In this document: piece after piece, positions 1 to 64,000 of the stretch
Layout of the letters: every line of letters starts with the position of its first letter
Numbering within the stretch: the first letter of the stretch is position 1
Origin: Anaeromyxobacter diazotrophicus
GTDB lineage: Bacteria; Myxococcota; Myxococcia; Myxococcales; Anaeromyxobacteraceae
Assembly: GCF_013340205.1 (NCBI RefSeq)
Contig: NZ_BJTG01000002.1
Coordinates: 248,001-312,000, forward strand
Direction: 5' to 3'
Length of the DNA: 64,000 nt
Notes under the pieces: generated by a model
Told to the model about the DNA's origin: nothing
What the model saw: the letters and a program-made list of their open reading frames with translations, nothing else
The model's database searches: none
Made by a program: the position numbers and the translations under genes

Positions 1-371
1 GTGACCCCGTTGGTGAGGAGGGCCAGCGCCGGGAGCGCCAGGCAGGGCAGCCCGAGGCCCACCGCCAGCGCGACCGAGGGATCGAGGCGCCCGGCAGGCA
101 GCGGCCGATCGCGGGTCCGCCGCATGAGCGCGTCGACGTCGCGCTCGAGGAACTCGTTGAGCGCGTTGGCCGCGCCGACGACCAGCGCCGTGCCGGCGAG
201 GAGCGCCGCCGCGGTGCGCGCGTCGCGGTGGCCGGGCGCGAGCCAGTACCCGCCGGCGGTGGTGCACAGCACGAGCGACGCGAGCCGCGGCTTGCCCAGC
301 GCGACGACGTCGCGCGCGACGGCGAGCGGGCTGCGCGGCTGGAGGACCTCGGCGATGGGGACCTGGATCAC
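1..371 (-). CDS. ctaB: Protoheme IX farnesyltransferase, 5' part (runs off the left edge)
   Basis: UbiA-family membrane prenyltransferase that adds a farnesyl group to haem b to make haem O for haem-copper oxidases. Only about the first 123 codons are in the window. The family signature NALNEFLERDVDALMRRT followed by RDRPLPAG, which holds the Asp-rich prenyl-diphosphate/Mg site, is visible, with hydrophobic segments before and after it. The start is taken as the GTG at 369-371 (VIQVPIAEV), the first in-frame start before the conserved region. It is divergent from the cupredoxin-like gene at 534, which fits a cytochrome oxidase assembly neighbourhood. Family assignment is firm; the exact start is not. 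Confidence 0.85.
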   Translation of the reverse strand, partial: MIQVPIAEVLQPRSPLAVARDVVALGKPRLASLVLCTTAGGYWLAPGHRDARTAAALLAGTALVVGAANALNEFLERDVDALMRRTRDRPLPAGRLDPSVALAVGLGLPCLALPALALLTNGV

Positions 372-533
372 GGGGTGGGCCTCGCGTGGGCGGCCCGGAG
401 GCCGCGCCGGCTGCGGACGGCCCTTCTATTAGGGGGGGAGCGAGCGGGCGGCAACGCGCCGGCGGCCCCTCGGAGGCGAGCGCCCTAAGAGGGCTCTCTC
501 GTGCGCGGATGGCGCGGGGTAACGCTGGGCGCC

Positions 534-1196
534 ATGACGATCCGCACCGCCCTCGCCCTGGCGCTCGCCGCGCTCGGGCCGGCCGCACGCGCCGGAGACG
601 TGGTGGGCACCGTCACCTTCCAGGGCGCGCCCGCGCCGCTGCCCGCCGCCCCGGTGACGAAGGACGGCGCCACCTGCGGCGCGTCGCAGCCGGACGAGTC
701 CCTGAAGGTGTCGCCGGCCGGCCGGGTCGCCCTCGCGGTGGTGGAGGTGGAGGGGGCACCCCGCCCGCCGCCCGTCCGGGCGGCGCTCGGGCAGGACCGG
801 TGCCGGTTCGCCCCGCACGTCCAGGCGGTGCCCGCCGGATCGACGCTGGAGGTGGCGAACGGCGACCCCATCCTGCACAGCGTGCGGGGGTGGGCCGGAC
901 GGCGCTCGCGCTTCGAGCTGGCGCTCGCCTCGCGCGGGGACCGCGCCGAGGCCGCGCTCGAGCGGCCGGGGGTGATCCAGGTGCGGTGCGACGTGCACGC
1001 CTGGATGATCGCCTACGTGGTGGTGACGGCCGGGCCCGCGGCGGTCTCCGGCGACGACGGCACCTTCGCGGTGCGCGGGGTGCCGCCCGGCGAGTACACG
1101 GTGCGCGCCTGGCACGAGCGCCTGGGCGAGCGGACCCTGCGCGTGACGGTCCCGGCCGAGGGGGCCGCGCGCGCCGACTTCAGCTACGGCCGCTGA
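534..1196 (+). CDS. Secreted cupredoxin-like protein with carboxypeptidase-regulatory-like tail
   Basis: A 220-residue exported protein. A signal peptide covers about residues 1-20 (ends AARA). The middle resembles a plastocyanin/amicyanin fold: His115, then Cys152, His155 and Met158 in CDVHAWM. This is the complete type-1 copper ligand set with amicyanin-like C-x2-H-x2-M spacing. Residues about 165-220 look like a carboxypeptidase regulatory-like beta domain (GTFAVRGVPPGEYTV). Residues about 22-75 are a further beta-rich segment. The start is the ATG at 534, directly before the signal peptide, rather than the upstream in-frame GTG at 501. A periplasmic copper electron carrier is likely by inference; its partner is not visible. 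Confidence 0.7.
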   Translation: MTIRTALALALAALGPAARAGDVVGTVTFQGAPAPLPAAPVTKDGATCGASQPDESLKVSPAGRVALAVVEVEGAPRPPPVRAALGQDRCRFAPHVQAVPAGSTLEVANGDPILHSVRGWAGRRSRFELALASRGDRAEAALERPGVIQVRCDVHAWMIAYVVVTAGPAAVSGDDGTFAVRGVPPGEYTVRAWHERLGERTLRVTVPAEGAARADFSYGR

Positions 1197-1217
1197 CGCG
1201 CGCCGCGGCCGCCGGGC

Positions 1218-1481
1218 TCAAGGCTCCTCGGCCTCGTCGGGCTCCTCGGCGTCGTCCTCGGCCGCGTCCTCGAGATCGGCCGCTTCGACCGACTCGGCGA
1301 CCTCCTCGATCGGCTCCTCCTTCGCCGCGCGGCGCCGCTCGGCGGCGGGCGAGGGCCTGCTGGGCGCGGCGCGCGGGTCGCTGCCGCACTTCGGGCACGC
1401 CGGGTCGGCCTTCTTGAGATCGTAGAACTTCGTGCCGCACTTCCAGCAGACGTGCTTCTGGCCGAGATCCTTCGCGGGCAT
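1218..1481 (-). CDS. TIGR02300-type (FYDLN acid) zinc-ribbon protein
   Basis: An 87-residue protein with an N-terminal zinc ribbon, Cys12/Cys15 and Cys29/Cys32, around the motif TKFYDLKKADPACPKCG, followed by a strongly acidic tail rich in Glu, Asp and Ala. This matches the small conserved family called FYDLN acid domain/TIGR02300, whose function is not established. The family core usually reads FYDLN; here it is FYDLK. It is divergent from ttcA with about 90 bp between them. There is no evidence for a specific role. Confidence 0.75.
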   Translation of the reverse strand: MPAKDLGQKHVCWKCGTKFYDLKKADPACPKCGSDPRAAPSRPSPAAERRRAAKEEPIEEVAESVEAADLEDAAEDDAEEPDEAEEP

Positions 1482-1572
1482 GGGCTCCTCGTGCGACCTG
1501 GGACCGGCGCTTTATCGCAGGACCGCGGGAAGCGTCAAAGGAAAAGCGGGAGAGCGGTGTTATAGGTCGCGC

Positions 1573-2448
1573 ATGATGGAGGAACGCGACCGGCTGGAGC
1601 GCCGCCTGCTCCGCGCCACCGCCCAGGCGGTGCGCGACTTCGACCTGATCGAGGAGGGCGACCACCTCATGGTCGCCGTCTCCGGGGGGAAGGACAGCTA
1701 CACGCTGCTCCACCTCCTCATGCGCCTGCGCGAGCGCGCCCCGGTGCGCTTCGAGCTCACCGCCGTGAACCTCGACCAGGGGCAGCCCGGCTTCCCGGCG
1801 CACGTCCTGGAGGAGCACTTCCGGGCCGTCGGCGTGCGCTACCGGATGCTCCGCCAGGACACCTACTCCATCGTGAAGCGGCTCGTGCCGGAGGGGAAGA
1901 CCACCTGCCCGGTGTGCTCGCGGCTGCGGCGCGGGATCCTCTACAACACCGCGGTCGAGCTCGGCTGCAACAAGATCGCGCTCGGCCACCACCGCGACGA
2001 TCTCGTCGAGACGCTGCTCCTCAGCGCGCTCTACGCGGGTTCGCTCAAGAGCATGCCGCCCAGGCTCCGCTCCGACGACGGCCGCAACGTCGTCGTGCGC
2101 CCGATGTGCTACGCGGCGGAGGAGGACATCGCCGCGTTCTCCAGCGAGATGCGGTTCCCCATCGTCCCGTGCGACCTGTGCGGCTCGCAGCCGAACCTCC
2201 GCCGGCGCCGCGTGAAGGAGCTCCTGGCCGCGCTCTCGGCGGAGCACCCGGCGGTGAAGGGGAACCTCCTGCACGCCCTCGGCAAGGTGGTGCCGTCGCA
2301 CCTCCTCGACCGCGATCTCCTGGCGCGGCTGGGCGGCGCGACGGGCGCGGATCCCTGGCTGGACGAGGAGGACGGAGGGTGCGAGCCCACCTCCGCGCCC
2401 ATCGTCGCCCTCGGGCCCACCCCGCGCCAGCGCGCGCCGGGCGGCTAG
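1573..2448 (+). CDS. ttcA: tRNA 2-thiocytidine(32) synthetase TtcA
   Basis: ATP-dependent enzyme that thiolates cytidine 32 of certain tRNAs using an Fe-S cluster. The PP-loop SGGKDS is at residues 37-42. The paired motifs CPVCSRLRRG (Cys112, Cys115) and CDLCGSQ (Cys200, Cys203) mark the TtcA group; the Cys-x2-Cys pairs are cluster and catalytic candidates. At about 291 residues it has the usual length. Two adjacent ATGs (1573, 1576) are possible starts. No Shine-Dalgarno motif is close; a TATAGG hexamer ends 6 nt before the first ATG (see finding on leaderless starts). Confidence 0.92.
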   Translation: MMEERDRLERRLLRATAQAVRDFDLIEEGDHLMVAVSGGKDSYTLLHLLMRLRERAPVRFELTAVNLDQGQPGFPAHVLEEHFRAVGVRYRMLRQDTYSIVKRLVPEGKTTCPVCSRLRRGILYNTAVELGCNKIALGHHRDDLVETLLLSALYAGSLKSMPPRLRSDDGRNVVVRPMCYAAEEDIAAFSSEMRFPIVPCDLCGSQPNLRRRRVKELLAALSAEHPAVKGNLLHALGKVVPSHLLDRDLLARLGGATGADPWLDEEDGGCEPTSAPIVALGPTPRQRAPGG

Positions 2449-2493
2449 TGCCCCCGCGCCGCGGGACGGCGCGATATCCGATCGCGCGCCAGC

Positions 2494-2523
2494 TTGAGCC
2501 GACGTTCCGCCGGAGAGTAGGAT
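2494..2523 (+). promoter_or_regulatory. Candidate promoter ending 7 nt before a GTG start
   Basis: TTGAGC (2494-2499) and TAGGAT (2518-2523), 18 bp apart, resemble a sigma-70 -35/-10 pair. The -10 ends 7 nt upstream of the GTG at 2531, and the nearest purine-rich motif (GGAGAG) is too far away to act as a Shine-Dalgarno. If the promoter is real the mRNA would be leaderless. Based on pattern only. Confidence 0.35.
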
Positions 2524-2530
2524 TCGCCTC

Positions 2531-3997
2531 GTGAAGTTCACGTGCGAGAAGTGCGGGCGATCCTACGTCGCCGACGAGAAGGTGCGCGGGCGCGCCTTCA
2601 AGATGAAGTGCAAGCAGTGCGGGCAGCTCATCGTCGTGAAGCCCGATCGCAGCGCGCCGACCCCGACGCCGGGATCGCTGCCGGCGGTCGAGGCGACCAC
2701 GCCCACCTCGGCAGCGTTCTCCCTCGACCCGCCCTCCGATCCGTTCGCGCCCACGCCGGCGGCGGATCCGTTCTCGGCGCCGGCCGCCGATCCGTTCAAG
2801 GCGCCGTCGCCGGATCCCTTCGCCACCGCCTCCCCGCCGCCGCCGGCGGCTCCGGCACCGCGCCCCGCCTTCGACCCGTTCGCGGACGTGCCGACCGAGG
2901 GCCCCGCGAGCGCCGCCAAGCCGACCGCCGACGAGTCGGAGGCGGCCTTCGCGGACCTCTCGCGGGAGATGCAGGACGTCACGAACAACATCGCGGTCGC
3001 GCCCGTGCGGCAGCCCGCCGATCCCACCCCGGCGATCGACCGCGGGCGGCGCTCGCCGCCCACGCCCGCGCCGGTGGTCGCCGCCGCGCCCGCCGCCCCG
3101 GCCGCGCCCCGGTCCGCGAAGCCTGCCGCTCCGGCGCCGGGCAAGAAGTCCTCGATGCCGCTCATCGCGGGCGGCGCCGCTGCCGCGCTGGTGCTCGTCG
3201 GCGTGGCGGCGTACGCCCTCGTGGGAGGCAAGAGCTCCAGCACCGCGCCTGCGCCCCGGCCGCCGCCGCCCGTCGCGGCCACGCGCCCGCAGCCGCCCGC
3301 GCCTGCGCCCGCGGCCGCGCCCGAGAAGCGCGCGCCCCCCCCGGCCGCGGCCGCCGCGCCGGTCGAGCCGCCCGCGGCGGCTCCGTTCGTCGCGGCGCCG
3401 GCCCCGGTGCCGCCTCCGGCCCAGGCCGCCGCCCCGGCGCCCAGGCCGGCGAAGGTCGCCAAGGCGCCCGAGAAGCCCGCGCCGGCGATGCCCCGGCGGA
3501 AGGAGGTCGCCAAGGCGACTCCGCCTCCGCCTCCGCCCGCACCGGCGCGCGCCGCCCCGCCGCCGCCCGTCGCCGCGCCGGCCCCGGCGCCCGCGCCCGC
3601 GCCCGCCCCGGAGGCGCGGCCCATCGCCCGCTACACGCCGCCGCCCGCGCTCGGCCGCGCCGCGTCGGCGGCCGCCAGCGCGCCGTCCTCGGGCGGCGGC
3701 GAGCCGTCGCTCGACCAGGCCAAGGTGGACGCTGCGTTCGCCAGCCACCGCGCGGCCTTCGACGCCTGTCTCTCCACCGCGCGCAAGAACGAGCCGAACG
3801 TCGCCCTCGACGGCCGCACGGTCAACGTGACCATGACCGTCAACCCGAACGGCCACGCGATGTACCCGACGCTCGACGACGTGGAGCTCAACGGCACGAA
3901 CCTGGGCGAGTGCCTGAAGAACGAGAGCGGCAAGATCCGCTTCCCGACCTTCGGCGGCGACGCCATCCGCGTGCGGAAGCCGATCGTCCTCAAGTGA
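2531..3997 (+). CDS. Zinc-ribbon, single-TM protein with AgmX/PglI C-terminal domain
   Basis: A 488-residue membrane protein in three parts. Residues 1-40 form an MJ0042-type zinc ribbon (CEKCGRSY and CKQCGQLI). Residues about 40-375 are Pro/Ala-rich linker containing one transmembrane segment near residues 208-230. Residues about 390-488 match the AgmX/PglI C-terminal domain of myxobacterial motility and envelope proteins (AAFDACLSTARK, TMTVNPNGHA). The layout suggests a cytoplasmic ribbon tethered through the inner membrane to a periplasmic TonB-like domain. The GTG at 2531 starts the ribbon itself, so it is well placed. Specific function unknown. Its stop overlaps the deoC start. Confidence 0.75.
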   Translation: MKFTCEKCGRSYVADEKVRGRAFKMKCKQCGQLIVVKPDRSAPTPTPGSLPAVEATTPTSAAFSLDPPSDPFAPTPAADPFSAPAADPFKAPSPDPFATASPPPPAAPAPRPAFDPFADVPTEGPASAAKPTADESEAAFADLSREMQDVTNNIAVAPVRQPADPTPAIDRGRRSPPTPAPVVAAAPAAPAAPRSAKPAAPAPGKKSSMPLIAGGAAAALVLVGVAAYALVGGKSSSTAPAPRPPPPVAATRPQPPAPAPAAAPEKRAPPPAAAAAPVEPPAAAPFVAAPAPVPPPAQAAAPAPRPAKVAKAPEKPAPAMPRRKEVAKATPPPPPPAPARAAPPPPVAAPAPAPAPAPAPEARPIARYTPPPALGRAASAAASAPSSGGGEPSLDQAKVDAAFASHRAAFDACLSTARKNEPNVALDGRTVNVTMTVNPNGHAMYPTLDDVELNGTNLGECLKNESGKIRFPTFGGDAIRVRKPIVLK

Positions 3998-4665
3998 GTA
4001 CCCCGCTCGCGTCGCCGCGCGAGCTGGCGCCGCTCGTCGACCACACCGTCCTGCGCCCCGGCGCGGGCGAGGGCGAGGTCGAGCGCGCCTGCGACGAGGC
4101 GCTCCAGCACGGCTTCGCCGGCGTGTGCGTGCGCGAGGCGCACCTCGCGCTGGTCGTGCGCCGGCTGGCGGGGGCGGCGCCCCGCCCGATCGCCGTGGCG
4201 GATTTTCCCCTCGGGGCGGCGCCGGCCGCGGCGCGCGCCGAGGAGGCGCGCCGGCTGGCCGCCCTGGGCGCGCGGGAGATCGACGTCGTCTTCCCGCTCC
4301 CCCGGCTCGCCGCCCGCGACCACGCGGGCGCCCTGGCCGACCTGAGCGCGGTGGTGCGCGCCGCCGCCCCGGCGGCGGTGAAGGTCATCCTCGAGACGGG
4401 CGCGCTCTCGGGCCCGGAGAAGGCGGCGGCCTGCGCCCTGGCGCTCGCCGCCGGCGCCGCCTTCGTGAAGACCTCCACCGGCTTCGGACCCGGCGGGGCC
4501 ACCGTCGAGGACGTCGCGCTCCTCCGCGCGCTGGCCGGGCCGGCGGCGGGAGTGAAGGCCTCGGGCGGCATCCGGACCGCCGCCGACGCGCTCCGGATGG
4601 TGCGCGCCGGCGCGAACCGGCTCGGGACGAGCGCGGGCGTCGCGCTCGTGACCGGCAGCTGGTGA
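3994..4665 (+). CDS. deoC: Deoxyribose-phosphate aldolase
   Basis: TIM-barrel class I aldolase that cleaves 2-deoxyribose 5-phosphate to glyceraldehyde 3-phosphate and acetaldehyde. The Schiff-base lysine is Lys159 in AFVKTSTGFGPGG and the second active-site lysine is Lys188 in GVKASGGIRT. At 223 residues it has full length. The GTG start at 3994 overlaps the upstream TGA (GTGA), so translation is probably coupled to the zinc-ribbon gene even though the functions look unrelated. The partner phosphopentomutase gene deoB lies 1.2 kb downstream. The strand-3 motif reads EIDVVFPLP rather than the more usual EIDMVINIG. Confidence 0.9.
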   Translation: MSTPLASPRELAPLVDHTVLRPGAGEGEVERACDEALQHGFAGVCVREAHLALVVRRLAGAAPRPIAVADFPLGAAPAAARAEEARRLAALGAREIDVVFPLPRLAARDHAGALADLSAVVRAAAPAAVKVILETGALSGPEKAAACALALAAGAAFVKTSTGFGPGGATVEDVALLRALAGPAAGVKASGGIRTAADALRMVRAGANRLGTSAGVALVTGSW

Positions 4666-4684
4666 CCCGCGCCGGGCCGCCCGG

Positions 4685-5764
4685 CTAGCGCTCGCAGAGC
4701 CGCGCCGCGACCCGCTCCGCCTCCGCCATCAGCTCGCGCACGAGCTCGCCGGCCGGCCGCGCCCGCGCGAGCGCCACCCCCTGCCCGGCCCACATCGAGG
4801 CGAGATCGGCGCGCTCCTGCCGCGCCGCCGCCTGCCGCAGCTCGCCCGTGAGCGCGTTCTGGTGCGGGTAGGGCAGGATGGCGCCCGCCCGCTCCACGTC
4901 GACCATGAAGCGGGTGGCGAAGCCGCGCACGAGCTTCCCGGAGTAGGCGCGGGTGAGGCGCGTCGGATCGGAGCCGCCGCGCGGCGCGAGCACCTCCCGC
5001 TTGTGCAGCGCGCTCGCCCCGCTCTCGGGCGTGGCGAGGAAGGCGGTGCCGAGCTGCGCCGCGGCCGCGCCGAGCGCCAGCGCCGCGACCACCCCGCGGC
5101 CGTCCATGATCCCCCCCGCGGCCACCACCGGCACCTTCACGGCGTCCACCACCTGCGGCACGAGCGCCAGGGTGCCGACCAGCCCGCGCTCGAACGGCCC
5201 GGCGAAGGTGCCGCGGTGACCGCCGGCCTCGGCCCCCTGCGCCACCACCGCGTCGACGCCGCTGGCCTCCAGCGCGCGCGCCTCCTCGACGGTGGTGGCG
5301 GAGCCGAGCACCGCGATGCCGAGCGCGTGCAGCGCCGCCACCTCCTCCGCCGGGAGCGCGCCGAAGGTGAAGCTGAACACCGGCACCCGCTCCTCCTTCA
5401 CCACCGCGAGCTGGCCGGCGAAGTCGGGCGGCGCCGCGAGGCGCGGTCGCAGGGCGACGCCCAGCTCGCGGCCGATGGGCTCGAGCGCCGCCGCCGCCGC
5501 CCGGAGCTCCTCCTCGCCGGGCGGCGCCGCCGCCGGCTCGGGTACGAACAGGTTCACGGCGAAGGGGCGCCGGGTGCGGGCGCGGACGTCGCGGATGGCG
5601 GCGCGGATGGCCTCCGGCGCGAGGTAGCCGCCCGCGAACGAGCCGAGCGCGCCCGCCTCGGAGCTGGCCGCCACCAGCGCCGGCGTGGTGGGGCCGCCCG
5701 CCATGGGGGCGACGACGAGGGGGTGATCGATCCCGAGGCGGCGGGAGAGCGCGGTGGGCCACAT
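4685..5764 (-). CDS. Nitronate monooxygenase (FMN, 2-nitropropane dioxygenase family)
   Basis: A 359-residue FMN-dependent TIM-barrel oxidoreductase expected to oxidise alkyl nitronates. Seen in the sequence: the N-terminal FMN motif HPLVVAPMAGGPTTP, the central AQGAEAGGHRG with the likely catalytic His, the phosphate-binding AAGGIMDGRGV, and LGTAFLATPES. It starts at the ATG 5762-5764, immediately before the conserved MWPTALSRRLGI. It lies on the opposite strand between deoC and deoB and has no evident functional link to them. Some family members have other substrates, so the exact reaction is inferred. Confidence 0.85.
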   Translation of the reverse strand: MWPTALSRRLGIDHPLVVAPMAGGPTTPALVAASSEAGALGSFAGGYLAPEAIRAAIRDVRARTRRPFAVNLFVPEPAAAPPGEEELRAAAAALEPIGRELGVALRPRLAAPPDFAGQLAVVKEERVPVFSFTFGALPAEEVAALHALGIAVLGSATTVEEARALEASGVDAVVAQGAEAGGHRGTFAGPFERGLVGTLALVPQVVDAVKVPVVAAGGIMDGRGVVAALALGAAAAQLGTAFLATPESGASALHKREVLAPRGGSDPTRLTRAYSGKLVRGFATRFMVDVERAGAILPYPHQNALTGELRQAAARQERADLASMWAGQGVALARARPAGELVRELMAEAERVAARLCER

Positions 5765-5827
5765 GGCGCCGATCTTGGCGGCGCCGCCCTGCGTGCGCCG
5801 CGCCCGGAATGGGCCTAGAACAGGGGC

Positions 5828-7000
5828 ATGTCCGACCGGCGTCGCTTCGTGATCCTGGTGGCCGACAGCGCCGGCTGCGGCGCGCTCCCCGACGCCGCCG
5901 CCTACGGCGACGCGGGCTCCGACACCCTCGGCCACGTGAGCCGCGCGGTGGGCGGCCTCGCGCTGCCGCACCTCGGCCGGCTGGGCCTCGGGCACCTCAC
6001 CCCGATGCTGGGCGTCCCGCCCGATCCGGCGCCGGCCGGCTTCTACGGCAAGATGGCGGAGCGGTCGCAGGGCAAGGACACCATCACCGGCCACTGGGAG
6101 ATGATGGGCATCGTCCTCGAGGAGGCGCTGCGGCTCTTCCCGCGCGGCTTCCCGCCCGAGATCCTCGAGCCCTGGCTGGCGGAGACGGGCGCGCCGGGCG
6201 TGCTCGGGAACGAGGTGGCGAGCGGCACCGAGATCATCCAGCGGCTGGGGGAGGAGCACCAGCGCACCGGCCGGCCCATCGTCTACACCTCGGCCGACTC
6301 GGTGTTCCAGGTGGCCTGCCACGAGGAGACGGTCCCGCTCGAGACCCTCTACGCCTGGTGTCTCGCGGCGCGGCGGCAGCTCGACCGCTGGCGGGTGGCG
6401 CGCGTCATCGCGCGGCCGTTCGTGGGCCGCCCCGGCGCCTACACCCGCACCTACCACCGCCGCGACTTCGCCATCGCCACCCCGGGCGTCACCGTGCTGG
6501 AGCGGCTCGCCGAGCGCGGCGTGCCGGTGGTGGGGGTGGGCAAGATCCCCGACATCTTCGACGGCAAGGGCATCACCGAGGCGGTCCACACCGCCGGGAA
6601 CGCCGACGGCCTGCGCCAGACCGAGCGGCTGCTCGGGACGCTCGAGCGCGGGCTCCTGTTCGTGAACCTGGTGGACTTCGACATGCTGTACGGGCACCGC
6701 AACGACGCGCGGGGCTATGCCGGGGCGCTGGTGGAGCTGGACCGGGCCCTGCCGCGGCTCCTCGAGCGGCTCCGGCCGGGCGACGTCCTCGCGGTCACCG
6801 CGGACCACGGCTGCGATCCGACGACGCCCTCCACCGATCACTCGCGCGAGTACGTCCCGCTGCTGGTCCACGCGCCGGGGAGAGGCGGGGGTCCGCTCGG
6901 GGTCCGCGAGACCTTCGCCGATCTGGGCGCCACGGTGGCCGAGCTGTTCGGCGCCGAGGCGAGGGTGGGGCGGAGCTTCCTCGCCGCGCTCGGCGGGTGA
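5828..7000 (+). CDS. deoB: Phosphopentomutase
   Basis: Alkaline-phosphatase-superfamily mutase that interconverts (deoxy)ribose 1-phosphate and 5-phosphate, feeding DeoC. Metal-binding motifs are present: DSAGCGALPDAAAYGD near residue 13, the phospho-acceptor Thr in KDTITGHWEMMG near residue 80, and the C-terminal TADHGCDPTTPSTDHSREY. At 390 residues it has normal length. With deoC it forms a split deoxynucleoside-catabolism pair on the same strand, separated by the opposite-strand nitronate monooxygenase. An AGGGGC stretch sits just before the ATG. Confidence 0.93.
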   Translation: MSDRRRFVILVADSAGCGALPDAAAYGDAGSDTLGHVSRAVGGLALPHLGRLGLGHLTPMLGVPPDPAPAGFYGKMAERSQGKDTITGHWEMMGIVLEEALRLFPRGFPPEILEPWLAETGAPGVLGNEVASGTEIIQRLGEEHQRTGRPIVYTSADSVFQVACHEETVPLETLYAWCLAARRQLDRWRVARVIARPFVGRPGAYTRTYHRRDFAIATPGVTVLERLAERGVPVVGVGKIPDIFDGKGITEAVHTAGNADGLRQTERLLGTLERGLLFVNLVDFDMLYGHRNDARGYAGALVELDRALPRLLERLRPGDVLAVTADHGCDPTTPSTDHSREYVPLLVHAPGRGGGPLGVRETFADLGATVAELFGAEARVGRSFLAALGG

Positions 7001-7009
7001 GCGCGAAGG

Positions 7010-7912
7010 CTACTCGAAGACGTGCGCGGCCTCGGCGCGGAGCTGCGGCGAGAGCTCGATGCCCAGGGCGCTCGCGGTCCGCGCGTTGAGGTAGAGGGCG
7101 CCGTCGGGGGCGCTCAGCGCGGGCTTGCCGCCGGCGAGCATCTTCTTCGCGGCGGCGGCGGCCTTGCGGCCGACGTCGTCCCAGCGCGCCTCGACCGTGA
7201 GGAGGGCGCCCGCCCGCGCCATGATCTCGGTGTAGCCGACCACCGGGACCTTGGCGGCGAGCGGCGTCTGCAGGAGGACGCGGAGCGTCTCCGCCCCGAT
7301 CACCGTCGTGTCCGGCACGAGCCACAGCACGTCGACGCCGGGGAGGAGCTGGCGCAGCGCCCCCGGCACCTCGGCCCGGCTCGAGACCTCCTTGCGCACG
7401 AGGCGCAGGCCGGCCCCGAGCAGCGCCGACTCGCACTCCGCCACCTGGCCGCTCGAGATCGCGGGGTCGTACAGGATCCCCACCCGCTGCGCGCGCGGGA
7501 GCGCGGTGTGCAGCGCCCGCACCTGGTGCCCCGGGGAGACGTACATCGGCACGCCGGGGAGGGCGGGATCGAGCCCGGCGCCCGCGGCGCTCGGGACCAT
7601 GGCGTAGAGCACCGGCGCGCCGAGCGACGCGGCCGCGACGGCGACGTCCGGGCCGATGGCGAAGAGCACCTTCGCGCCGCTGGTCGTGATGCGCACCTGC
7701 TCGGCCAGGTTCCCCGGCGCGAGCTGCAGCGCCCGGCCTGCCATCCCGGCGGACGCGAGGAAGCTCTGCTCGACCGCCCGGTAGGCCGGCAGGTCGGTGC
7801 TCCGGATGACGACCACCTCGCCGGTGGCGCGCGCGGGGCTCGGCCCCGCGGCGGCCCCGGCCGCGAGGGCGAGCGCGGCGAGGTGCGCCGCGCGTGACCG
7901 GAAGCTCGTCAT
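7010..7912 (-). CDS. Orphan ABC-type substrate-binding protein (ABC_sub_bind family)
   Basis: A 300-residue exported protein. A signal peptide covers about residues 1-30, followed by a periplasmic-binding fold with ABC_sub_bind-like features (VRITTSGAKVLFAIGPDVA, RVGILYDPAISSG, LLPGVDVLWLVPDTTV). Ligand unknown. No permease or ATPase gene is adjacent, so it may be a sensor partner or work with components elsewhere. It is divergent from the haem-sensor gene at 8142. The 229-bp interval between them contains no other gene that I can support. Confidence 0.7.
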   Translation of the reverse strand: MTSFRSRAAHLAALALAAGAAAGPSPARATGEVVVIRSTDLPAYRAVEQSFLASAGMAGRALQLAPGNLAEQVRITTSGAKVLFAIGPDVAVAAASLGAPVLYAMVPSAAGAGLDPALPGVPMYVSPGHQVRALHTALPRAQRVGILYDPAISSGQVAECESALLGAGLRLVRKEVSSRAEVPGALRQLLPGVDVLWLVPDTTVIGAETLRVLLQTPLAAKVPVVGYTEIMARAGALLTVEARWDDVGRKAAAAAKKMLAGGKPALSAPDGALYLNARTASALGIELSPQLRAEAAHVFE

Positions 7913-8141
7913 CCCGAAACCCTCCCCCAGGCCACGGGCGTGCGGCCGAGCGCATTGTACACGGCCCGCCGCGTCAGCCGGGGATTCCTTGTGCGCGGAC
8001 CTGGGCGCGTGTCGGGTGGACAAGGGCCGGCCCCTCGGAGATCGTCGGGCGAGCCCTCGGGAGAGGGGCACCAGTGCGGACGGACGGCCGGGCGCCGCGC
8101 AGCGATGCGCGACCCGCCGCAGACCCGCAGGAGAACGTCCA

Positions 8142-8873
8142 ATGGCTTCCGGCAAGTCGCGGTTCCAGCTCTACGTCATCGGCATCGGCGTCGTCCTCAC
8201 GGTCGCCATGGCGGTGTCGTGCGTCTATCGCAGCCGCCAGCTCGACAGCGCGTTCCGCAGGCTCGCGCTCGTCACGGCGCGGGCCACCGTCGAGCAGGTC
8301 ATCGCCACCCGCCGCTGGAACGCGGGCATGGGCGGCGTCTACGTCCCGGTGGAGAAGGGTGCGGTCCCGAACCCGTTCCTCGAGGACCCGGTCCGCGACC
8401 TCACCTCGATGGAGGGCATCGCCCTCACCAAGGTGAACCCGGCGTACATGACCCGGCTCGTGGCCGAGACGCTGCAGAAGGGCCACGGCGTCCAGCTCCA
8501 CCTCACCAGCCTGCGCCCGCTCAACCCGGGCAACTCGCCGGACGGGTGGGAGACGGGGGCGCTCACCTCGTTCGAGAACGGCGCGATCGAGGCGTCGACG
8601 GTGGAGACGCGCGCCGGGCAGCAGGGCAGCGAGGAGATCTTCCGCTACATGTCCCCCCTCAAGACCGATCAGCCCTGCCTCGGCTGCCACGCCAAGCAGG
8701 GGTACACGCTCGGCAGCAACCGGGGCGGCGTGGGCGTGACCTTCAGCTTCCAGCCCTATGCCGAGGCGCGCCGCGAGTTCCAGATGCAGATCCTGCTGAC
8801 GCACTTCCTGGCGTTCCTCATCGCCGCCTCGGCGCTGGTGCTGCTCGCCTTCCTGGTGGACTCCGAGCGGTAG
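8142..8873 (+). CDS. Stand-alone Tll0287-like (DUF3365) periplasmic c-haem sensor domain protein
   Basis: A 243-residue membrane protein: TM1 at about 10-28, a periplasmic Tll0287-like domain at about 30-215, and TM2 at about 219-238. A single CLGCH haem-c motif lies at residues 179-183. In the family this domain normally precedes HAMP, kinase or cyclase outputs. Here the protein ends five residues after TM2, so there is no output module. AGGAGA at a good distance supports the ATG at 8142. It converges on napA, so a redox or nitrogen-oxide sensing role is tempting, but that is inference only. Confidence 0.72.
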   Translation: MASGKSRFQLYVIGIGVVLTVAMAVSCVYRSRQLDSAFRRLALVTARATVEQVIATRRWNAGMGGVYVPVEKGAVPNPFLEDPVRDLTSMEGIALTKVNPAYMTRLVAETLQKGHGVQLHLTSLRPLNPGNSPDGWETGALTSFENGAIEASTVETRAGQQGSEEIFRYMSPLKTDQPCLGCHAKQGYTLGSNRGGVGVTFSFQPYAEARREFQMQILLTHFLAFLIAASALVLLAFLVDSER

Positions 8874-8887
8874 CGCCCGGCGTCCGG

Positions 8888-8914
8888 GGGCGGGCGCGAG
8901 GACGGCGCCCGCCC
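8888..8914. terminator. GC-rich hairpin between convergent genes
   Basis: Perfect 10-bp inverted repeat GGGCGGGCGC (8888-8897) / GCGCCCGCCC (8905-8914) with a 7-nt loop, lying between the ends of the haem-sensor gene (8873) and napA (8922). There is no U-tract, as is usual in this base composition. Probably a bidirectional terminator. Confidence 0.55.
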
Positions 8915-8921
8915 GCCGGCG

Positions 8922-11168
8922 TCACGCCTTCTCGAGCTTCACCGCGCAGATCTTGAACTCGGGCTGGCGGGAGACCGGGTCCACCGCGTCGTGGGTGACC
9001 CGGTTGCACAGGTGGTCGGGGTCGTGCATCTGCACGAACACGACCCCGAGCCGCGCGCCCTCCGCCACCTTGGCGCGGAAGGTCTCGGCGCCGCGCCGCG
9101 AGCTCACCCGCACGCGATCCCCGTCCTTCACGCCCAGCCGGGCGGCGTCCTGCGGGTGGAGCTCCGCCAGCGCCTCCGCGTTGGCGTGCCGCAGCTCGCG
9201 GCAGTTCCGGGTCATGGTGCCGGTGTGCCAGTGCTCGAGGACGCGGCCGGTCGTGAACCACAGCGGGTAGGCGGCGTCCACCACCTCGCCGGGATCCCGC
9301 TGCGGCCGGAACCACACCACCGCCCGGCCGTCCGGGCGGCCGTAGAACTTCATCCGCAGCGGGTGGTCGGCCGGGACGAACGGGTCCTCGCCGCGCACGT
9401 AGCGGCGCTTCGTGCCGGGGTGGCCGGCGCTGGGCAGCGGCCAGAGCAGGCCGTGCGACTGCTGCAGCCGCGCCCGCGTCATGCCGCTGAAGTCGTAGGC
9501 GGTGCCCCGGGCCGTCTCCAGGATCTCGGTCCAGGCCTCGGCCGGCGCCTTGAACGGCAGGAGCTTCCCGTGGCCGAGCCGGGCCGCCAGGTCGCACAGG
9601 ATGTCGAGGTCGGGCCGCGCCTCGCCCCGCGGAGCGACCGCGCGCTCGAGCAGGTGGTAGCGGCGCTCGGTGCAGCCGTAGACGCCCTCCTTCTCCGCCC
9701 ACAGAGCCGCCGGCAGCACCACGTCGGCGAGCTCGCTGGTGCGGGTGGGGTGGAACGCCTCGGTGACCACCAGGAAGGCGCCCTCGCGCCGCATCGCCTT
9801 CCGGTAGCGGTCGACGTTGGGCAGCGACTGGCCCGGGTTCGTGCACATCACGTAGAGGCACTTCAGCTTCCCGTCCTCGAGCGCCCGGAAGAGGTCGACG
9901 GTCGGGAGGCCGGGCTTCGGGCTGATGGTGCCCGGCGCCACGCCCCACAGCTTCTCCATCTCCGCCCGGTGCTTCTCGTTCGCGACGACCCGCCCGTAAG
10001 GCAGGAGGTGCGAGAGCGCGCCGCCGTCGCGGACTCCGCCGCAGGCGTTGGGCTGCCCGGTGAGCGAGAGCGGCGTCGATCCGGGCACGCCGATCTTCCC
10101 GGTGACGAGGTGGAGGTTGTGGACGAGCTGGTTCACCCAGACGCCCTGGGTGCGCTGGTTCAGCCCCATGCACCAGAGCGAGGTGGCGGTGCGGCCCTTC
10201 TCGCCGAACCAGCGCGCGGCCCGGACGATGTCCTCGGCGTTGCAGCCGGCGAGCGCGGCCGCCGCCTGGGGCGTGCACGCGGCCAGGGACTTCTCGTAGT
10301 CGGCGCGCGTCTTGTTCGCCTCGGCGCCCTCGCCGAACGCGACCTGGTCCTTCATGAACGCGTCGTCCACGAGCCCCTCGGCGAAGAGGACGTGGGCCAT
10401 CGCGTTCAGGATGGCGAGGTCGGCGCCGGGCTTGAAGGAGAGGTGGAGGTCGGCGATGCGCGAGGTGGCCGTGCGCCGGGGATCGAGCACGATCACCTTC
10501 ACGTTCCGGCCCGCCTCCTTGCGCCGCACGATGCGGCGGAAGAGGACCGGATGCGCCTCGGCGGTGTTCGACCCGATGATGAGGAAGACGTCGGCGTGGT
10601 CCAGGTCCTCGTAGCACCCCATCGGCTCGTCCTTGCCGTAGGTGCCGACGTAGCCGGCGGTCGCGCTCGCCATGCAGAGGCGCGGGTTGCCGTCGACGTT
10701 GTTGGTGCGGAGGCCGGCCTTGAAGAGCTTGTTCGCGGCGTAGGTCTCCTCGGTGAGGCCCTGCCCCGAGCCGTAGAAGCCGACCGCGTCAGGGCCGAAC
10801 TTCTGGATCGCCTCCTGGAACTTTGCCGCCACGAGCCCCATCGCCTCGTCCCAGCTGGCGCGCTGGAACCCGTTGCCCTTGCGGATGAGCGGGTGGAGCA
10901 GGCGGTCGGGCGCCGAAAGGATCTGCGGCAGCAGGGCGCCCTTCACGCACAGGAACCCGGCGTTGTGGTCCTCCGGGTCGCCGCGCACCGCCACCACCTG
11001 GTCCCCGCGCGCGCCGACGTACAGGCCGCAGCCGGTGCCGCAGTACCGGCAGACGCTCTTCGTCCAGCGGGTGTCGCCGTCCTCGGCGGCGAGGGCCGGC
11101 GCCGGCAGCGCGGAGAGCGCGGAGGCGGCGGCGGTGGTCTTGAGGAAGTCTCGGCGGGAGAGCGCCAT
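8922..11168 (-). CDS. napA: Periplasmic nitrate reductase catalytic subunit NapA
   Basis: Molybdopterin-guanine-dinucleotide enzyme that reduces nitrate to nitrite in the periplasm. A Tat signal with SRRDFLK is at residues 4-10. The [4Fe-4S] ligands are Cys40, Cys43, Cys47 and Cys74, and the molybdenum Cys165 sits in PRLCMASATAGY. At 748 residues it is nearer the short monomeric NapA of sulfate reducers than the longer enterobacterial form. It is last of the nrfH-nrfA-cytochrome-napA run, 2 bp after the tetrahaem cytochrome stop. No napB, napC, napD or napGH is nearby, so NrfH and/or the tetrahaem protein probably supply electrons (inference). Confidence 0.92.
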   Translation of the reverse strand: MALSRRDFLKTTAAASALSALPAPALAAEDGDTRWTKSVCRYCGTGCGLYVGARGDQVVAVRGDPEDHNAGFLCVKGALLPQILSAPDRLLHPLIRKGNGFQRASWDEAMGLVAAKFQEAIQKFGPDAVGFYGSGQGLTEETYAANKLFKAGLRTNNVDGNPRLCMASATAGYVGTYGKDEPMGCYEDLDHADVFLIIGSNTAEAHPVLFRRIVRRKEAGRNVKVIVLDPRRTATSRIADLHLSFKPGADLAILNAMAHVLFAEGLVDDAFMKDQVAFGEGAEANKTRADYEKSLAACTPQAAAALAGCNAEDIVRAARWFGEKGRTATSLWCMGLNQRTQGVWVNQLVHNLHLVTGKIGVPGSTPLSLTGQPNACGGVRDGGALSHLLPYGRVVANEKHRAEMEKLWGVAPGTISPKPGLPTVDLFRALEDGKLKCLYVMCTNPGQSLPNVDRYRKAMRREGAFLVVTEAFHPTRTSELADVVLPAALWAEKEGVYGCTERRYHLLERAVAPRGEARPDLDILCDLAARLGHGKLLPFKAPAEAWTEILETARGTAYDFSGMTRARLQQSHGLLWPLPSAGHPGTKRRYVRGEDPFVPADHPLRMKFYGRPDGRAVVWFRPQRDPGEVVDAAYPLWFTTGRVLEHWHTGTMTRNCRELRHANAEALAELHPQDAARLGVKDGDRVRVSSRRGAETFRAKVAEGARLGVVFVQMHDPDHLCNRVTHDAVDPVSRQPEFKICAVKLEKA

Positions 11169-11170
11169 GG

Positions 11171-11596
11171 TCAGCTCCGGGGGGGCGCGGGGTGGGGCGA
11201 GGTGCCCTTCGCCGCGAGGGCGTGAGGGGCGTGGCAGTCGAAGCAGCGGGCCTGGGCGGCGCCCGCGGCCTGCACCGGGTGGCAGCTGCCGCAGCCGGCC
11301 GGCTCGGGCCGGGCCCGGAAGTCGGCGCCGGTCGAGCCGTGGCAGATGAAGCACTTCACGAGCGCGACCCCGTGCCGGCCGCCGCGCCACTGCGCGGCCA
11401 CCTCGGGCGTCACCTCCGCGTGGCACTCGGCGCAGGTCGCGAGGCCGGTGTCCACCTCGGGGTGGGCCCCCTGCGCCGCCGCCGCGGGGCGCGGGGTGGC
11501 CCTCGGGCCGGCGCAGGCCCCGAGCGCCACCGCCGCGGAGAGCGCCGCCGTCACCAGCGCGGCGCCCAGGCTGAGCACGGTCTCGCGTCTCCGCAT
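11171..11596 (-). CDS. Small tetrahaem c-type cytochrome (NapM-like)
   Basis: A 141-residue exported cytochrome with four CxxCH motifs: CAECH 55-59, CFICH 82-86, CGSCH 102-106 and CFDCH 118-122. The signal ends with VALGAC near residue 28, so it may be a lipoprotein. It lies between nrfA (10 bp) and napA (2 bp) and is clearly in the same transcript. By position it resembles the tetrahaem NapM of some delta-proteobacterial nap clusters and is likely to shuttle electrons to NapA. Homology to NapM was not tested, so no symbol is given. Confidence 0.8.
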   Translation of the reverse strand: MRRRETVLSLGAALVTAALSAAVALGACAGPRATPRPAAAAQGAHPEVDTGLATCAECHAEVTPEVAAQWRGGRHGVALVKCFICHGSTGADFRARPEPAGCGSCHPVQAAGAAQARCFDCHAPHALAAKGTSPHPAPPRS

Positions 11597-11606
11597 GGCG
11601 ATCCTC

Positions 11607-13295
11607 CTACCGCTTGGCGGTCGGCGTGGCGGCGGCCGGGGCCGCCGAGGCCGTGGCGCTCGTGGTGGCGCCGAGCAGCGTGGCCTTCACCTGCGCCTGC
11701 CGGGCGAGGTCGATGGACTCGCCGAGCACCCGGCCGAGCTCCTGCGGCGCGTGGAAGCCCATGGAGTTCTCCGCCGCGACGTAGTCGAGGCGCCACTGCG
11801 CGGCGCGCTGCAGCTCCTCGAGCTCCTTCAGCGCCGGGGTCTTCTCGACCGTGGCGCGCCAGGCGGTGAGGAGGTTCGCCTTCACCTCGGCGGCGAGCTT
11901 CTTGTCCTGCTCCTCCTTGGGCGCCTTCTGGAACGCCTCCTGCTTCGCGAGCGTCTCCTTGGCCTTGGCGGCCGCGGCCTCGCGGGCGCGGTCGTCGTAG
12001 GGCTTCCGCACCGCCACGATGGCGTCGATCATCGCGACGTTCGCCTCGCCGGCGCGGGTGAGGAGCGCGAAGTGGCGGTCCTGGATGGCGATCACGCGCG
12101 CCTTCAGCTCGTCGTCGTTGTACGGATGGCAGCTGGCGCAGGCGCGGTTCGGCTGGAGCAGCGGGCTGCGCACCCAGTGATCCGAGAACTTCTGCGCGCC
12201 CTCGCGCTTGTAGGGCATGTGGCAGTCGGCGCAGGTGACGCCGCTCCGCGCGTGGATGCCCTGGCTCCAGACCTCGAACTCGGGGTGCTGGGCCTTGAGG
12301 ACCTCGAACCCGGTCTCGGCGTGCGTCCAGTCCTTGAAGCGCTGCCCCTTCACCATCGTGTTGTCGTACAGGTGCTCCATCTGCTCCACCTTGAGCCCCT
12401 CGGCCCACGGGAAGAAGATGGTCTGCCCCTTGCCGCAGAAGTACTCGACGTGGCACTGGCCGCAGACGTAGGCGCGCTTCTCCTGGCGGGTCGCGTCGAG
12501 GTTCGGGTCGTACGCCTTCTTGCGGTCGGTCTTGCGCCAGCGCTCGATGGACGGGAGGTGCGGGACGTCGGCCTTCGAGGCGGCGAGCTTCTGGATGCCG
12601 GCGATGAAGCCGGGGCGCGTCACGCGCAGCTCCATCGACTGCGGGTCGTGGCAGTCGACGCAGGAGACCGGGTGCGGCTTGCCGCCCTGGCCGGCCAGCT
12701 CGCCGAGCTGCTTGTAGGCGTCCCAGTAGCCCATCTCGCCCACCTTCACGAGCCCGGCCTGGAGCTGATCGGCCTCGCTCGCCTGCGGCGCCGCCTCCTT
12801 GCCGAGCTTCTTGTAGAGCGGCGTGATCGAGGCGTGGCAGTGCAGGCAGTTGCCGGACTGCTTCCCCTCGGCGGGCACGTTGCGCTTCGTGACCTCCTGG
12901 TCGTTCAGCATGTAGGCGTGGCCGCGGCGGTCGCGGTAGTCGACCGCGAACAGGTAGCCGGCGAACACGCGCTTCAGCCACGGGTCGCGGTCGGCCTTCT
13001 CCGGCGGCATCTCGCCCTCGGCCGTGCCCGCGCCGCCGCCGTACTTGGTGGCGGTGCGCTCGGCCGTGCGCTTGTAGTCGTCGAACTCACGCGGCCAGTT
13101 CTTGCCCCACTTGGCCGGGTCGGTGTCGTTCTCGCCCACGTCGACGACCTTCACGAAGGCGTGGCGCGCCTCGGACTTGCGCTCGCTGATGTTGACGAGC
13201 AGCGCGGCGGCGGCGATGGCCACCAGCGCGAAGACGCCGGCCACCAGGGCGATGAGGAGCCCGCGGTTCCGGCGGGGCGTTGCTTCGGCGGTCAT
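11607..13295 (-). CDS. nrfA: Ammonia-forming cytochrome c nitrite reductase NrfA (all-CxxCH form)
   Basis: Pentahaem enzyme that reduces nitrite to ammonium in the periplasm. An N-terminal membrane anchor or signal spans about residues 13-35. Haem motifs are CLHCH 150-154, CVDCH 212-216, CGQCH 278-282 followed by [13 protein letters not shown] 355-359 followed by MPYKREG, and CASCH 386-390. The haem-1 site is CxxCH rather than the CxxCK of classical NrfA. The order of motifs and the signatures QCHVEY and DHWVRSPL identify the family. At 562 residues it is slightly long, with an Ala/Thr-rich C-terminus. It follows nrfH by 41 bp. Confidence 0.93.
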
Positions 13296-13336
13296 GAGGT
13301 GCTCCTTCGGTGCGATGCGGCGTGAGAGGTCGGGGT

Positions 13337-13789
13337 TCAGCGGAGGTGGCCGACGGAGGCGTGGCAGCGGACGCAGGAGACGTCGCGCCCGTGCGCGATG
13401 TCCTCGACCAGGGCGGCGTGGCAGCGGCGGCAGTTGTCCTCGACGACCCGCTTGCTCTCCGGGCGCGCCTGGATGACGTCGGGGTAACCGCCGAGCGTGA
13501 AGGCCATCGAGTGGTGATAGCCGTTGGTGGCCTTCACGATGTACTTCGCCGGGAAGCCCGCGGGCGTGTGGCAGTCGTTGCAGGTCGCGACGAGGTGGTG
13601 CGGCGCCGCCTGCCAGCCCGCGTAGTGGCTCGCCATCACGTGGCAGTTGGCGCAGGTCGCCGGGTCGTTCCCGAGGTAAGACGAGCCGCTCGCGTACTCG
13701 AACGCATAGCCGGCGACACCCACCGCCACGCCGGCGAGCGCGGCGACGGCGAGGATGGGCATGGCGGCGACACCGCGCGGTTGGCGCAT
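13337..13789 (-). CDS. nrfH: NrfH quinol dehydrogenase (NapC/NirT family tetrahaem cytochrome)
   Basis: Membrane-anchored tetrahaem cytochrome that oxidises menaquinol and feeds NrfA. One TM segment lies at residues 10-30. Haems are at CANCH 46-50 (followed by VM, the Met-ligand type of NrfH haem 1), CNDCH 70-74, CRRCH 120-124 and CVRCH 139-143. Length is 150 residues. The ATG at 13789 has a strong AGGGAAGGA just upstream; an in-frame upstream ATG at 13858 would overlap the predicted sigma-54 promoter and is rejected. First gene of the nrfH-nrfA-cytochrome-napA operon. Confidence 0.92.
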
Positions 13790-13841
13790 GGTTCCTTCCC
13801 TCCGCGGTCCATCCGCGGGTCCCTCAGGCGAGGGGTACGAG

Positions 13842-13857
13842 AGCAAAGGTGGGGCCA
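13842..13857 (-). promoter_or_regulatory. Sigma-54 (-24/-12) promoter for nrfHA-napA
   Basis: Read on the minus strand the site is TGGCCCCACCTTTGCT. It has GG at -24, GC at -12 and exact consensus spacing. Predicted transcription would start near 13831, about 40 nt before the nrfH ATG. The gene upstream encodes a sigma-54 activator, which strongly supports it. Confidence 0.75.
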
Positions 13858-13942
13858 CCTGCGAGCCTCAGTTCAACCACGCTGAGATACGGCGTGCCCT
13901 GGACAGAACGTCGCACCCCGCGTGATCCCGGTCGGACCCGCG

Positions 13943-13972
13943 CATCCGATGCTCTCGGATGGGTGCATCCGA
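13943..13972. promoter_or_regulatory. Triple inverted-motif activator site (UAS)
   Basis: Three 7-bp half-sites alternate in orientation: CATCCGA (13943-13949), TCGGATG (13955-13961) and CATCCGA (13966-13972), with 5- and 4-nt spacers. They lie about 110-140 bp upstream of the predicted sigma-54 start and just past the activator stop codon. This is where an enhancer-binding protein would bind. Confidence 0.65.
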
Positions 13973-13982
13973 AAGCGCTTGG

Positions 13983-15362
13983 CTACCGGTAGTCTTCGCG
14001 GTTGAGCCCGAGCGCCTTCATCTTCTCGTAGAGGTTCCGCTCGGCGATGCCCGCCGCGCGCGCCACCTCGCCCACCTTGCCGCGGTGCTGCGTGAGCAGG
14101 CGGACCAGGTACTCGCGCTCGAAGCGCTCGACGAGCGCCGCCCGCGCCTCGAGCAGCGGGGCGTCGAGGTCGGCGAAGGCGGCCAGGGAGGCGGGCGCGC
14201 GGGCATCGCCGGTGAGGAGCGGCGCCACCGCCGGCCAGCCGAGCACCGCCGCCCGCTCGCAGAGGTTCCGGAGCTCGCGCACGTTGCCGGGCCACAGGTG
14301 CTCGCGCGCCGCCGCCAGCACCTCCGGCGGCGGGGGGCCGACCACGCGCCCGTACCGCCTGGCGAACTCGCCCAGGAAGTGCTCCATGAGCAGCGGCACG
14401 TCGCCCGGGCGCTCCCGCAGCGCGGGGAGCCGGATGGGGATGACGTTGAGCCGGTAGTAGAGGTCCTCCCGGAACAGCCCCTCCCGCACGCGCGCCTCGA
14501 GGGGCTGGTGGGTGGCGGCCACGATGCGGACGTCCACCTGGAGCGCGGCGGTGCCGCCCACCCGCGTGAACTCGCGCTCCTGCAGCACGCGCAGGAGCTT
14601 GGCCTGCACGGCGGGGTCGAGCTCCCCGATCTCGTCGAGGAAGAGCGTCGAGCCGTCGGCCTGCTCGAAGCGGCCCACCCGCCGCGCCACCGCGCCGGTG
14701 AAGGCGCCCTTCTCGTGCCCGAACAGCTCGCTCTCCACCAGCCCGGCGGGCACCGCCGAGCAGTTCACCGCCACGAACGGGCGCTCGCGCCGCGGCGAGC
14801 GGCGGTGCAGTGCGCGGGCGAGGAGCTCCTTGCCGGTGCCGGTCTCGCCGCGGAGCAGCACGGTCGCGTCGGCGCCGGCGACCTGCTCCACGAGCGCGAG
14901 CACGTCGCGCATCTCGGGCGAGGTCCCCACCAGCTCGTCGAAGCCCGCCTCGCGCTCCAGCTCGCCGCGCAGGCGCGTCAGCTCGCGCCGGGAGCGCTCG
15001 CCCGTCACCGCGTGGCGGAGCACGAGCGCCAGCTCCTCGTACCGGACCGGCTTCGTGAGGTAGTGGATCGCGCCGCGCTTCATGGCGGCCACCGCCGTCT
15101 CGACCGTGGCGTGGCCGGTCACGAGCACGACCGGCAAGGAGGGGCGGAGCGCGTGCACCTCGTCCATGAGCGCGATGCCGTCGCGGTCCGGCATCTTGAG
15201 GTCGGTGACGAGCGCGAGCGGGTCGGAGTCGCCGAGCCGCTGCAGCGCCTCCGCCGCGGAGCCGGCGGTGAGCACCTCGAACCCCTCCAGCGAGAGGTTC
15301 GCCCGCGCCACCTTGCGGGTGGAGGGGTCGTCGTCGACGACGAGCACGAGGTCGGCGCTCAT
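13983..15362 (-). CDS. NtrC-family sigma-54 response regulator, likely activator of nrf/nap
   Basis: A 459-residue enhancer-binding protein. The receiver domain spans about 1-120, with an acidic pocket at 10-12, phospho-acceptor Asp54 and Lys104. The AAA+ domain spans about 142-375, with Walker A GETGTGKE at 172-179, the sigma-54 contact loop GAFTGA at 219-224 and Walker B LFLDEI at 240-245. A C-terminal Fis-type HTH contains VARAAGIAERNLYEKMKALG. Its ATG overlaps the histidine kinase stop (ATGA at 15359-15362). The next gene downstream is nrfH, 193 bp away, with a sigma-54 site and a dyad motif between, so local control of nitrite/nitrate reduction is well supported. Confidence 0.9.
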   Translation of the reverse strand: MSADLVLVVDDDPSTRKVARANLSLEGFEVLTAGSAAEALQRLGDSDPLALVTDLKMPDRDGIALMDEVHALRPSLPVVLVTGHATVETAVAAMKRGAIHYLTKPVRYEELALVLRHAVTGERSRRELTRLRGELEREAGFDELVGTSPEMRDVLALVEQVAGADATVLLRGETGTGKELLARALHRRSPRRERPFVAVNCSAVPAGLVESELFGHEKGAFTGAVARRVGRFEQADGSTLFLDEIGELDPAVQAKLLRVLQEREFTRVGGTAALQVDVRIVAATHQPLEARVREGLFREDLYYRLNVIPIRLPALRERPGDVPLLMEHFLGEFARRYGRVVGPPPPEVLAAAREHLWPGNVRELRNLCERAAVLGWPAVAPLLTGDARAPASLAAFADLDAPLLEARAALVERFEREYLVRLLTQHRGKVGEVARAAGIAERNLYEKMKALGLNREDYR

Positions 15363-16624
15363 CGGGCCGCCGCCTCCGCCTCGGGCGCGGGGGGCGCGCG
15401 CACGGTCCGGACCGGGAGGCGCACGGTGGCGATGGTCCCGCCCCCCTCGCGCCGGGCGAGGCTGAACGAGGCGCGGTGCTGGTCGACGGCGCGGCCCACG
15501 ATGACGAGCCCGAGCCCGGTCCCGCGCGCCTTGGTGGTGACGAAGGGGCGCGTCACCTCCTCCAGGTCCTCCGCCGGGATGCCGCAGCCGCGGTCCCTCA
15601 CCTCGACCACCACCGCGCCCTCGCCGCCCTCGCCCTCGAAGCGGCTCGCGAGCTCGGGGGGCTCGACCCCGCCGGCGTCGAAGGCGTTGTCGAGCAGGTT
15701 GACCACCGCCTCCATGAACATGGCGCGGTCGAGGTCGAGCGGCGGCAGGTGCGGCGCCAGCGCGAGCCGCAGCGCGTCGCCGGAGAGCCCGCGCGCCAGC
15801 GTCGCCCGCCGCGCCGCCTCGGCGAGCACCTTGTTCACCGAGGAGGGCGTGAAGACCGGGTCGGCCGGGCGCGCGACCTTGAGCAGCTCGTCCACGAAGT
15901 GGTTCACCCGCCGCACCTCGTCGTCGATGAGCTCGGCGTACTCCTTCACCTCGCCGTGCGCGGGGAGGATGCGGCGGAGGTACTGCGCCGCGCCCGCGAT
16001 GGCGTTGAGCGGGTTGCGCAGCTCGTGGGCCACCTGGGCCGACATCTGGCCGACCGCGGCCAGCCGCTCGGCGTCCAGCAGCCGCCGCTCGAGCCGGCGG
16101 CGGTCGGCGATGTCGCGGATGACCATGACCACGCCGAGGTGGCTGCCGTCGCGCGCCCGGACCGGCGCGTAGGTCGTCTCGTAGCGCCCCTCCTTCTCCT
16201 TGATGATCGAGTGGCTCGGGCCGGGGTTCTGGCCCTCGCGGAGCCACCCCATGACCCGGCCCAGCATCTCGCGCGTGGCCTGCGGGTGGCAGTCCTGGAG
16301 GGCGCGGCCGGGCGGCCCGGCCAGGTTCTTCAACGCCTTGCCCGCCTCGTTCACGAGCGCCACCCGGTCGTCGGCGTCGACGAAGATGACGCCCTCCACC
16401 ATCGAGTCCACGATGGCCTGCAGGCGCGTCAGCGCGGCGGCCGTCTCGCGCCGCGCCGCCGCGGCCTGAGCGCGGGCGCGCACGAGGAAGAGGCCGCTCG
16501 CGGCGGCGGCCAGCACCGCCACCCCCGCCACCGTGCCCTCCGCGAACGCCGCGGCGCAGGCGGCGAGGGCGGCGCCCCCCAGCACGAGGGCGGCCGAGCG
16601 GGCAGGGGGAATCCGGGCGGGCAT
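15359..16624 (-). CDS. PAS-containing sensor histidine kinase, partner of the sigma-54 regulator
   Basis: A 421-residue membrane kinase. Two hydrophobic N-terminal segments at about 10-48 are followed by a PAS domain at about 65-172, then HisKA with His200 in AQVAHELRNPLN and a HATPase domain with N (NLLDNAFDAGG), G1 (DRGCGIP) and G2 (GTGLGLVIV) boxes. The PAS core contains DCHPQ (111-115), a Cys-His-Pro motif like that in DUF438-linked PAS domains. This may point to a metal, haem or redox ligand, but the input is unknown. Translationally coupled to the regulator gene by an ATGA overlap. Confidence 0.88.
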   Translation of the reverse strand: MPARIPPARSAALVLGGAALAACAAAFAEGTVAGVAVLAAAASGLFLVRARAQAAAARRETAAALTRLQAIVDSMVEGVIFVDADDRVALVNEAGKALKNLAGPPGRALQDCHPQATREMLGRVMGWLREGQNPGPSHSIIKEKEGRYETTYAPVRARDGSHLGVVMVIRDIADRRRLERRLLDAERLAAVGQMSAQVAHELRNPLNAIAGAAQYLRRILPAHGEVKEYAELIDDEVRRVNHFVDELLKVARPADPVFTPSSVNKVLAEAARRATLARGLSGDALRLALAPHLPPLDLDRAMFMEAVVNLLDNAFDAGGVEPPELASRFEGEGGEGAVVVEVRDRGCGIPAEDLEEVTRPFVTTKARGTGLGLVIVGRAVDQHRASFSLARREGGGTIATVRLPVRTVRAPPAPEAEAAAR

Positions 16625-16693
16625 GGCCCCGAGCTTAACCGGAGGGGGGCCCCTCCCGTCGCGGGGGCGCGAAGATGGCGCGTGCACGGCGGA

Positions 16694-16716
16694 GCGTCCG
16701 CCGTTATAACGGACGC
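16694..16716. promoter_or_regulatory. Dyad over the cysK -10 region
   Basis: GCGTCCG (16694-16700) and CGGACGC (16710-16716) form a perfect 7-bp inverted repeat around CCGTTATAA. Nested inside is the palindrome CCGTTATAACGG, which also supplies a TATAAC -10-like hexamer (16705-16710). A near copy of the core occurs at the metY promoter. Likely operator for a sulfur or cysteine regulator; the regulator is not known. The rest of 16625-16769 holds no gene. Confidence 0.5.
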
Positions 16717-16769
16717 CTCACCTTCACGCGGCCGGCCGGCAGCGCGCCGGGACGAGCCGAGGAGCCGAA

Positions 16770-17702
<933 letters not shown>

Positions 17703-17724
17703 GACGCGGCCAGCCCCGGAAAGC

Positions 17725-17759
17725 ACCGCCCGCCGCCGCGGCTTCGCGGGGCGGGCGGT
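17725..17759. terminator. Hairpin between cysK and metY
   Basis: ACCGCCCGC (17725-17733) pairs perfectly with GCGGGCGGT (17751-17759); the loop contains a further small stem. Located between convergent genes, so probably used from both sides. Confidence 0.6.
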
Positions 17760-17803
17760 CACGCCTCGGGGCGCCTGGGTCCGCGCGCCGGCGGCGCGCC
17801 CGA

Positions 17804-19180
<1,377 letters not shown>

Positions 19181-19191
19181 TCACCCACCAT

Positions 19192-19219
19192 CTTTTATGA
19201 CGGACGTTCCTCCTGTCAA
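19192..19219 (-). promoter_or_regulatory. Candidate sigma-70 promoter of metY
   Basis: Read on the minus strand, TTGACA (19219-19214) is followed after 16 bp by TAAAAG (19197-19192). The intervening bases include CGTCCGTCATAA, nearly identical to the dyad arm and core at the cysK promoter. The 117-bp interval up to the acyl-CoA ligase holds no gene. Confidence 0.5.
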
Positions 19220-19230
19220 GCGGAGGAACG
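19205..19230. repeat. 9-bp inverted repeat spanning the metY -35 and the downstream gene's ribosome site
   Basis: CGTTCCTCC (19205-19213) and GGAGGAACG (19222-19230) are perfect reverse complements. The 8-nt loop carries the metY -35 on the minus strand. The right arm holds GGAGGA, the Shine-Dalgarno for the GTG at 19238. It could be an operator for the divergent pair or an RNA hairpin hiding that ribosome site. Confidence 0.5.
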
Positions 19231-19237
19231 GGACCAC

Positions 19238-21070
19238 GTGAACCTCGAACCACCACGCACCGTTCCAGCCCTCTTCCTCCAGCGCGTCGGCAAGACGCCG
19301 TCGGCGGAGGCGTTCCGCCACCGCGTGGGCGACGCCTGGGTGAGCCTCACCTGGCGCGACACGGAGCGCCGCGTCCGCGCCATCGCCTGCGGCCTGCGCG
19401 CGCTCGGGCTCCAGGGCGAGGAGCGCTGCGCCATCATCTCCTCGACCCGCATCGAGTGGATCCTGTGCGACCTCGGGATCCTCTGCGCCGGCGGGGCCAC
19501 CACCACCATCTACCCCTCCAGCACGCGCGAGGAGTGCGCCTTCATCCTCTCGGACTCCGAGAGCGCCTACGCGTTCGTGGAGGACCGGGCGCAGCTCGAG
19601 AAGCTGGCGCGGCGGCGGGCCGAGCTCCCCGCGCTGCGGCACGTGATCGTGCTCGCCCCGGGCCTCGACCCGCGGCTGGCGGGCGGCGACGGGTGGGCGC
19701 TCACGCTCGAGGCGCTCGAGGCGCTCGGCGAGGCGGAGCACGCGCGCCACCCCGGGCGGTTCGAGGAGCTGGCGGAGGCGGTGCGGCCCGACGCGCTCGC
19801 CACGCTGGTCTACACCTCCGGCACCACCGGGCGCCCGAAGGGCGTCGAGCTCCTGCACCAGGGCTGGGTGGCGCAGGCGGAGAGCGTGGAGCGCGCCGGC
19901 ATCCTCGACCACCCGGAGCCGCTCCAGTACTTCTGGCTGCCGCTGTCGCACGTCTTCGGGAAGATGATCGGCACCGCCCAGCTGCAGATCGGCTTCCCCA
20001 CCGCCGTGGACGGGCGGGTGGAGAAGCTGGTCGAGAACCTGGCGGTGGTGCGCCCGACCTTCGTCTGCGCCGTGCCGCGGATCTTCGAGAAGGTGTACCA
20101 GCGCGTCCTCCTGCAGGTGCGCGAGGGCGGGCTCGCCAAGCGGGCCGTGTTCCGCTGGGCGCTCGGGGCCGGGCGGGAGCGGGCGCGCGCGCTGCGCGAG
20201 GGCCGCGCGCCGGGCCCGCTCCTGCGGCTGCGCTGGGCGGTCGCCGACCGGCTCGTCTTCGAGCGGGTGCGCGCGCTCTTCGGCGGGCGGCTGCGCTTCT
20301 TCGTGTCGGGCAGCGCGCCGCTGTCGCGCGAGGTGAGCGACCTGTTCGAGGCGGCCGGCCTGCTCATCCTGGAGGGCTACGGCCTCACCGAGTCGTCCGC
20401 CGCCACCCACGTCGACCTGCCGCACCGCCACCGCCCCGGCTCCGTCGGCCCGGCGCTGCCCGGGGTCGAGGTGAAGCTGGCCCCGGACGGCGAGATCCTC
20501 ATGCGCGGCCCGTGGATCATGCGCGGCTACCACGGGCTGCACGAGGCGACCGCCGAGGCGCTGCAGGACGGGTGGCTCCACACCGGGGACGTGGGCGTGC
20601 TCGACGCCGACGGCTACCTCACCATCACCGACCGGAAGAAGGACCTCATCAAGACCTCCGGCGGGAAGTACGTGGCGCCCCAGGAGCTCGAGGGACGGCT
20701 GAAGGCGCTCTCGCCGCTCGTGTCCCAGGTGCTCGTGCACGGCGACCGCAGGAACTACGTCTCCGCGCTCGTCACCCTCGACCCGGCCGCGCTGCAGGCG
20801 TGGGTGGATCGGCAGGGCCTCGCCGGCCGCGACCCGGCCCAGCTCACCGGGCACCCGGCGCTGCGCGCCGACCTGCAGCGGGCGCTCGACGCGCTCAACG
20901 CCGGCCTGCCGCGCTTCGCGAACGTGAAGCGCTTCACCGTGCTCCCCGCCGAGTTCAGCGAGGCCGCCGGCGAGGTCACCCCCAGCCAGAAGCTGCGCCG
21001 CAAGCTCATCGAGCAGCGCTACCACGAGGTGCTCGACGCGATGTACGGGGAGCAGCTCCGGGCGCCCTGA
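19238..21070 (+). CDS. AMP-forming long-chain acyl-CoA synthetase
   Basis: A 610-residue adenylate-forming enzyme expected to activate fatty acids as acyl-AMP and then acyl-CoA. Motif A (YTSGTTGRPKG) is at about 192-202. The gate or linker region GYGLTESSAATHVD, the A8-type TGDVGVLDADGYLTITDRKKDLIKTSGGK split over its conserved residues, and the C-terminal lysine domain are present. The GTG at 19238 has GGAGGA 10 nt upstream. It resembles FadD15-like ligases; chain length is not determinable here. Its 5' region overlaps the inverted repeat shared with metY. Confidence 0.88.
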   Translation: MNLEPPRTVPALFLQRVGKTPSAEAFRHRVGDAWVSLTWRDTERRVRAIACGLRALGLQGEERCAIISSTRIEWILCDLGILCAGGATTTIYPSSTREECAFILSDSESAYAFVEDRAQLEKLARRRAELPALRHVIVLAPGLDPRLAGGDGWALTLEALEALGEAEHARHPGRFEELAEAVRPDALATLVYTSGTTGRPKGVELLHQGWVAQAESVERAGILDHPEPLQYFWLPLSHVFGKMIGTAQLQIGFPTAVDGRVEKLVENLAVVRPTFVCAVPRIFEKVYQRVLLQVREGGLAKRAVFRWALGAGRERARALREGRAPGPLLRLRWAVADRLVFERVRALFGGRLRFFVSGSAPLSREVSDLFEAAGLLILEGYGLTESSAATHVDLPHRHRPGSVGPALPGVEVKLAPDGEILMRGPWIMRGYHGLHEATAEALQDGWLHTGDVGVLDADGYLTITDRKKDLIKTSGGKYVAPQELEGRLKALSPLVSQVLVHGDRRNYVSALVTLDPAALQAWVDRQGLAGRDPAQLTGHPALRADLQRALDALNAGLPRFANVKRFTVLPAEFSEAAGEVTPSQKLRRKLIEQRYHEVLDAMYGEQLRAP

Positions 21071-21076
21071 GGGGCG

Positions 21077-22108
21077 CTACCGCATCCCCAGCTCCTGCCG
21101 CATGCGCGCCAGTGCCTCCTCGGCGCGCGGCACGAACTCGTTCTCGACCCCGGCGACGCGGGCGGCGGAGAGCGTCTCCTCGTAGGCGACGAGCGCCTTC
21201 TCCGCCAGCACCCGCACCTCGCCGCGGAGGGCCTCCCGGTAGGCCTCCTCGCCCTGGGCGTCGAGGCCGGGCGGCAGCGGCGCCTCGACCAGCTGCCGGC
21301 GCAGGTCGTCGTACAGCTCGCCCACCCGCGCCCCGGCGGCCACCGCGAAGCCGGGGTGCCCGGCGCGCATCGCCGCGAGGTACGCCTCCTGCGCCGCGAG
21401 CAGGAGCCCAGCCTTCTCCTCGAGCTGGGCGCGCAGCGCGTCGGGGGCCACCCCGGCCGGATCGAGCGGCGCGGCCAGGAACCGGGCTCGCTCCGCCTCC
21501 CCGAGGTAGAAGCGCGCCTGCGCGGCGTCGGCCGGCTCGAGCCGCTCGCGCTCGCCGGCGCGCTCGAAGGCGGCGAGCCCGTCCTGGAGCGCCCGGCGCG
21601 CGCGCCCGGCCTCGCCGGCCTCGAGGTCGAGCACGGCGCCCTCGGTCACGGCGCGGAGGTGCAGCGCGGGGGCGAGGTCGGCGCGCGCGGCCAGGGCGTC
21701 GAGGAGCGCGCGCGCCTCGCCGCTCCGGCCCAGGCGCCACAGGCACTCCGCCGCGAGGAACCGCCCCTCGTCCTCCTCCGCGCCGGCGCCGAGCGCGGCG
21801 AGCGCCTGGAAGCGGGCCAGCGCGGGCTCGAGCCGCCCGAGCCGCCGCTCGGCCAGGCCCGCGCCGCGCAGCGCGGCCGGCGCGCGCCGCGAGGCCGGGT
21901 AGACGTCGGCGAGCCGGCCGAAGGCCTCGGCGGCGGCCGCGTCGTCGCCCGCCTGCGCCGCGGCGCTGCCCACCGCGAAGAGCTCCACGTCGCTGCGCTC
22001 CTCCGGCGAGGCGGCGCCCGCCCCCGCGCCCCGGTGGGCGCAGGCGGCGAGCGCCAGCGCCAGCAGCGGCGGCGCCAGCCGGCGGCGCGCCCGGAGGGCG
22101 CCGCTCAC
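21077..22108 (-). CDS. TPR-like outer-membrane lipoprotein
   Basis: A 343-residue protein with a lipobox (ALAAC, near residue 23), then Ala-rich helical repeats of TPR type (AAEAFGRLADVYPASRRAPAALRG and similar, each about 34 residues). It probably sits in the outer membrane facing the periplasm as a protein-binding scaffold. No catalytic motif. The GTG at 22108 overlaps the TGA of the YjbQ gene (GTGA), so it is coupled to it. Confidence 0.65.
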   Translation of the reverse strand: MSGALRARRRLAPPLLALALAACAHRGAGAGAASPEERSDVELFAVGSAAAQAGDDAAAAEAFGRLADVYPASRRAPAALRGAGLAERRLGRLEPALARFQALAALGAGAEEDEGRFLAAECLWRLGRSGEARALLDALAARADLAPALHLRAVTEGAVLDLEAGEAGRARRALQDGLAAFERAGERERLEPADAAQARFYLGEAERARFLAAPLDPAGVAPDALRAQLEEKAGLLLAAQEAYLAAMRAGHPGFAVAAGARVGELYDDLRRQLVEAPLPPGLDAQGEEAYREALRGEVRVLAEKALVAYEETLSAARVAGVENEFVPRAEEALARMRQELGMR

Positions 22109-22521
22109 GGCGCGTCCGCCAGGAAGCGGAGCAGGACCTGCCGCCGCCGGGGCCCGTCGAGCTCGACCAGGAAGACGCCCTGCCAGGTGCCGAGCTGCAG
22201 CTCGCCGCCCTCGACCGGCACGAGCTGCGAGGCGCCGAGCAGGGCGGTCTTCACGTGGGCCGGGGAGTTGCCCTCGCCGTGGCGGTAAGCGCCGCGCGGG
22301 GCGGCGTCCGGCACGGCGTTCTCGAGCGCGAGCAGCAGGTCGCGCCGCACGTCCGGGTCGGCGTTCTCCTGGATGGTCACGCCGGCGGTGGTGTGCGGGC
22401 TGTAGACGAGCACCGCGCCGGCGGCGAGGCCGGCGCGCGCCACGGCCGCCCGGACCTGGCCCGTGAGCTCGACGAGCTCGCAGCGGGCGCGGGTGGCGAT
22501 CTCCAGGGTCTGGGAGCGCAT
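22105..22521 (-). CDS. YjbQ/UPF0047 family protein
   Basis: A 138-residue protein of the YjbQ (UPF0047) family, visible from SPHTTAGVTIQENADPDVRRDL, the conserved His pair in YRHGEGNSPAHVK, and LGTWQGVFLVELDGPR. Members have been reported with weak thiamine-phosphate synthase activity; the physiological role is unclear. The start is MRSQTLE at 22521, which has GGAGG at good spacing; an upstream ATG at 22533 is less likely. It is followed by the coupled TPR lipoprotein gene. Confidence 0.85.
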   Translation of the reverse strand: MRSQTLEIATRARCELVELTGQVRAAVARAGLAAGAVLVYSPHTTAGVTIQENADPDVRRDLLLALENAVPDAAPRGAYRHGEGNSPAHVKTALLGASQLVPVEGGELQLGTWQGVFLVELDGPRRRQVLLRFLADAP

Positions 22522-22549
22522 GGCGCCCTCCATTCTAAGGCCGCCGCGC

Positions 22550-23674
22550 TCAGAGCGCGGCGGCGAGGCGCGCCAGGTGGGCGAGGTCGTGGACGTCGGT
22601 GTCGAGGCGGGGGAGCTCCACCCGCGCGCCCGAGCTCTCCGCGAACAGCCGGGCCACCTCCCGCGCGTCGGCGCGCGCCAGCAGCTCGTGCTCGGCCAGC
22701 GTGCGGGCCAGCCGCGACGCGAGGGTGCCGTCGGGCACCCGCTGCGCCGCCAGCGCGGCCTCGAGCTCCACGGCGTCGGGGAGCGGCCCCGGGCCCCACA
22801 GCTCGCGGGTGACCCGGTTCGCCACCACCCCCGCCACCGGCATCCGCTCGGCCCGGAGCCGCTCGTGGAAGAAGAGCGTCTCGTCCACCGCGCGCGGGCT
22901 GGCGGAGGAGGTGAGGACGAACCCGACCTGCGGCTCGGCCAGCAGCGCCCGCACCGCGGCGGCGCGATCCTTGAACCCTCCGTACATGCCCTGGAAGGTG
23001 GCCATGAACTCGGCCAGGTCCTCCAGCACCTCGGCGCCGGTGAAGCGGGCCATGGTCTTCGCGACGTAGCTCCCGCCGAGCTGGAACAGCTTCAGGCCCA
23101 CCCGCCCGGCCGAGAGGGCCGGCGCGAGCAGGGTGCGGGCGGTGTCGTTCCCGAGGAAGTCGAGGATGCGGTCGGGCGCGTCGAGGAAGTCGAGCGCGTG
23201 GGCGGTGGGCGGGGTGTCGAGCACGATGAGGTCGTAGTCGCGCTCCGTGGCGAGCTCGTACAGCTTCTCCATGGCCATGTACTCCTGCGAGCCGGCCAGG
23301 GCGCTCGAGAGCTGCTGGTAGAGGCGGTTCCGGTAGATCCGCTCGCGCCGCGCGGGGTCGGGCGCGTGCCGCGCCACGAGGTCGTCCCAGGTGCGCTTCA
23401 CGTCGAGCATCATGGCGAAGAGCTGGCCGCGCGCGTGCAGCCCCGCCTCGGCCAGCCGCGCCTCGGGGACGCGGCTCTCGACGTTGCCGAGCGCCTCGAG
23501 CCCGAGCGCGTTGGCGAGCCGGCGCGCCGGGTCGATGGTGCAGACGAGGACCTTGCCGCCGGCGAGCGCGCGCCCGAGCCCGAGCGCGGCCGCGAGCGTG
23601 GTCTTCCCCACGCCGCCGGGGCCGACGCACACCGCGATGCGCTTCGCCTGGAGCGCGGCGGAGAGCTCGCCCAT
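22550..23674 (-). CDS. ArsA/Get3-type ATPase, second of a tandem pair
   Basis: A 374-residue P-loop ATPase of the ArsA/Get3/MinD class. It has a deviant Walker A (GPGGVGKTT, 18-26), the switch motif IDPARRLANALG, and LIVLDTPPTAHALDFLDAP (Walker B/switch II). It begins with ATG directly abutting the upstream TAG, so it forms one operon with the neighbouring paralogue. The adjacent pair suggests a heterodimer or duplicated targeting ATPase. No arsR, arsB or arsenite-efflux gene is close, so a role in arsenite export is not supported. Confidence 0.8.
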   Translation of the reverse strand: MGELSAALQAKRIAVCVGPGGVGKTTLAAALGLGRALAGGKVLVCTIDPARRLANALGLEALGNVESRVPEARLAEAGLHARGQLFAMMLDVKRTWDDLVARHAPDPARRERIYRNRLYQQLSSALAGSQEYMAMEKLYELATERDYDLIVLDTPPTAHALDFLDAPDRILDFLGNDTARTLLAPALSAGRVGLKLFQLGGSYVAKTMARFTGAEVLEDLAEFMATFQGMYGGFKDRAAAVRALLAEPQVGFVLTSSASPRAVDETLFFHERLRAERMPVAGVVANRVTRELWGPGPLPDAVELEAALAAQRVPDGTLASRLARTLAEHELLARADAREVARLFAESSGARVELPRLDTDVHDLAHLARLAAAL

Positions 23675-24634
23675 CTAGCGCCTCCCGGCGGGTGGCGGGG
23701 AGGCCCCGGCCAGCGCCGGCTCGAGGGCGGCGGCCACCGCCTCGACCGCGCCCAGGTCCCACCGCTCGCGGGCGAGCAGCGGCACGAGCACGGCCGGGAG
23801 GTCGATCGCGGCCCGGGCGCGCGCCAGGTAGCGGCCGGCCTGCTCGGCGCGGAGCGCCTGCAGGCGCGCGGCCGCCGCGGCGGGGCCGAGCGGCGGCGCG
23901 GCCGCCACCAGGTCCGAGAGGACGGAGGTCTCGCCGGGCGTGAAGCGCGCCTCCGGCATGGCGTTCACGAACAGCGCCCCGCGCGCGACGCCGAGGACGG
24001 TCCGCACCGCCGCCTCGAGCTCGATGGCCTCGTTGACCGGCATCTCCTCCGGCAAGGTCACGATCTGCAGGGAGGTCTTGCGGGGATCGACGAGCAGGGC
24101 GTGCATCCACTCGGCGTCGCGGCGGAGCGGCCCGGGGGGCACCGTCTCGAGGAGCGCGCCGGGGACGCGGAGGAGCTGCACCGCGTGCCCGGTGGCGGGG
24201 GCGTCGAGCACGACCAGGTCCCAGCGCGGCCGGCCGTGCTCCTCGGTCCGGACCTCGTGCAGCACCTTGCCCAGCATGACGAGCTCGGAGAGCGACGGGA
24301 CGGCGCGCAGGAAGTAGCGCACCACCCGGTTCTCGAAGACCGCGTCGTAGAGGGTCTTGAAGCGCAGGGTCATGAGGCCGTACTCGCGCATGGCCTCGGC
24401 CGGCGTCACGTTGGCCGTGAACAGGTTCGGGAGCGCCTGGCGCGTCTCGAAGCCGGCCGGGGGCGCGCCGAGCAGCGGCGCCACGCGCTCCTGCGCGTTG
24501 ACCTCGCAGACCAGCACGCGGCGGCCGCGCCGGGCGGCGAGGAGCGCCAGGGCCGTCGCGATCGTCGACTTGCCGACCCCGCCTTTGCCCGTGACGACGA
24601 GCAGGCGGCGGTCGAGGAGGGCGAGCCCTGGCAC
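23675..24634 (-). CDS. ArsA/Get3-type ATPase, first of a tandem pair
   Basis: A paralogue of about 319 residues of the following gene. It has a deviant Walker A (GKGGVGKST, 16-24), CEVNAQERVAPLLG in place of the usual IDPA motif, and LVVLDAPATGHAVQLLRVP. The start is uncertain: GTG at 24632-24634 gives MPGLALLDRR, while a TTG at 24646 would add four residues; neither has a clear Shine-Dalgarno. Its stop abuts the ATG of the second ATPase. Partners and cargo unknown. Confidence 0.75.
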   Translation of the reverse strand: MPGLALLDRRLLVVTGKGGVGKSTIATALALLAARRGRRVLVCEVNAQERVAPLLGAPPAGFETRQALPNLFTANVTPAEAMREYGLMTLRFKTLYDAVFENRVVRYFLRAVPSLSELVMLGKVLHEVRTEEHGRPRWDLVVLDAPATGHAVQLLRVPGALLETVPPGPLRRDAEWMHALLVDPRKTSLQIVTLPEEMPVNEAIELEAAVRTVLGVARGALFVNAMPEARFTPGETSVLSDLVAAAPPLGPAAAAARLQALRAEQAGRYLARARAAIDLPAVLVPLLARERWDLGAVEAVAAALEPALAGASPPPAGRR

Positions 24635-24676
24635 GGCGCTTGACAAGCTAGCGACCGGAAGGTGAGAAGTCCACCC

Positions 24677-25006
24677 ATGATCCTCGACGAGCTGCTCAGG
24701 AACCCGGCGGTGAAGCGCGCCATGTCGGCGGGCGAGGAGCGCGTCGGAAAGCTGGTCACCCAGCTGCTCGCGAGCGAGCGCGTCATGCACGGGGTGCAGT
24801 CGGTGTTCGCCTCCGCGCTGACCGCCAAGTCCACCTTCGACCGGGGCGTCCGCACCGCGCTCGGGGCGGTGAGCCTGCCCACCACCGAGGAGGTGGAGGA
24901 GCTGCGCCGCAAGCTGGGCGAGCTCGAGGCGATGCTCGACGGGATCGCCGCCAAGGTGGACCGCCCGGCCGGCAAGCCGGGCGGCGGCTCGCACGACCCC
25001 GCCTGA
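24677..25006 (+). CDS. Small phasin-like helical protein of unknown function
   Basis: A 109-residue protein. The N-terminal half is amphipathic (LLRNPAVKRAMSAGEERVGKL) and the C-terminal half is a coiled coil (EEVEELRRKLGELEAMLDGIAAKV). There is no signal or TM segment. GGTGAG about 10 nt upstream supports the ATG at 24677. It is near a PHA-synthesis regulator and a ParA-like ATPase, and its shape recalls small phasin-like granule proteins. This is inference from size, heptad pattern and context only. Confidence 0.6.
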   Translation: MILDELLRNPAVKRAMSAGEERVGKLVTQLLASERVMHGVQSVFASALTAKSTFDRGVRTALGAVSLPTTEEVEELRRKLGELEAMLDGIAAKVDRPAGKPGGGSHDPA

Positions 25007-25010
25007 GCGC

Positions 25011-25182
25011 CCATGCGCATCGCCTTCATCGATCGAAGCGGGGGCTGGCGCCCCCGCCCCGGCCAGCGGAGCTGGACCGGGGGCCCACCCCGCTCGCCGG
25101 GGCCCGTGCGCTGCCCGGCGCGGCATCCGCCGCGCGCCGGGCAGCGCCCCGGCGGGCTCGCTTCGCTCGCCGTGGGGTGACC
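25011..25182. repeat. Hairpin-rich insert with duplicated parA 5' end
   Basis: CCATGCGC occurs at 25011-25018 and again at 25181-25188. CGCATCGCCTTCATC occurs at 25016-25030 and again at 25189-25203, the second being the true parA start. Between them are strong stems: 25038-25045/25050-25057 (8 bp) and 25111-25122/25133-25144 (12 bp). The latter is extended by 25092-25103/25145-25156 with one G-T wobble. The first ATG (25013) opens a 55-codon frame that ends in TGA at 25178-25180 and has no protein-like character. It looks like a small REP-like element that landed in, and duplicated, the gene start. Confidence 0.55.
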
Positions 25183-25974
25183 ATGCGCCGCATCGCCTTC
25201 ATCAACGAGAAGGGCGGCACCTGCAAGACGACGCTGTGCGTGAACCTGGGGGCGTGGCTCGCCACCCGGCGGGGGCAGCGCGTGCTGCTCGCCGACCTCG
25301 ACACGCAGGGGCACGCCGGCAAGTCGCTGGGCGTGGACGTGCGCACGATCTCGCCCACGGTGAAGGAGCTCCTGCTCGGCACCGCCCCGCTCGACGCGGT
25401 GGTGCGCGCGTCGGCGGTGCCGGGGCTCGATCTCTTGCCCGCCAACAAGAGCCTGGCCGACTTCCCGCTCGAGGTGGCGAGCCGCGCCGATCGGAGCGCC
25501 CGGCTGCGCGAGGTGATCGACGCGCTGCCGGCGGGGCGCTGGGACGTGGTGCTGTTCGACGCCCCGCCCTCGGTGTCGCTCGTCACCGACAACGTGCTGC
25601 GGGCCGCCACCGAGGTCGTGCTGCCCGTCGCGCTCACCTACCTCGCGCTCGACGGCTGCGCCGAGATCATGGACAGCCTCGCCCGCCTCCGGGCCGAGCG
25701 CGGGGAGGCGCCGGCGCTCGCGCTCGTCGTCCCGGCGCTCTACCGCAAGACGCAGCTCGCGGACGAGATCCTGGAGAAGCTCCGGGAGCGCTTCCCGCGC
25801 GAGCTGGCGCGGACCGTCCTCGGCTGGTCGGTGAAGGTGGACGAGGCCCAGAGCCGCGGGCTGACCGTCTTCGAGCACGCCCCCGGCTCGAGCGGCGCAC
25901 AGGCGCTGGCCGCGCTCGCCGACGAGCTCCTGGAGCGCGCGCCGGCGGCGGCGGGGCGGGTGGCGGAGGGGTGA
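25183..25974 (+). CDS. ParA/Soj-family ATPase
   Basis: A 263-residue deviant Walker ATPase. Walker A reads KGGTCKTT at residues 10-17; Cys replaces the Gly of the usual KGGVGKTT. Walker A' is LADLDTQGHAGKSL and Walker B is DVVLFDAPPS. There is no ParB, no parS-like site and no N-terminal HTH, so it is an orphan positioning ATPase rather than a chromosomal Soj. The ATG at 25183 is preferred over the in-frame GTG at 25177 because GGGG lies at correct spacing. Neighbours suggest granule or cargo positioning (inference). Confidence 0.85.
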   Translation: MRRIAFINEKGGTCKTTLCVNLGAWLATRRGQRVLLADLDTQGHAGKSLGVDVRTISPTVKELLLGTAPLDAVVRASAVPGLDLLPANKSLADFPLEVASRADRSARLREVIDALPAGRWDVVLFDAPPSVSLVTDNVLRAATEVVLPVALTYLALDGCAEIMDSLARLRAERGEAPALALVVPALYRKTQLADEILEKLRERFPRELARTVLGWSVKVDEAQSRGLTVFEHAPGSSGAQALAALADELLERAPAAAGRVAEG

Positions 25975-26008
25975 GCGGCAGGGCCCGTGAGCGGGGGCGG
26001 TCGCCCGC

Positions 26009-26028
26009 GGCGGGGGGCGAGCCCCGCC
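26009..26028. terminator. Short hairpin between parA-like and phaR-like genes
   Basis: GGCGGGG (26009-26015) pairs with CCCCGCC (26022-26028) across a 6-nt loop, between convergent genes. Plausible terminator; similar stems are common by chance at this GC content. Confidence 0.35.
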
Positions 26029-26625
26029 CTACTTGAGCTGATCCAGCTTCTTCTCCAGCTCGGCGATGCGGTCGGAGAGCGCGGTGAGCTCGCGGCGGAC
26101 GTCGCCCACCGAGCCCATCCCCTCCACCGCGGTGCGGACGCGGTCGTCGACGCGCCGCTGGAACTGCGTGACGGCCTCCTGGGAGGCGGCCACCATCTCC
26201 TTGGCGCGGTCGGTCGTCTGCTGGCCGGACTTGAGCAGGGTCTGCACGCGCTGCTCGGCCGCCTGGCGCACCGCCTCGACCCGCCCCCGCAGCTCCGCCT
26301 GCGTGTCCTCGACGATCTGCGCCGCGCGCTCGCCGCCGTGGCGGATGAGGTCCTTGAGCGTGCGCAGGCTCATCTTGGAGGTCTTCTTCTCCTCCTCGAA
26401 GATGATCTGGGCCAGCGTGACGCTGGTGAGGTCTTCCTTGGTGCGGTTGTCGAGCACCTTCACCTCGGTGCCCGCCTTCACCATCTGCGCGATCTCGTCG
26501 AGCGTGACGTAGCGCGACTCCACGGTGTCGTAGAGCTTCCGGTTGGTGTAGCGCTTGATGATCTTCGGTTCGCGCGAGGCGTCGGAGGCTGAGGGTTCCG
26601 CGCCCGGGGTCTGCTCTTCGGTCAT
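26029..26625 (-). CDS. phaR: Polyhydroxyalkanoate synthesis regulator (PhaR-like)
   Basis: A 198-residue regulator. The PHB/PHA accumulation DNA-binding domain spans about residues 22-80 (KRYTNRKLYDTVESRYVTLD, then VLDNRTKEDLTSVTLAQIIFEE). A long coiled coil follows and ends in a Leu/Lys heptad segment (LSDRIAELEKKLDQL). In the known family it represses phasin genes and binds PHA granules. GGAGGA 7 nt upstream supports the ATG at 26625. No PHA synthase is in the window. Confidence 0.85.
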   Translation of the reverse strand: MTEEQTPGAEPSASDASREPKIIKRYTNRKLYDTVESRYVTLDEIAQMVKAGTEVKVLDNRTKEDLTSVTLAQIIFEEEKKTSKMSLRTLKDLIRHGGERAAQIVEDTQAELRGRVEAVRQAAEQRVQTLLKSGQQTTDRAKEMVAASQEAVTQFQRRVDDRVRTAVEGMGSVGDVRRELTALSDRIAELEKKLDQLK

Positions 26626-26734
26626 GTGGGAATCCTCCGGAGGAGGATGTGCAGGTGAGAGCGGCATTGTCTGGGCGGCCTCTCTTCCGGTCAAGGACAT
26701 ACCGTTGTACGCTCGGCGCCGCCAGCGGCGCGCG

Positions 26735-27991
26735 ATGATCATCACCTGCCCCTCCTGCCAGACGCGCTTCCGCCTCGACCCGGACCGGCTGGGTCCGACG
26801 GGCGCCCGCATCCGCTGCAGCGCCTGCAAGGCCGTCTTCCGGCTCTTGCCCTCGGGCGCGGTCACGCCCGACGGAGCGGCGGAGCGGGCGCCGAGCCCGT
26901 CCGGGCCGGGGCAACCCGGGGGCGCCGCGCCTGCGCGCGCCGCGCGCGGAGCCGCCGCGCCGGCCGACCCGTTCGCGCCGGCCGGGCGGGAGCCCTTCGC
27001 CGCCGCCGACCCCTTCGCGGCCGACCTCGGCCCCGATCCCTTCAGCCTGGGCGCCGCCGCCACGCCGCCGCCGGTCGCGCCGGCCGCGGGCCTGCACGCC
27101 GCGGCCGAGGCGGCCGGCCCGCCGGCGGAGCGCCCTTCGCCACCGCCCCCGGCCCCCGACCCGGACGCGCTGTCGCTCGAGGAGGCCACCGCGCCGCCGC
27201 GAGGGTCCGCTCACCCGCCGCCGCTGCCCGCCCGGACACCGGCGCCGACCCCGAGCCTGTCGCTGGCCGACGAGGCCACCCAGCTCGTCGAGCCGCGGGC
27301 CGGCGAGCGCGTCGCGGAGGCCGCGGCCGAGCCCCAGGCCTCGGTCAGCCTCGCCCTCGACGCGCCCGCGCCCGCGTCCCCGCCCGTCCCGGCGCCGGAG
27401 GCCACCCCGGTGCCCGCGCCGGCGGCCGCACCCGAGGAGCCGGGCGCGCTCACGGCCACCGCCTCCTTGCCCCGGCTGCGCCGCCGGACGGGCGCCGCGG
27501 CGCTGGCCGCGAACTCGCTCTCGCTGGCCCTGCTGCTCGCGCTCACCGCCGCCCTGCTCGCCTGGCGAGGGGATCTCGGCGGCCGGGTCCGCGGGGCGAT
27601 CCGCTCCGGGGCGCGCGCCGTCGAGCCGGCGGACGTCCGGGCGGGCCTCTTCGACACCGCCGCCGGGCCCGCCGTGCTGGTGGTGCGCGGCGAGGTGCGG
27701 GCGCGCGCCGGGTCGCCGGGGCCGGTGCGGGTGAAGGTCGCGCTCGTCCAGGGCTCGCGCACGGTCGCCACCGCCGAGGCCCTGGCGGGCGCCGCCGCCT
27801 CGCCGGAGGAGGTGTTCGCCGCCTCGACCGCCGACCAGGTGGCCTCGCTCCGGCGCGCGCTGGACGAGCGCGCCGTACGGCGCCTCGCGCCGGGCGAGCC
27901 GGCGCCGTTCCTGGTGCTGTTCCCGGCCCCGGTCCCGGATCTCGCGGGGCTGCAGGTCCGGACCGCCGCCGAGAGCGTGCCCGGGCCGTGA
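26735..27991 (+). CDS. MJ0042-type zinc-ribbon, single-TM protein
   Basis: A 418-residue protein. It begins with a zinc ribbon (CPSCQTRFRL and CSACKAVFRL), continues with a long Pro/Ala-rich linker containing repeated DPF(A/S) motifs, a TM segment near residues 255-275 (SLSLALLLALTAALLAW), and a C-terminal domain like DUF3426 (AAGPAVLVVRGEVRARAG). It parallels the zinc-ribbon protein at 2531 in design but has a different C-terminal domain. The ATG directly precedes the ribbon. Its TGA overlaps the next gene's GTG (GTGA). Function unknown. Confidence 0.72.
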   Translation: MIITCPSCQTRFRLDPDRLGPTGARIRCSACKAVFRLLPSGAVTPDGAAERAPSPSGPGQPGGAAPARAARGAAAPADPFAPAGREPFAAADPFAADLGPDPFSLGAAATPPPVAPAAGLHAAAEAAGPPAERPSPPPPAPDPDALSLEEATAPPRGSAHPPPLPARTPAPTPSLSLADEATQLVEPRAGERVAEAAAEPQASVSLALDAPAPASPPVPAPEATPVPAPAAAPEEPGALTATASLPRLRRRTGAAALAANSLSLALLLALTAALLAWRGDLGGRVRGAIRSGARAVEPADVRAGLFDTAAGPAVLVVRGEVRARAGSPGPVRVKVALVQGSRTVATAEALAGAAASPEEVFAASTADQVASLRRALDERAVRRLAPGEPAPFLVLFPAPVPDLAGLQVRTAAESVPGP

Positions 27992-28764
27992 CCGCGGCTC
28001 CCGGGCATCCGCCGGCGCTCGCCGACGCGCGGGCCCTGGCGCGCCGGCTGGGGGCGCTGGAGGAGGGCGCGATCCGCGCCCGGGCGGCCGCGCGGGCCCT
28101 CGCGGCGCTCGCTCCCGGCGCCGCCGCGGGCCTGCTCGAGGCCGCCCTGCGGGCCGCCGCCGGGGGGGAGCCCGAGCCGGCCGCGGCGCTGGCGCAGGCG
28201 CTGCTCGTGCCCGGCCCCGACCTCGGCTACGAGGCCCTCGCCGCGCTCTACGCCGCCGCGGCCGACGCGGGCCTGGACGACGTGCGCCGGCTCCTGCTCT
28301 CGGCGCCGCCGCGGCTCGCCTGGCAGCCGCCGCGCGACCGCGCGGACGCCCGGCTGGCGCGGCTCACCCTCGGTCACAAGAAGGCGCTCGCCCGCCGGCC
28401 GGGCGATCCCGACCTGCTGGCGCGCCTGGCGGCGGAGGGCGACCCGGCGGTCGTCCGCGAGCTGCTCCGGAACCCGCACCTCACCGAGGAGCTGGTGGTG
28501 CGCATCGCGGCGCGGCGGCCCTGCCGCCCCGAGACGCTCCGCTGCCTGCACGAGGAGCGCAGGTGGCGGGCCCGCCCGGCGGTGGCGCGGGCGATCGCCC
28601 ACAACCCGTACGCCGAGCCGGCGCTGGTCGCGAAGCTCCTGCCGCGGCTCTCGCCGCGCGAGCTGTCGGACCTGGCGGAGGACGGCGCGCTGCACGCGAT
28701 GGTGCGCGCGCTGGCGGCCAGCCTGGCGCCCGGCCGGGCGCCGGCGGCCGCCGCGGAGAGCTAG
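27988..28764 (+). CDS. Helical-repeat protein of unknown function
   Basis: A 258-residue Ala/Leu/Arg-rich protein with repeated HEAT/leucine-rich-variant-like helices ([24 protein letters not shown] then [23 protein letters not shown], with recurring R/H-NP turns). There is no signal, TM or catalytic motif. The GTG start overlaps the upstream stop, so it is co-translated with the zinc-ribbon membrane protein and may be its soluble partner. Its stop overlaps the convergent tatA stop within CTAG at 28761-28764. Confidence 0.6.
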
Positions 28765-29003
28765 GCCTTCTTCTCGGCGCTCGCAGCGCGGGCGGCGCCG
28801 GTGGCGGCGCCCTGCGGGAGCTGCCCCTGCTGCTGCGCGTCGCCCTTCGGGGTCACGTCGATCGAGTCGTCCTCGTTCGAGGCCTTCTTGAAGTTGCGGA
28901 TCCCCTTGCCGAGCGCGTCGCCGAGCTGAGGGATCTTGTTCGCGCCGAAGACGAGCACGAGCACGACGAGGATGATGAGCACTTCAGGCAGTCGCAGTCC
29001 CAT
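28761..29003 (-). CDS. tatA: Twin-arginine translocase subunit TatA/E
   Basis: An 80-residue protein with an N-terminal TM helix ([21 protein letters not shown]), the conserved FG hinge and amphipathic helix ([15 protein letters not shown]), then a polar tail. It forms the protein-conducting pore of the Tat system, which would export NapA. No tatB or tatC is adjacent. A TAGGAT hexamer (29012-29017, minus strand) ends 8 nt before the ATG with no Shine-Dalgarno, suggesting a leaderless message. Confidence 0.9.
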
Positions 29004-29048
29004 GAGCCGGTATCCTAGCGTCCTCACGGAGCCAAAGCCAGGAGAGCC

Positions 29049-29828
29049 ATGGCCGGAGACAGCGCCACAACAGCGGAGCGACGCCCGATCATCCTGGCCC
29101 ACCGCGGGGCCAGCGCGGACGCACCGGAGAACACCCTGGCCGCCTTCCGGCTGGCGCTCGACCAGGGCGCGGACGGCGTCGAGCTCGACGTGTGGCGCTG
29201 TGCGACGGGCGAGGTGGTGGTCCACCACGACGCCGACACGCGCCGCACCGCCGGCGCCGCGCTCCGGCTCCGGCGCGCGCCGCTGCGCGAGCTGCGCGCG
29301 CTCGACGTCGGCGCCTGGCGCGGCGGGGCCTTCCGCGGCGAGCGCATCCCACTCCTGGCGGAGGTGCTGGAGGCGCTGCCGGGCGCGATCGTGAACGTCG
29401 AGCTCAAGGCGGAGCGGCTCCCGGACCTCGCGCTGGCGGCGGCGGTGGCGCGCGTCCTCCACCGCGCCGGCGCCGCCGGCCGGTGCGTCGTGTCGTCGTT
29501 CGACGCGCTGCTGCTGGCCGCCTTCCGCGCCGCGGCGCCCGCCGTGCCGCGCGGGCTCCTGGTGGCGGAGGGGCGGACCTGGCGGCTCCGCGCGGGGGCG
29601 GGCGCGCGCCTGGCGCGGCCGGACGCCCTCCACCCCCAGGCCTCCCTCGTGACCGCCGCGCGCGCCGCCGCCTGGCGCGCGCGCGGGCTGGCGGTGCGCG
29701 CCTGGACGGTGGACGAGGAGGCCGAGGTGGCGCGCCTGGCGCGGCTGGGGGTGACGGCCCTCATCACGAACCGCCCGGCCGCGGCGCTGGCGGCGGCGCG
29801 CCGGGCCGCTGGAGCGACCTCGCGCTGA
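29049..29828 (+). CDS. Cytoplasmic glycerophosphodiester phosphodiesterase
   Basis: A 259-residue GDPD-family TIM barrel that hydrolyses glycerophosphodiesters to glycerol 3-phosphate and an alcohol. Catalytic residues are visible: His18-Arg19 and Glu27 in [12 protein letters not shown], Glu45 and Asp47 in GVELDV, His60 in VVVHHD. No signal peptide, so it is UgpQ-like rather than the periplasmic GlpQ. It stands alone, divergent from tatA. Confidence 0.88.
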
Positions 29829-29856
29829 ACGCCCGCCGCGGCCCGCCTCCGCGCCC

Positions 29857-32037
<2,181 letters not shown>

Positions 32038-32051
32038 GGCCGGTACATAGG

Positions 32052-32095
32052 GAGGCCCCGGCCCGCGCGCCGTGCGCGCGCAGGGTCGGGGCCTC
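32052..32095. terminator. Large hairpin after csbD
   Basis: GAGGCCCCG (32052-32060) pairs with CGGGGCCTC (32087-32095). An inner GCGCGC/GCGCGC stem extends it. Located just downstream of the CsbD gene stop and upstream of the DUF255 start on the same strand, it probably separates the two transcripts. Confidence 0.6.
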
Positions 32096-32110
32096 GGGTT
32101 CGCGCCGACG

Positions 32111-32302
32111 TCAGTGCCGCTTGTCGGGGTCGAGGGCGCCCTTGATGTCGCCCTTGATGTCCTTCAGCTTCCCCTTGAGCTTGTCCATCGTCCCTTCGTC
32201 CTTGAGCTCGCGATTGCCGGTGATCTCGCCGGCGGCGTTCTTCACGCGGCCCTTGGCCTCGTCCCACTTGCCTTCCAGCTTGTCGTCGTCGCCCATCGCC
32301 AT
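32111..32302 (-). CDS. CsbD-family stress protein
   Basis: A 63-residue hydrophilic protein with the CsbD pattern ([46 protein letters not shown]). Family members are small general-stress proteins of unknown mechanism, often sigma-B or starvation induced. AGGAGG lies about 10 nt upstream of ATG 32302. A strong hairpin follows the gene. It is much richer in Lys and Asp than its neighbours, as the family is. Confidence 0.88.
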
Positions 32303-32379
32303 GGCGTTCGCTCCTCCTTGTCCTGGAAGATGGGGACGCGCTGCGGCACAGGGAAGCCCGGCAGGAGCGGGCGAGGGAG

Positions 32380-32598
32380 CTAGCCCCGGTCCTGGAAGGC
32401 GTCGAGCGCCCGGGCGATGCGCCGCTCGATCTCGAGCCGCATGAGCCGCGCCGTCTCGACCGCCTCGGCGAGCGCCTCCTCGAGATCGGCGGCCTCGCCG
32501 CCCGGGTGCACCCGCAGATCGGCATGGGACCGGTGGTTTGGCGCGGTGGCGGGTCTCCCGCCGGGCAAGAGGACCAGGGGAAGGCGGGGCGCGTCCAT
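32380..32598 (-). CDS. Small hypothetical protein
   Basis: A 72-residue reading frame starting at ATG 32598. The C-terminal half is a convincing helix (DLEEALAEAVETARLMRLEI ending RRIARALDAF). The N-terminal half is less protein-like. It lies in the 383-bp space between csbD and rtcB, which otherwise holds nothing I recognise. Existence as a gene is uncertain. Confidence 0.4.
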   Translation of the reverse strand: MDAPRLPLVLLPGGRPATAPNHRSHADLRVHPGGEAADLEEALAEAVETARLMRLEIERRIARALDAFQDRG

Positions 32599-32685
32599 GG
32601 ATCGAAATCTAAGTCGTCCCCGGGGTCGGCTCGGGCGCGAGCGGGCGCCCGTTGGGGCGGCACCTGATCGAGAGGGCGCTCCGCG

Positions 32686-34125
32686 TCACCCCTTCACCAC
32701 CCCCATGGGCTCGAGCCGCGCGACGAGCCGGGTGACGCCGGCGCGCGCCATGACGCCGACCACGTCGGCCACGTCCTTGTACGCGTCGCTCATCTCCTCG
32801 CCCAGCGTCTTCGGCCCGCGCGACAGCACCTCGATGCCGCGCTCGGCGAGCTCGCGCGCGATGGAGCGCCCGCGCGCGGCCGCGAGCGCCCGCCCGCGCG
32901 AGAGCAGGCGCCCGGCCCCGTGGCAGGAGGAGCCGAAGGTGTCCTCCATGGCGCGCGCCGTGCCGGCGAGGACGTAGGAGTAGCGGCCCATGTCGCCCGG
33001 GATGAGCACCGGCTGGCCCGCCTGGCGGTAGGGCTCCGGGACGCGCGGGTCCCCCGGCCCGAAGGCGCGGGTCGCGCCCTTGCGGTGGACGAGCACCTCG
33101 CGCGGCGCCCCGTCGACGAGGTGCGTCTCGCGCTTCGCCACGTTGTGGCACACGTCGTACAGGACCCGCGCCGCGAGCTCGGCGTCGGACGCGCCGAGGG
33201 CGCGCTGCAGCGCCCGCACCGCCAGCCCGGTCATCACCTGCCGGTTGGCGAAGGCGAAGTTGGCCGCGGCCTGCATGGCGCCGAGGTAGGCGCGCCCCGC
33301 CTCGCTCTCGACGGGCGCGCAGGCGAGCTGCGGGTCCGGGAGCGCGCGGTAGTCCTCGCCGTAGTCGGGGCCCGCCTGCGCCAGGCCGGCCAGCGCCTCG
33401 TCGCAGACCTGGTAGCCGAGGCCGCGCGAGCCGGAGTGGATCTGGATCGCCACGCGGCCCGGGAAGAGCCCGAACGCCTCGGCCGCCGCTTCGTCGTAGA
33501 TCTCGGCCACCCGGTCCACCTCGAGGAAGTGGTTCCCGCTCCCCAGCGTGCCGAGCTGGTCGGCGCCGCGGCGCCGGGCGCGCGCGCTCACCTCGCCCGG
33601 CTCGGCGCCGGGGAGCCGCCCGCCCTCCTCGCACCGCTCGGCGTCGTCGGCCGCGGCCGCGAAGCCGCGCCGGACGCCCCAGCGCGCGCCGTCGCGGAGC
33701 ACAACGTCGAGCTCCTCCTCGGAGAGGCGCGGCAGCGCCCGGCTGGCGCCGACGCCGGCCGGGATGTCGCGGAAGAGCTGCGCCACCACCTGGTGCAACC
33801 GGGCCCGCACCCACTGCGCGTCGAGCTGGGTGGTGACGGCGCGCACGCCGCAGTTGATGTCGTACCCGACGCCGCCCGGCGAGACGGCGCCGCGCTCCGC
33901 GTCCACCGCGGCCACGCCGCCGATCGGGAAGCCGTACCCCCAGTGGATGTCGGGCATGGCGAGCGAGAAGCGCAGGATCCCGGGCAGGTGCGCGACGTTC
34001 GCCACCTGCTGCAGCGCCGGGTCGTCGGGCGCTGGGGGGCCGACCGAGTAGACACGGCCGGGCACCTTCATCCGGCCTTCCCGCGCGATCTCCCACAGAT
34101 CGGCCTCGATGCGGCGCAGCTTCAT
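32686..34125 (-). CDS. rtcB: RNA-splicing ligase RtcB
   Basis: A 479-residue GTP- and Mn-dependent ligase that joins 2',3'-cyclic phosphate and 5'-OH RNA ends. Metal-site Cys92 lies in YDINCGVR, with further ligands in GSGNHFLEVD and HSGSRGLGYQ. The guanylylation motif SSCHGAGRLLSRG and the C-terminal VVKG are present. The start is ATG 34125 (MKLRRIEADLWEI); an upstream in-frame ATG at 34224 gives a non-conserved extension. Its cofactor archease is encoded about 0.7 kb upstream on the same strand. Confidence 0.93.
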   Translation of the reverse strand: MKLRRIEADLWEIAREGRMKVPGRVYSVGPPAPDDPALQQVANVAHLPGILRFSLAMPDIHWGYGFPIGGVAAVDAERGAVSPGGVGYDINCGVRAVTTQLDAQWVRARLHQVVAQLFRDIPAGVGASRALPRLSEEELDVVLRDGARWGVRRGFAAAADDAERCEEGGRLPGAEPGEVSARARRRGADQLGTLGSGNHFLEVDRVAEIYDEAAAEAFGLFPGRVAIQIHSGSRGLGYQVCDEALAGLAQAGPDYGEDYRALPDPQLACAPVESEAGRAYLGAMQAAANFAFANRQVMTGLAVRALQRALGASDAELAARVLYDVCHNVAKRETHLVDGAPREVLVHRKGATRAFGPGDPRVPEPYRQAGQPVLIPGDMGRYSYVLAGTARAMEDTFGSSCHGAGRLLSRGRALAAARGRSIARELAERGIEVLSRGPKTLGEEMSDAYKDVADVVGVMARAGVTRLVARLEPMGVVKG

Positions 34126-34293
34126 GGTTTCGTCATGGCTGGGTGGTTGGGGGCGGCGGCCGCGCACGAGCCCCGAAGGCGGGTCTCGATCCAGGCCCGC
34201 CGCGTGACCGCAGGTGGCGACCATAATCCGGGGCGCCGCACACGCACCAAGAAACCCGGTGCGATCCGCGGCTCACGACTCGAGGGGGGGAAG

Positions 34294-34779
34294 ATGATGA
34301 GAAGCGCACGCCTGGGGTTGGCGGTGGCGACGGCGCTGTCCGTACTCTGGTCCGGGTGCGGGGGGAGCAGCAACCCCAGCGCCGCGTGCTCGCCCAGCGG
34401 GACCTGGAAGACCTCGGGCAAGATCACGAACACGACGAGCTCGCTGTGCGGTGACCTCGCGGCGCAGCTCACCACCGAAGACACCATGACGATCACGGTG
34501 ACGGGGGTCAGCATCACGGCGCACGCGCAGTCCGGCGGTGCGGACTTCACCGGCACCCTCGACCCCGCGAAGTGCAAGGCCACCCTGAACGCGAGCGCGA
34601 GCGAGCCCGTCCAGCTCACCGACGGCTCGACGGCCACGCTCGTCGCGACCAGCCTCGTCAACGTCACTTTCAACGGGTCGTCGCTGACGGGTGACCAGTC
34701 GATCGGCGTGTCGACGTCCACCTCGGTGAGCGGCGCGCCCTGCACCATCTCCGGCACGATCAGCGGCACGAAGCAGTGA
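34294..34779 (+). CDS. Hypothetical secreted lipoprotein
   Basis: A 161-residue protein with a signal peptide and lipobox (SVLWSGCGG, Cys near residue 22). A Ser/Thr-rich beta-type mature part follows, with Cys pairs (AACSP, SLCGD, AKCKA, APCTI) that may form disulfides. GAGGGGGGA lies before adjacent ATGs at 34294 and 34297. It is visibly lower in GC and richer in Thr/Ser/Asn than neighbours and sits on the opposite strand between rtcB and archease, which suggests later insertion. Function unknown. Confidence 0.65.
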   Translation: MMRSARLGLAVATALSVLWSGCGGSSNPSAACSPSGTWKTSGKITNTTSSLCGDLAAQLTTEDTMTITVTGVSITAHAQSGGADFTGTLDPAKCKATLNASASEPVQLTDGSTATLVATSLVNVTFNGSSLTGDQSIGVSTSTSVSGAPCTISGTISGTKQ

Positions 34780-34801
34780 CCGGTGCCTCATTGCCACGAG
34801 G

Positions 34802-35239
34802 TCAGACGTCGAACACCACCTGCGCCCTCCACGCCCCATCCTCGCCGCGCTCGAACCGGGCGGCGTGGCGCGTCACCGCCTTGAGATCTAGGCCGCCGGC
34901 GTGGAGCGCGGGGTCGTGGCGGCCGAACCCGATCGTCAGCTCGGCGCGGCACGGCGCGAGCATGACCACCTCGCAGGCGCCGGGCAGGACGCGCTCGACC
35001 GCGAAGCGGTAGAGGAGCTCCCGCAGGACCGCCAGCGCCAGCGCGGGGCCGCCGCCCGCGGCCTCCACCGCCAGCGGCTCGTCGCGCTCGACCTCCACCG
35101 GCGCGCCGCCGGCGAGCAGGGCGGCGAAGGCCAGCACGAGCCGGGCGAGGGCCTCCTCGGCGGTCGCGCCCTCCACGGCCACGCCGACGTCGGCGGTGTG
35201 GTCGAGGTCGCGCCAGGGCTGCGGCAGCGTGTAGCGCAC
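34802..35239 (-). CDS. Archease (RtcB cofactor)
   Basis: A 145-residue archease-family protein: DLDHTADVGVAVEG near residue 11 carries the metal-binding Asp/His, and the C-terminal GGLDLKAVTRHAARF fits the family. Archease speeds the guanylylation and turnover of RtcB. GTG start at 35239. It is followed on the same strand by rtcB, with a lipoprotein gene on the opposite strand in between. Confidence 0.88.
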   Translation of the reverse strand: MRYTLPQPWRDLDHTADVGVAVEGATAEEALARLVLAFAALLAGGAPVEVERDEPLAVEAAGGGPALALAVLRELLYRFAVERVLPGACEVVMLAPCRAELTIGFGRHDPALHAGGLDLKAVTRHAARFERGEDGAWRAQVVFDV

Positions 35240-35272
35240 GGCGGTGGGCGTAACGCCGCGGGGGCGCGGCGC

Positions 35273-36280
35273 CTACGCCTGCAGCGCGGCCGCGAGCGCG
35301 ACCTCCCGGGCCCGCAGCTCGTAGCCGGGGGTCGGCGCCGGGGGAGGGTGGGCGAGGAAGCTCGCGGCGATGCGGCCCAGGTAGACGTCGAGCGGGAGGT
35401 GGCGGAACCCCAGCTCGTCGCGCGCGCGGGAGGGGTCCACGAAGGACATCCAGGGCGTCGACAGCGGGGAGACGGCGCGCGGGTCGAGGCCCGCCTTCGC
35501 CAGCGCGTCGGGGGCGACCGGCACGAGCTCGGAGCGGGAGCCGACCAGGGCGCGGAGCTTCTCCAGGAGCTCGGGGAGGCTGGGGGTCTCCTCCTGCGCC
35601 AGGTTGAAGGCGCGGCCGTAGGTGGCGGGGCGGCCCAGCAGCTCGACCAGGAAGCGCGCCACCTCGTCCCCGTAGACGTGGCGCGTGCGCGCCGGGGCGC
35701 CGTCCGGCACCAGCACCGGGCCGCCGTCGAGGAGCCGCCACAGGTACGTCTCGAGGCGCCGGTAGTAATCGAGCTCCCCGTTCACCATCGGGATCCGCAC
35801 CCGCGTGGCGGGGAACCGGAAGCGGGCGAAGGCCTCGGCGAGCGCGTCCTCGCAGGCGCGCTTCTCCACCCCGTAGGACCACTCGCCGAGGTCCGGCTCG
35901 CCGGCGGGGCGCGCCATCACCGGGCCGTCGTAGTCCTCCTCCCGCGCCGCGCCGCCCGGCCGCGGGGCGCGCACGAGGTACACCTGCCCGGTCGAGATCA
36001 TGACGTGGTGCCCGACGCGGCCGCCGAGCACCTCCGCCGCGCGCCGGCCGTCCTCGCCGGTGTAGGCGGCGAGGTCGATCGACGCGTCGAAGTCGCGGCC
36101 GGCGAGGAGCCGCGCCAGCTCGGGCCCGGTGCGGTCGGCGCGCAGGCGCTCGACGCGGTCGCCGAACGGATCGGGGCGCGTGCCGCGGTTGAGGAGCGTG
36201 GCCCGGTGCCCCTGCGCCAGGAGCCGCCAGGTGAGGAGCGAGCCGACGAAGCGGCTTCCGCCGATGACGAGGACGCGCAC
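35273..36280 (-). CDS. NAD(P)-dependent epimerase/dehydratase (atypical SDR)
   Basis: A 335-residue Rossmann protein with the atypical glycine motif IGGSRFVGSLLT at residues 5-16, D-I-D-L-A-A-Y around 87, a STGQVY strand and the active-site pair in YGVEK. It resembles extended/atypical SDRs that act on nucleotide sugars or serve as mRNA-binding paralogues in plastids; substrate unknown. The start is GTG 36280, with GGAGAA upstream. It is the gene after the MATE transporter on the same strand, 29 bp away. Confidence 0.82.
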   Translation of the reverse strand: MRVLVIGGSRFVGSLLTWRLLAQGHRATLLNRGTRPDPFGDRVERLRADRTGPELARLLAGRDFDASIDLAAYTGEDGRRAAEVLGGRVGHHVMISTGQVYLVRAPRPGGAAREEDYDGPVMARPAGEPDLGEWSYGVEKRACEDALAEAFARFRFPATRVRIPMVNGELDYYRRLETYLWRLLDGGPVLVPDGAPARTRHVYGDEVARFLVELLGRPATYGRAFNLAQEETPSLPELLEKLRALVGSRSELVPVAPDALAKAGLDPRAVSPLSTPWMSFVDPSRARDELGFRHLPLDVYLGRIAASFLAHPPPAPTPGYELRAREVALAAALQA

Positions 36281-36309
36281 GAGGTTCTCCTGGGCGCCGG
36301 GCGCGCCCG

Positions 36310-37719
36310 CTACGAGGTCGCCTCCGGCCTGGCGCCGGCGCCGGCCGGGGCGAGCGCCGCGATGGGCCGCGAGGACAGGCGGAGGAAGCGGTGGAGCAGC
36401 GCGGCCGCCACCACCGAGAGCCCGCCGCACAGCCCCCACCACAGCCCGGTGACGCCGAGGCCCGCGGCGAGGCCCAGCCCGATCGCGATGGGCAGGCCGA
36501 TGAGCCAGTGCCCCACCATGTTGGCGCCGAAGGTGTAGCGGGTGTCGCCGGCGCCGCGCAGCACGCCCGCCCCCACCGCCTGGACGCCGTCGGAGAGCTG
36601 GAACACCGCCGCCACCGAGAGGAGCGCCGCCGCCACCGGCGCCACCGAGGGGTCGCTCGTCATGAGCCGCGCCAGCGGGCCGGGGAACAGGAAGAACACC
36701 AGGCCCGAGAGCGCCATCACGGCGGCGCCGGCCGCGAAGGCGGTGAGCCCGGCGCGCCGCGCCGCCGCGGTGTCGCCGGCGCCCACCGCCCAGCCCACCC
36801 GCACGCCGCCGGCGGTGCCGATGCCGACCGCGAAGGTGAAGCTGGTGCTGGCGAGCGCGATCGCGATCTGGTGGGCGGCGAGCGGCGCGCGGCCGAGCCG
36901 GCCGGCGAGGAAGCCCACCAGCGCGAACAGGCTCACCTCCGCCGCCAGGTGCAGCGCGATGGGCGCGCCGACCCGCGCCGCCCGGACGATCGCGGCGCGC
37001 TCCGGCCGGCGCTGGCCGGCGAGGCCGCCCTCGACCCGCACCGCGCGGACGGCGAGCGCGAGGTAGAGCGCCTGCACCACCGTCACGAGCCCGGTGGCGA
37101 GCCCGCTCCCCGCCGCGCCCAGCGGCGGGATCGCCCGCAGCGGCCCCGCCCAGCCGGGCAGATCGCCGCCGCCGAAGACGAGCAGGAGGTCGAGGCCGAA
37201 GTTCACGACGTTGGCGAGGAGCGTCGAGACGAGCACGGCGCGGGTGAGCCCGAGCCCCTGCAGGTAGGACTTGGCGACGACGAAGAAGAGCAGCGCGGGC
37301 AGGCTCGGCAGCCGGATCCAGATGAAGCGGCCCGCCTCGCGCGCCACCGCGTCCTCGATCCCGAGCGGCCGGAGCGCGAGCGGCACGAGCGCCCAGGGCA
37401 GCGCGAGCAGCACCCCTGCGCCGAGCGCGAGCCACGTGCCCTGCCACAGGAGCCGCCGGGCGCCGCGCGCGTCGCCGGCGCCGAACGCCTGCGCCACGAG
37501 CGGGTCGAGCCCCATCATGAGGCCCATCCCCGTGACCGCCAGGTCGAGGAAGAGGACGTTGCCGAGCCCCGCCCCGGCGAGCACCACCGCCCCCGCGCGG
37601 CCGCACACCGCCGCGTCCACGACCCCCATCGCCGCCTGGCCGGCGCTGGCCACGGCGAGCGGCAGCGCCAGCCGCATCAGGGCGCCGAGCTCGGCGCGGA
37701 CGGGTCGGGGAGGGGCCAC
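36310..37719 (-). CDS. MATE-family multidrug/drug-Na+ or H+ antiporter
   Basis: About 469 residues with twelve hydrophobic segments and MATE motifs: PLAVASAGQAAMGVVDAAVCG at the N-terminus (residues split around 24-44), GLDPLVAQAFGAGD, and the second-half repeat HQIAIALASTSFTFAVGIGTA. Probably exports cationic or organic compounds using an ion gradient. The start is uncertain: GTG 37719 is chosen because it leaves a normal short leader before TM1; ATG 37677 is too short and GTG 37773 too long. Divergent from the MFS gene. Confidence 0.85.
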   Translation of the reverse strand: MAPPRPVRAELGALMRLALPLAVASAGQAAMGVVDAAVCGRAGAVVLAGAGLGNVLFLDLAVTGMGLMMGLDPLVAQAFGAGDARGARRLLWQGTWLALGAGVLLALPWALVPLALRPLGIEDAVAREAGRFIWIRLPSLPALLFFVVAKSYLQGLGLTRAVLVSTLLANVVNFGLDLLLVFGGGDLPGWAGPLRAIPPLGAAGSGLATGLVTVVQALYLALAVRAVRVEGGLAGQRRPERAAIVRAARVGAPIALHLAAEVSLFALVGFLAGRLGRAPLAAHQIAIALASTSFTFAVGIGTAGGVRVGWAVGAGDTAAARRAGLTAFAAGAAVMALSGLVFFLFPGPLARLMTSDPSVAPVAAALLSVAAVFQLSDGVQAVGAGVLRGAGDTRYTFGANMVGHWLIGLPIAIGLGLAAGLGVTGLWWGLCGGLSVVAAALLHRFLRLSSRPIAALAPAGAGARPEATS

Positions 37720-37784
37720 GGGGCGCGCAACATAACCCGTCCCGCGGGCGGCGGCGCAACGGCCGGGGTACACTCGCGCCCGCG

Positions 37785-39032
37785 ATGCGCTGGCTCTCCG
37801 CCGCCCTCCCCGCGCTGCGCCACCGCAACCTGCGGCTGTTCTTCGGCGGCCAGTGCGTCTCGCTGGTCGGCACCTGGATGCAGTCGGTCGCCCAGGGCTG
37901 GCTCGTCTACCGGCTCACCGGCTCCACCGCCATGCTGGGGCTGCTCGGGTTCCTGGCGCAGGTGCCGGTGTTCCTGTTCGGCATCCTCGCGGGCTCGCTC
38001 GCCGACCGCTACCCGCGGCGCCGCATCGTCCTCATCACCCAGGTGAACGCGGTGATCCAGGCGACGGCGCTGGCGGCCCTCACGCTCACCGGCGTGGTGC
38101 AGCCCTGGATGCTGCTCGTGCTGGTGTGCCTGCTCGGGCTCTCGAACGCCTTCGAGATCCCGGCGCGCCAGGCGCTCCTGGGCGAGATCGCCGGCGAGGA
38201 CATGCCGAACGCGCTCGCGCTCAACTCGAGCGTGGTGAACGGCGCGCGCGCGGTGGGGCCGGCGCTGGCCGGCTGGGCGGTGGCCGCGCTGGGCGAGGGG
38301 GTCTGCTTCGCGGTGAACGCGGTGAGCTTCGCGGGCACGCTGTGGGCGCTGGCGGTGATGGACCTGCCGCCCGCGCGCCCGCACCTGGGCAGCCGCCGCG
38401 GGCACCTGCTGGAGGGGCTCGCCTACGCCGGCCGGACGACGCACGTGCGCGCGCTGCTCCTCCTCCTCGGGCTGACGAGCTTCTTCGGGCTGCCCTACCT
38501 GAGCCTGCTCCCCGCCTTCGCCAAGGACGTGCTGGGCGGCGACGCGCGGCTGCTCGGGACGATGCAGGCGTGCGCCGGCGTGGGCGCGCTCGCCGCGGGC
38601 GTGTCGCTCGTCCTCCGCCGCGGGCTGCGCGGGCTGGGGCGACGGGTGGCCTTCGGGGCGAGCGCGCTCGGGCTCGGGCTCACCGGGCTCGCGCTCTCCC
38701 GGAGCCCGGCGCTCTCCTGCGCCGCGCTGGTGCTGGTCGGCTTCGGCTTCCTCACCCAGGCCGCCGGGACCATGACGCTCCTGCAGGGCCTCGCGCCGGC
38801 GGAGATGCGGGGCCGGGTCATGGGGCTCTTCTCGACCCTGTTCATCGGGACGACGCCGTTCGGCTCGCTCGTGGGCGGCCTCGCCGCGGGGCGCTACGGT
38901 GTCGGGCGGGTGCTGCTCGCCGGCGCGGCGGTGGTGCTCGCCGCGAGCGCCGGGTTCCACCTCTTCCTGCCGCGGCTCCGCCGCACCGTGCTGGCGCAGC
39001 ACCCGACCCTGTTCCCGCCGCAGGTGCCGTGA
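37785..39032 (+). CDS. MFS transporter (EntS/DUF894-like)
   Basis: A 415-residue major facilitator with about 12 TM helices, starting LRHRNLRLFFGGQCVSLVGTWMQ, typical of the EntS-like/DUF894 exporters. The loop 2-3 motif GSLADRYPRRRI is clear. Substrate not predictable; siderophore and drug exporters belong here. The ATG at 37785 has no Shine-Dalgarno; TACACT at 37769-37774 ends 10 nt before it. Divergent from the MATE gene with 65 bp between. Confidence 0.88.
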   Translation: MRWLSAALPALRHRNLRLFFGGQCVSLVGTWMQSVAQGWLVYRLTGSTAMLGLLGFLAQVPVFLFGILAGSLADRYPRRRIVLITQVNAVIQATALAALTLTGVVQPWMLLVLVCLLGLSNAFEIPARQALLGEIAGEDMPNALALNSSVVNGARAVGPALAGWAVAALGEGVCFAVNAVSFAGTLWALAVMDLPPARPHLGSRRGHLLEGLAYAGRTTHVRALLLLLGLTSFFGLPYLSLLPAFAKDVLGGDARLLGTMQACAGVGALAAGVSLVLRRGLRGLGRRVAFGASALGLGLTGLALSRSPALSCAALVLVGFGFLTQAAGTMTLLQGLAPAEMRGRVMGLFSTLFIGTTPFGSLVGGLAAGRYGVGRVLLAGAAVVLAASAGFHLFLPRLRRTVLAQHPTLFPPQVP

Positions 39033-39149
39033 GCGGCTTCGTACCGGGACGGTGAAGGCAGGGTTCCTGCTCCGGGTCGGGGGCTCGCGCGGCTGCGCCG
39101 CGCTCGACGTAAGCTGGACGCCGGTTCAGGGCCATGCCAGGATGACCGC

Positions 39150-39716
39150 GTGGTCGTCCTCGGCATCGATCCCGGAACGCAGCGCTGCGGGTACGGGATC
39201 GTCGCCCGCCGCGACGGACGCCTGGTGCGCCTCGCCTCCGGCGTCATCGTCCCCGGCGCGCTGCCCATGGCCGAGCGGCTCGGCCTCATCCTCGACGGCC
39301 TGACGCGGCTCCTCGCGCTGGAGCGGGTCGAGGCGGTCGCGGTCGAGACCGCCTTCTGCGGGCGCTCGCCGCGCTCGGCGCTGGCGCTGGGGCAGGCGCG
39401 CGGGGTGGTGCTGGCGGCCGCGGCGCGGGCCGGGCTGGCCGTGCACGAGTACGCGCCGGCCGAGGTGAAGCGCGCCTTCACCGGCAGCGGGCGCGCCGAC
39501 AAGGGGCAGATGCTCCGCACCGCCCGCGCGCTGTTCGGGCTCGAGGCGCGCCTCGCCGACGAGGCCGACGCGGTCGCCATCGCGGTCTGCCACCTGGCGC
39601 GCGGCCACCGCGCCCCGCCGCCCCGCGCCGCGGCGCGCCCGGCCACCGCCGGCGCCAGGCTCCGCGCGTCCGGCGCCCTGCGCCCCTCCGTCCGCCGCTT
39701 CGCCGAGGCCCCGTGA
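39150..39716 (+). CDS. ruvC: Holliday junction resolvase RuvC
   Basis: RNase H-fold endonuclease that cuts Holliday junctions. Catalytic Asp7 in [12 protein letters not shown], the glutamate in [20 protein letters not shown], and the C-terminal [12 protein letters not shown] acidic pair are all visible. 188 residues, with a basic tail. GTG start at 39150. Its TGA overlaps the ruvA GTG (GTGA), so ruvC-ruvA are coupled and ruvB follows. Confidence 0.95.
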
Positions 39717-40306
39717 TCGCGCGCCTCACCGGCACGTTGGCCGAGAAGCGCGACGACCACGCCATCGTCGACGTGAACGGCGTCGGCTACCGGGTGCAGC
39801 TCTCGGCGCTCTCGCTGGCGGCGCTCCCGCCGCCCGGCGAGCGGGTCGCGGTCCGCACCTACACCCACGTCCGCGAGGACGCGCTCCAGCTCTTCGGCTT
39901 CGCCACCGAGGAGGAGGAGTCGGTGTTCCACGAGCTCATGGGCGTGAAGAACGTCGGCCCGCGGGCGGCCCAGAACATCCTCTCCGGCATCGCGCCGCGC
40001 GAGCTGGCGCGGGCGGTCGCGGAGGGCGACGTGGCGCGCCTCACCAAGGTGCCCGGGGTCGGCAAGAAGACCGCCGAGCGCCTCGTGGTGGAGCTCAAGG
40101 AGAAGCTCGTCGCGCTGGCCCGGGCGGCCGCCCCCCGGACGCCGGGCGCCGCGGCCGGGCTCTTCGATCAGCTCGAGCAGGCGCTCACCGGGCTCGGGTT
40201 CAAGCCCGCCCAGGCGTCCGCGGCGGCCGACGCGCTGCGCGAGCAGGGCGGGGAGCGCCCGCTGGACGAGCTCCTGCGCGAGGCGCTGAAGCTCCTGCGC
40301 TCCTGA
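39713..40306 (+). CDS. ruvA: Holliday junction branch-migration protein RuvA
   Basis: A 197-residue junction-recognition subunit. It has an N-terminal OB fold ([20 protein letters not shown]), a helix-hairpin-helix region ([19 protein letters not shown] and [20 protein letters not shown]), and a C-terminal RuvB-binding domain ([19 protein letters not shown]). The GTG start overlaps the ruvC stop. Works with RuvB to drive branch migration and with RuvC for resolution. Confidence 0.95.
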
Positions 40307-40341
40307 CCCGGCGTCGGAAGGGTCTGCTACCCTCTCCCGCG

Positions 40342-41370
40342 ATGTCACCGCGCCCCGTCCGCGAGGTCTCCGCCGAGGCGAAGGAGGGCGAGGCGCGCCT
40401 CGAGCAGTCGCTCCGCCCCGCCACCTTCGACGAGTACGTCGGCCAGGAGAAGCTCGTCTCGAACTTCCGCGTCTACGCGCGCGCCGCCCGCGAGCGCGGC
40501 GACGCGCTCGACCACGTGCTCCTCTCCGGCCCGCCCGGGCTCGGCAAGACCTCGCTGGCGCACATCCTCGCCCGCGAGCTGCAGGTGAACCTGCACGTGA
40601 CGAGCGGCCCGGCGCTGGTGAAGAAGGGCGACCTGGCGGGGCTGCTGACCGCCCTGCAGCCGCGCGACATCCTCTTCATCGACGAGATCCACCGGCTTTC
40701 GCCGGCGGTCGAGGAGGCGCTCTACCCGGCGATGGAGGACTTCCGCTTCGACGTGGTGCTCGGGGCCGGCATCGGCGCCCAGACCATGGAGATGAAGCTC
40801 GAGCGCTTCACGCTCGTCGGCGCCACCACGCGCACCGGGCTCCTCGCGAGCCCGCTCCGCGACCGGTTCCCCATCCAGGAGCGGCTCGACTACTACGGCG
40901 CCCCGGAGCTGCACGAGATCGTGCAGCGGGCGGCCCGGAAGCTCGGCCTCGCCTTCGCGCCGGACGGCGCCGAGGAGCTGGCGCGGCGCGCGCGCGGCAC
41001 CCCGCGGATCGCGCTCCGGCTCCTGCAGCGCGCGCGCGACTTCGCCCAGGTGGAGGGCGACGGCCGCCTCGACCGGCGCATCGTGGACGTCACCCTCGCG
41101 CGGCTGGAGGTGGACGCGAACGGGCTCGACGGGATGGACCGGCGCATCCTCGCCTGCGTCATCGACACCTTCGGCGGCGGGCCGGTCGGCATCGACGCCG
41201 TGGCCGCGGCGGTGGGCGAGGAGGGGCAGACGCTCGAGGACGTCTACGAGCCGTTCCTCGTCCGCGAGGGGTACCTGGCGCGCTCGCCGCGAGGCCGGGT
41301 GGCGCTGCCGGCCGCGTACGCGCACCTGGGGAAGACGAAGCCCGCCGGCAAGCAGGGCGGGCTCTTCTAG
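40342..41370 (+). CDS. ruvB: Holliday junction helicase motor RuvB
   Basis: A 342-residue AAA+ ATPase with Walker A GPPGLGKTSLAH, Walker B ILFIDEIHRL, the RuvB signature FDEYVGQEKL and the C-terminal winged helix (GGGPVGIDAVAAAVGEE). Third gene of ruvCAB. It lies 35 bp after ruvA; a TACCCT hexamer (40328-40333) 8 nt before the ATG, without a Shine-Dalgarno, may allow a separate leaderless transcript. Confidence 0.96.
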   Translation: MSPRPVREVSAEAKEGEARLEQSLRPATFDEYVGQEKLVSNFRVYARAARERGDALDHVLLSGPPGLGKTSLAHILARELQVNLHVTSGPALVKKGDLAGLLTALQPRDILFIDEIHRLSPAVEEALYPAMEDFRFDVVLGAGIGAQTMEMKLERFTLVGATTRTGLLASPLRDRFPIQERLDYYGAPELHEIVQRAARKLGLAFAPDGAEELARRARGTPRIALRLLQRARDFAQVEGDGRLDRRIVDVTLARLEVDANGLDGMDRRILACVIDTFGGGPVGIDAVAAAVGEEGQTLEDVYEPFLVREGYLARSPRGRVALPAAYAHLGKTKPAGKQGGLF

Positions 41371-41391
41371 GCCACCCGGGCCCACGGCGCC

Positions 41392-42093
41392 CTACCAGCC
41401 GCGCCGGCTCACGGTCCACCCGGTCCGCGGGGCGAGCGTCTTCACCAGCACGAACCCCGTGACGAATCCGCCCACGTGTGCCGCGAAAGCGACACCGCTG
41501 CCCTGGTCCCCCATGAAGGCGCTGAGGAGCTGGAGCACGAACCAGAGGCCGATGAAGAAGACGGCCGGCACGTAGATGAGCCGGATGAAGATGAAGATGG
41601 GCACGAGGGTGAGCACCCGGGCGCGCGGGAAGAGGATCATGTAGGCGGCGAGGACGCCGGCGATGGCGCCGCTCGCGCCGACCATCGGGACGAGCAGGGA
41701 GGCCTCGTCCCCGGCGGCCGCCGCCACCCCCACCTGCGCGAGCGCCGCCGCGACCCCGCACGCGAGGTAGAACAGCAGGAAGCGGAACCGGCCCAGCACG
41801 TCCTCCACGTTGTTCCCGAAGATCCACAGGAACAGCATGTTCCCGGCGATGTGCATGAACCCGCCGTGGAGGAACATGCTGGTGAGGACGGTGAACGGCG
41901 GCGGCACCAGGTCCGCGGGCGGCACGTCGCGCAGGCTGAGGATCTCGTAGGGGATGGCCCCGCCCACCTGCACCGACAGTGGCAGCCCCACGACGGCGAT
42001 CTGCCACAGGAAGGCGGCCACGTTCCCCCCGATGAGGGCGATGGTGACGACCGGCGGCCGCCGGACGGGGACGTCGTCCTTGAGAGGGATCAC
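41392..42093 (-). CDS. Rhomboid-family intramembrane serine protease
   Basis: A 233-residue membrane protease with six or seven TM helices. The catalytic serine is Ser141 in GASGAIAG and the catalytic His206 lies in AAHVGGF; the oxyanion-side HIAGNMLFLW is at 81-90 and FLHGGFMH precedes it. Probably cleaves TM substrates within the inner membrane; substrates unknown. GTG start at 42093. Confidence 0.9.
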   Translation of the reverse strand: MIPLKDDVPVRRPPVVTIALIGGNVAAFLWQIAVVGLPLSVQVGGAIPYEILSLRDVPPADLVPPPFTVLTSMFLHGGFMHIAGNMLFLWIFGNNVEDVLGRFRFLLFYLACGVAAALAQVGVAAAAGDEASLLVPMVGASGAIAGVLAAYMILFPRARVLTLVPIFIFIRLIYVPAVFFIGLWFVLQLLSAFMGDQGSGVAFAAHVGGFVTGFVLVKTLAPRTGWTVSRRGW

Positions 42094-42336
42094 GGGGGGC
42101 TCATCAGGAGCAGGACTTTCTTCCCTGCGTCAATGCGCATGCTATAACCCGCCGCGTCAGATCTGCGTCCGATGTTGCAGACCGTGACACCCATGTCGCA
42201 CCGGGGGGGGCTGTGACCGGCGGCTCGGCCGGGTGGGCGAAGAAGGCAGCCCGCTCACACTGCCAAGCTGAAGGAAATTACAGCGGATTCAGGATGGGTG
42301 CGCGAGTCGCCCCGGAGACCCTCGCGGCTTGCGGCG

Positions 42337-42352
42337 CGGCACATGGCTTGCT
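42337..42352 (+). promoter_or_regulatory. Sigma-54-like site upstream of lpxC
   Basis: CGGCACATGGCTTGCT has GG and GC at the correct -24/-12 spacing and matches GGCAC-N5-TTGC exactly. Predicted start near 42363, about 83 nt before the lpxC ATG. One such match is expected by chance in a window of this size, so it is tentative. The remaining part of the 42094-42445 gap has a lower-GC stretch near 42270 and a TATAAC near 42143, but no gene I can support. Confidence 0.35.
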
Positions 42353-42445
42353 GGAACGCCTGCCGCGGCAGCGGTTCGACTTTGGACCGCACCCCGCGCA
42401 GGCGTCAGGGGTTCAGAGGCGAGCGGGACGGAGGACGGCGTCGGA

Positions 42446-43366
42446 ATGGCGAACTGGAACCAACGGACGGTGGCGCGCAAGGTGACTTGCCGCGGCGTGG
42501 GCCTGCACTCGGGCCGCCCGGCGAGCCTGACGCTCGCCCCGGCCGCGCCCGACGCCGGCGTCACCTTCTTCCGCCGTGATCTCGGGGTCGAGATCCCCGC
42601 CCGCGCCGAGCACGTCGTCGACACGCAGCTCTCCACCAGCCTGGGCCTCGGCCCGGCGCGCGTCGCGACCGTCGAGCACGTGCTGGCGGCGCTCACGGGC
42701 ATGGGCGTCGACAACTGCCGCGTCGAGCTGGACGGGCCGGAGATCCCCATCCTCGACGGCTCCGCCGCGCCCTTCGTCTACCTGCTCCAGGAGGCGGGGG
42801 TCCGCACGCAGCGCGCGGGCAAGCGCTTCCTCATCGTGAAGCGCCCGGTCGAGGCGCGCGAGGGCGACAAGGTGGCGCGCGTCGAGCCCGCCCCGGAGCT
42901 GTCGGTCCGCTTCACCGTCGACTTCGGCCACCCGCTCATCACCGACCAGACCTTCTCCTTCGTCTTCTCCGACCGCGTCTTCGCGCGGGAGGTGGCGCGC
43001 GCCCGCACCTTCTGCTTCCTGCGCGACGTCGAGCGCATGCAGGCGGCCGGGCTCGCGCTCGGCGGCAGCCTCGACAACGCCATCGTGGTGGACGAGTTCT
43101 CGATCCTGAATCCCGGCGGGCTGCGCTACCCCGACGAGTTCGCCCGGCACAAGGTGCTCGACGCCATGGGCGACCTCTCGCTGCTGGGCATGCCGCTCAT
43201 CGCGACCTTCACCGCCCGGCGCAGCGGCCACGCCCTCAACCAGGCGCTCGTCAAGAAGCTCCTGGCCGACCCGACCGCGCACGCGGTCGTGCAGATCGGG
43301 GCCGACGAGGAGCTGGAGCCGCTGCAGATCCGGCTGCCCGCCCTCGGCGCGCTCGACGCCGCCTAG
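42446..43366 (+). CDS. lpxC: UDP-3-O-acyl-N-acetylglucosamine deacetylase
   Basis: Zinc amidase that performs the committed step of lipid A synthesis. Zinc ligands are His78 (VEHVLAAL), His235 and Asp239 (ARHKVLDAMGDL); the catalytic base region is LDGSAAPFV and the catalytic His262 is in SGHALNQ. 306 residues. ATG at 42446 with GGAGGA about 10 nt upstream. It confirms an outer-membrane, LPS-bearing organism. Single gene followed by a strong hairpin. Confidence 0.94.
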   Translation: MANWNQRTVARKVTCRGVGLHSGRPASLTLAPAAPDAGVTFFRRDLGVEIPARAEHVVDTQLSTSLGLGPARVATVEHVLAALTGMGVDNCRVELDGPEIPILDGSAAPFVYLLQEAGVRTQRAGKRFLIVKRPVEAREGDKVARVEPAPELSVRFTVDFGHPLITDQTFSFVFSDRVFAREVARARTFCFLRDVERMQAAGLALGGSLDNAIVVDEFSILNPGGLRYPDEFARHKVLDAMGDLSLLGMPLIATFTARRSGHALNQALVKKLLADPTAHAVVQIGADEELEPLQIRLPALGALDAA

Positions 43367-43383
43367 GCTCCGGCCGTCCGCTC

Positions 43384-43419
43384 CACCCCTCGCTTCGCGC
43401 TGCGCCCCGGCGAGGGGTG
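43384..43419. terminator. Hairpin after lpxC
   Basis: Perfect 10-bp inverted repeat CACCCCTCGC (43384-43393) / GCGAGGGGTG (43410-43419) with a 16-nt loop, 17 bp past the lpxC stop. Likely terminator. Confidence 0.6.
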
Positions 43420-43470
43420 TGCGCCCGTGCCGTCCTTCACGTCCCCGCCTGCCCGCCCCAGCTTGGAGGC

Positions 43471-43896
43471 ATGGACCGTGAGCGGATCGATGGCGGGCGC
43501 GTCGCGCGCCGCCTGGCGGCGGGGCAGGGCGCGTTCTTCCTGGCGACCGGGCTGTGGCCGATCATGCACCTGCGCTCGTTCGAGGCGGTGACGGGGCCGA
43601 AGCTCGAGGGCTGGCTGGTGAAGACGGTGGGGGCGCTCATCGCGGTCGCGGGCGCCGCGCTGCTGGTGGCCGCGCGGCAGCGCCCGCCGGGGCCGGAGAC
43701 GGCGGTCCTGGGCGCGGGCATGGCGGGGGCGCTGGGCGCGATCGACGTGTGGTACGCCGGGCGGCGCCGCCGCATCCACCCCATCTACCTGGCGGACGCG
43801 GCGCTCGAGCTCGGGTTCGCCGGGGCCTGGGCCGCGGCGCTCCCCGCGCTGCTGTCGCCGCCGGACCCCGACGCGTCGCGCGCCGCGGTCGGGTAG
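43471..43896 (+). CDS. Small conserved membrane protein of unknown function
   Basis: A 141-residue protein with three or four hydrophobic segments (AFFLATGLWPIMHL, GALIAVAGAALLVAA, AVLGAGMAGALGAI, ALELGFAGAWAAALPALL), small loops and no catalytic motif. The ATG at 43471 has GGAGG unusually close (spacing about 2 nt). It is 12 bp upstream of the LigD gene and likely co-transcribed. Function unknown. Confidence 0.65.
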   Translation: MDRERIDGGRVARRLAAGQGAFFLATGLWPIMHLRSFEAVTGPKLEGWLVKTVGALIAVAGAALLVAARQRPPGPETAVLGAGMAGALGAIDVWYAGRRRRIHPIYLADAALELGFAGAWAAALPALLSPPDPDASRAAVG

Positions 43897-43908
43897 CGCG
43901 AGGGGGCG

Positions 43909-45435
43909 ATGGGCAAGCTCGACGTCTACGACGCGAAGCGCGACTTCCACGTGACGCCCGAGCCGCCGGGGGATCGGCCGCGGCCGCGAAGGGCGGGGCC
44001 GCTCACGTTCATGATCCACAAGCACCACGCGCGCCGGCTCCACTACGATCTGCGGCTCGAGCTCGACGGGGTGCTCGCGAGCTGGTCCGTGCCGAAGGGG
44101 CCGAGCTATGACCCCGCCGTGAAGCGGCTGGCGGTGGAGACCGAGGACCACCCGCTCGCCTACGGCGGGTTCGAGGGGCGCATCCCGGACGGTGAGTACG
44201 GGGCGGGCGACTCGCTCATCTGGGATCGGGGCACCTGGGACACGGTCCCGCCGGGCCAGGCCGCGCAGCAGAAGCGGAAGGGCCACATCGAGGCGGAGCT
44301 CTCGGGCGAGAAGCTGCGGGGGCGCTGGCACCTCGTGCGGACGCGCGGCGAGGGGGGCAAGCCCGCCTGGCTCTTCTTCAAGGCCAAGGACGACGCCGCC
44401 GACGCGCGGTTCGACGTGGTGGGCGAGCGGCCGGAGTCGGTCGTCTCCGGGCGGCGCGTGACCCGCGGGCCGGTGGCCGCCAAGACCCTCCGCGCGGCGC
44501 ACCCGCCGCCGGTGGACCTGCTCCTGCGCGTGTGGCCGCCGATGCTCGCCACGCTCGCCACCGAGGCCGAGGTCCACCCCGGGGATCGGCTGGAGGTGAA
44601 GTACGACGGGTTCCGGGCGCTCGCCGGCCTCTCGGGCGGGAAGGTCTCGCTCCAGAGCCGCAACGGGCTCGACCTCGGGCCGCGCTTCCCGGCGGTGGCG
44701 GCGGCGCTGGGCCACCTCGTCGTCGGCGAGGCGGTGCTGGACGGCGAGGTCGTCGCGAGCGGCGGAGGCGGCTCCGCCTTCGAGGCGCTGCACGGCGACG
44801 GATCGCGCGTGGTCTACGCCGTGTTCGACCTCCTCTGGCTCGACGGCGAGGACCTGAGGGCGCGGCCGCTCGAGGAGCGGCGGGAGCTCCTGGAGAGCCT
44901 GCTGGCCGGGGCCCCGCCGCTGCTGCGCCTGGCCGAGGAGGTGGAGGGGCCCGTCCGGAAGGCGCTGGCGCGGGCGCGGCGCGAGGGGTGGGAGGGGCTC
45001 GTCGCCAAGCGGCCGGGCTCGCGGTACGAGGGCCGCCGCTCGCGCGCGTGGCTCAAGGTGAAGCTCCTCGGGGGGCAGGAGCTGGCGGTGGTGGGGTACA
45101 CGCCGCTCAAGGGCGGCGCGGCGGGCATCGGGGCGCTGCTGCTGGCCGTGCGCGAGGGGCGCCGCTTCGTCTACGCGGGCAAGGTCGGGACGGGTTACAC
45201 CGAGGCGGTCCGGCGCGAGCTCCAGCGCCGGCTCGACCCCGACCGGATCGACGCGCCGGCCGCCGAGGGGGCGCCCAGGATGCGCGACGCGCGCTGGGTC
45301 ACGCCGCGCCTCGTGGCCGAGGTGGCGTTCACGGAGTGGACGAGCGACGGCAGGCTGCGCCACCCGTCGTTCAAGGGGCTGCGGGACGACAAGCGGCCGG
45401 AGGAGGCGGTGCGGGAGCGGCCGCGCGGGCGCTGA
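43909..45435 (+). CDS. ligD: NHEJ DNA ligase LigD: phosphoesterase plus ATP-dependent ligase
   Basis: A 508-residue two-domain LigD. The N-terminal 3'-phosphoesterase domain (about 1-165) has HKHHARRLHYDLRLELDG, SWSVPKGPS and EDHPLAYGGFEG. The ATP ligase domain (about 205-490) has nucleotidyl lysine 231 in EVKYDGFRAL, motif III VFDLLWLDGEDL, motif IV GWEGLVAKRPGS and motif V AWLKVKL. The polymerase domain found in many LigDs is missing here and is encoded separately at 46409-47485 on the other strand beside Ku. Confidence 0.92.
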   Translation: MGKLDVYDAKRDFHVTPEPPGDRPRPRRAGPLTFMIHKHHARRLHYDLRLELDGVLASWSVPKGPSYDPAVKRLAVETEDHPLAYGGFEGRIPDGEYGAGDSLIWDRGTWDTVPPGQAAQQKRKGHIEAELSGEKLRGRWHLVRTRGEGGKPAWLFFKAKDDAADARFDVVGERPESVVSGRRVTRGPVAAKTLRAAHPPPVDLLLRVWPPMLATLATEAEVHPGDRLEVKYDGFRALAGLSGGKVSLQSRNGLDLGPRFPAVAAALGHLVVGEAVLDGEVVASGGGGSAFEALHGDGSRVVYAVFDLLWLDGEDLRARPLEERRELLESLLAGAPPLLRLAEEVEGPVRKALARARREGWEGLVAKRPGSRYEGRRSRAWLKVKLLGGQELAVVGYTPLKGGAAGIGALLLAVREGRRFVYAGKVGTGYTEAVRRELQRRLDPDRIDAPAAEGAPRMRDARWVTPRLVAEVAFTEWTSDGRLRHPSFKGLRDDKRPEEAVRERPRGR

Positions 45436-45441
45436 CGGAGG

Positions 45442-45936
45442 TCAGGGGCGCGGGCGGGCCTCGGGGTGCCCGTCCGCCTGCGCGGCGCGCGCGGCGCGGG
45501 CGCGCGGGGATGGGACGGCCCGCTCCAGCGCGCGCTTCACCAGCAGGGTCGCGATCGCGGTGCCGACGGCGGCCAGGATCTTCTCGCCGGGGGGCGCCTC
45601 CCCGCGGCCGACCCGCTCCGGGTGCTCCATCATCCGCCCCACCGCGACCCGCAGCTGCCGCGCCTTGTAGCTCCGGCGCTGCTTGCGGCGCCCGTTGTAG
45701 ACGAGCAGGGCCACCGAGCCGCCCAGCACCGCCGCGACCGCAAGGCCCGCCAGCGAGATCGCGACCGGGTGCGCCCGCAGCTGGGCGCGCACGTCGAAGA
45801 GCGCGCGGCGCCGGCGGTCGAGCTCGTCCACCAGCTCGCCGAGCTCGCCGCGGAGGCTCGAGATCTCGCCCGCCACCTCGTGCGACGGCCGTGCCACGGC
45901 GCGGCCCGGCTTCACGCCATCCGCTCTTTCGCCCAT
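45442..45936 (-). CDS. Membrane-associated protein with N-terminal coiled coil
   Basis: A 164-residue protein: coiled coil at about 20-50 (EVAGEISSLRGELGELVDEL), one TM segment at about 58-80 (AISLAGLAVAAVLGGSVALLVY), then a basic tail. It resembles the DUF3618/YqjD-type proteins usually paired with YqjE-like holin-family proteins. It overlaps the upstream holin-family gene by 25 bp, so they are one operon. Function probably envelope or ribosome-tethering by family analogy; not shown. Confidence 0.6.
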   Translation of the reverse strand: MGERADGVKPGRAVARPSHEVAGEISSLRGELGELVDELDRRRRALFDVRAQLRAHPVAISLAGLAVAAVLGGSVALLVYNGRRKQRRSYKARQLRVAVGRMMEHPERVGRGEAPPGEKILAAVGTAIATLLVKRALERAVPSPRARAARAAQADGHPEARPRP

Positions 45937-46337
45937 CGCACGTTCTCCTCGACCGAGCGCCGCGTCGACGGCAGCGGCTGACGCACCCGCTTCTTCCACC
46001 CCACCAGCCCGGCCACCGTCCCCACGGCGAGCACCACCGCGGCGACGATCAGCGCCGTCAGCCATCCGGCGAGGACCCCGCCCTCGGCGAGCCCGAACAC
46101 CAGCGCGACCAGCAGCATCTGGACGGTGATCAGCGCGCAGACGCCCGCCACGCCCAGGCCGCTCGCCATCTTCACCTCGGCCCGGAGCTGCTCCCGCGCC
46201 TCGGACTTCGCGAGCTCGATCTCCTTGCGGGCGAGCAGGCTCGCCTTCTGCGCCAGCTGCGTCACCAGCTCCTTGGCGCTGAGCGCCCGAAGGCGCGCCG
46301 CGTCCGGCGCGGACGCTGGGTGATGCGTCGTCTCCAT
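45912..46337 (-). CDS. Phage holin family (YqjE/DUF1469) membrane protein
   Basis: A 141-residue protein. An N-terminal amphipathic coiled segment (SAKELVTQLAQKASLLARKEIELAKSE) precedes two TM helices (GLGVAGVCALITVQMLLVALVF and LTALIVAAVVLAVGTVAGLVG). This is the common holin superfamily III/DUF1469 layout; chromosomal members are stress-linked membrane proteins, not proven holins. GGGGGAGG directly before the ATG gives a clear start. Paired with the following gene by overlap. Confidence 0.75.
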   Translation of the reverse strand: METTHHPASAPDAARLRALSAKELVTQLAQKASLLARKEIELAKSEAREQLRAEVKMASGLGVAGVCALITVQMLLVALVFGLAEGGVLAGWLTALIVAAVVLAVGTVAGLVGWKKRVRQPLPSTRRSVEENVRWAKERMA

Positions 46338-46408
46338 GGTCCTCCCCCGCGCCGGAATCCCCCGACCCCCGGCCAAGCGCTCGCGGAGGGCCCGCGAAGG
46401 CCCTCGCG

Positions 46409-47485
46409 CTAGGAGGAAAGGTATCCATCCTCCGGCGTGCCGGGGCCACCGCCCGGAGGCGGCGTGCGCTCTTCCTTCCGGCCCGCCTTGCGCCCGGGCG
46501 AGCGGGCGCTCCGCCGCCCGCCGGGCGCGCGCCGCCCGCGCTCCGGGGCCGGGCCCGGCGCGGCGCCCACCCCCGCCGCGGGCAGCCGCTGCCTGAGCTT
46601 CAGCACCGGCGCGAAGAGGTCGCCGTCGCGCTCGAAGCGCCGCAGCGCCTCGGCCGCGTCGAACGCGAGCGCGGCGGGGTCGCGCGCCGCGAGCGCGGCC
46701 TCGACCTCCTCCCAGCGCAGCGGGGTGGAGACCGTCGGCCGCTCCTTGGCGCGGAGCGACCAGGCGCAGACGGTGGTCTTGTGCGCGTCGTTCTGGCTCC
46801 AGTCGACGAGGACCTTCCCCGCACGGAGGGCCTTCTTCATCGACGACACCACCAGATCGGGCCGCTCGCGCTCGAGCAGCTCCGCCACCGCCCGGGCGAA
46901 GGGCTTGGTCGCGGCGTACCCGACCGGCGTGTTGAGCGGGACGTACACCTGGAGCCCCTTCGAGCCGGAGGTCTTGGGGAACGAGGCGAGGCCCAGCCGG
47001 TCGAAGAGGCCCTTGAGGACCCGCGCCACCTCGCAGCACTGGACGACGTCGGCCGGCGGCCCCGGATCGAGGTCGAACACGAGCGCCGTCGGGCGGTCCA
47101 CCGCCGGCGCGCGGTGGAGGTACGTGTGCATCTCGAGGTCGGCCAGGTTCACCGCCCAGATGAGCGACGCGAGGTCGTCCACCACGCAGAACCGGATCTC
47201 CTCCTCCTGCACCCCGCTCCAGACGCCGGCCGTCCGGAGCCAGGCCGGACGGTGGGCCGGGCAGCGCTTCTCGTAGAAGTGCGGCCCCTGCGCGCCCTCG
47301 GGGTACCGCTTCAGCGTGAGGGGCCGGTCGCGCAGGTGGGGCAGCAGGGCGGGCGCGATCCGGAGGTAGTAGTCGATCACCTGGCCCTTGGTGAAGCCGG
47401 TGGCCGGGTAGAAGACCTTCTCGAGGTTCGACAGCTCCAGCCGGCGCCCGCCGATCTGCACCTCGACCGCGCGGCGCGCGCTCAC
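46409..47485 (-). CDS. LigD-type NHEJ polymerase/primase
   Basis: A 358-residue archaeo-eukaryotic-primase-like polymerase (LigD POL). It shows GFTKGQVIDYYLRIAPALLPHL, the catalytic FDLDPGP (metal-binding Asp pair), KTSGSKGLQVYVPL and VLVDWSQN. In NHEJ it fills gaps and adds ribonucleotides at breaks. It carries a Lys/Arg/Pro/Gly-rich tail of about 60 residues, possibly a DNA-binding extension. The GTG start overlaps the Ku stop (GTGA), so the two are co-translated. Ligase and phosphoesterase functions lie in the gene at 43909. Confidence 0.9.
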   Translation of the reverse strand: MSARRAVEVQIGGRRLELSNLEKVFYPATGFTKGQVIDYYLRIAPALLPHLRDRPLTLKRYPEGAQGPHFYEKRCPAHRPAWLRTAGVWSGVQEEEIRFCVVDDLASLIWAVNLADLEMHTYLHRAPAVDRPTALVFDLDPGPPADVVQCCEVARVLKGLFDRLGLASFPKTSGSKGLQVYVPLNTPVGYAATKPFARAVAELLERERPDLVVSSMKKALRAGKVLVDWSQNDAHKTTVCAWSLRAKERPTVSTPLRWEEVEAALAARDPAALAFDAAEALRRFERDGDLFAPVLKLRQRLPAAGVGAAPGPAPERGRRAPGGRRSARSPGRKAGRKEERTPPPGGGPGTPEDGYLSS

Positions 47486-48366
47486 GAGCCGCCCCGCTTC
47501 TTGCGGTGGCCGGCGGTGTGCGCCGCCTCGCGCCGCGGCGCGGTCCGGTGCGCCCGGGCCGGCGCGGCCGCCGAGGGTTCCTGGGCCGGGGCCGGGTGGC
47601 GCCGCGCCGCGGCGAGGCTCGCGGCCAGCGCGTCCGCCAGGTTCACCACCTTGGCCGGCGCCTCCTCCGGCGGCGCGACCACCTGCTCCCCGGCCGCCTT
47701 GCGTTCGATCAGCGCCAGGATCTTCTCCCGGTGGGTGTCGTGGTAGCGGGAGGGCTCGAAGCCGGTGGTGAGCGACTCGACCAGCCGCTCCGCCATCTCC
47801 AGCTCGCGCGGGGCCGGCGCGGGGCTCTCCGGGAGCTCGAGCTGGTCGAGGCCCACCACCTCGTCGGCGTGGTTCATGGTGGAGAGCGCCAGCGCGCCGC
47901 CCATGGGGCGGACGCAGCAGAGCGCCTCCTTGCTGCGCAGGACGACCCGCGCGATGCCGACCTTGCCGGTCCGGCGCATGGCGTCGAGCAGGAGCGCGTA
48001 GGCCTTCCCGGCGCCGCGGTCGGGCGCCAGGTAGTAGGTCTGGTCGTAGTAGATGGGGTCGATCTCGGCGAGCTCGACGAAGTCCTGGATCTCGACCGTC
48101 CGGGCGCCCTTCGGATCCGCCGCCTCGAGCTCCTCGCCCGTCACCGTGACGTAGCGGCCCCGCGACAGCTCGTACCCCTTCACGATGTGCTCGTAGGGCA
48201 CCTCGACGTTCTCGGCGGAGCAGAAGCGCTTCAGGTTGATGCGCGCGCCGTCCGCGTCGTGGAGCATGTGGAAGTGCACCTCCTTGTGCGAGATGGCGCT
48301 GAACAGCTTCACCGGGATGTTGACCAGGCCGAAGCTGATCGAGCCGCTCCAGATCGCGCGCGCCAT
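47482..48366 (-). CDS. ku: Ku DNA end-binding protein
   Basis: A 294-residue bacterial Ku homodimer subunit that binds double-strand ends and recruits LigD. It starts with the family signature ARAIWSGSISFGLVNIPVKL and contains LKRFCSAENVEVPYEHIVKGYE and YYDQTYYLAPD. The C-terminal extension is Ala/Arg/Lys-rich (ends HRKKRGGS), typical of DNA-translocating tails. GGGGAGG upstream supports the ATG at 48366. First gene of the ku-polymerase operon. Confidence 0.95.
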   Translation of the reverse strand: MARAIWSGSISFGLVNIPVKLFSAISHKEVHFHMLHDADGARINLKRFCSAENVEVPYEHIVKGYELSRGRYVTVTGEELEAADPKGARTVEIQDFVELAEIDPIYYDQTYYLAPDRGAGKAYALLLDAMRRTGKVGIARVVLRSKEALCCVRPMGGALALSTMNHADEVVGLDQLELPESPAPAPRELEMAERLVESLTTGFEPSRYHDTHREKILALIERKAAGEQVVAPPEEAPAKVVNLADALAASLAAARRHPAPAQEPSAAAPARAHRTAPRREAAHTAGHRKKRGGS

Positions 48367-48517
48367 GGATGCCTCCCCGCCAAAGCTCGATCCGCCGCCT
48401 GCCGCGCGGCAAGGGGCGGGCCGGGCGGGCGTGCGCCCGGACAGGGGCGCGCTCCTCGGGGGATGGCTCCCGCGCCGCGGAGGTCGGGATTAGCGTTTGA
48501 CCGAGGGAGGGAAACAC

Positions 48518-48670
48518 ATGCTGTGGACAGTCACGATCATCCTGTTCGTGTTGTGGGCACTCGGGATGGTGAGCGGCGCGACCATGGGCTGGTGGATCCA
48601 CCTGCTCCTGGTCCTGGCGGTCATCAGCCTCATCTTCGCCGTGATGCGCCGCGGCGCGGCGACGGTCTGA
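48518..48670 (+). CDS. Lmo0937-family two-TM mini-membrane protein
   Basis: A 50-residue protein made of two TM helices separated by a short Gly/Trp turn: TIILFVLWALGMVSG, then MGWWIHLLLVLAVISLIFAVM, ending in RRGAATV. This is the lmo0937-family pattern, common and uncharacterised. The strong GAGGGAGGGA about 8 nt upstream of ATG 48518 supports it as a real gene despite its size. It precedes the M48 protease gene by 15 bp and is divergent from ku. Confidence 0.75.
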   Translation: MLWTVTIILFVLWALGMVSGATMGWWIHLLLVLAVISLIFAVMRRGAATV

Positions 48671-48685
48671 CGAGGGGCCGGCGGC

Positions 48686-49549
48686 GTGTCCAGCTCGGGG
48701 AAGCTCGTCGCCGCCGGCCTCGCGTCGCTGCTCGGGCTCGCCTGCAGCCACGCGCAGCGCGGCAAGGCCGAGACCGCCCTCGCGAAGGCGCTCATCTCGG
48801 ATCAGCAGGAGTCGCAGCTCGGGGTGCAGGTGAAGCAGCAGCTGGAGCAGGAGCAGCACGTGAAGTACCTCCAGGACCCGGCGGTGGTCGGGTTCGTGAA
48901 GGGCATCACCGACAAGATCCTGCCGCTGGCGGAGAAGGAGCGGCCGGGCGTGAAGTGGCAGGTGCACGTCATCGACGACCCGAAGACGGTCAACGCCTTC
49001 GCCACGCCCGGCGGGTACCTGTACGTCTACTCGGGGCTGCTCCTCGCGGCCGACACGCCGGCGGAGGTGGCGGGGGTGCTCTCGCACGAGGCCGGGCACG
49101 TGGTCGCGCGCCACTCCGCCCGGCAGATGGTCGACGCGATGGGCCTCGAGGCGGTCGCGGCGCTGGCGCTGGGGAAGAACCCGAGCGCCCTCTCGCAGGT
49201 GGTGGCGGGCGCGGGCGGGAAGGGGCTCATGCTCGCGAACTCGCGCGAGGACGAGACCGAGGCGGACGAGTACGGTGCGCGCTTCGCGAGCGGCGCCGGC
49301 TACGATCCGCGCGGGCTCATCACCTTCTTCCAGAAGCTCGAGAAGCTCGAGGGCCAGCAGCCCGGGTTCGCGAAGTTCCTGTCCGACCACCCGCCCACGC
49401 CCGACCGCGTCAGCCACCTCGAGCAGTACATCGCCGCGAACCACCTCGCGGGCGCCGGCGGCCGGGACCCCGGGGACCTCCCTGCGGTGAAGGCGAAGAT
49501 CCCGAAGGCGCCGGCCAGCGCGCCGCCTGGCGGCGGGCCGGGGTCGTAG
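48686..49549 (+). CDS. M48-family zinc metalloprotease lipoprotein
   Basis: A 287-residue exported lipoprotein (lipobox LLGLAC, Cys20) with a zinc-protease domain: HEAGH at 134-138, the downstream glutamate in SREDETEADEYGARFA, and FATPGGYLYVYSGLL just before the helix. It resembles LoiP/BepA-like outer-membrane-associated proteases that handle misfolded envelope proteins, but lacks a TPR domain. GTG start at 48686. Follows the mini-membrane gene. Confidence 0.88.
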   Translation: MSSSGKLVAAGLASLLGLACSHAQRGKAETALAKALISDQQESQLGVQVKQQLEQEQHVKYLQDPAVVGFVKGITDKILPLAEKERPGVKWQVHVIDDPKTVNAFATPGGYLYVYSGLLLAADTPAEVAGVLSHEAGHVVARHSARQMVDAMGLEAVAALALGKNPSALSQVVAGAGGKGLMLANSREDETEADEYGARFASGAGYDPRGLITFFQKLEKLEGQQPGFAKFLSDHPPTPDRVSHLEQYIAANHLAGAGGRDPGDLPAVKAKIPKAPASAPPGGGPGS

Positions 49550-49568
49550 CCGCGGCCGGGTCCCGCGC

Positions 49569-49904
49569 TCAGGAGAGCTCGGCCGCGGGCGCCGCGGCCG
49601 TCGCCGGCGAGGCGCGCGCGCCGTCGTCGATCGAGAGGCCGCAGTAGCGGAAGATGCGGAGCTGGTGCTGCCGCAGGCCGCGGAAGCGCACGCGCCGGGG
49701 GGTCTCGTGGAGCGCGTGCGCCACGACGGCGACGCCCAGGTCGGAGAAGTCGCGCACCAGGCTGAAGTCGAGCAGCACGTCCGCCGCCGTCTCGACCTCG
49801 AGCTTCTCCCGGAGGGCCCAGGCGCCGATGCGATCGAAGACGCCCGACATCCGGTAGAGGACGCGCTCTCCGTCCCGCTCGCGGCTGATGTTGCAGTCGG
49901 CCAT
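49569..49904 (-). CDS. STAS-like domain protein
   Basis: A 111-residue protein with an STAS/anti-sigma-antagonist-like core (VLYRMSGVFDRIGAWALREKL, DVLLDFSLVRDFSDLGVAVVAHAL). The usual DSSG phosphorylation motif reads DFSDLG, so the serine is shifted or the switch may be altered. GGAGGAGG lies upstream of ATG 49904. Convergent with the M48 protease gene. No partner kinase is adjacent. Confidence 0.6.
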   Translation of the reverse strand: MADCNISRERDGERVLYRMSGVFDRIGAWALREKLEVETAADVLLDFSLVRDFSDLGVAVVAHALHETPRRVRFRGLRQHQLRIFRYCGLSIDDGARASPATAAAPAAELS

Positions 49905-49975
49905 CCGGCGTCCTCCTCCGGTGCGGTGCGCACCTCTCACGACAGCGTCGCAGACCTCCGCGTCCTCCCCTGGGC

Positions 49976-50002
49976 GAGCCGGTCACGACTCCGTGACGGC
50001 TC
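49976..50002. repeat. Dyad in the 49905-50167 intergenic gap
   Basis: GAGCC-GGTCACG (49976-49987) and CGTGACGGCTC (49992-50002) pair apart from one extra G on the left. The surrounding 263-bp gap contains no gene I can support; the dyad may be a regulator site or a terminator for the downstream minus-strand genes. Confidence 0.4.
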
Positions 50003-50167
50003 GCTGCGCAGGCGCGCGCGAGTCGAGCGCGCTGGCTCGGCAGGTTGATGGGGACGCACCCCGACCATGAGCACGGCCGGCCGACCTGGCAAGCGAGGGA
50101 GCCCGAGCGGGACCTGCGAGGAGCCCGCGAGCGCGGCCACCGCGCTGCGTCAGCGGTCGGTCCGCGC

Positions 50168-50617
50168 TCACGGCCTGGGCGCGGCTTCGCGTCCCTCCGG
50201 CACGGAGCGATACACGCCCTGCGGGTCGATCCCGAGCCGCCGCAGCGTCTCGCGGTCCGGCGCGCCGGTCTGGGCGAGGTGCTCCTGCCCCTGGAAGCGC
50301 CGCAGCGCCGCGCTGGTCGGCTCGTCCAGCTCGCCCGAGGCCGGCTCGCGGAGCAGCCCGCGGGCGCGGAGCGCCTCCTGGATCCGGAGGGCGGAGCCCG
50401 GCTGCATGAGCTCTTCGGGCGACGCCGCGACGGCCGGGTGACCGGCGCGCGCCGGCACGCGCGTCGAGGTCGCCTTGCCGGTGCCGCCCTGCTCCTCCTT
50501 CTTCCCGCGCGCGTGCGCGCCGTCGCTTCGTTCGCTGCCGGGCGCCTCGACGCGCTGGGTGTGCCGGCAGGCGAGCGCCAGGCAGGTGCAGCCGAGGAGC
50601 GCGACGAGGCGCCTCAC
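50168..50617 (-). CDS. Lipoprotein with peptidoglycan-binding-like domain
   Basis: A 149-residue protein: lipobox CLALAC (Cys17), a low-complexity linker, and a C-terminal PG_binding_1-like fold (RIQEALRARGLLREPASGEL, TSAALRRFQGQEHLAQTG). It probably tethers to the outer membrane and binds cell wall. The GTG start at 50617 lies 1 bp after the stop of the DUF748 gene, so both are co-transcribed. Confidence 0.7.
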   Translation of the reverse strand: MRRLVALLGCTCLALACRHTQRVEAPGSERSDGAHARGKKEEQGGTGKATSTRVPARAGHPAVAASPEELMQPGSALRIQEALRARGLLREPASGELDEPTSAALRRFQGQEHLAQTGAPDRETLRRLGIDPQGVYRSVPEGREAAPRP

Positions 50618-50618
50618 C

Positions 50619-51836
50619 TCAGCCGCCGTCCTCTCCCAGCGTGCCGCGCTGGGTCGCCGGCGGCCGGCGCGCCTGCTGCTTCGGGGTCTCGCCGCGCTGC
50701 GCCTGCGGCGGCGGGAGCCGGGCGAAGCTGTCGGAGAGCCCCGCCACGAAGGCGTTCCTCACGACGCCGAGCACGGTGGTCCACACCTGGGCGCCCGGCT
50801 GCCGCACGTCGCCCTCGATGGGGATGGTGGTGGCGACCGCGTTCCGGCCCGGCACGCGGTCCGAGAGCACGTCGATGGCGAGGTCGGCGAGGAGGGCCTT
50901 GAGCCGGTGGCCGAAGCCCGGCTTCGCCTGCTGTACGCCGGGATCCCGCAGGATGGGCCGGATGCCGCCCGAGAGGTGGCCGTCGACCGCCTTGAAGGCG
51001 AGGTTCACGTCGAGCGTACCCTGCGTCGGGGTGAGGCCGGCGGTGGCGGCGAGGAGGGCGCCCAGCTCCGGGAGCGCCAGCCCGGCGAGCCGCGCCTGGC
51101 CGGCGAAGGTGAGCCCCTTCGCCAGCGGGTCGGCCGAGGCGTACAGCGACACGCGGCCCGAGCGCTGGAGCGTGGCGCTCACCGCCAGGATGGACGGCTC
51201 GCCCCGGGCGAGGGCGGCGCGCGTGGCGAAGTTCTCCAGGGTCGCCTCGATGCCGTGGAACCAGAGCTTCGGGTGGCCGGGCACGTGCTCGTCGACCCAG
51301 AGGATCTCGCCGCCGCGCACCTCCGCCCGGTCGAGGCGGAAGGGCACGAACTGGTTCAGCACCTTCGCGAGGTCGATGGGTGCCTCGGCCGGCGGCTTGC
51401 CCCCGGCGCCGCCGGTGGCGTGGATCTCGAGCTTCGCCCGGTCGAGCCCGAGCGCGCCGACCAGGTGCCGGTGGAGCAGCTCCCGCCAGTACAGCCCCGC
51501 CTCGAGCCGCCGCACGGTCAGGTACGGCACCCGCGCGCCGCCCTCGCCGACCTTGTCGACGCGCAGGTCGTGGAGCTCGTAAGAGAGGTGGAGCACGCTC
51601 ACCTCGACCCGCGAAAACGTCCCCCAGATCCCCTTCGTGTGCTCCAGCGCCGCGTGGGTGCGCCGCGCGAGGAGCGGCTCCAGCGCGAGCCGCGCGGCGG
51701 CGAGCAGGGCGAGTAGCAGGAGCAGCGCCAGGCCGAGCCCACGCCACCACCGGTGCAGCCGCCGCGCGGCCCGCCTCCGGCCACCCTGGGCCTCGCCGTC
51801 GGGCCCGGCCGGCGCCCCTGACGCGCCCGTCGTCAT
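50619..51836 (-). CDS. DUF748/AsmA-like envelope protein
   Basis: A 405-residue protein: basic N-terminus, one TM helix at about 33-55 (GLGLALLLLLALLAAARLAL), then a periplasmic beta-rich domain of DUF748 type (VEVSVLHLSYELHDLRVDKV, DLAKVLNQFVPFRLDRAEVR, GTLDVNLAFKAVDGHLSGGI). Family members are AsmA/TamB-like and linked to lipid or protein transport across the periplasm. Here it is followed by a peptidoglycan-binding lipoprotein. Role inferred from family. Confidence 0.75.
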   Translation of the reverse strand: MTTGASGAPAGPDGEAQGGRRRAARRLHRWWRGLGLALLLLLALLAAARLALEPLLARRTHAALEHTKGIWGTFSRVEVSVLHLSYELHDLRVDKVGEGGARVPYLTVRRLEAGLYWRELLHRHLVGALGLDRAKLEIHATGGAGGKPPAEAPIDLAKVLNQFVPFRLDRAEVRGGEILWVDEHVPGHPKLWFHGIEATLENFATRAALARGEPSILAVSATLQRSGRVSLYASADPLAKGLTFAGQARLAGLALPELGALLAATAGLTPTQGTLDVNLAFKAVDGHLSGGIRPILRDPGVQQAKPGFGHRLKALLADLAIDVLSDRVPGRNAVATTIPIEGDVRQPGAQVWTTVLGVVRNAFVAGLSDSFARLPPPQAQRGETPKQQARRPPATQRGTLGEDGG

Positions 51837-51895
51837 CCTGCCGGAAAGATAGCCACGCCCGGACGGCCGCCGGCGCCCGTGCGCCCGCCCGACCG

Positions 51896-52372
51896 TCAGC
51901 CGAAGCGGTAGAAGGCGCCGAGGATGGCCCCGTAGACGAGGTGCGCCGCCAGCACCAGGATCGGCGTCTGGAACCCGTAGTGCAGGCCGAGGAAGCCCGG
52001 CGGCTCGAGCTGCCGCCGCACGTCCGGCCCGTGGTGCTCGCTCGCCATGCGCGGGTGGAGGCCGGGGTACACCGGCAGCACCACGGTGAGCACGAAGAGC
52101 GCGTGCACCGCCCCCATCGCCGCGCCGCGGAGGAGCCCACCCCCGCCCCAGGCCCGGAACAGCGCCAGGTAGAGGAGCGCGAACGCCCAGCCGTTCAGGA
52201 GGTGGATCGCCACCCCGATCACCTTGGCGCGGTCGCGGTGGCCGGTGAAGAGCGTCCCGAGGAGGAAGGGGATGCTCATCCGCGTCAGGCCGAACCCCTG
52301 CCCGCCGGCCAGGATCGTGGTGAGGACGACGGTGGCGGCGAACCCCCACAGCACCCATTCCCCGAGGCTCAC
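51896..52372 (-). CDS. Four-TM membrane protein of unknown function
   Basis: A 158-residue protein with four hydrophobic helices (VLWGFAATVVLTTILAG, VIGVAIHLLNGWAFALLYLAL, AAMGAVHALFVLTVVLPVY, TPILVLAAHLVYGAILGAFY). The GTG start at 52372 overlaps the TGA of the GH15 gene (GTGA), so it is co-translated with it. No known motif; might act in envelope handling of the same substrate, but there is no direct evidence. Confidence 0.65.
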   Translation of the reverse strand: MSLGEWVLWGFAATVVLTTILAGGQGFGLTRMSIPFLLGTLFTGHRDRAKVIGVAIHLLNGWAFALLYLALFRAWGGGGLLRGAAMGAVHALFVLTVVLPVYPGLHPRMASEHHGPDVRRQLEPPGFLGLHYGFQTPILVLAAHLVYGAILGAFYRFG

Positions 52373-54261
52373 GAGTGGACCTCCTCGCCGGTCCCGGCGC
52401 CCCCGCCGTCGGCCTCCGGCAGGTGGCGCTGGTGCGAGAGCTGCTCGGCGCCGGTGAGCCGGTTCTGCAGGGTGAGGCAGGCGTTCACGAGGCCGATGTG
52501 GGTGAAGGCCTGGGGGAAGTTGCCGAGCGCCTCGCCGGTCGCGGGATCGACCTCCTCCGCGAACAGGCCGAGGTCGTTCGCGGTGGCGAGCAGCGCCGCG
52601 ATGCGCGCCTCGGCCTCGGCCGCCGTGCCGCCGCCCAGCGCGAGGTACTCGGCGGCCCAGAAGCCGCAGATCCCGAAGGCGCCCTCCCGCCAGGCCGGGT
52701 CGCGCCGGCGGTGACGGTACAGCAGCCCGCGCCCCGCCCCGAGCTGCTCCTCCACGCGCCGGTAGGTGGCGCGCATGCGCGGCGCTCCGGCCGGCAGGTA
52801 GCCGTACCAGGGCAGCTGGAGGAGCGCGGCGTCCACCTCCTGCCCGCCGAAGGTCCCGGTGTAGCTCTGCAGGGCGTCGCTCCACGCCTCCCGCTCGATC
52901 GCCTCCCGCAGCGCGGCGCGCTCGCGCGCCAGGGCGCCCCGCGCGACGCGGGGGAGGTGGCCCGCCGCGGCGAGCGTGAGCACCCGGTCGAGGGCGGCCC
53001 AGCACAGCACCTTGGAGTGGGTGTGGTGCTCGCGCCCGCCGCGCGGCTCCCACAGCCCCTCGTCGGGCTCGCGCCAGTGCCGGCACACGTAGTCGCCGAA
53101 GGCGGTCAGCATGCGGGCGGTGTCGCGGTCGATGGAGCCCTCGGTGCGCACGAGCTGCGCCGCGGCGTCCAGCACCTCCCCGTACACGTCGAGCTGCACC
53201 TGGTCGCGCGCGGCGTTGCCGGTCCGCACCGGGCGCGAGCCGCGGTAGCCGGGCAGGGGGAGCTCGCGCTCGGCCGGCGGGCGGCGCCCGTAGACGTCGT
53301 AGAGGATGTCGAGCGCGGGCCGGGTGAGCCGGGTCGAGTGCAAGAGCCACCCCAGGAACGCCTCCGCCTCCTCGGCGTGGCCGAGCCCGAAGAGCGCCCG
53401 CACCGTGAGCGAGGCGTCCCGGAGCCAGCAGTACCGATAATCCCAGTTGAGGGACCCGCCCACCTGCTCCGGGAGCGAGGTGGTCGCCGCCGCCACGATG
53501 GCGCCGGAGGGCGAGTGCGCGAGCAGCTTGAGCGTGAGCGCGCTCCGCCGCACCTCCTCCTGGAACGGCCCGCAGTACCTCGTGCGCGCCGACCAGCGCG
53601 CCCAGGCCCGCGCCGTCCGCGCCAGGCGCTCCTCGGCCGCGGCCCCGAGCGGCGGCAGCACCGCCGGCGACTCGGTGGCGTGGGTGAAGGAGAACCGCGC
53701 CGTCTCGCCCGCCCGCAGGCGCAGGCGCGTCCGCACCCCGCCCCCGGGCGCGAGCGGCAGGCGCGGCTCCCCGCGCAGCGCGAAGAGCTCGGCCGCGCTC
53801 GACAGGCGCAGCCCGAGCGCCCCGGCGTCGCGCCACCGGACCGGCGCCGCGCCGAAGCGAGGGCGGGCCGCCAGCACCACCTCCAGCTCCACCTCGCCCC
53901 GCTCGCAGCGCGCCAGGCGCAGGAGCTCGCGCTCGGCGTGGAGCCCGGCCGCGCCGCCGTCCGCGTCGCCGAGCGGCATGAGGTCGACGAGCGTCAGCGC
54001 GCCGGCCGCGGACTCGAAGCGCGTCTCGAGGACGTTGGTGCCGGGGAGGTACCGGCGCGAGGAGGGCCACCCGCTCGCCGGCGCGACGGTGAAGTGCCCG
54101 CCCGCGGCGGGGTCGAGCAGGCGGTCGAAGACGGCCGGGCTGTCGAAGCGCGGCCAGCACAGCCAGTCGACGCACCCCTGCCGCGTGACCAGCGCCGTCG
54201 ACCGGCCGTCCCCGAGGACGGCGTGATCGCCGATGGCGGGCTCGCGGGCGCGGTCTACCAG
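52369..54261 (-). CDS. GH15 glucoamylase/trehalase-type glycoside hydrolase
   Basis: About 630 residues. The N-terminal beta-sandwich contains IGDHAVLGDGRSTALVTRQG and DWLCWPRFDSPAVFDRLL; the (alpha/alpha)6 catalytic domain has SLNWDYRYCWLRDASLT and the general acid Glu in EPDEGLWEPRGG. It would hydrolyse alpha-glucosidic links (glucoamylase- or trehalase-like). Conserved sequence extends well upstream of the first in-frame ATG (53979), yet no ATG, GTG or TTG lies in that extension. A CTG at 54259-54261 has GGAGG 8 nt before it, and I propose it as the start. This start lies inside the left 27-bp repeat of the neighbouring island. Confidence 0.82.
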   Translation of the reverse strand: MVDRAREPAIGDHAVLGDGRSTALVTRQGCVDWLCWPRFDSPAVFDRLLDPAAGGHFTVAPASGWPSSRRYLPGTNVLETRFESAAGALTLVDLMPLGDADGGAAGLHAERELLRLARCERGEVELEVVLAARPRFGAAPVRWRDAGALGLRLSSAAELFALRGEPRLPLAPGGGVRTRLRLRAGETARFSFTHATESPAVLPPLGAAAEERLARTARAWARWSARTRYCGPFQEEVRRSALTLKLLAHSPSGAIVAAATTSLPEQVGGSLNWDYRYCWLRDASLTVRALFGLGHAEEAEAFLGWLLHSTRLTRPALDILYDVYGRRPPAERELPLPGYRGSRPVRTGNAARDQVQLDVYGEVLDAAAQLVRTEGSIDRDTARMLTAFGDYVCRHWREPDEGLWEPRGGREHHTHSKVLCWAALDRVLTLAAAGHLPRVARGALARERAALREAIEREAWSDALQSYTGTFGGQEVDAALLQLPWYGYLPAGAPRMRATYRRVEEQLGAGRGLLYRHRRRDPAWREGAFGICGFWAAEYLALGGGTAAEAEARIAALLATANDLGLFAEEVDPATGEALGNFPQAFTHIGLVNACLTLQNRLTGAEQLSHQRHLPEADGGGAGTGEEVHS

Positions 54262-54281
54262 CTCCCGAACCTCCGCCGGGC
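54255..54281. repeat. Left 27-bp direct repeat (attL-like)
   Basis: Identical to 58683-58709 in the same orientation; flanking bases differ on both sides. On the minus strand it spells the last eight codons plus stop of an acetyl-CoA hydrolase (R-R-F-G-S-W-stop at the end), a fragment with no gene in front of it here. It includes the GGAGG used by the GH15 gene. Confidence 0.7.
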
Positions 54282-54608
54282 TAGGTTCACGGAACCGCTG
54301 CGGCAGTAGGGCATGCGTTGGTGGCTGGCGGCCCGGGATGAAGCCGTGCGGCCGAGCCCCACCGCCGACGCCGGCCGGCGGCGCGTACCAGGAGGGCGGC
54401 GGAGGGTGGGCTGCACGTCCGCTTCATGGCGGGCGGGGAGTGCGCGCGCAACGGCAGCGCCAGTCCCTCCAGAGCGGCCGCGGCGAGGCGATCGCGGGCC
54501 GGAGGGCGTGGGGCGGTGCGCGCCCTCGCGGCAGTGCGGGAGCGGCCTGACGCCGGTCAGCGTCGGCGCGAGCGCCGCGGCGTACCGTCACCCCAGGAGG
54601 GCCGCTCC
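54282..54608. other. Left end of the island, non-coding
   Basis: 327 bp with no supported gene. It contains CCCGGGATGAAGCCGTGC (54332-54349), one mismatch from 58536-58553 at the other end, and GTACCAGG (54385-54392), also found at 58566-58573. ATGAAGC (54338-54344) and GCTTCAT (54421-54427) form a dyad. AGGAGG precedes the ATG at 54609. Confidence 0.5.
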
Positions 54609-55220
54609 ATGGACGGTCTGCGCATCGGGGTGCTCGTCGTCGGGGCCTTGTTCGCCGCGTACGGCGGCCTGTGCATGTTCGGCCTCGAGCAGGACGCTCG
54701 GGAGCCGGAGACCGACGAGGAGTGGCGCCGGCGGCAGATCCGGAACGCCCGGGAGGCGCAGCTTCCGGAATGGCGCCGATTACTGCTCGCGCTTGCGGAG
54801 CCGATCACGGCGGCCGCCCTGCTCGTGTTCGCCGTCGCGGCGGCGGGCGGCTTCGAGTTCGCGCAGCTGTACATGCACGAGGGAGAGTTCGGGGCCATGG
54901 TGGGGTTCATGGCCGGGATGCTCGCGGCGCACGTGTACACCCGCCATGTGGCAGACCTTCGGCGTGCCATCACGGCCGAGGCGGACCTGCGGGCCGAGCT
55001 GAAGCGAACCAAGGCGCAGCTCCAAGAGGAGCGGCGCGCCCGGATCTTCGCCGAGACGAAACCGGAGCGCGACCGGGCGGAGGCCGAGCGCCGAACGCGC
55101 GAGGAGAAGCTCGCGGCCGAGCAGCGCGAGCGCGAGGAGAAACTCGCGGCCGAGAAGCGGAAACAGGACGAGGACTGGGAGCGCGCGCGAACCGAGGGAC
55201 GCATCATCCGGCTCACGTAG
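54609..55220 (+). CDS. Island membrane protein with C-terminal coiled coil
   Basis: A 203-residue protein. TM1 lies at about 5-25 (IGVLVVGALFAAYGGLCMF), a short charged loop follows, then TM2 and TM3 lie at about 65-115 (ITAAALLVFAVAAAGGF and FGAMVGFMAGMLAAHVY). A long charged coiled coil at about 130-198 has tandem R(E/T)REEKLAAE(Q/K) repeats. AGGAGG 8 nt upstream supports the ATG at 54609. No family recognised. It is convergent with the next gene. A membrane-anchored oligomerising protein is plausible. Confidence 0.6.
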   Translation: MDGLRIGVLVVGALFAAYGGLCMFGLEQDAREPETDEEWRRRQIRNAREAQLPEWRRLLLALAEPITAAALLVFAVAAAGGFEFAQLYMHEGEFGAMVGFMAGMLAAHVYTRHVADLRRAITAEADLRAELKRTKAQLQEERRARIFAETKPERDRAEAERRTREEKLAAEQREREEKLAAEKRKQDEDWERARTEGRIIRLT

Positions 55221-55271
55221 GCGCCAGCGGCGGCCCCATCACCCCGCATACGTGTGGCCCTTGGCGCGCCG

Positions 55272-55901
55272 CTACTTCGGCCTGGACGTGGGCGCGGGCG
55301 TGAGGGTGTCCGTCGCCTTCTCTCCGACCTGGAGCTGCTCCGCCTTGGGGGCCGTCGGCTTCTGCACAGGGGTGAGGACATCCCCGGCGTGGTCGGGCGC
55401 GGTAGTGGTGTCGGTGGCCGCCGGCGCGGTACTCAGTATCGCGGACGCGGAGCTCGTTCCAGTCGCGGCGGCGCTCAACCGAATGTAAGGCCATCGGACA
55501 GGTTTCGTCCCGCCGAGGAACTCGACATCGATGTGGTCGAGTTGCTGCGCTTCGCGGTCGGTGAGTTCCAGGGTCACCACGCGTTCGTCAGGTGCGTCGA
55601 GCCGAAACGGAAGCGCCGGGGCGATGCGGTCGGCTCCACGGTAGCTGACGAATGGCTTGCCATCGGCCGCGACGAGCCGCACGTCGCGGATCACCGTCGG
55701 ACGGTTCCCGGTGCTGAGTAGCGAGAGAATCGCGCGGTGGGGCTCGCCGCTGCCCTCCTCGAACAAGACGCGCGTGCGCGTGGGGTCGATGACGACGAGC
55801 TGGCGCTCATACCGGTCGCGAGTAGCGAGAATCGTCGTCACCATGATCGCGAGCAGAGCGACCAGACCGCCAACCGCGGCGTCGGAGTAGTACCAGGGCA
55901 T
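55272..55901 (-). CDS. Island single-pass membrane protein of unknown function
   Basis: A 209-residue protein: TM at about 9-28 (AVGGLVALLAIMVTTIL), then a mostly beta-type soluble domain (RQLVVIDPTRTRVLFEEGSG, RDVRLVAADGKPFVSYRG, VVTLELTDREAQQLDHIDVE) and a Thr/Pro/Ala-rich tail. GGAGAG at proper spacing favours ATG 55901 over 55919. Lower GC than the chromosomal neighbours. No family recognised. Confidence 0.6.
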   Translation of the reverse strand: MPWYYSDAAVGGLVALLAIMVTTILATRDRYERQLVVIDPTRTRVLFEEGSGEPHRAILSLLSTGNRPTVIRDVRLVAADGKPFVSYRGADRIAPALPFRLDAPDERVVTLELTDREAQQLDHIDVEFLGGTKPVRWPYIRLSAAATGTSSASAILSTAPAATDTTTAPDHAGDVLTPVQKPTAPKAEQLQVGEKATDTLTPAPTSRPK

Positions 55902-55955
55902 GCCTTCTCTCCGGTTCATCGCGCGTCCAAGGCCGCGCGAAGGTCCCGGCGGGCG

Positions 55956-57197
55956 CTAGAGCGCAAGCGACTGCTGCGGTGAGGGCGGCTCGGCGGGTGG
56001 CGTCAGTTGCGGCCGTGCCTGTCCGTGTCGCGCTGGGCAGAACGCGAGGATGATCTCGCTCATCGCCCTGTACCCGGCGTCCGTCTTCATGATGAGCCCC
56101 ATTCCCTCAAGTGCGTTCACGTCGCGCGAAAGCGTCTTGTCGGTCGTTCCGGCGTACGCCACCGCGAGCTGAGGACTGAGCCTCGGCAGGTCACGCCGCG
56201 GAACAGGCGCATCCTTCTTCGAAAGCTCGAGGACGAGATCCTTCATCCGCGAGGCGCTCGGCGTCTTCCTGGTTCTGAACTGATCGTGAACATAGTTGAT
56301 CCACGCGACGCGCTGCTGGTGCTCCCGTACGATCGCGATGTGATGAGTCAGGCCTTCGACAAACCCTCCCAGTGCATACTCGATGAACGGAAGGACGTCG
56401 CCACCGGACTGGCTCGCGGCCTGCAGTTGCCGGTAGTACTCGGTGCGCGTGTCGTTGTAGTGGTTGCTGAGCAGGTGGCACGCGACGTCGGGCACGCTCG
56501 CCGCCGCAAGGATCTGGAGTTCGATGAGTCGAGCGGTGCGCCCATTCCCATCCGCGAATGGGTGAATCCAGGCGATGTACAGGTGCGCCAACACCGCCTT
56601 GAGGATCGCGACCGGGAGCGCCAACTCGGGACGCTCCCGCGCGTCGAAGTCTTCGCCCCCCAGCCATTGGCAGAGCCGGTCCAGCAGGTACTCGCAGTCT
56701 TCGGCGGGCGGAGCCAGGTATGGTCCCACACCGACGCCATGCGTCCGAACCTGTCCAGGGACGACCTCGGGGGAGAGCGGCAGGCCCTTGAGCACGAGGC
56801 TGTTGAACAGGCGGATGCGCGGGGGCGTGAGCGGCGGAAGCGAGCCGCGGATGAGATCGGGGTGGATGACGCCGTTCAAGGCCGCCAGGATGTTGTCGAC
56901 CTCCTGCACCTGGTACGCCTTCGACTGCGGCACTTGGAGCTTCCCCTCGATGCGTTTCTCCACGTCCTCGGCCGAGAGCGTGTTGCCCTCGATCGCGGTC
57001 GTAGCGGCGACGCCCTTGGCCAACGTAACCGTGTAGAGTTTCTTCGCGATCTCGGGCCGCAGAGGCACGCCGCCGATGTGCTCGCACTTCGACCTGGCTT
57101 CCCCGAGGAGCATCCAAACGCGGGCCGACACGCGGCCAGGGGAAAGATCGACCGTGAACTTGAGCCAAGGATGCGTCACCTCGTACTTCCGTGGCAT
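55956..57197 (-). CDS. Fic-domain AMP-transferase, class II (self-inhibited), with C-terminal winged helix
   Basis: A 413-residue Fic protein. The active-site loop HPFADGNGRTAR (212-223) matches HxFx(D/E)GNGRxxR, so it should transfer AMP (or a related group) to protein hydroxyls. N-terminal TTAIEGN (66-72) is the (S/T)xxxE(G/N) inhibitory helix of class II Fic proteins, so no separate antitoxin is needed. Residues about 330-385 look like a winged helix (RRDLPRLSPQLAVAYAGTTD, RDVNALEGMGLI), as in many Fic regulators. AGGAGG before ATG 57197. Central gene of the island; the 249-bp region upstream is AT-richer and probably holds its promoter. Confidence 0.88.
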   Translation of the reverse strand: MPRKYEVTHPWLKFTVDLSPGRVSARVWMLLGEARSKCEHIGGVPLRPEIAKKLYTVTLAKGVAATTAIEGNTLSAEDVEKRIEGKLQVPQSKAYQVQEVDNILAALNGVIHPDLIRGSLPPLTPPRIRLFNSLVLKGLPLSPEVVPGQVRTHGVGVGPYLAPPAEDCEYLLDRLCQWLGGEDFDARERPELALPVAILKAVLAHLYIAWIHPFADGNGRTARLIELQILAAASVPDVACHLLSNHYNDTRTEYYRQLQAASQSGGDVLPFIEYALGGFVEGLTHHIAIVREHQQRVAWINYVHDQFRTRKTPSASRMKDLVLELSKKDAPVPRRDLPRLSPQLAVAYAGTTDKTLSRDVNALEGMGLIMKTDAGYRAMSEIILAFCPARHGQARPQLTPPAEPPSPQQSLAL

Positions 57198-57446
57198 GGC
57201 GCCTCCTGATGTCCAACAGAACACCTGAAATATCAGAGCACTAGATCAGCTTGTTCGAGCCGGATGTCCGCTGCGATGTCCGGAGGTTAGTCCAGGCAGA
57301 TGTCGGGCGCAATGCCTGCCAGCCTGCGACCCGAATCAGGGCACCGCTCGGCTGCTTAAGGGAGCCACAGGCTGACGTCACATGGGGGAGCCCCAATCAT
57401 TCGGAGGCCGGCCGCCTTACCCTCCCCCCGCCGGCAGGGTGCTGGA

Positions 57447-58010
57447 TCAGTCGACGTCGAACCGCGCGACCGGCCTCAGGGCCGCTACGCCTTCATCCCG
57501 CAGGCGCCCAATGCTGTCCGTGAACTCGTCGAAGAACACGGCGACGTGCTTCAGCGAGGGATTCGCGATGCTCACGATGTTCATCATGAACTCGTGGTGC
57601 TCCTTCTCGACGTCCGGAGCGATCGCGAGCGCGCTCCTCAGTGTCTTCGCCTCTTCGTCCGTCAGGTAGGCGACGGCGAGCGCTGCTGCGGCGCGGAGTT
57701 GCTGCAGCGGCTCCTCCGTTGCGGAGCGGCCCTGCTTCATGACGTCGGCCATCCGCTCAATGATCATCCCCGTGCCGGTGCCAACGCCCTCGAGATAGTG
57801 GGCCTTCATCGCGATCGCCCCCGTCCAACCCGCCAGCGCGTCGCACGCGGTCGTGAGCGCGACGATCCCGGTGGCCGCCGCCTCGCTCCGCCGCTCCCGC
57901 CGCCGATCTCTCTTCCACCCTCGGATCCCGAACGCCGCCACGAGAACAGCAGCCGCGGTGCCGACCCCCGAGAGCACTTCTCCGACCTGCGCCGCCTCGA
58001 GAAGCGTCAT
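57447..58010 (-). CDS. Island membrane-anchored helical protein
   Basis: A 187-residue protein: one TM at about 10-30 (VLSGVGTAAAVLVAAFGI), a very basic stretch (RGWKRDRRRERR), then a helical domain (ALTTACDALAGWTGAIAMKA, EPLQQLRAAAALAVAYLTDE, KHVAVFFDEFTDSIGRLRDE). No family recognised. The ATG at 58010 lies 1 nt after the stop of the preceding small gene, indicating translational coupling. Possible membrane-linked effector or sensor; unproven. Confidence 0.6.
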   Translation of the reverse strand: MTLLEAAQVGEVLSGVGTAAAVLVAAFGIRGWKRDRRRERRSEAAATGIVALTTACDALAGWTGAIAMKAHYLEGVGTGTGMIIERMADVMKQGRSATEEPLQQLRAAAALAVAYLTDEEAKTLRSALAIAPDVEKEHHEFMMNIVSIANPSLKHVAVFFDEFTDSIGRLRDEGVAALRPVARFDVD

Positions 58011-58011
58011 T

Positions 58012-58272
58012 TCAGTTCGCTCCGTCCTTCGAGAGGCCGATCTCCGCGAGACGCTCCGCGGTGAACTCGGCGGCGGCGTCGTCCAGCTCCTCGACCAGGT
58101 CGGCAGACACGCCACGGCGCAGCCCGTCAACGAGCGCCTTCGCCGCGACGTAGGCGGCGGAGAAGTCGAGGCCGGTGTAGACCTGGCCCTCCGTCGACTG
58201 CGCCATCGCTTCGCACGGGTCCCGCGCCTGGAACTCGAGGGCTCGGCGCTTCTGCTCGTCGAGGAGGGGCAT
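58012..58272 (-). CDS. Island small helical protein
   Basis: An 86-residue acidic helical protein (LDEQKRRALEFQARDPCEAM, YVAAKALVDGLRRGVSADLV, ELDDAAAEFTAERLAEIGLS). No TM segment. It has antitoxin-like size and charge but no recognisable DNA-binding motif. Its ATG overlaps the stop of an upstream reading frame (TGATG) and its stop is 1 nt before the next ATG, so a three-gene coupled operon is likely. Confidence 0.55.
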   Translation of the reverse strand: MPLLDEQKRRALEFQARDPCEAMAQSTEGQVYTGLDFSAAYVAAKALVDGLRRGVSADLVEELDDAAAEFTAERLAEIGLSKDGAN

Positions 58273-58499
58273 CACCGCGAGACGTGGTCGCGCGCCGCGG
58301 CGCGGATCACGCGCAGGCCGGGCTTCTCGGCGTCGCCCCACTCCTCGCGGGCGGGGCGCTGCTTCCGAGCTGCGACCGTAGCCACGTCTCGGTGAGGCGC
58401 CGCACGCGGCGCCGGGTAGACTGCACGCTGTCCATCGCGCCTCCGACAAGGCCGGTGGTCGGGGCTCCGCGGCTGGTCGGCCGCGGGGCCCTGCTTCAT
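58272..58499 (-). CDS. Possible small island gene ahead of the coupled pair
   Basis: A 75-codon frame whose last half looks coded (KQRPAREEWGDAEKPGLRVI then RAAARDHVSR). Its TGA overlaps the ATG of the following gene, the best evidence for it. The first half is low-complexity and the ATG at 58499 lies inside a hairpin, so the true start may be an internal GTG about 37 codons from the end. Low certainty. Confidence 0.35.
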   Translation of the reverse strand: MKQGPAADQPRSPDHRPCRRRDGQRAVYPAPRAAPHRDVATVAARKQRPAREEWGDAEKPGLRVIRAAARDHVSR

Positions 58500-58548
58500 C
58501 CCAGGAGGCGCGCCCTAGCGCGCGGCGCCTGGTGTCCCGGGATGAAGC
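58493..58548. repeat. Long imperfect hairpin at the right end of the island
   Basis: GCTTCATCCC (58493-58502) pairs with GGGATGAAGC (58539-58548), and AGGCGC (58506-58511) with GCGCCT (58525-58530). The right arm is part of CCCGGGATGAAGCCATGC (58536-58553), also present with one change at the left end. The rest of 58549-58682 holds GTACCAGG (58566-58573) and no gene. Confidence 0.55.
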
Positions 58549-58682
58549 CATGCCCGGGCAGAGCCGTACCAGGCCGGTCTGACCCGGCCAACGTTTCATC
58601 TCGCCGCGGACGCGCGGAAGCGCTGGGGCTCAGGCGTGAAAAGCAGTCGGGAGAGGCGGATGCGCGATCCTGGAAAGGACCC

Positions 58683-58709
58683 CTACCAGCTCCCGAACCT
58701 CCGCCGGGC
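58683..58709. repeat. Right 27-bp direct repeat (attR-like), 3' end of hydrolase gene
   Basis: Identical to 54255-54281. It starts at the stop codon (58683-58685, minus strand TAG) and covers the last eight codons of the acetyl-CoA hydrolase gene, so insertion here would leave that gene intact. Confidence 0.7.
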
Positions 58710-59957
58710 CTCGGCCGCGAGCGCCTCGCGGTGCCGCGGGTCGGCCACCGCCACCAGCGCCGCCGCGCGCTGGCGCAGGTTCTTGCCGAACAGGTCGGCG
58801 ATGCCGTGCTCGGTCACGACGTAGTGCACGTGGGCGCGGGTGGTGACGACCCCGGCGCCGGGCTTCAGGTAGGAGACGATGCGCGACTCGCCGGTGCTGG
58901 TGGTCGAGGGGAGGGCCACGATGGGCTTGCCCCCCTCCGACAGCGCGGCCCCGCGGATGAAGTCCATCTGGCCGCCCACGCCGGAGTAGAGCAGGTCCCC
59001 GATGGAGTCGGCGCACACCTGGCCGGTGAGGTCCACCTCGATCGCGCTGTTGATGGCGGTGACGCGAGGGTTGCGGCGGATGACGGCGGTGTCGTTCACG
59101 TAGGCGATGTCGAGCATCGCCACCGCCGGGTTGTCGTCGAGGAAGTCGTACAGGCGCCGCGTCCCGAAGGCGAACCCGGCCACGACCTTGCCCGGGTGGA
59201 CGCGCTTGGCCTCGCCGGTGACGACGCCCCGCTCCACCAGGTCCACCACCGCGTCCGAGATCATCTCGGAGTGGATGCCGAGGCGCTGGTGCCCCGCCAG
59301 CGCGGCGAGCGTCGCCTGCGGCAGCCCGCCGATCCCGACCTGGAGCGTGGCGCCGTCCTCCACCAGCTCGGCGCAGTGGCGCCCGATGGCGCGCTCCACC
59401 TCCGAGAGCGCCCGCGGCGCCAGCTCGGGCAGCGGGTCGTCGCCCTCCACCAGGTAGTCGATGGCGTCGGCGTGGATGAGCCCGTCGCCGTGGGTGCGCG
59501 GCATGTGCCGGTTCACCTGCGCCACCACCGTGCGCGCGGTCTGCACCGCCGCCCGGGCGACGTCCACCGAGACGCCGAGCGAGCAGAACCCGTGCCGGTC
59601 GGGCGGCGAGACCGAGACGAGCGCCACGTCGAGCGGCAGCAGGCCGCGCCGGAAGAGCTGCGGCACCTCGGAGAGGAAGACGGGCAGGTAGTCGCCGCGC
59701 CCCTCCTGCACGGCGGCGCGCACGTTCGCGCCGACGAAGAGGGCGTTCACCCGGAAGCTCTTCGCGAGCTCCGGCGCGGCGTAGGGCGCCTCGCCCTCGG
59801 TGTGCAGGTGGACCATCTCCACCACCCGCAGCTCCCCGGCGCGCGCGGTGAGCGCCGCGATGAGCCGCCGCGGGGCGGCCGCGACGCTGTGCACGAAGAC
59901 GCGGTGCCCCGACCGGACGACCGAGACGGCCTCCTCAGCGGTGACGCTCCGGCTCAC
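58683..59957 (-). CDS. Acetyl-CoA hydrolase/CoA-transferase family enzyme
   Basis: A 424-residue two-domain CoA-transferase-fold enzyme. It has VQVGIGGLPQATLAAL-type glycine loop sequence, the catalytic glutamate in GIHSEMISDAVVDLVERG, and VGGQMDFIRGA. Closest in pattern to acetyl-CoA hydrolases and butyryl/4-hydroxybutyrate CoA-transferases; which donor and acceptor it uses is not determinable. The GTG at 59957 has GGAGGGGG just upstream. Its final codons are the right repeat of the island; the GH15 gene was probably next in its operon before the insertion. Confidence 0.85.
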   Translation of the reverse strand: MSRSVTAEEAVSVVRSGHRVFVHSVAAAPRRLIAALTARAGELRVVEMVHLHTEGEAPYAAPELAKSFRVNALFVGANVRAAVQEGRGDYLPVFLSEVPQLFRRGLLPLDVALVSVSPPDRHGFCSLGVSVDVARAAVQTARTVVAQVNRHMPRTHGDGLIHADAIDYLVEGDDPLPELAPRALSEVERAIGRHCAELVEDGATLQVGIGGLPQATLAALAGHQRLGIHSEMISDAVVDLVERGVVTGEAKRVHPGKVVAGFAFGTRRLYDFLDDNPAVAMLDIAYVNDTAVIRRNPRVTAINSAIEVDLTGQVCADSIGDLLYSGVGGQMDFIRGAALSEGGKPIVALPSTTSTGESRIVSYLKPGAGVVTTRAHVHYVVTEHGIADLFGKNLRQRAAALVAVADPRHREALAAEARRRFGSW

Positions 59958-60190
59958 GCCCCCTCCATCGCGCCCGGCTGGCGGGCGAACCCCGGGAGCA
60001 TAGTCGAAGCGTCCCCCACGCGCGGGGCTGGCGAGCGCCGCGCGGCGGGGGGCCACCGCCGAGGGCGCGCCGCGCGGAGGCACCCCACCTGAACTCCACG
60101 TTGCGTGACGAGGGTCAAGGCCGACCCGGCGCCCCGGGCTCAACGTCGATCCAGGGGGAGCGGGGCGAGCTCGGCGCCGCGGGAGCGAGC

Positions 60191-60859
60191 ATGCGCGTGC
60201 TCTTCGAGGAAGACGTGAGGGCCCGGCTCGCCGGGGGGCCGCCCGGCGGCACCGCCCTCTCCTGCCTCGTCGACCTCCATGTGCCGTGGCCCGGGCTCCG
60301 CGGCGTCGGGGCTCGAGAGCTCGCCGAGAGCGTGCTGCGCCGGGTCGCCGAGCGCCGCGCCGGCTGGCTCGACCTCGCGATCTTCGGCCGCGAGCCGCTC
60401 CGCGAGCTCGGCGCCGCGGCGGCCCTGTCCAGCGGGCTGCAGCGCGCCTGCCTCGCGTGGGGCGTGGGGTTCGCGGCCTACGTGGTCGGGGACGGCGCCG
60501 GCCTCGACGCGGCGGCCGCGCGCCAGCTGGCGAGGGCCGGGGTGGCGCGGCTGCAGGTCGCGCTGGAGGTGCCCCGGCGCAGCGCGCACGCCGGCGGCGG
60601 CGGTTGGCTGCGGGTGCTCGACGCGGCGGCGCAGGCGTGCGCGCGGATCCGGCTCGTGCTGCGGGTGAACCCGGAGCCGCCCTGCGACTTCGAGGCGCTG
60701 ATGGGGGCGCTGGAGGAGCGCGGGCTCCCCGCGGCCGGGCCGGCGGTCGCGCTCTACCTGGCGCGCCGCGCGCCCTGGGCCCAGCAGGCGCGGGAGCTGG
60801 TCGCGCTCTCGGCGCTGCTCGAGGCCTCGCCCGAGGCCGCCCGCGCGCCGCGCGCCTGA
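60191..60859 (+). CDS. Radical-SAM-like barrel protein lacking the cluster motif
   Basis: A 222-residue protein whose order of elements follows a radical SAM/SPASM barrel: LDLAIFGREPLRELG at the place of the usual GGEP loop, ARAGVARLQVALEVPRRSAH at the place of the substrate strand, then RIRLVLRVNPEPPCDFEALM. The CxxxCxxC cluster motif is absent; only scattered single cysteines (near 25, 83, 147, 160) occur. If the similarity is real it is a non-catalytic homologue or partner. Family assignment is inference from pattern, not a search. Divergent from the hydrolase gene; the 233-bp interval holds nothing else I recognise. Confidence 0.45.
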   Translation: MRVLFEEDVRARLAGGPPGGTALSCLVDLHVPWPGLRGVGARELAESVLRRVAERRAGWLDLAIFGREPLRELGAAAALSSGLQRACLAWGVGFAAYVVGDGAGLDAAAARQLARAGVARLQVALEVPRRSAHAGGGGWLRVLDAAAQACARIRLVLRVNPEPPCDFEALMGALEERGLPAAGPAVALYLARRAPWAQQARELVALSALLEASPEAARAPRA

Positions 60860-60933
60860 TCGCTCGCCTGGCCGCCGGCGCGCGCGACCTCACCCCTTGC
60901 CCCCCAGCCGGGCGTAAGCAGGTTTGGGGTCGG

Positions 60934-61389
60934 ATGCCCATGCAGAGTCACCCGCACCCTCAGGAACTGGAGCGCGGCTCGCGCGGCGCCCGCGACCCGG
61001 AGCGCCCGGCGCGCGACGACCACCGCCTGCGCGACGCGCCCAAGGGGAGGCTCCTCGTCATCGACGACGACGCCGACATCCGGACGGCGCTGGCCGAGAT
61101 CCTGGAGCTGTCCGGCTACGAGGTGGTGGTGGCCGCGGACGGGCAGGAGGGCGCGGAGCTGCTCGCCGTGGTCTCGCCGCAGGCGATCGTGCTCGACCTC
61201 ATGATGCCGCGCATGGACGGCTGGACGTTCCTGGAGCACCTGCGGTGCCACCCGACGCTGCACGACCTGCCGGTGCTGGTGACGAGCGCGGCGCCCGGCG
61301 AGCCTCCCCCCGGCGCGGACGCGTGCCTGCCGAAGCCGTTCGACGCGACGCAGCTCGACCGCGCCGTGGCGCGCCTCTGCGCGCACTGA
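60934..61389 (+). CDS. Single-domain (receiver-only) response regulator
   Basis: A 151-residue protein: a polar N-terminal tail of about 38 residues, then a CheY-like receiver with acidic pocket IDDD (43-46), phospho-acceptor Asp88 (IVLDLMMPRMDGW) and Lys136 (CLPKPF). No output domain, so it works by protein contact or phosphorelay. Possible starts are ATG 60934 and ATG 60940. No kinase is adjacent. Confidence 0.85.
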   Translation: MPMQSHPHPQELERGSRGARDPERPARDDHRLRDAPKGRLLVIDDDADIRTALAEILELSGYEVVVAADGQEGAELLAVVSPQAIVLDLMMPRMDGWTFLEHLRCHPTLHDLPVLVTSAAPGEPPPGADACLPKPFDATQLDRAVARLCAH

Positions 61390-61504
61390 GCGCGGCTCCT
61401 GCGGGGCCGGCGAGACGCCGGTCGCGCCCCGCCCGCCGCTGCTCTACAATGCGCGCCCCGCCGCGGCCTCCGCCTCCGGCGGCAGAAGGAGCGGCTGCAG
61501 CGCG

Positions 61505-62251
61505 ATGGAGCTCTTCGCCAGGACCTCGGGGACGTGGTTCAACATGGGCACGGTGGTGCTGGGCACCGCGGTCGGCCTCGCCGCCGGCGGGCGGCTGCCC
61601 GAGCGCATGGGCCGCACGCTCATGCAGGTGCTCGGGCTCGTCACGCTGCTCGTGGGCCTCCGCATGGCCTGGGAGCTCGACGGCCTGCACGCCGGCCGGG
61701 TGCCGGGCGTCATCGTGGCGCTCGTCAGCCTCGCGCTCGGCGCCATCGCCGGGGAGGCGCTCGGGCTCGAGGAGCGGCTGCAGACGCTGGGGGACTTCCT
61801 GCGCCGGCGGTTCCGCGGCAGCGGGCGGTTCACCGAGGGGTTCGTCACCGCGAGCCTCCTCTTCTGCATCGGCCCCATGGCGATCGTGGGCTCGATCCAG
61901 AACGGGCTCTCCCACGACTCCCGCACGCTCGTGCTCAAGTCGGCGCTCGACGGCATCGCCTCGATCGCGCTCGCCGGCGTCTACGGGGTGGGCGTCGGCT
62001 TCTCGGCGCTCGTGCTCGGCGCGCTGCAGGGCGGGATGAGCCTCGGGGCCGCGGGGCTGGCGCGCAGCCTGCCGGACCCCGCCGTCGACCCTCGCGTGCT
62101 GCTCGTGAGTGGGGCGGGCGGGTTGCTCATCGTGGGGATCGGCGTGAACCTGCTGCTCGGCGGCCTCTCCGTCGAGGACCGACGGGTGCGGGTGGGGGCC
62201 ATGCTCCCCGCGCTCGCCATCGCGCCCGCGCTGCAGGCGCTGCTCGGCTGA
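61505..62251 (+). CDS. DUF554-family membrane protein (YdfK-like)
   Basis: A 248-residue membrane protein with about seven TM helices and the family motifs GTWFNMGTVVLGTAVGLAAG, LLFCIGPMAIVGSIQNGLS and GGLLIVGIGVNLL. Family of unknown transport function. A TACAAT hexamer sits about 60 nt upstream (61446-61451) as a possible -10. Complete and of typical length; monocistronic. Confidence 0.85.
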   Translation: MELFARTSGTWFNMGTVVLGTAVGLAAGGRLPERMGRTLMQVLGLVTLLVGLRMAWELDGLHAGRVPGVIVALVSLALGAIAGEALGLEERLQTLGDFLRRRFRGSGRFTEGFVTASLLFCIGPMAIVGSIQNGLSHDSRTLVLKSALDGIASIALAGVYGVGVGFSALVLGALQGGMSLGAAGLARSLPDPAVDPRVLLVSGAGGLLIVGIGVNLLLGGLSVEDRRVRVGAMLPALAIAPALQALLG

Positions 62252-62289
62252 CGCAGCCCCTTGCCGGGAGGTCGGCCGGGGTCCCCAGC

Positions 62290-62730
62290 TCAGGAGGCGC
62301 GCGGCTTGTCGACGCGCGGCGCGGCCGCGGGCCGGAAGTGGCGGCTCGCGAGGTAGCGCCCGAGCGGGAGGTCGTTCACCTGGATGTGGAACTTGAGCCA
62401 CTCCGGCAGCCGCGTCCCGATCCAGGCGAGGATCGGGGGTGAGAGCCCCTGCCCGCTCAGCTCCTGACCGAGCTGCGCGAAGTCCTGCATGAAGAGGTCG
62501 TGCGCGCTCTTGTGGCGGCCGCGTTCGGGATACGCGGTCTCCGCCATCATCGACTCCTCGGCCTGGAAGTGGGAGACGAGGTAGTCGCCCAGCGCGGAGA
62601 GCATCTCCTTGGCCTGCGCGAGATCGTCCGCCTGGGCGGCCCGCGCCAGGGCCTCCATCCGGTCGAGCATCACGCGGTGCTGGCCGTCGATCTCCTCGTA
62701 ACCGCTCGCCAGCTCGGAAGTAAGTCGCAC
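62290..62730 (-). CDS. Bacteriohemerythrin
   Basis: A 146-residue di-iron O2-binding protein. The full ligand set is present: His18 (DGQH), His54 and Glu58 (HFQAEES), His73 and His77 (HKSAH), His115 and Asp120 (HIQVND). It stores or delivers oxygen, or senses it. The GTG start at 62730 has AGGAGAG 5 nt upstream. The 277-bp region to the next gene (62731-63007) carries no supported gene; it contains the dyad GCAGG-CACG-CCTGC near 62865. Confidence 0.9.
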   Translation of the reverse strand: MRLTSELASGYEEIDGQHRVMLDRMEALARAAQADDLAQAKEMLSALGDYLVSHFQAEESMMAETAYPERGRHKSAHDLFMQDFAQLGQELSGQGLSPPILAWIGTRLPEWLKFHIQVNDLPLGRYLASRHFRPAAAPRVDKPRAS

Positions 62731-63007
62731 GTGTCTCTCCTGGGGCGCAGGAGAGCAGAAGCGCGGCGCGGTCGCAAGGACTCCGAGCCCCTCCGGGGCG
62801 TCTCGAGCCGTAGCGTGAGCACGGGAACTCCATCTGGGATCGAACCGGAAAAGCGCTTGGGTATCCGGCAGGCACGCCTGCGCTCGCCGGTCGCGGTCCC
62901 GGTGGGGGGCTCCCTGGACCGCCGGGGCAGGCATATCCCCTCCTGGTCGCCCGTTGGGGAGGCGAGCCGGAGAGACCCCTTTCGAAGGGTCGGGAGAGGT
63001 CGAGCTC

Positions 63008-63316
63008 ATGACCAGCGAACTGAAGCGAGCCATGGCGAGGTACGAGGAGGCGCGGGTCCGCTACCGGAAGGCGGTGCTCGCCTCGCTGGACGGCGCCTCG
63101 AACGGAGACGTCATTCGCCAGTCGATCCGGGACTTCCAGCGCGCGAGCGCCGAGCTGAAGCGGCTCGCGCCACCCGCGGCCGTCCCCGCGCGCCCGCTGC
63201 CAGCGCCCGAGGTCCGCCCGGAGCCGGCGGAGGCGCTCGCCACCGCCTGGTCGAGCGTCCGCCGCGCCGTGAGCGGCGTCGGCGCGCGGCTCCGCATCAT
63301 GCGGACGGCGTCGTAG
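63008..63316 (+). CDS. Small hypothetical helical protein
   Basis: A 102-residue basic protein. The N-terminal two-thirds is helical (SELKRAMARYEEARVRYRKA, IRQSIRDFQRASAELKRLA), a Pro-rich linker follows, then a short basic helix. GGGAGAGG upstream supports the ATG at 63008. No family recognised; no signal or TM segment. Confidence 0.55.
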   Translation: MTSELKRAMARYEEARVRYRKAVLASLDGASNGDVIRQSIRDFQRASAELKRLAPPAAVPARPLPAPEVRPEPAEALATAWSSVRRAVSGVGARLRIMRTAS

Positions 63317-63372
63317 AGAGGGCGTCGTAGAGACGGGCCCCGCCCCGCCCCACCGCGCTTCGCGCGCCGACC

Positions 63373-64000
63373 TCAGGGCGGCGGCACCCCGCGGAGCGAC
63401 CAGTCGAGGATCTCGATCGGATGCGCGGCCGGGAGCTCGGTGCCGCGCTCTCGCAGCATCCGCTGGATGTGGAGGGTGCACCCGGGGTTGGCGCTCGCGA
63501 GCAGGGCGGCGCCGGTGGTGAGCACGTGCTCCGCCTTCCGCGCGCCGATCTCGGCGGCGCTGGCGGGCTGCAGCAGGTTGTACACACCGGCGCTCCCGCA
63601 GCACTGATCGGGCTCGGGGACCTCGACCAGCTCGAGCCCGGGGATGGAGCGGAGCATCGCGCGCGGCGGCTCTTGCAGGCGCTGCGCGTGACCGAGGTGG
63701 CAGGAGGAGTGGTAGGCGACGCGGACGGGGAAGGGGTGCCGCGGCGCGCGCGGGGCGAGGCTCGCCAGGAGCTCGCTCACGTCCTTCACCCGGGCGGCGA
63801 AGGCGGCCGCCCGCGCCGCCCAGGCGGGATCGCCCGCCAGGAGCCGGCCGTACTCCTTCAGCGACGAGCCACAGCCCGCCGCGTTCACCACCACCGCGTC
63901 GAGCGCGTACGGCTCGAAGCGCGCGATGAGCTCGCGCGCCATGCGCCGCGCCTCCTCGTCGCGGCCGGCGTGCAGGGACAGGGCGCCGCAGCAGCCTTGC
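63373..64000 (-). CDS. glcF: Glycolate oxidase iron-sulfur subunit, C-terminal part
   Basis: The C-terminal 209 or so residues of a GlcF/(S)-2-hydroxyacid oxidase Fe-S subunit; the 5' part lies beyond the right edge. Both cysteine-rich CCG motifs are visible: GCCGALSLHAG near the window edge followed by NAAGCGSSLKEYG, and SSCHLGHAQRLQEPPRAML with EPDQCCGSAGVYNLLQP and ANPGCTLHIQ. These bind a heterodisulfide-reductase-type cluster in the electron path from glycolate or lactate oxidation to the quinone pool. Confidence 0.85.
   Translation of the reverse strand, partial: QGCCGALSLHAGRDEEARRMARELIARFEPYALDAVVVNAAGCGSSLKEYGRLLAGDPAWAARAAAFAARVKDVSELLASLAPRAPRHPFPVRVAYHSSCHLGHAQRLQEPPRAMLRSIPGLELVEVPEPDQCCGSAGVYNLLQPASAAEIGARKAEHVLTTGAALLASANPGCTLHIQRMLRERGTELPAAHPIEILDWSLRGVPPP

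Follow-up and report, generated by a model that had tools for sequence, protein, structure and literature searches.

A GC-rich hairpin insert between two copies of a parA-like gene start in Anaeromyxobacter diazotrophicus, probably a member of a mobile repeat family

The parA start and its duplicate

In the soil-type bacterium Anaeromyxobacter diazotrophicus, the start of a parA-like gene is present twice, around a GC-rich hairpin insert. Positions are given within the window, the whole 64,000-nt stretch of DNA that was analysed, and the features of the locus are listed below; R2 denotes a covariance model of the HP1-HP2 core.

24677..25006, plus strand: phasin-like gene, upstream; 109 codons plus TGA at 25004-25006; weak, below cut-off Pfam Phasin match (E 2.8e-4)
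25011..25030, plus strand: first of the two parA starts (copy 1), CCATGCGCATCGCCTTCATC, which lacks one CGC of copy 2 and has a stop-GCGCCC-ATG context
25013..25180, plus strand: 55-codon decoy frame from the ORF list, its stop 2 nt before the parA ATG
25031..25038, plus strand: 5' tag of the element, GATCGAAG; GATC is enriched before HP1 across copies
25039..25056, plus strand: hairpin HP1 of the core; R2 match at 25039-25091 (49.6 bits), the only one in the window at E<=0.1
25057..25083, plus strand: hairpin HP2 of the core, from the alignment, the covariation count and the R2 match
25092..25157, plus strand: outer stem with nested HP3; arms present in the sequence, pairing maintained by two-sided changes among copies
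25153..25171, plus strand: right-end stretch CGGGCTCGCTTCGCTCGCC, compared with 28 copies of the same type
25172..25182, plus strand: GTGGGGTGACC, between the right end of the element and the parA ATG, its CC being counted in copy 2
25181..25203, plus strand: copy 2, the working parA start; its start peptide MRRIAFINEKGG is conserved in relatives
25183..25974, plus strand: parA-like ATPase gene, open throughout; Pfam AAA_31 match (E 2.6e-36), orthologues in relatives

The motif CCATGCGC(CGC)ATCGCCTTCATC occurs at 25011-25030 and, as the true parA start, at 25181-25203. The original prediction, made from the sequence alone, had placed the two gene starts about 170 bp apart, and the 15-mer CGCATCGCCTTCATC indeed lies at 25016-25030 and 25189-25203, a spacing of 173 bp, with no third site in the window when one mismatch is allowed. 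With CCATGCGC in front, copy 1 measures 20 nt and copy 2 measures 23 nt, the sole difference being the CGC absent from copy 1. This repeat is not due to chance: the best match to the parA start among 20,000 simulated stretches of 40 nt was 12 nt. The GC-rich window holds four exact direct repeats of at least 15 nt within 250 nt, versus 0–2 in each of ten simulations; what sets the present one apart is that it coincides with a gene start and with the borders of the insert. The ATG of copy 1 follows the stop codon of the phasin-like gene by 6 nt, while copy 2 provides the working start, its ATG at 25183 opening the conserved peptide; 176 nt separate this start from the upstream stop.

The decoy frame that had been proposed to run up to the real start does exist, but it is to be expected by chance, as 4288 of 5000 simulations (86%) leave such a frame open. 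Since composition alone accounts for it, the frame carries no information, and a role as a functional leader is not supported. Re-initiation from it onto parA would be possible.

In the surrounding region (22550-26625), the ParA-like ATPase and the phasin-like gene are clustered with a PhaR-type regulator and with an ArsA/Get3-type ATPase pair, whose NCBIfam BagB and BagA matches are both below cut-off. In many relatives, the frame upstream of parA looks similar by eye. Such an arrangement would fit a granule-positioning ParA system.

The parA locus in relatives

Of 40 relatives, not counting the own genome, 25 have a ParA orthologue of 54–78% identity, and 62 further ParA loci with record titles were taken from a genome collection, giving 88 loci with our own. 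Removal of the own locus, 17 repeated sequences, and three loci without a usable start left 67 distinct relatives. None of these has a second copy of the parA start within 300 nt upstream, where the longest match is 9 nt, compared with 15 nt in the window. For 56 of them a simple rule could measure how far the start lies from the preceding stop codon: -4 to 65 nt, with a median of 15. An ungapped 24-nt comparison did not distinguish the window from background.

These loci bear on the notion that the insert is a conserved regulatory leader of parA. Its hairpins, together with an open leader frame that ends 2 nt before the ATG, are what such a leader might look like. However, both copies at the same spacing in distant relatives, which a leader would imply, were looked for and not found, the frame is open by chance, and the family to which the insert belongs also occurs elsewhere in the genome (see below). 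Contradicted by the relatives examined, a conserved leader is very improbable.

Two relatives point to where the gene originally began. The junctions at L007 (TAG-CGCCC-ATG) and L003 (TAG-CGCCGCCC-ATG) both resemble the stop-GCGCCC-ATG at copy 1, an indication that the parA start originally lay where copy 1 is now. The closest relative, G001, whose ParA is 78% identical, has its own, different leader of 65 nt, and the GTGGGGTGACC before the working start is partly similar to the end of that leader, GACGACC.

Fold of the insert

The insert (25031-25182) is 85% GC. The 8-bp stem and the extended 12-bp stem of the original prediction are both present, the former pairing 25038-25045 with 25050-25057 and the latter comprising the nested arms 25092-25103/25146-25157 and 25102-25122/25133-25153. 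The fold energy of the insert is -119.1 kcal/mol (z -4.66), with none of 200 shuffles equally stable, and a very stable fold thus now lies between the phasin-like gene and parA. In the lowest-energy fold of this copy the 8-bp hairpin (HP1) is absorbed into a longer stem and does not stand separately. A known RNA family was rejected as the identity of the insert: Rfam gave no match at gathering score in 20 element loci, and the two matches in window positions 24500-25700 at E<=1 were both under the gathering score.

A dispersed hairpin family

A search of the genome with the insert as DNA query returned two other places, at 80 and 84% identity, and a longer copy used as query returned eight places at E below 1e-10, the query and the window copy included. 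From eight aligned copies we built the covariance model R1. RNAalifold predicts 41 pairs in them, 13 with a two-sided change, the covariation bonus adding no net energy. R1 finds nine matches in the own genome, as does R2. At E<=0.01, 17 of 41 genomes (own included) contain R1 matches, with counts of one to at least 68 per genome; up to 74 candidates were scored per genome, so the high counts are lower bounds, and the E-values are rough. An alignment of 34 matches fitted to R1, and hence biased towards the model, shows two-sided changes in 27 of 36 predicted pairs.

The second model, R2, is limited to the HP1-HP2 core. Cores chosen by R1 (30 distinct, 29 after trimming) were realigned with MAFFT. 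Counted against a hand-written structure, 96.8% of 476 cells are paired and nine of 17 pairs show two-sided change; sliding the partners along the core drops the paired cells to 31–54%. The covariation score is 0.253 versus 0.100 in shuffles, and none of 500 shuffles reaches the observed value on four of five measures; the fifth, the number of further pair types, is matched by 70 of 500. Because related sequences can beat shuffles without structure, this covariation supports, without proving, a conserved fold.

Across the phylum, R2 at E<=1e-4 (30 candidates scored per genome) is positive in 22 of 195 genomes and has no match in the other 173. Of the positive genomes, 17 belong to the same family (own included). 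G027, from another family in that order, has 17 matches, and the remaining four have 1–5 weak matches each. At one G027 locus (L169) two HP1-HP2 core matches lie on opposite strands.

The element consists of an HP1-HP2 core with a variable outer stem and right hairpins, about 150 bp and up to five hairpins in all. For comparisons of flanks we assembled 48 copies, namely 28 of the 34 matches in the R1 alignment plus 20 copies from G004; those left out were L160 and L178 (identical with L194 and L195) together with the weak matches L167, L169 (two), and L170. L181-L183 never entered. A set of 47 omits L161, whose flank is too short. Several copies in either set are orthologues in related genomes, and the counts below are accordingly not independent. 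Within the 12 nt immediately preceding HP1, 16 of 48 copies have a GATC, versus one of 48 in a control stretch. The pattern GGGGCCCCACC was not used as a marker because its reversed control is commoner (25 versus 10). Many copies in G020 and G013 carry an extra left module that ends in CTGTCGTTTAG or similar (L274, L279, L281, L285, L292, L295, L202), which in L202 looks by eye to belong to a long inverted repeat. Some copies also end on the right in a tail that finishes with GGTCGTTTAG, making composite elements.

Presence and absence in near relatives

The original prediction of a REP-like mobile hairpin found support in a comparison of one pair of near relatives, in which the 20 best-scoring of 42 copies in G004 were checked at the expected position in G019. 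Six loci could not be located there (L195, L200, L205, L206, L208, L209). Eight of the 14 located sites are without the element in G019 (L196, L197, L198, L201, L202, L203, L204, L213), although at some of them other sequence sits in the place of the element, so that loss in G019 may account for the difference. Remnants are found at L207 and L211, and the element is present at L194 and L212. L210 matches as far as the fetched G019 stretch reaches, and is thus present at least in part, and L199 was assigned to no class.

L201 shows the direction of the change. The G019 protein ends ...GGGWLERGTAAAAAPAPATPASPAAPAPAEPAQAAPPQQG, and in G004 the frame stops at ...GGGWLEHGKS, followed by the element and then by a surviving piece of the former C-terminus, codons for PPQQG-stop. 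The sequences indicate that the element clearly entered the end of the gene and shortened it. We read the family as a mobile, REP-like element.

Position at stop codons

Genes were taken here from frames that span 100 codons or more and are GC-rich at third positions, rather than from annotation. For 28 of 47 copies, the 20 nt that precede HP1 contain the stop codon of such a frame, versus 34 of 2362 control positions (1.4%); all 28 stop codons begin 2–13 nt before HP1 on the same strand. Likewise, 37 of 48 copies have a stop triplet among the 9 nt immediately preceding HP1, versus six of 48 in a control stretch. The window copy is exceptional in lying before a gene start, 32 nt past the stop codon.

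This placement recalls GTAG REPs, whose termini frequently serve as stop codon for the neighbouring ORF (PMC3733652), and also E. coli REPs, which are reported to stall ribosomes when no more than 15 nt from a stop codon (PMC12306157). By analogy, the element would work like a REP or BIME: with its strong hairpin after the stop codon it can probably slow down ribosomes and influence where and how the message of the upstream gene ends, and at this locus a second predicted effect is displacement of the parA start. We tentatively suggest, while considering it doubtful, that the family has its own mobilisation system, with a stop-triplet 5' tag that would dock at stop codons. Each insertion would then end the upstream gene cleanly and supply it with a 3' structure that slows ribosomes.

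The same observations could be taken to mean that the family is not a selfish mobile repeat: recombination would have spread it, and selection would maintain it as a 3'-UTR or translational control module. A stop codon close upstream in more than half of the copies, the paired changes in the stems, and the stalling attributed to E. coli REPs (PMC12306157) would all be consistent with this. We nevertheless regard a control module as unlikely, in that eight of the 14 located copies are absent from a near relative and that the L201 copy shortened its host gene.

Origin of the flanking duplication

The original prediction regarded the duplicated start as a target duplication. The parA start is indeed duplicated on both sides of the insert here, but this is not the mode of the family. 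The longest exact repeat between left and right flanks measures 15 nt in the window copy, whereas the other 47 of the 48 copies have 5–10 nt, and 568 mixed pairs do not exceed 12 nt. A gapped comparison of ten right-truncated copies of the window's subtype scored 33 for the window, 8–18 for the others, and at most 21 for 90 mixed pairs. Scores of 14 or more were reached by seven of ten own flank pairs versus 27% of mixed pairs, a weak excess, with only the window above the mixed maximum. L197, outside the gapped comparison, has a 9-nt flanking repeat, a length reached by 33 of 568 mixed pairs. We therefore reject target duplication as a family trait, and the long duplication is perhaps peculiar to the event in the window, as 47 of 48 copies lack it.

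Our preferred reading, to which we assign a probability of roughly three in four, is that Anaeromyxobacter-type bacteria have a mobile, non-coding repeat family with several hairpins, that the insert is one of its copies, and that its insertion duplicated the parA start. The window copy is without the right tail that several other copies of the same type have. Such a right-truncated copy would have entered the first parA codons just after ...TTCATC, in an event that presumably duplicated about 20 bp; the original start (copy 1) would thereby have become a dead leader frame, while parA would retain an intact start beyond the insert because of that duplication. Given insertion, we somewhat favour a staggered break or fill-in as the truncated copy went in as the most likely route; its main rival would be template switching at the hairpins.

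In one form of the latter, no target would have been duplicated at all. An element already present between the genes may have stalled replication at its hairpins, whereupon the polymerase would have jumped ahead to the parA start and returned after using about 20 nt there as template, making copy 1 a templated insertion. The rarity of long flanking repeats in the family, the very stable fold of the insert, and the partial likeness of GTGGGGTGACC to the end of the G001 leader all suit this scenario. However, it would leave to coincidence the resemblance of the stop-GCGCCC-ATG to the L007 and L003 junctions, and we consider a templated copy 1 improbable.

Relation to REPs, REPINs, and MITEs

Like REPs and BIMEs, the family is palindromic and multi-copy, lies near gene 3' ends, with an upstream stop codon close by in most copies and the window copy an exception, and forms composite arrangements, but it differs from them in its length and in the number of its hairpins. 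GTAG, expected directly 5' of the palindrome in the GTAG superfamily, is found there in only two of 48 copies. For this reason, and because no examined RAYT-like gene is flanked by copies, we do not file the family as a REP. It shares with REPINs the character of a non-autonomous mobile hairpin population (PMC3116915), but is not an inverted pair of one REP, being built instead on its core, outer stem, and right hairpins. With MITEs it has in common that it is small, non-coding mobile DNA, but regular target duplication is missing, the gapped comparison giving a weak excess at most.

A search of literature on Anaeromyxobacter and myxobacterial repeats, with subscription journals mostly outside its reach, found no described REPs, and the available parts of work on REPs, RAYTs, and target duplication or on ParA and phasins (PMC3733652, PMC5217627, PMC2817692, PMC2330069, PMC12306157, PMC8266576) do not describe this hairpin family. 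PMC6006769 contains none of the terms for which it was searched. The family would thus add a covarying repeat, many copies of which are anchored at stop codons, to a group for which the searched literature yielded no REPs. Sites occupied in one near relative and empty in another make it testable what moves REP-like repeats without a RAYT partner, as well as whether hairpins at stop codons alter expression of the preceding gene.

RAYT-like genes and a second hairpin

A RAYT-like transposase (NCBIfam NF047646, 62.6 bits against a cut-off of 80) is multi-copy in several genomes of the bacterial family, with three matches in the own genome. Among 24 genomes of that family (own included), 15 have both the element, by either model, and the RAYT-like gene, two have the element only (G001, G008), two the gene only (G005, G010), and five neither (Fisher p 0.009, uncorrected for ancestry). 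Despite this co-occurrence, a RAYT was rejected as the mobiliser, there being no convincing element match in the loci examined: ten Y1_Tnp loci gave none with R1 at E<=1 or R2 at E<=0.1, and 20 RAYT-like loci, part of those found, gave with their 1-kb flanks a single R2 match at E 0.94. The closest pairs of element and RAYT-like gene that we noticed are 3–5 kb apart (G019 4600993/4604302; own genome C6 245963/250858).

The RAYT-like genes (L253-L272, e.g. own genome C5:427728-428618) have a motif of type GACCNAGAG upstream in 19 of 20 loci versus none of 20 within the gene, and a loose reverse-complement pattern, counted without control, downstream in 15 of 20. The RAYT-like transposase may therefore form an autonomous element that has ends of its own.

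A second GC-rich hairpin, with a GTAG start, lies on the minus strand at 25975-26034 of the window, directly after the phaR stop codon; at up to two mismatches, only three similar places occur in the genome, this one included.
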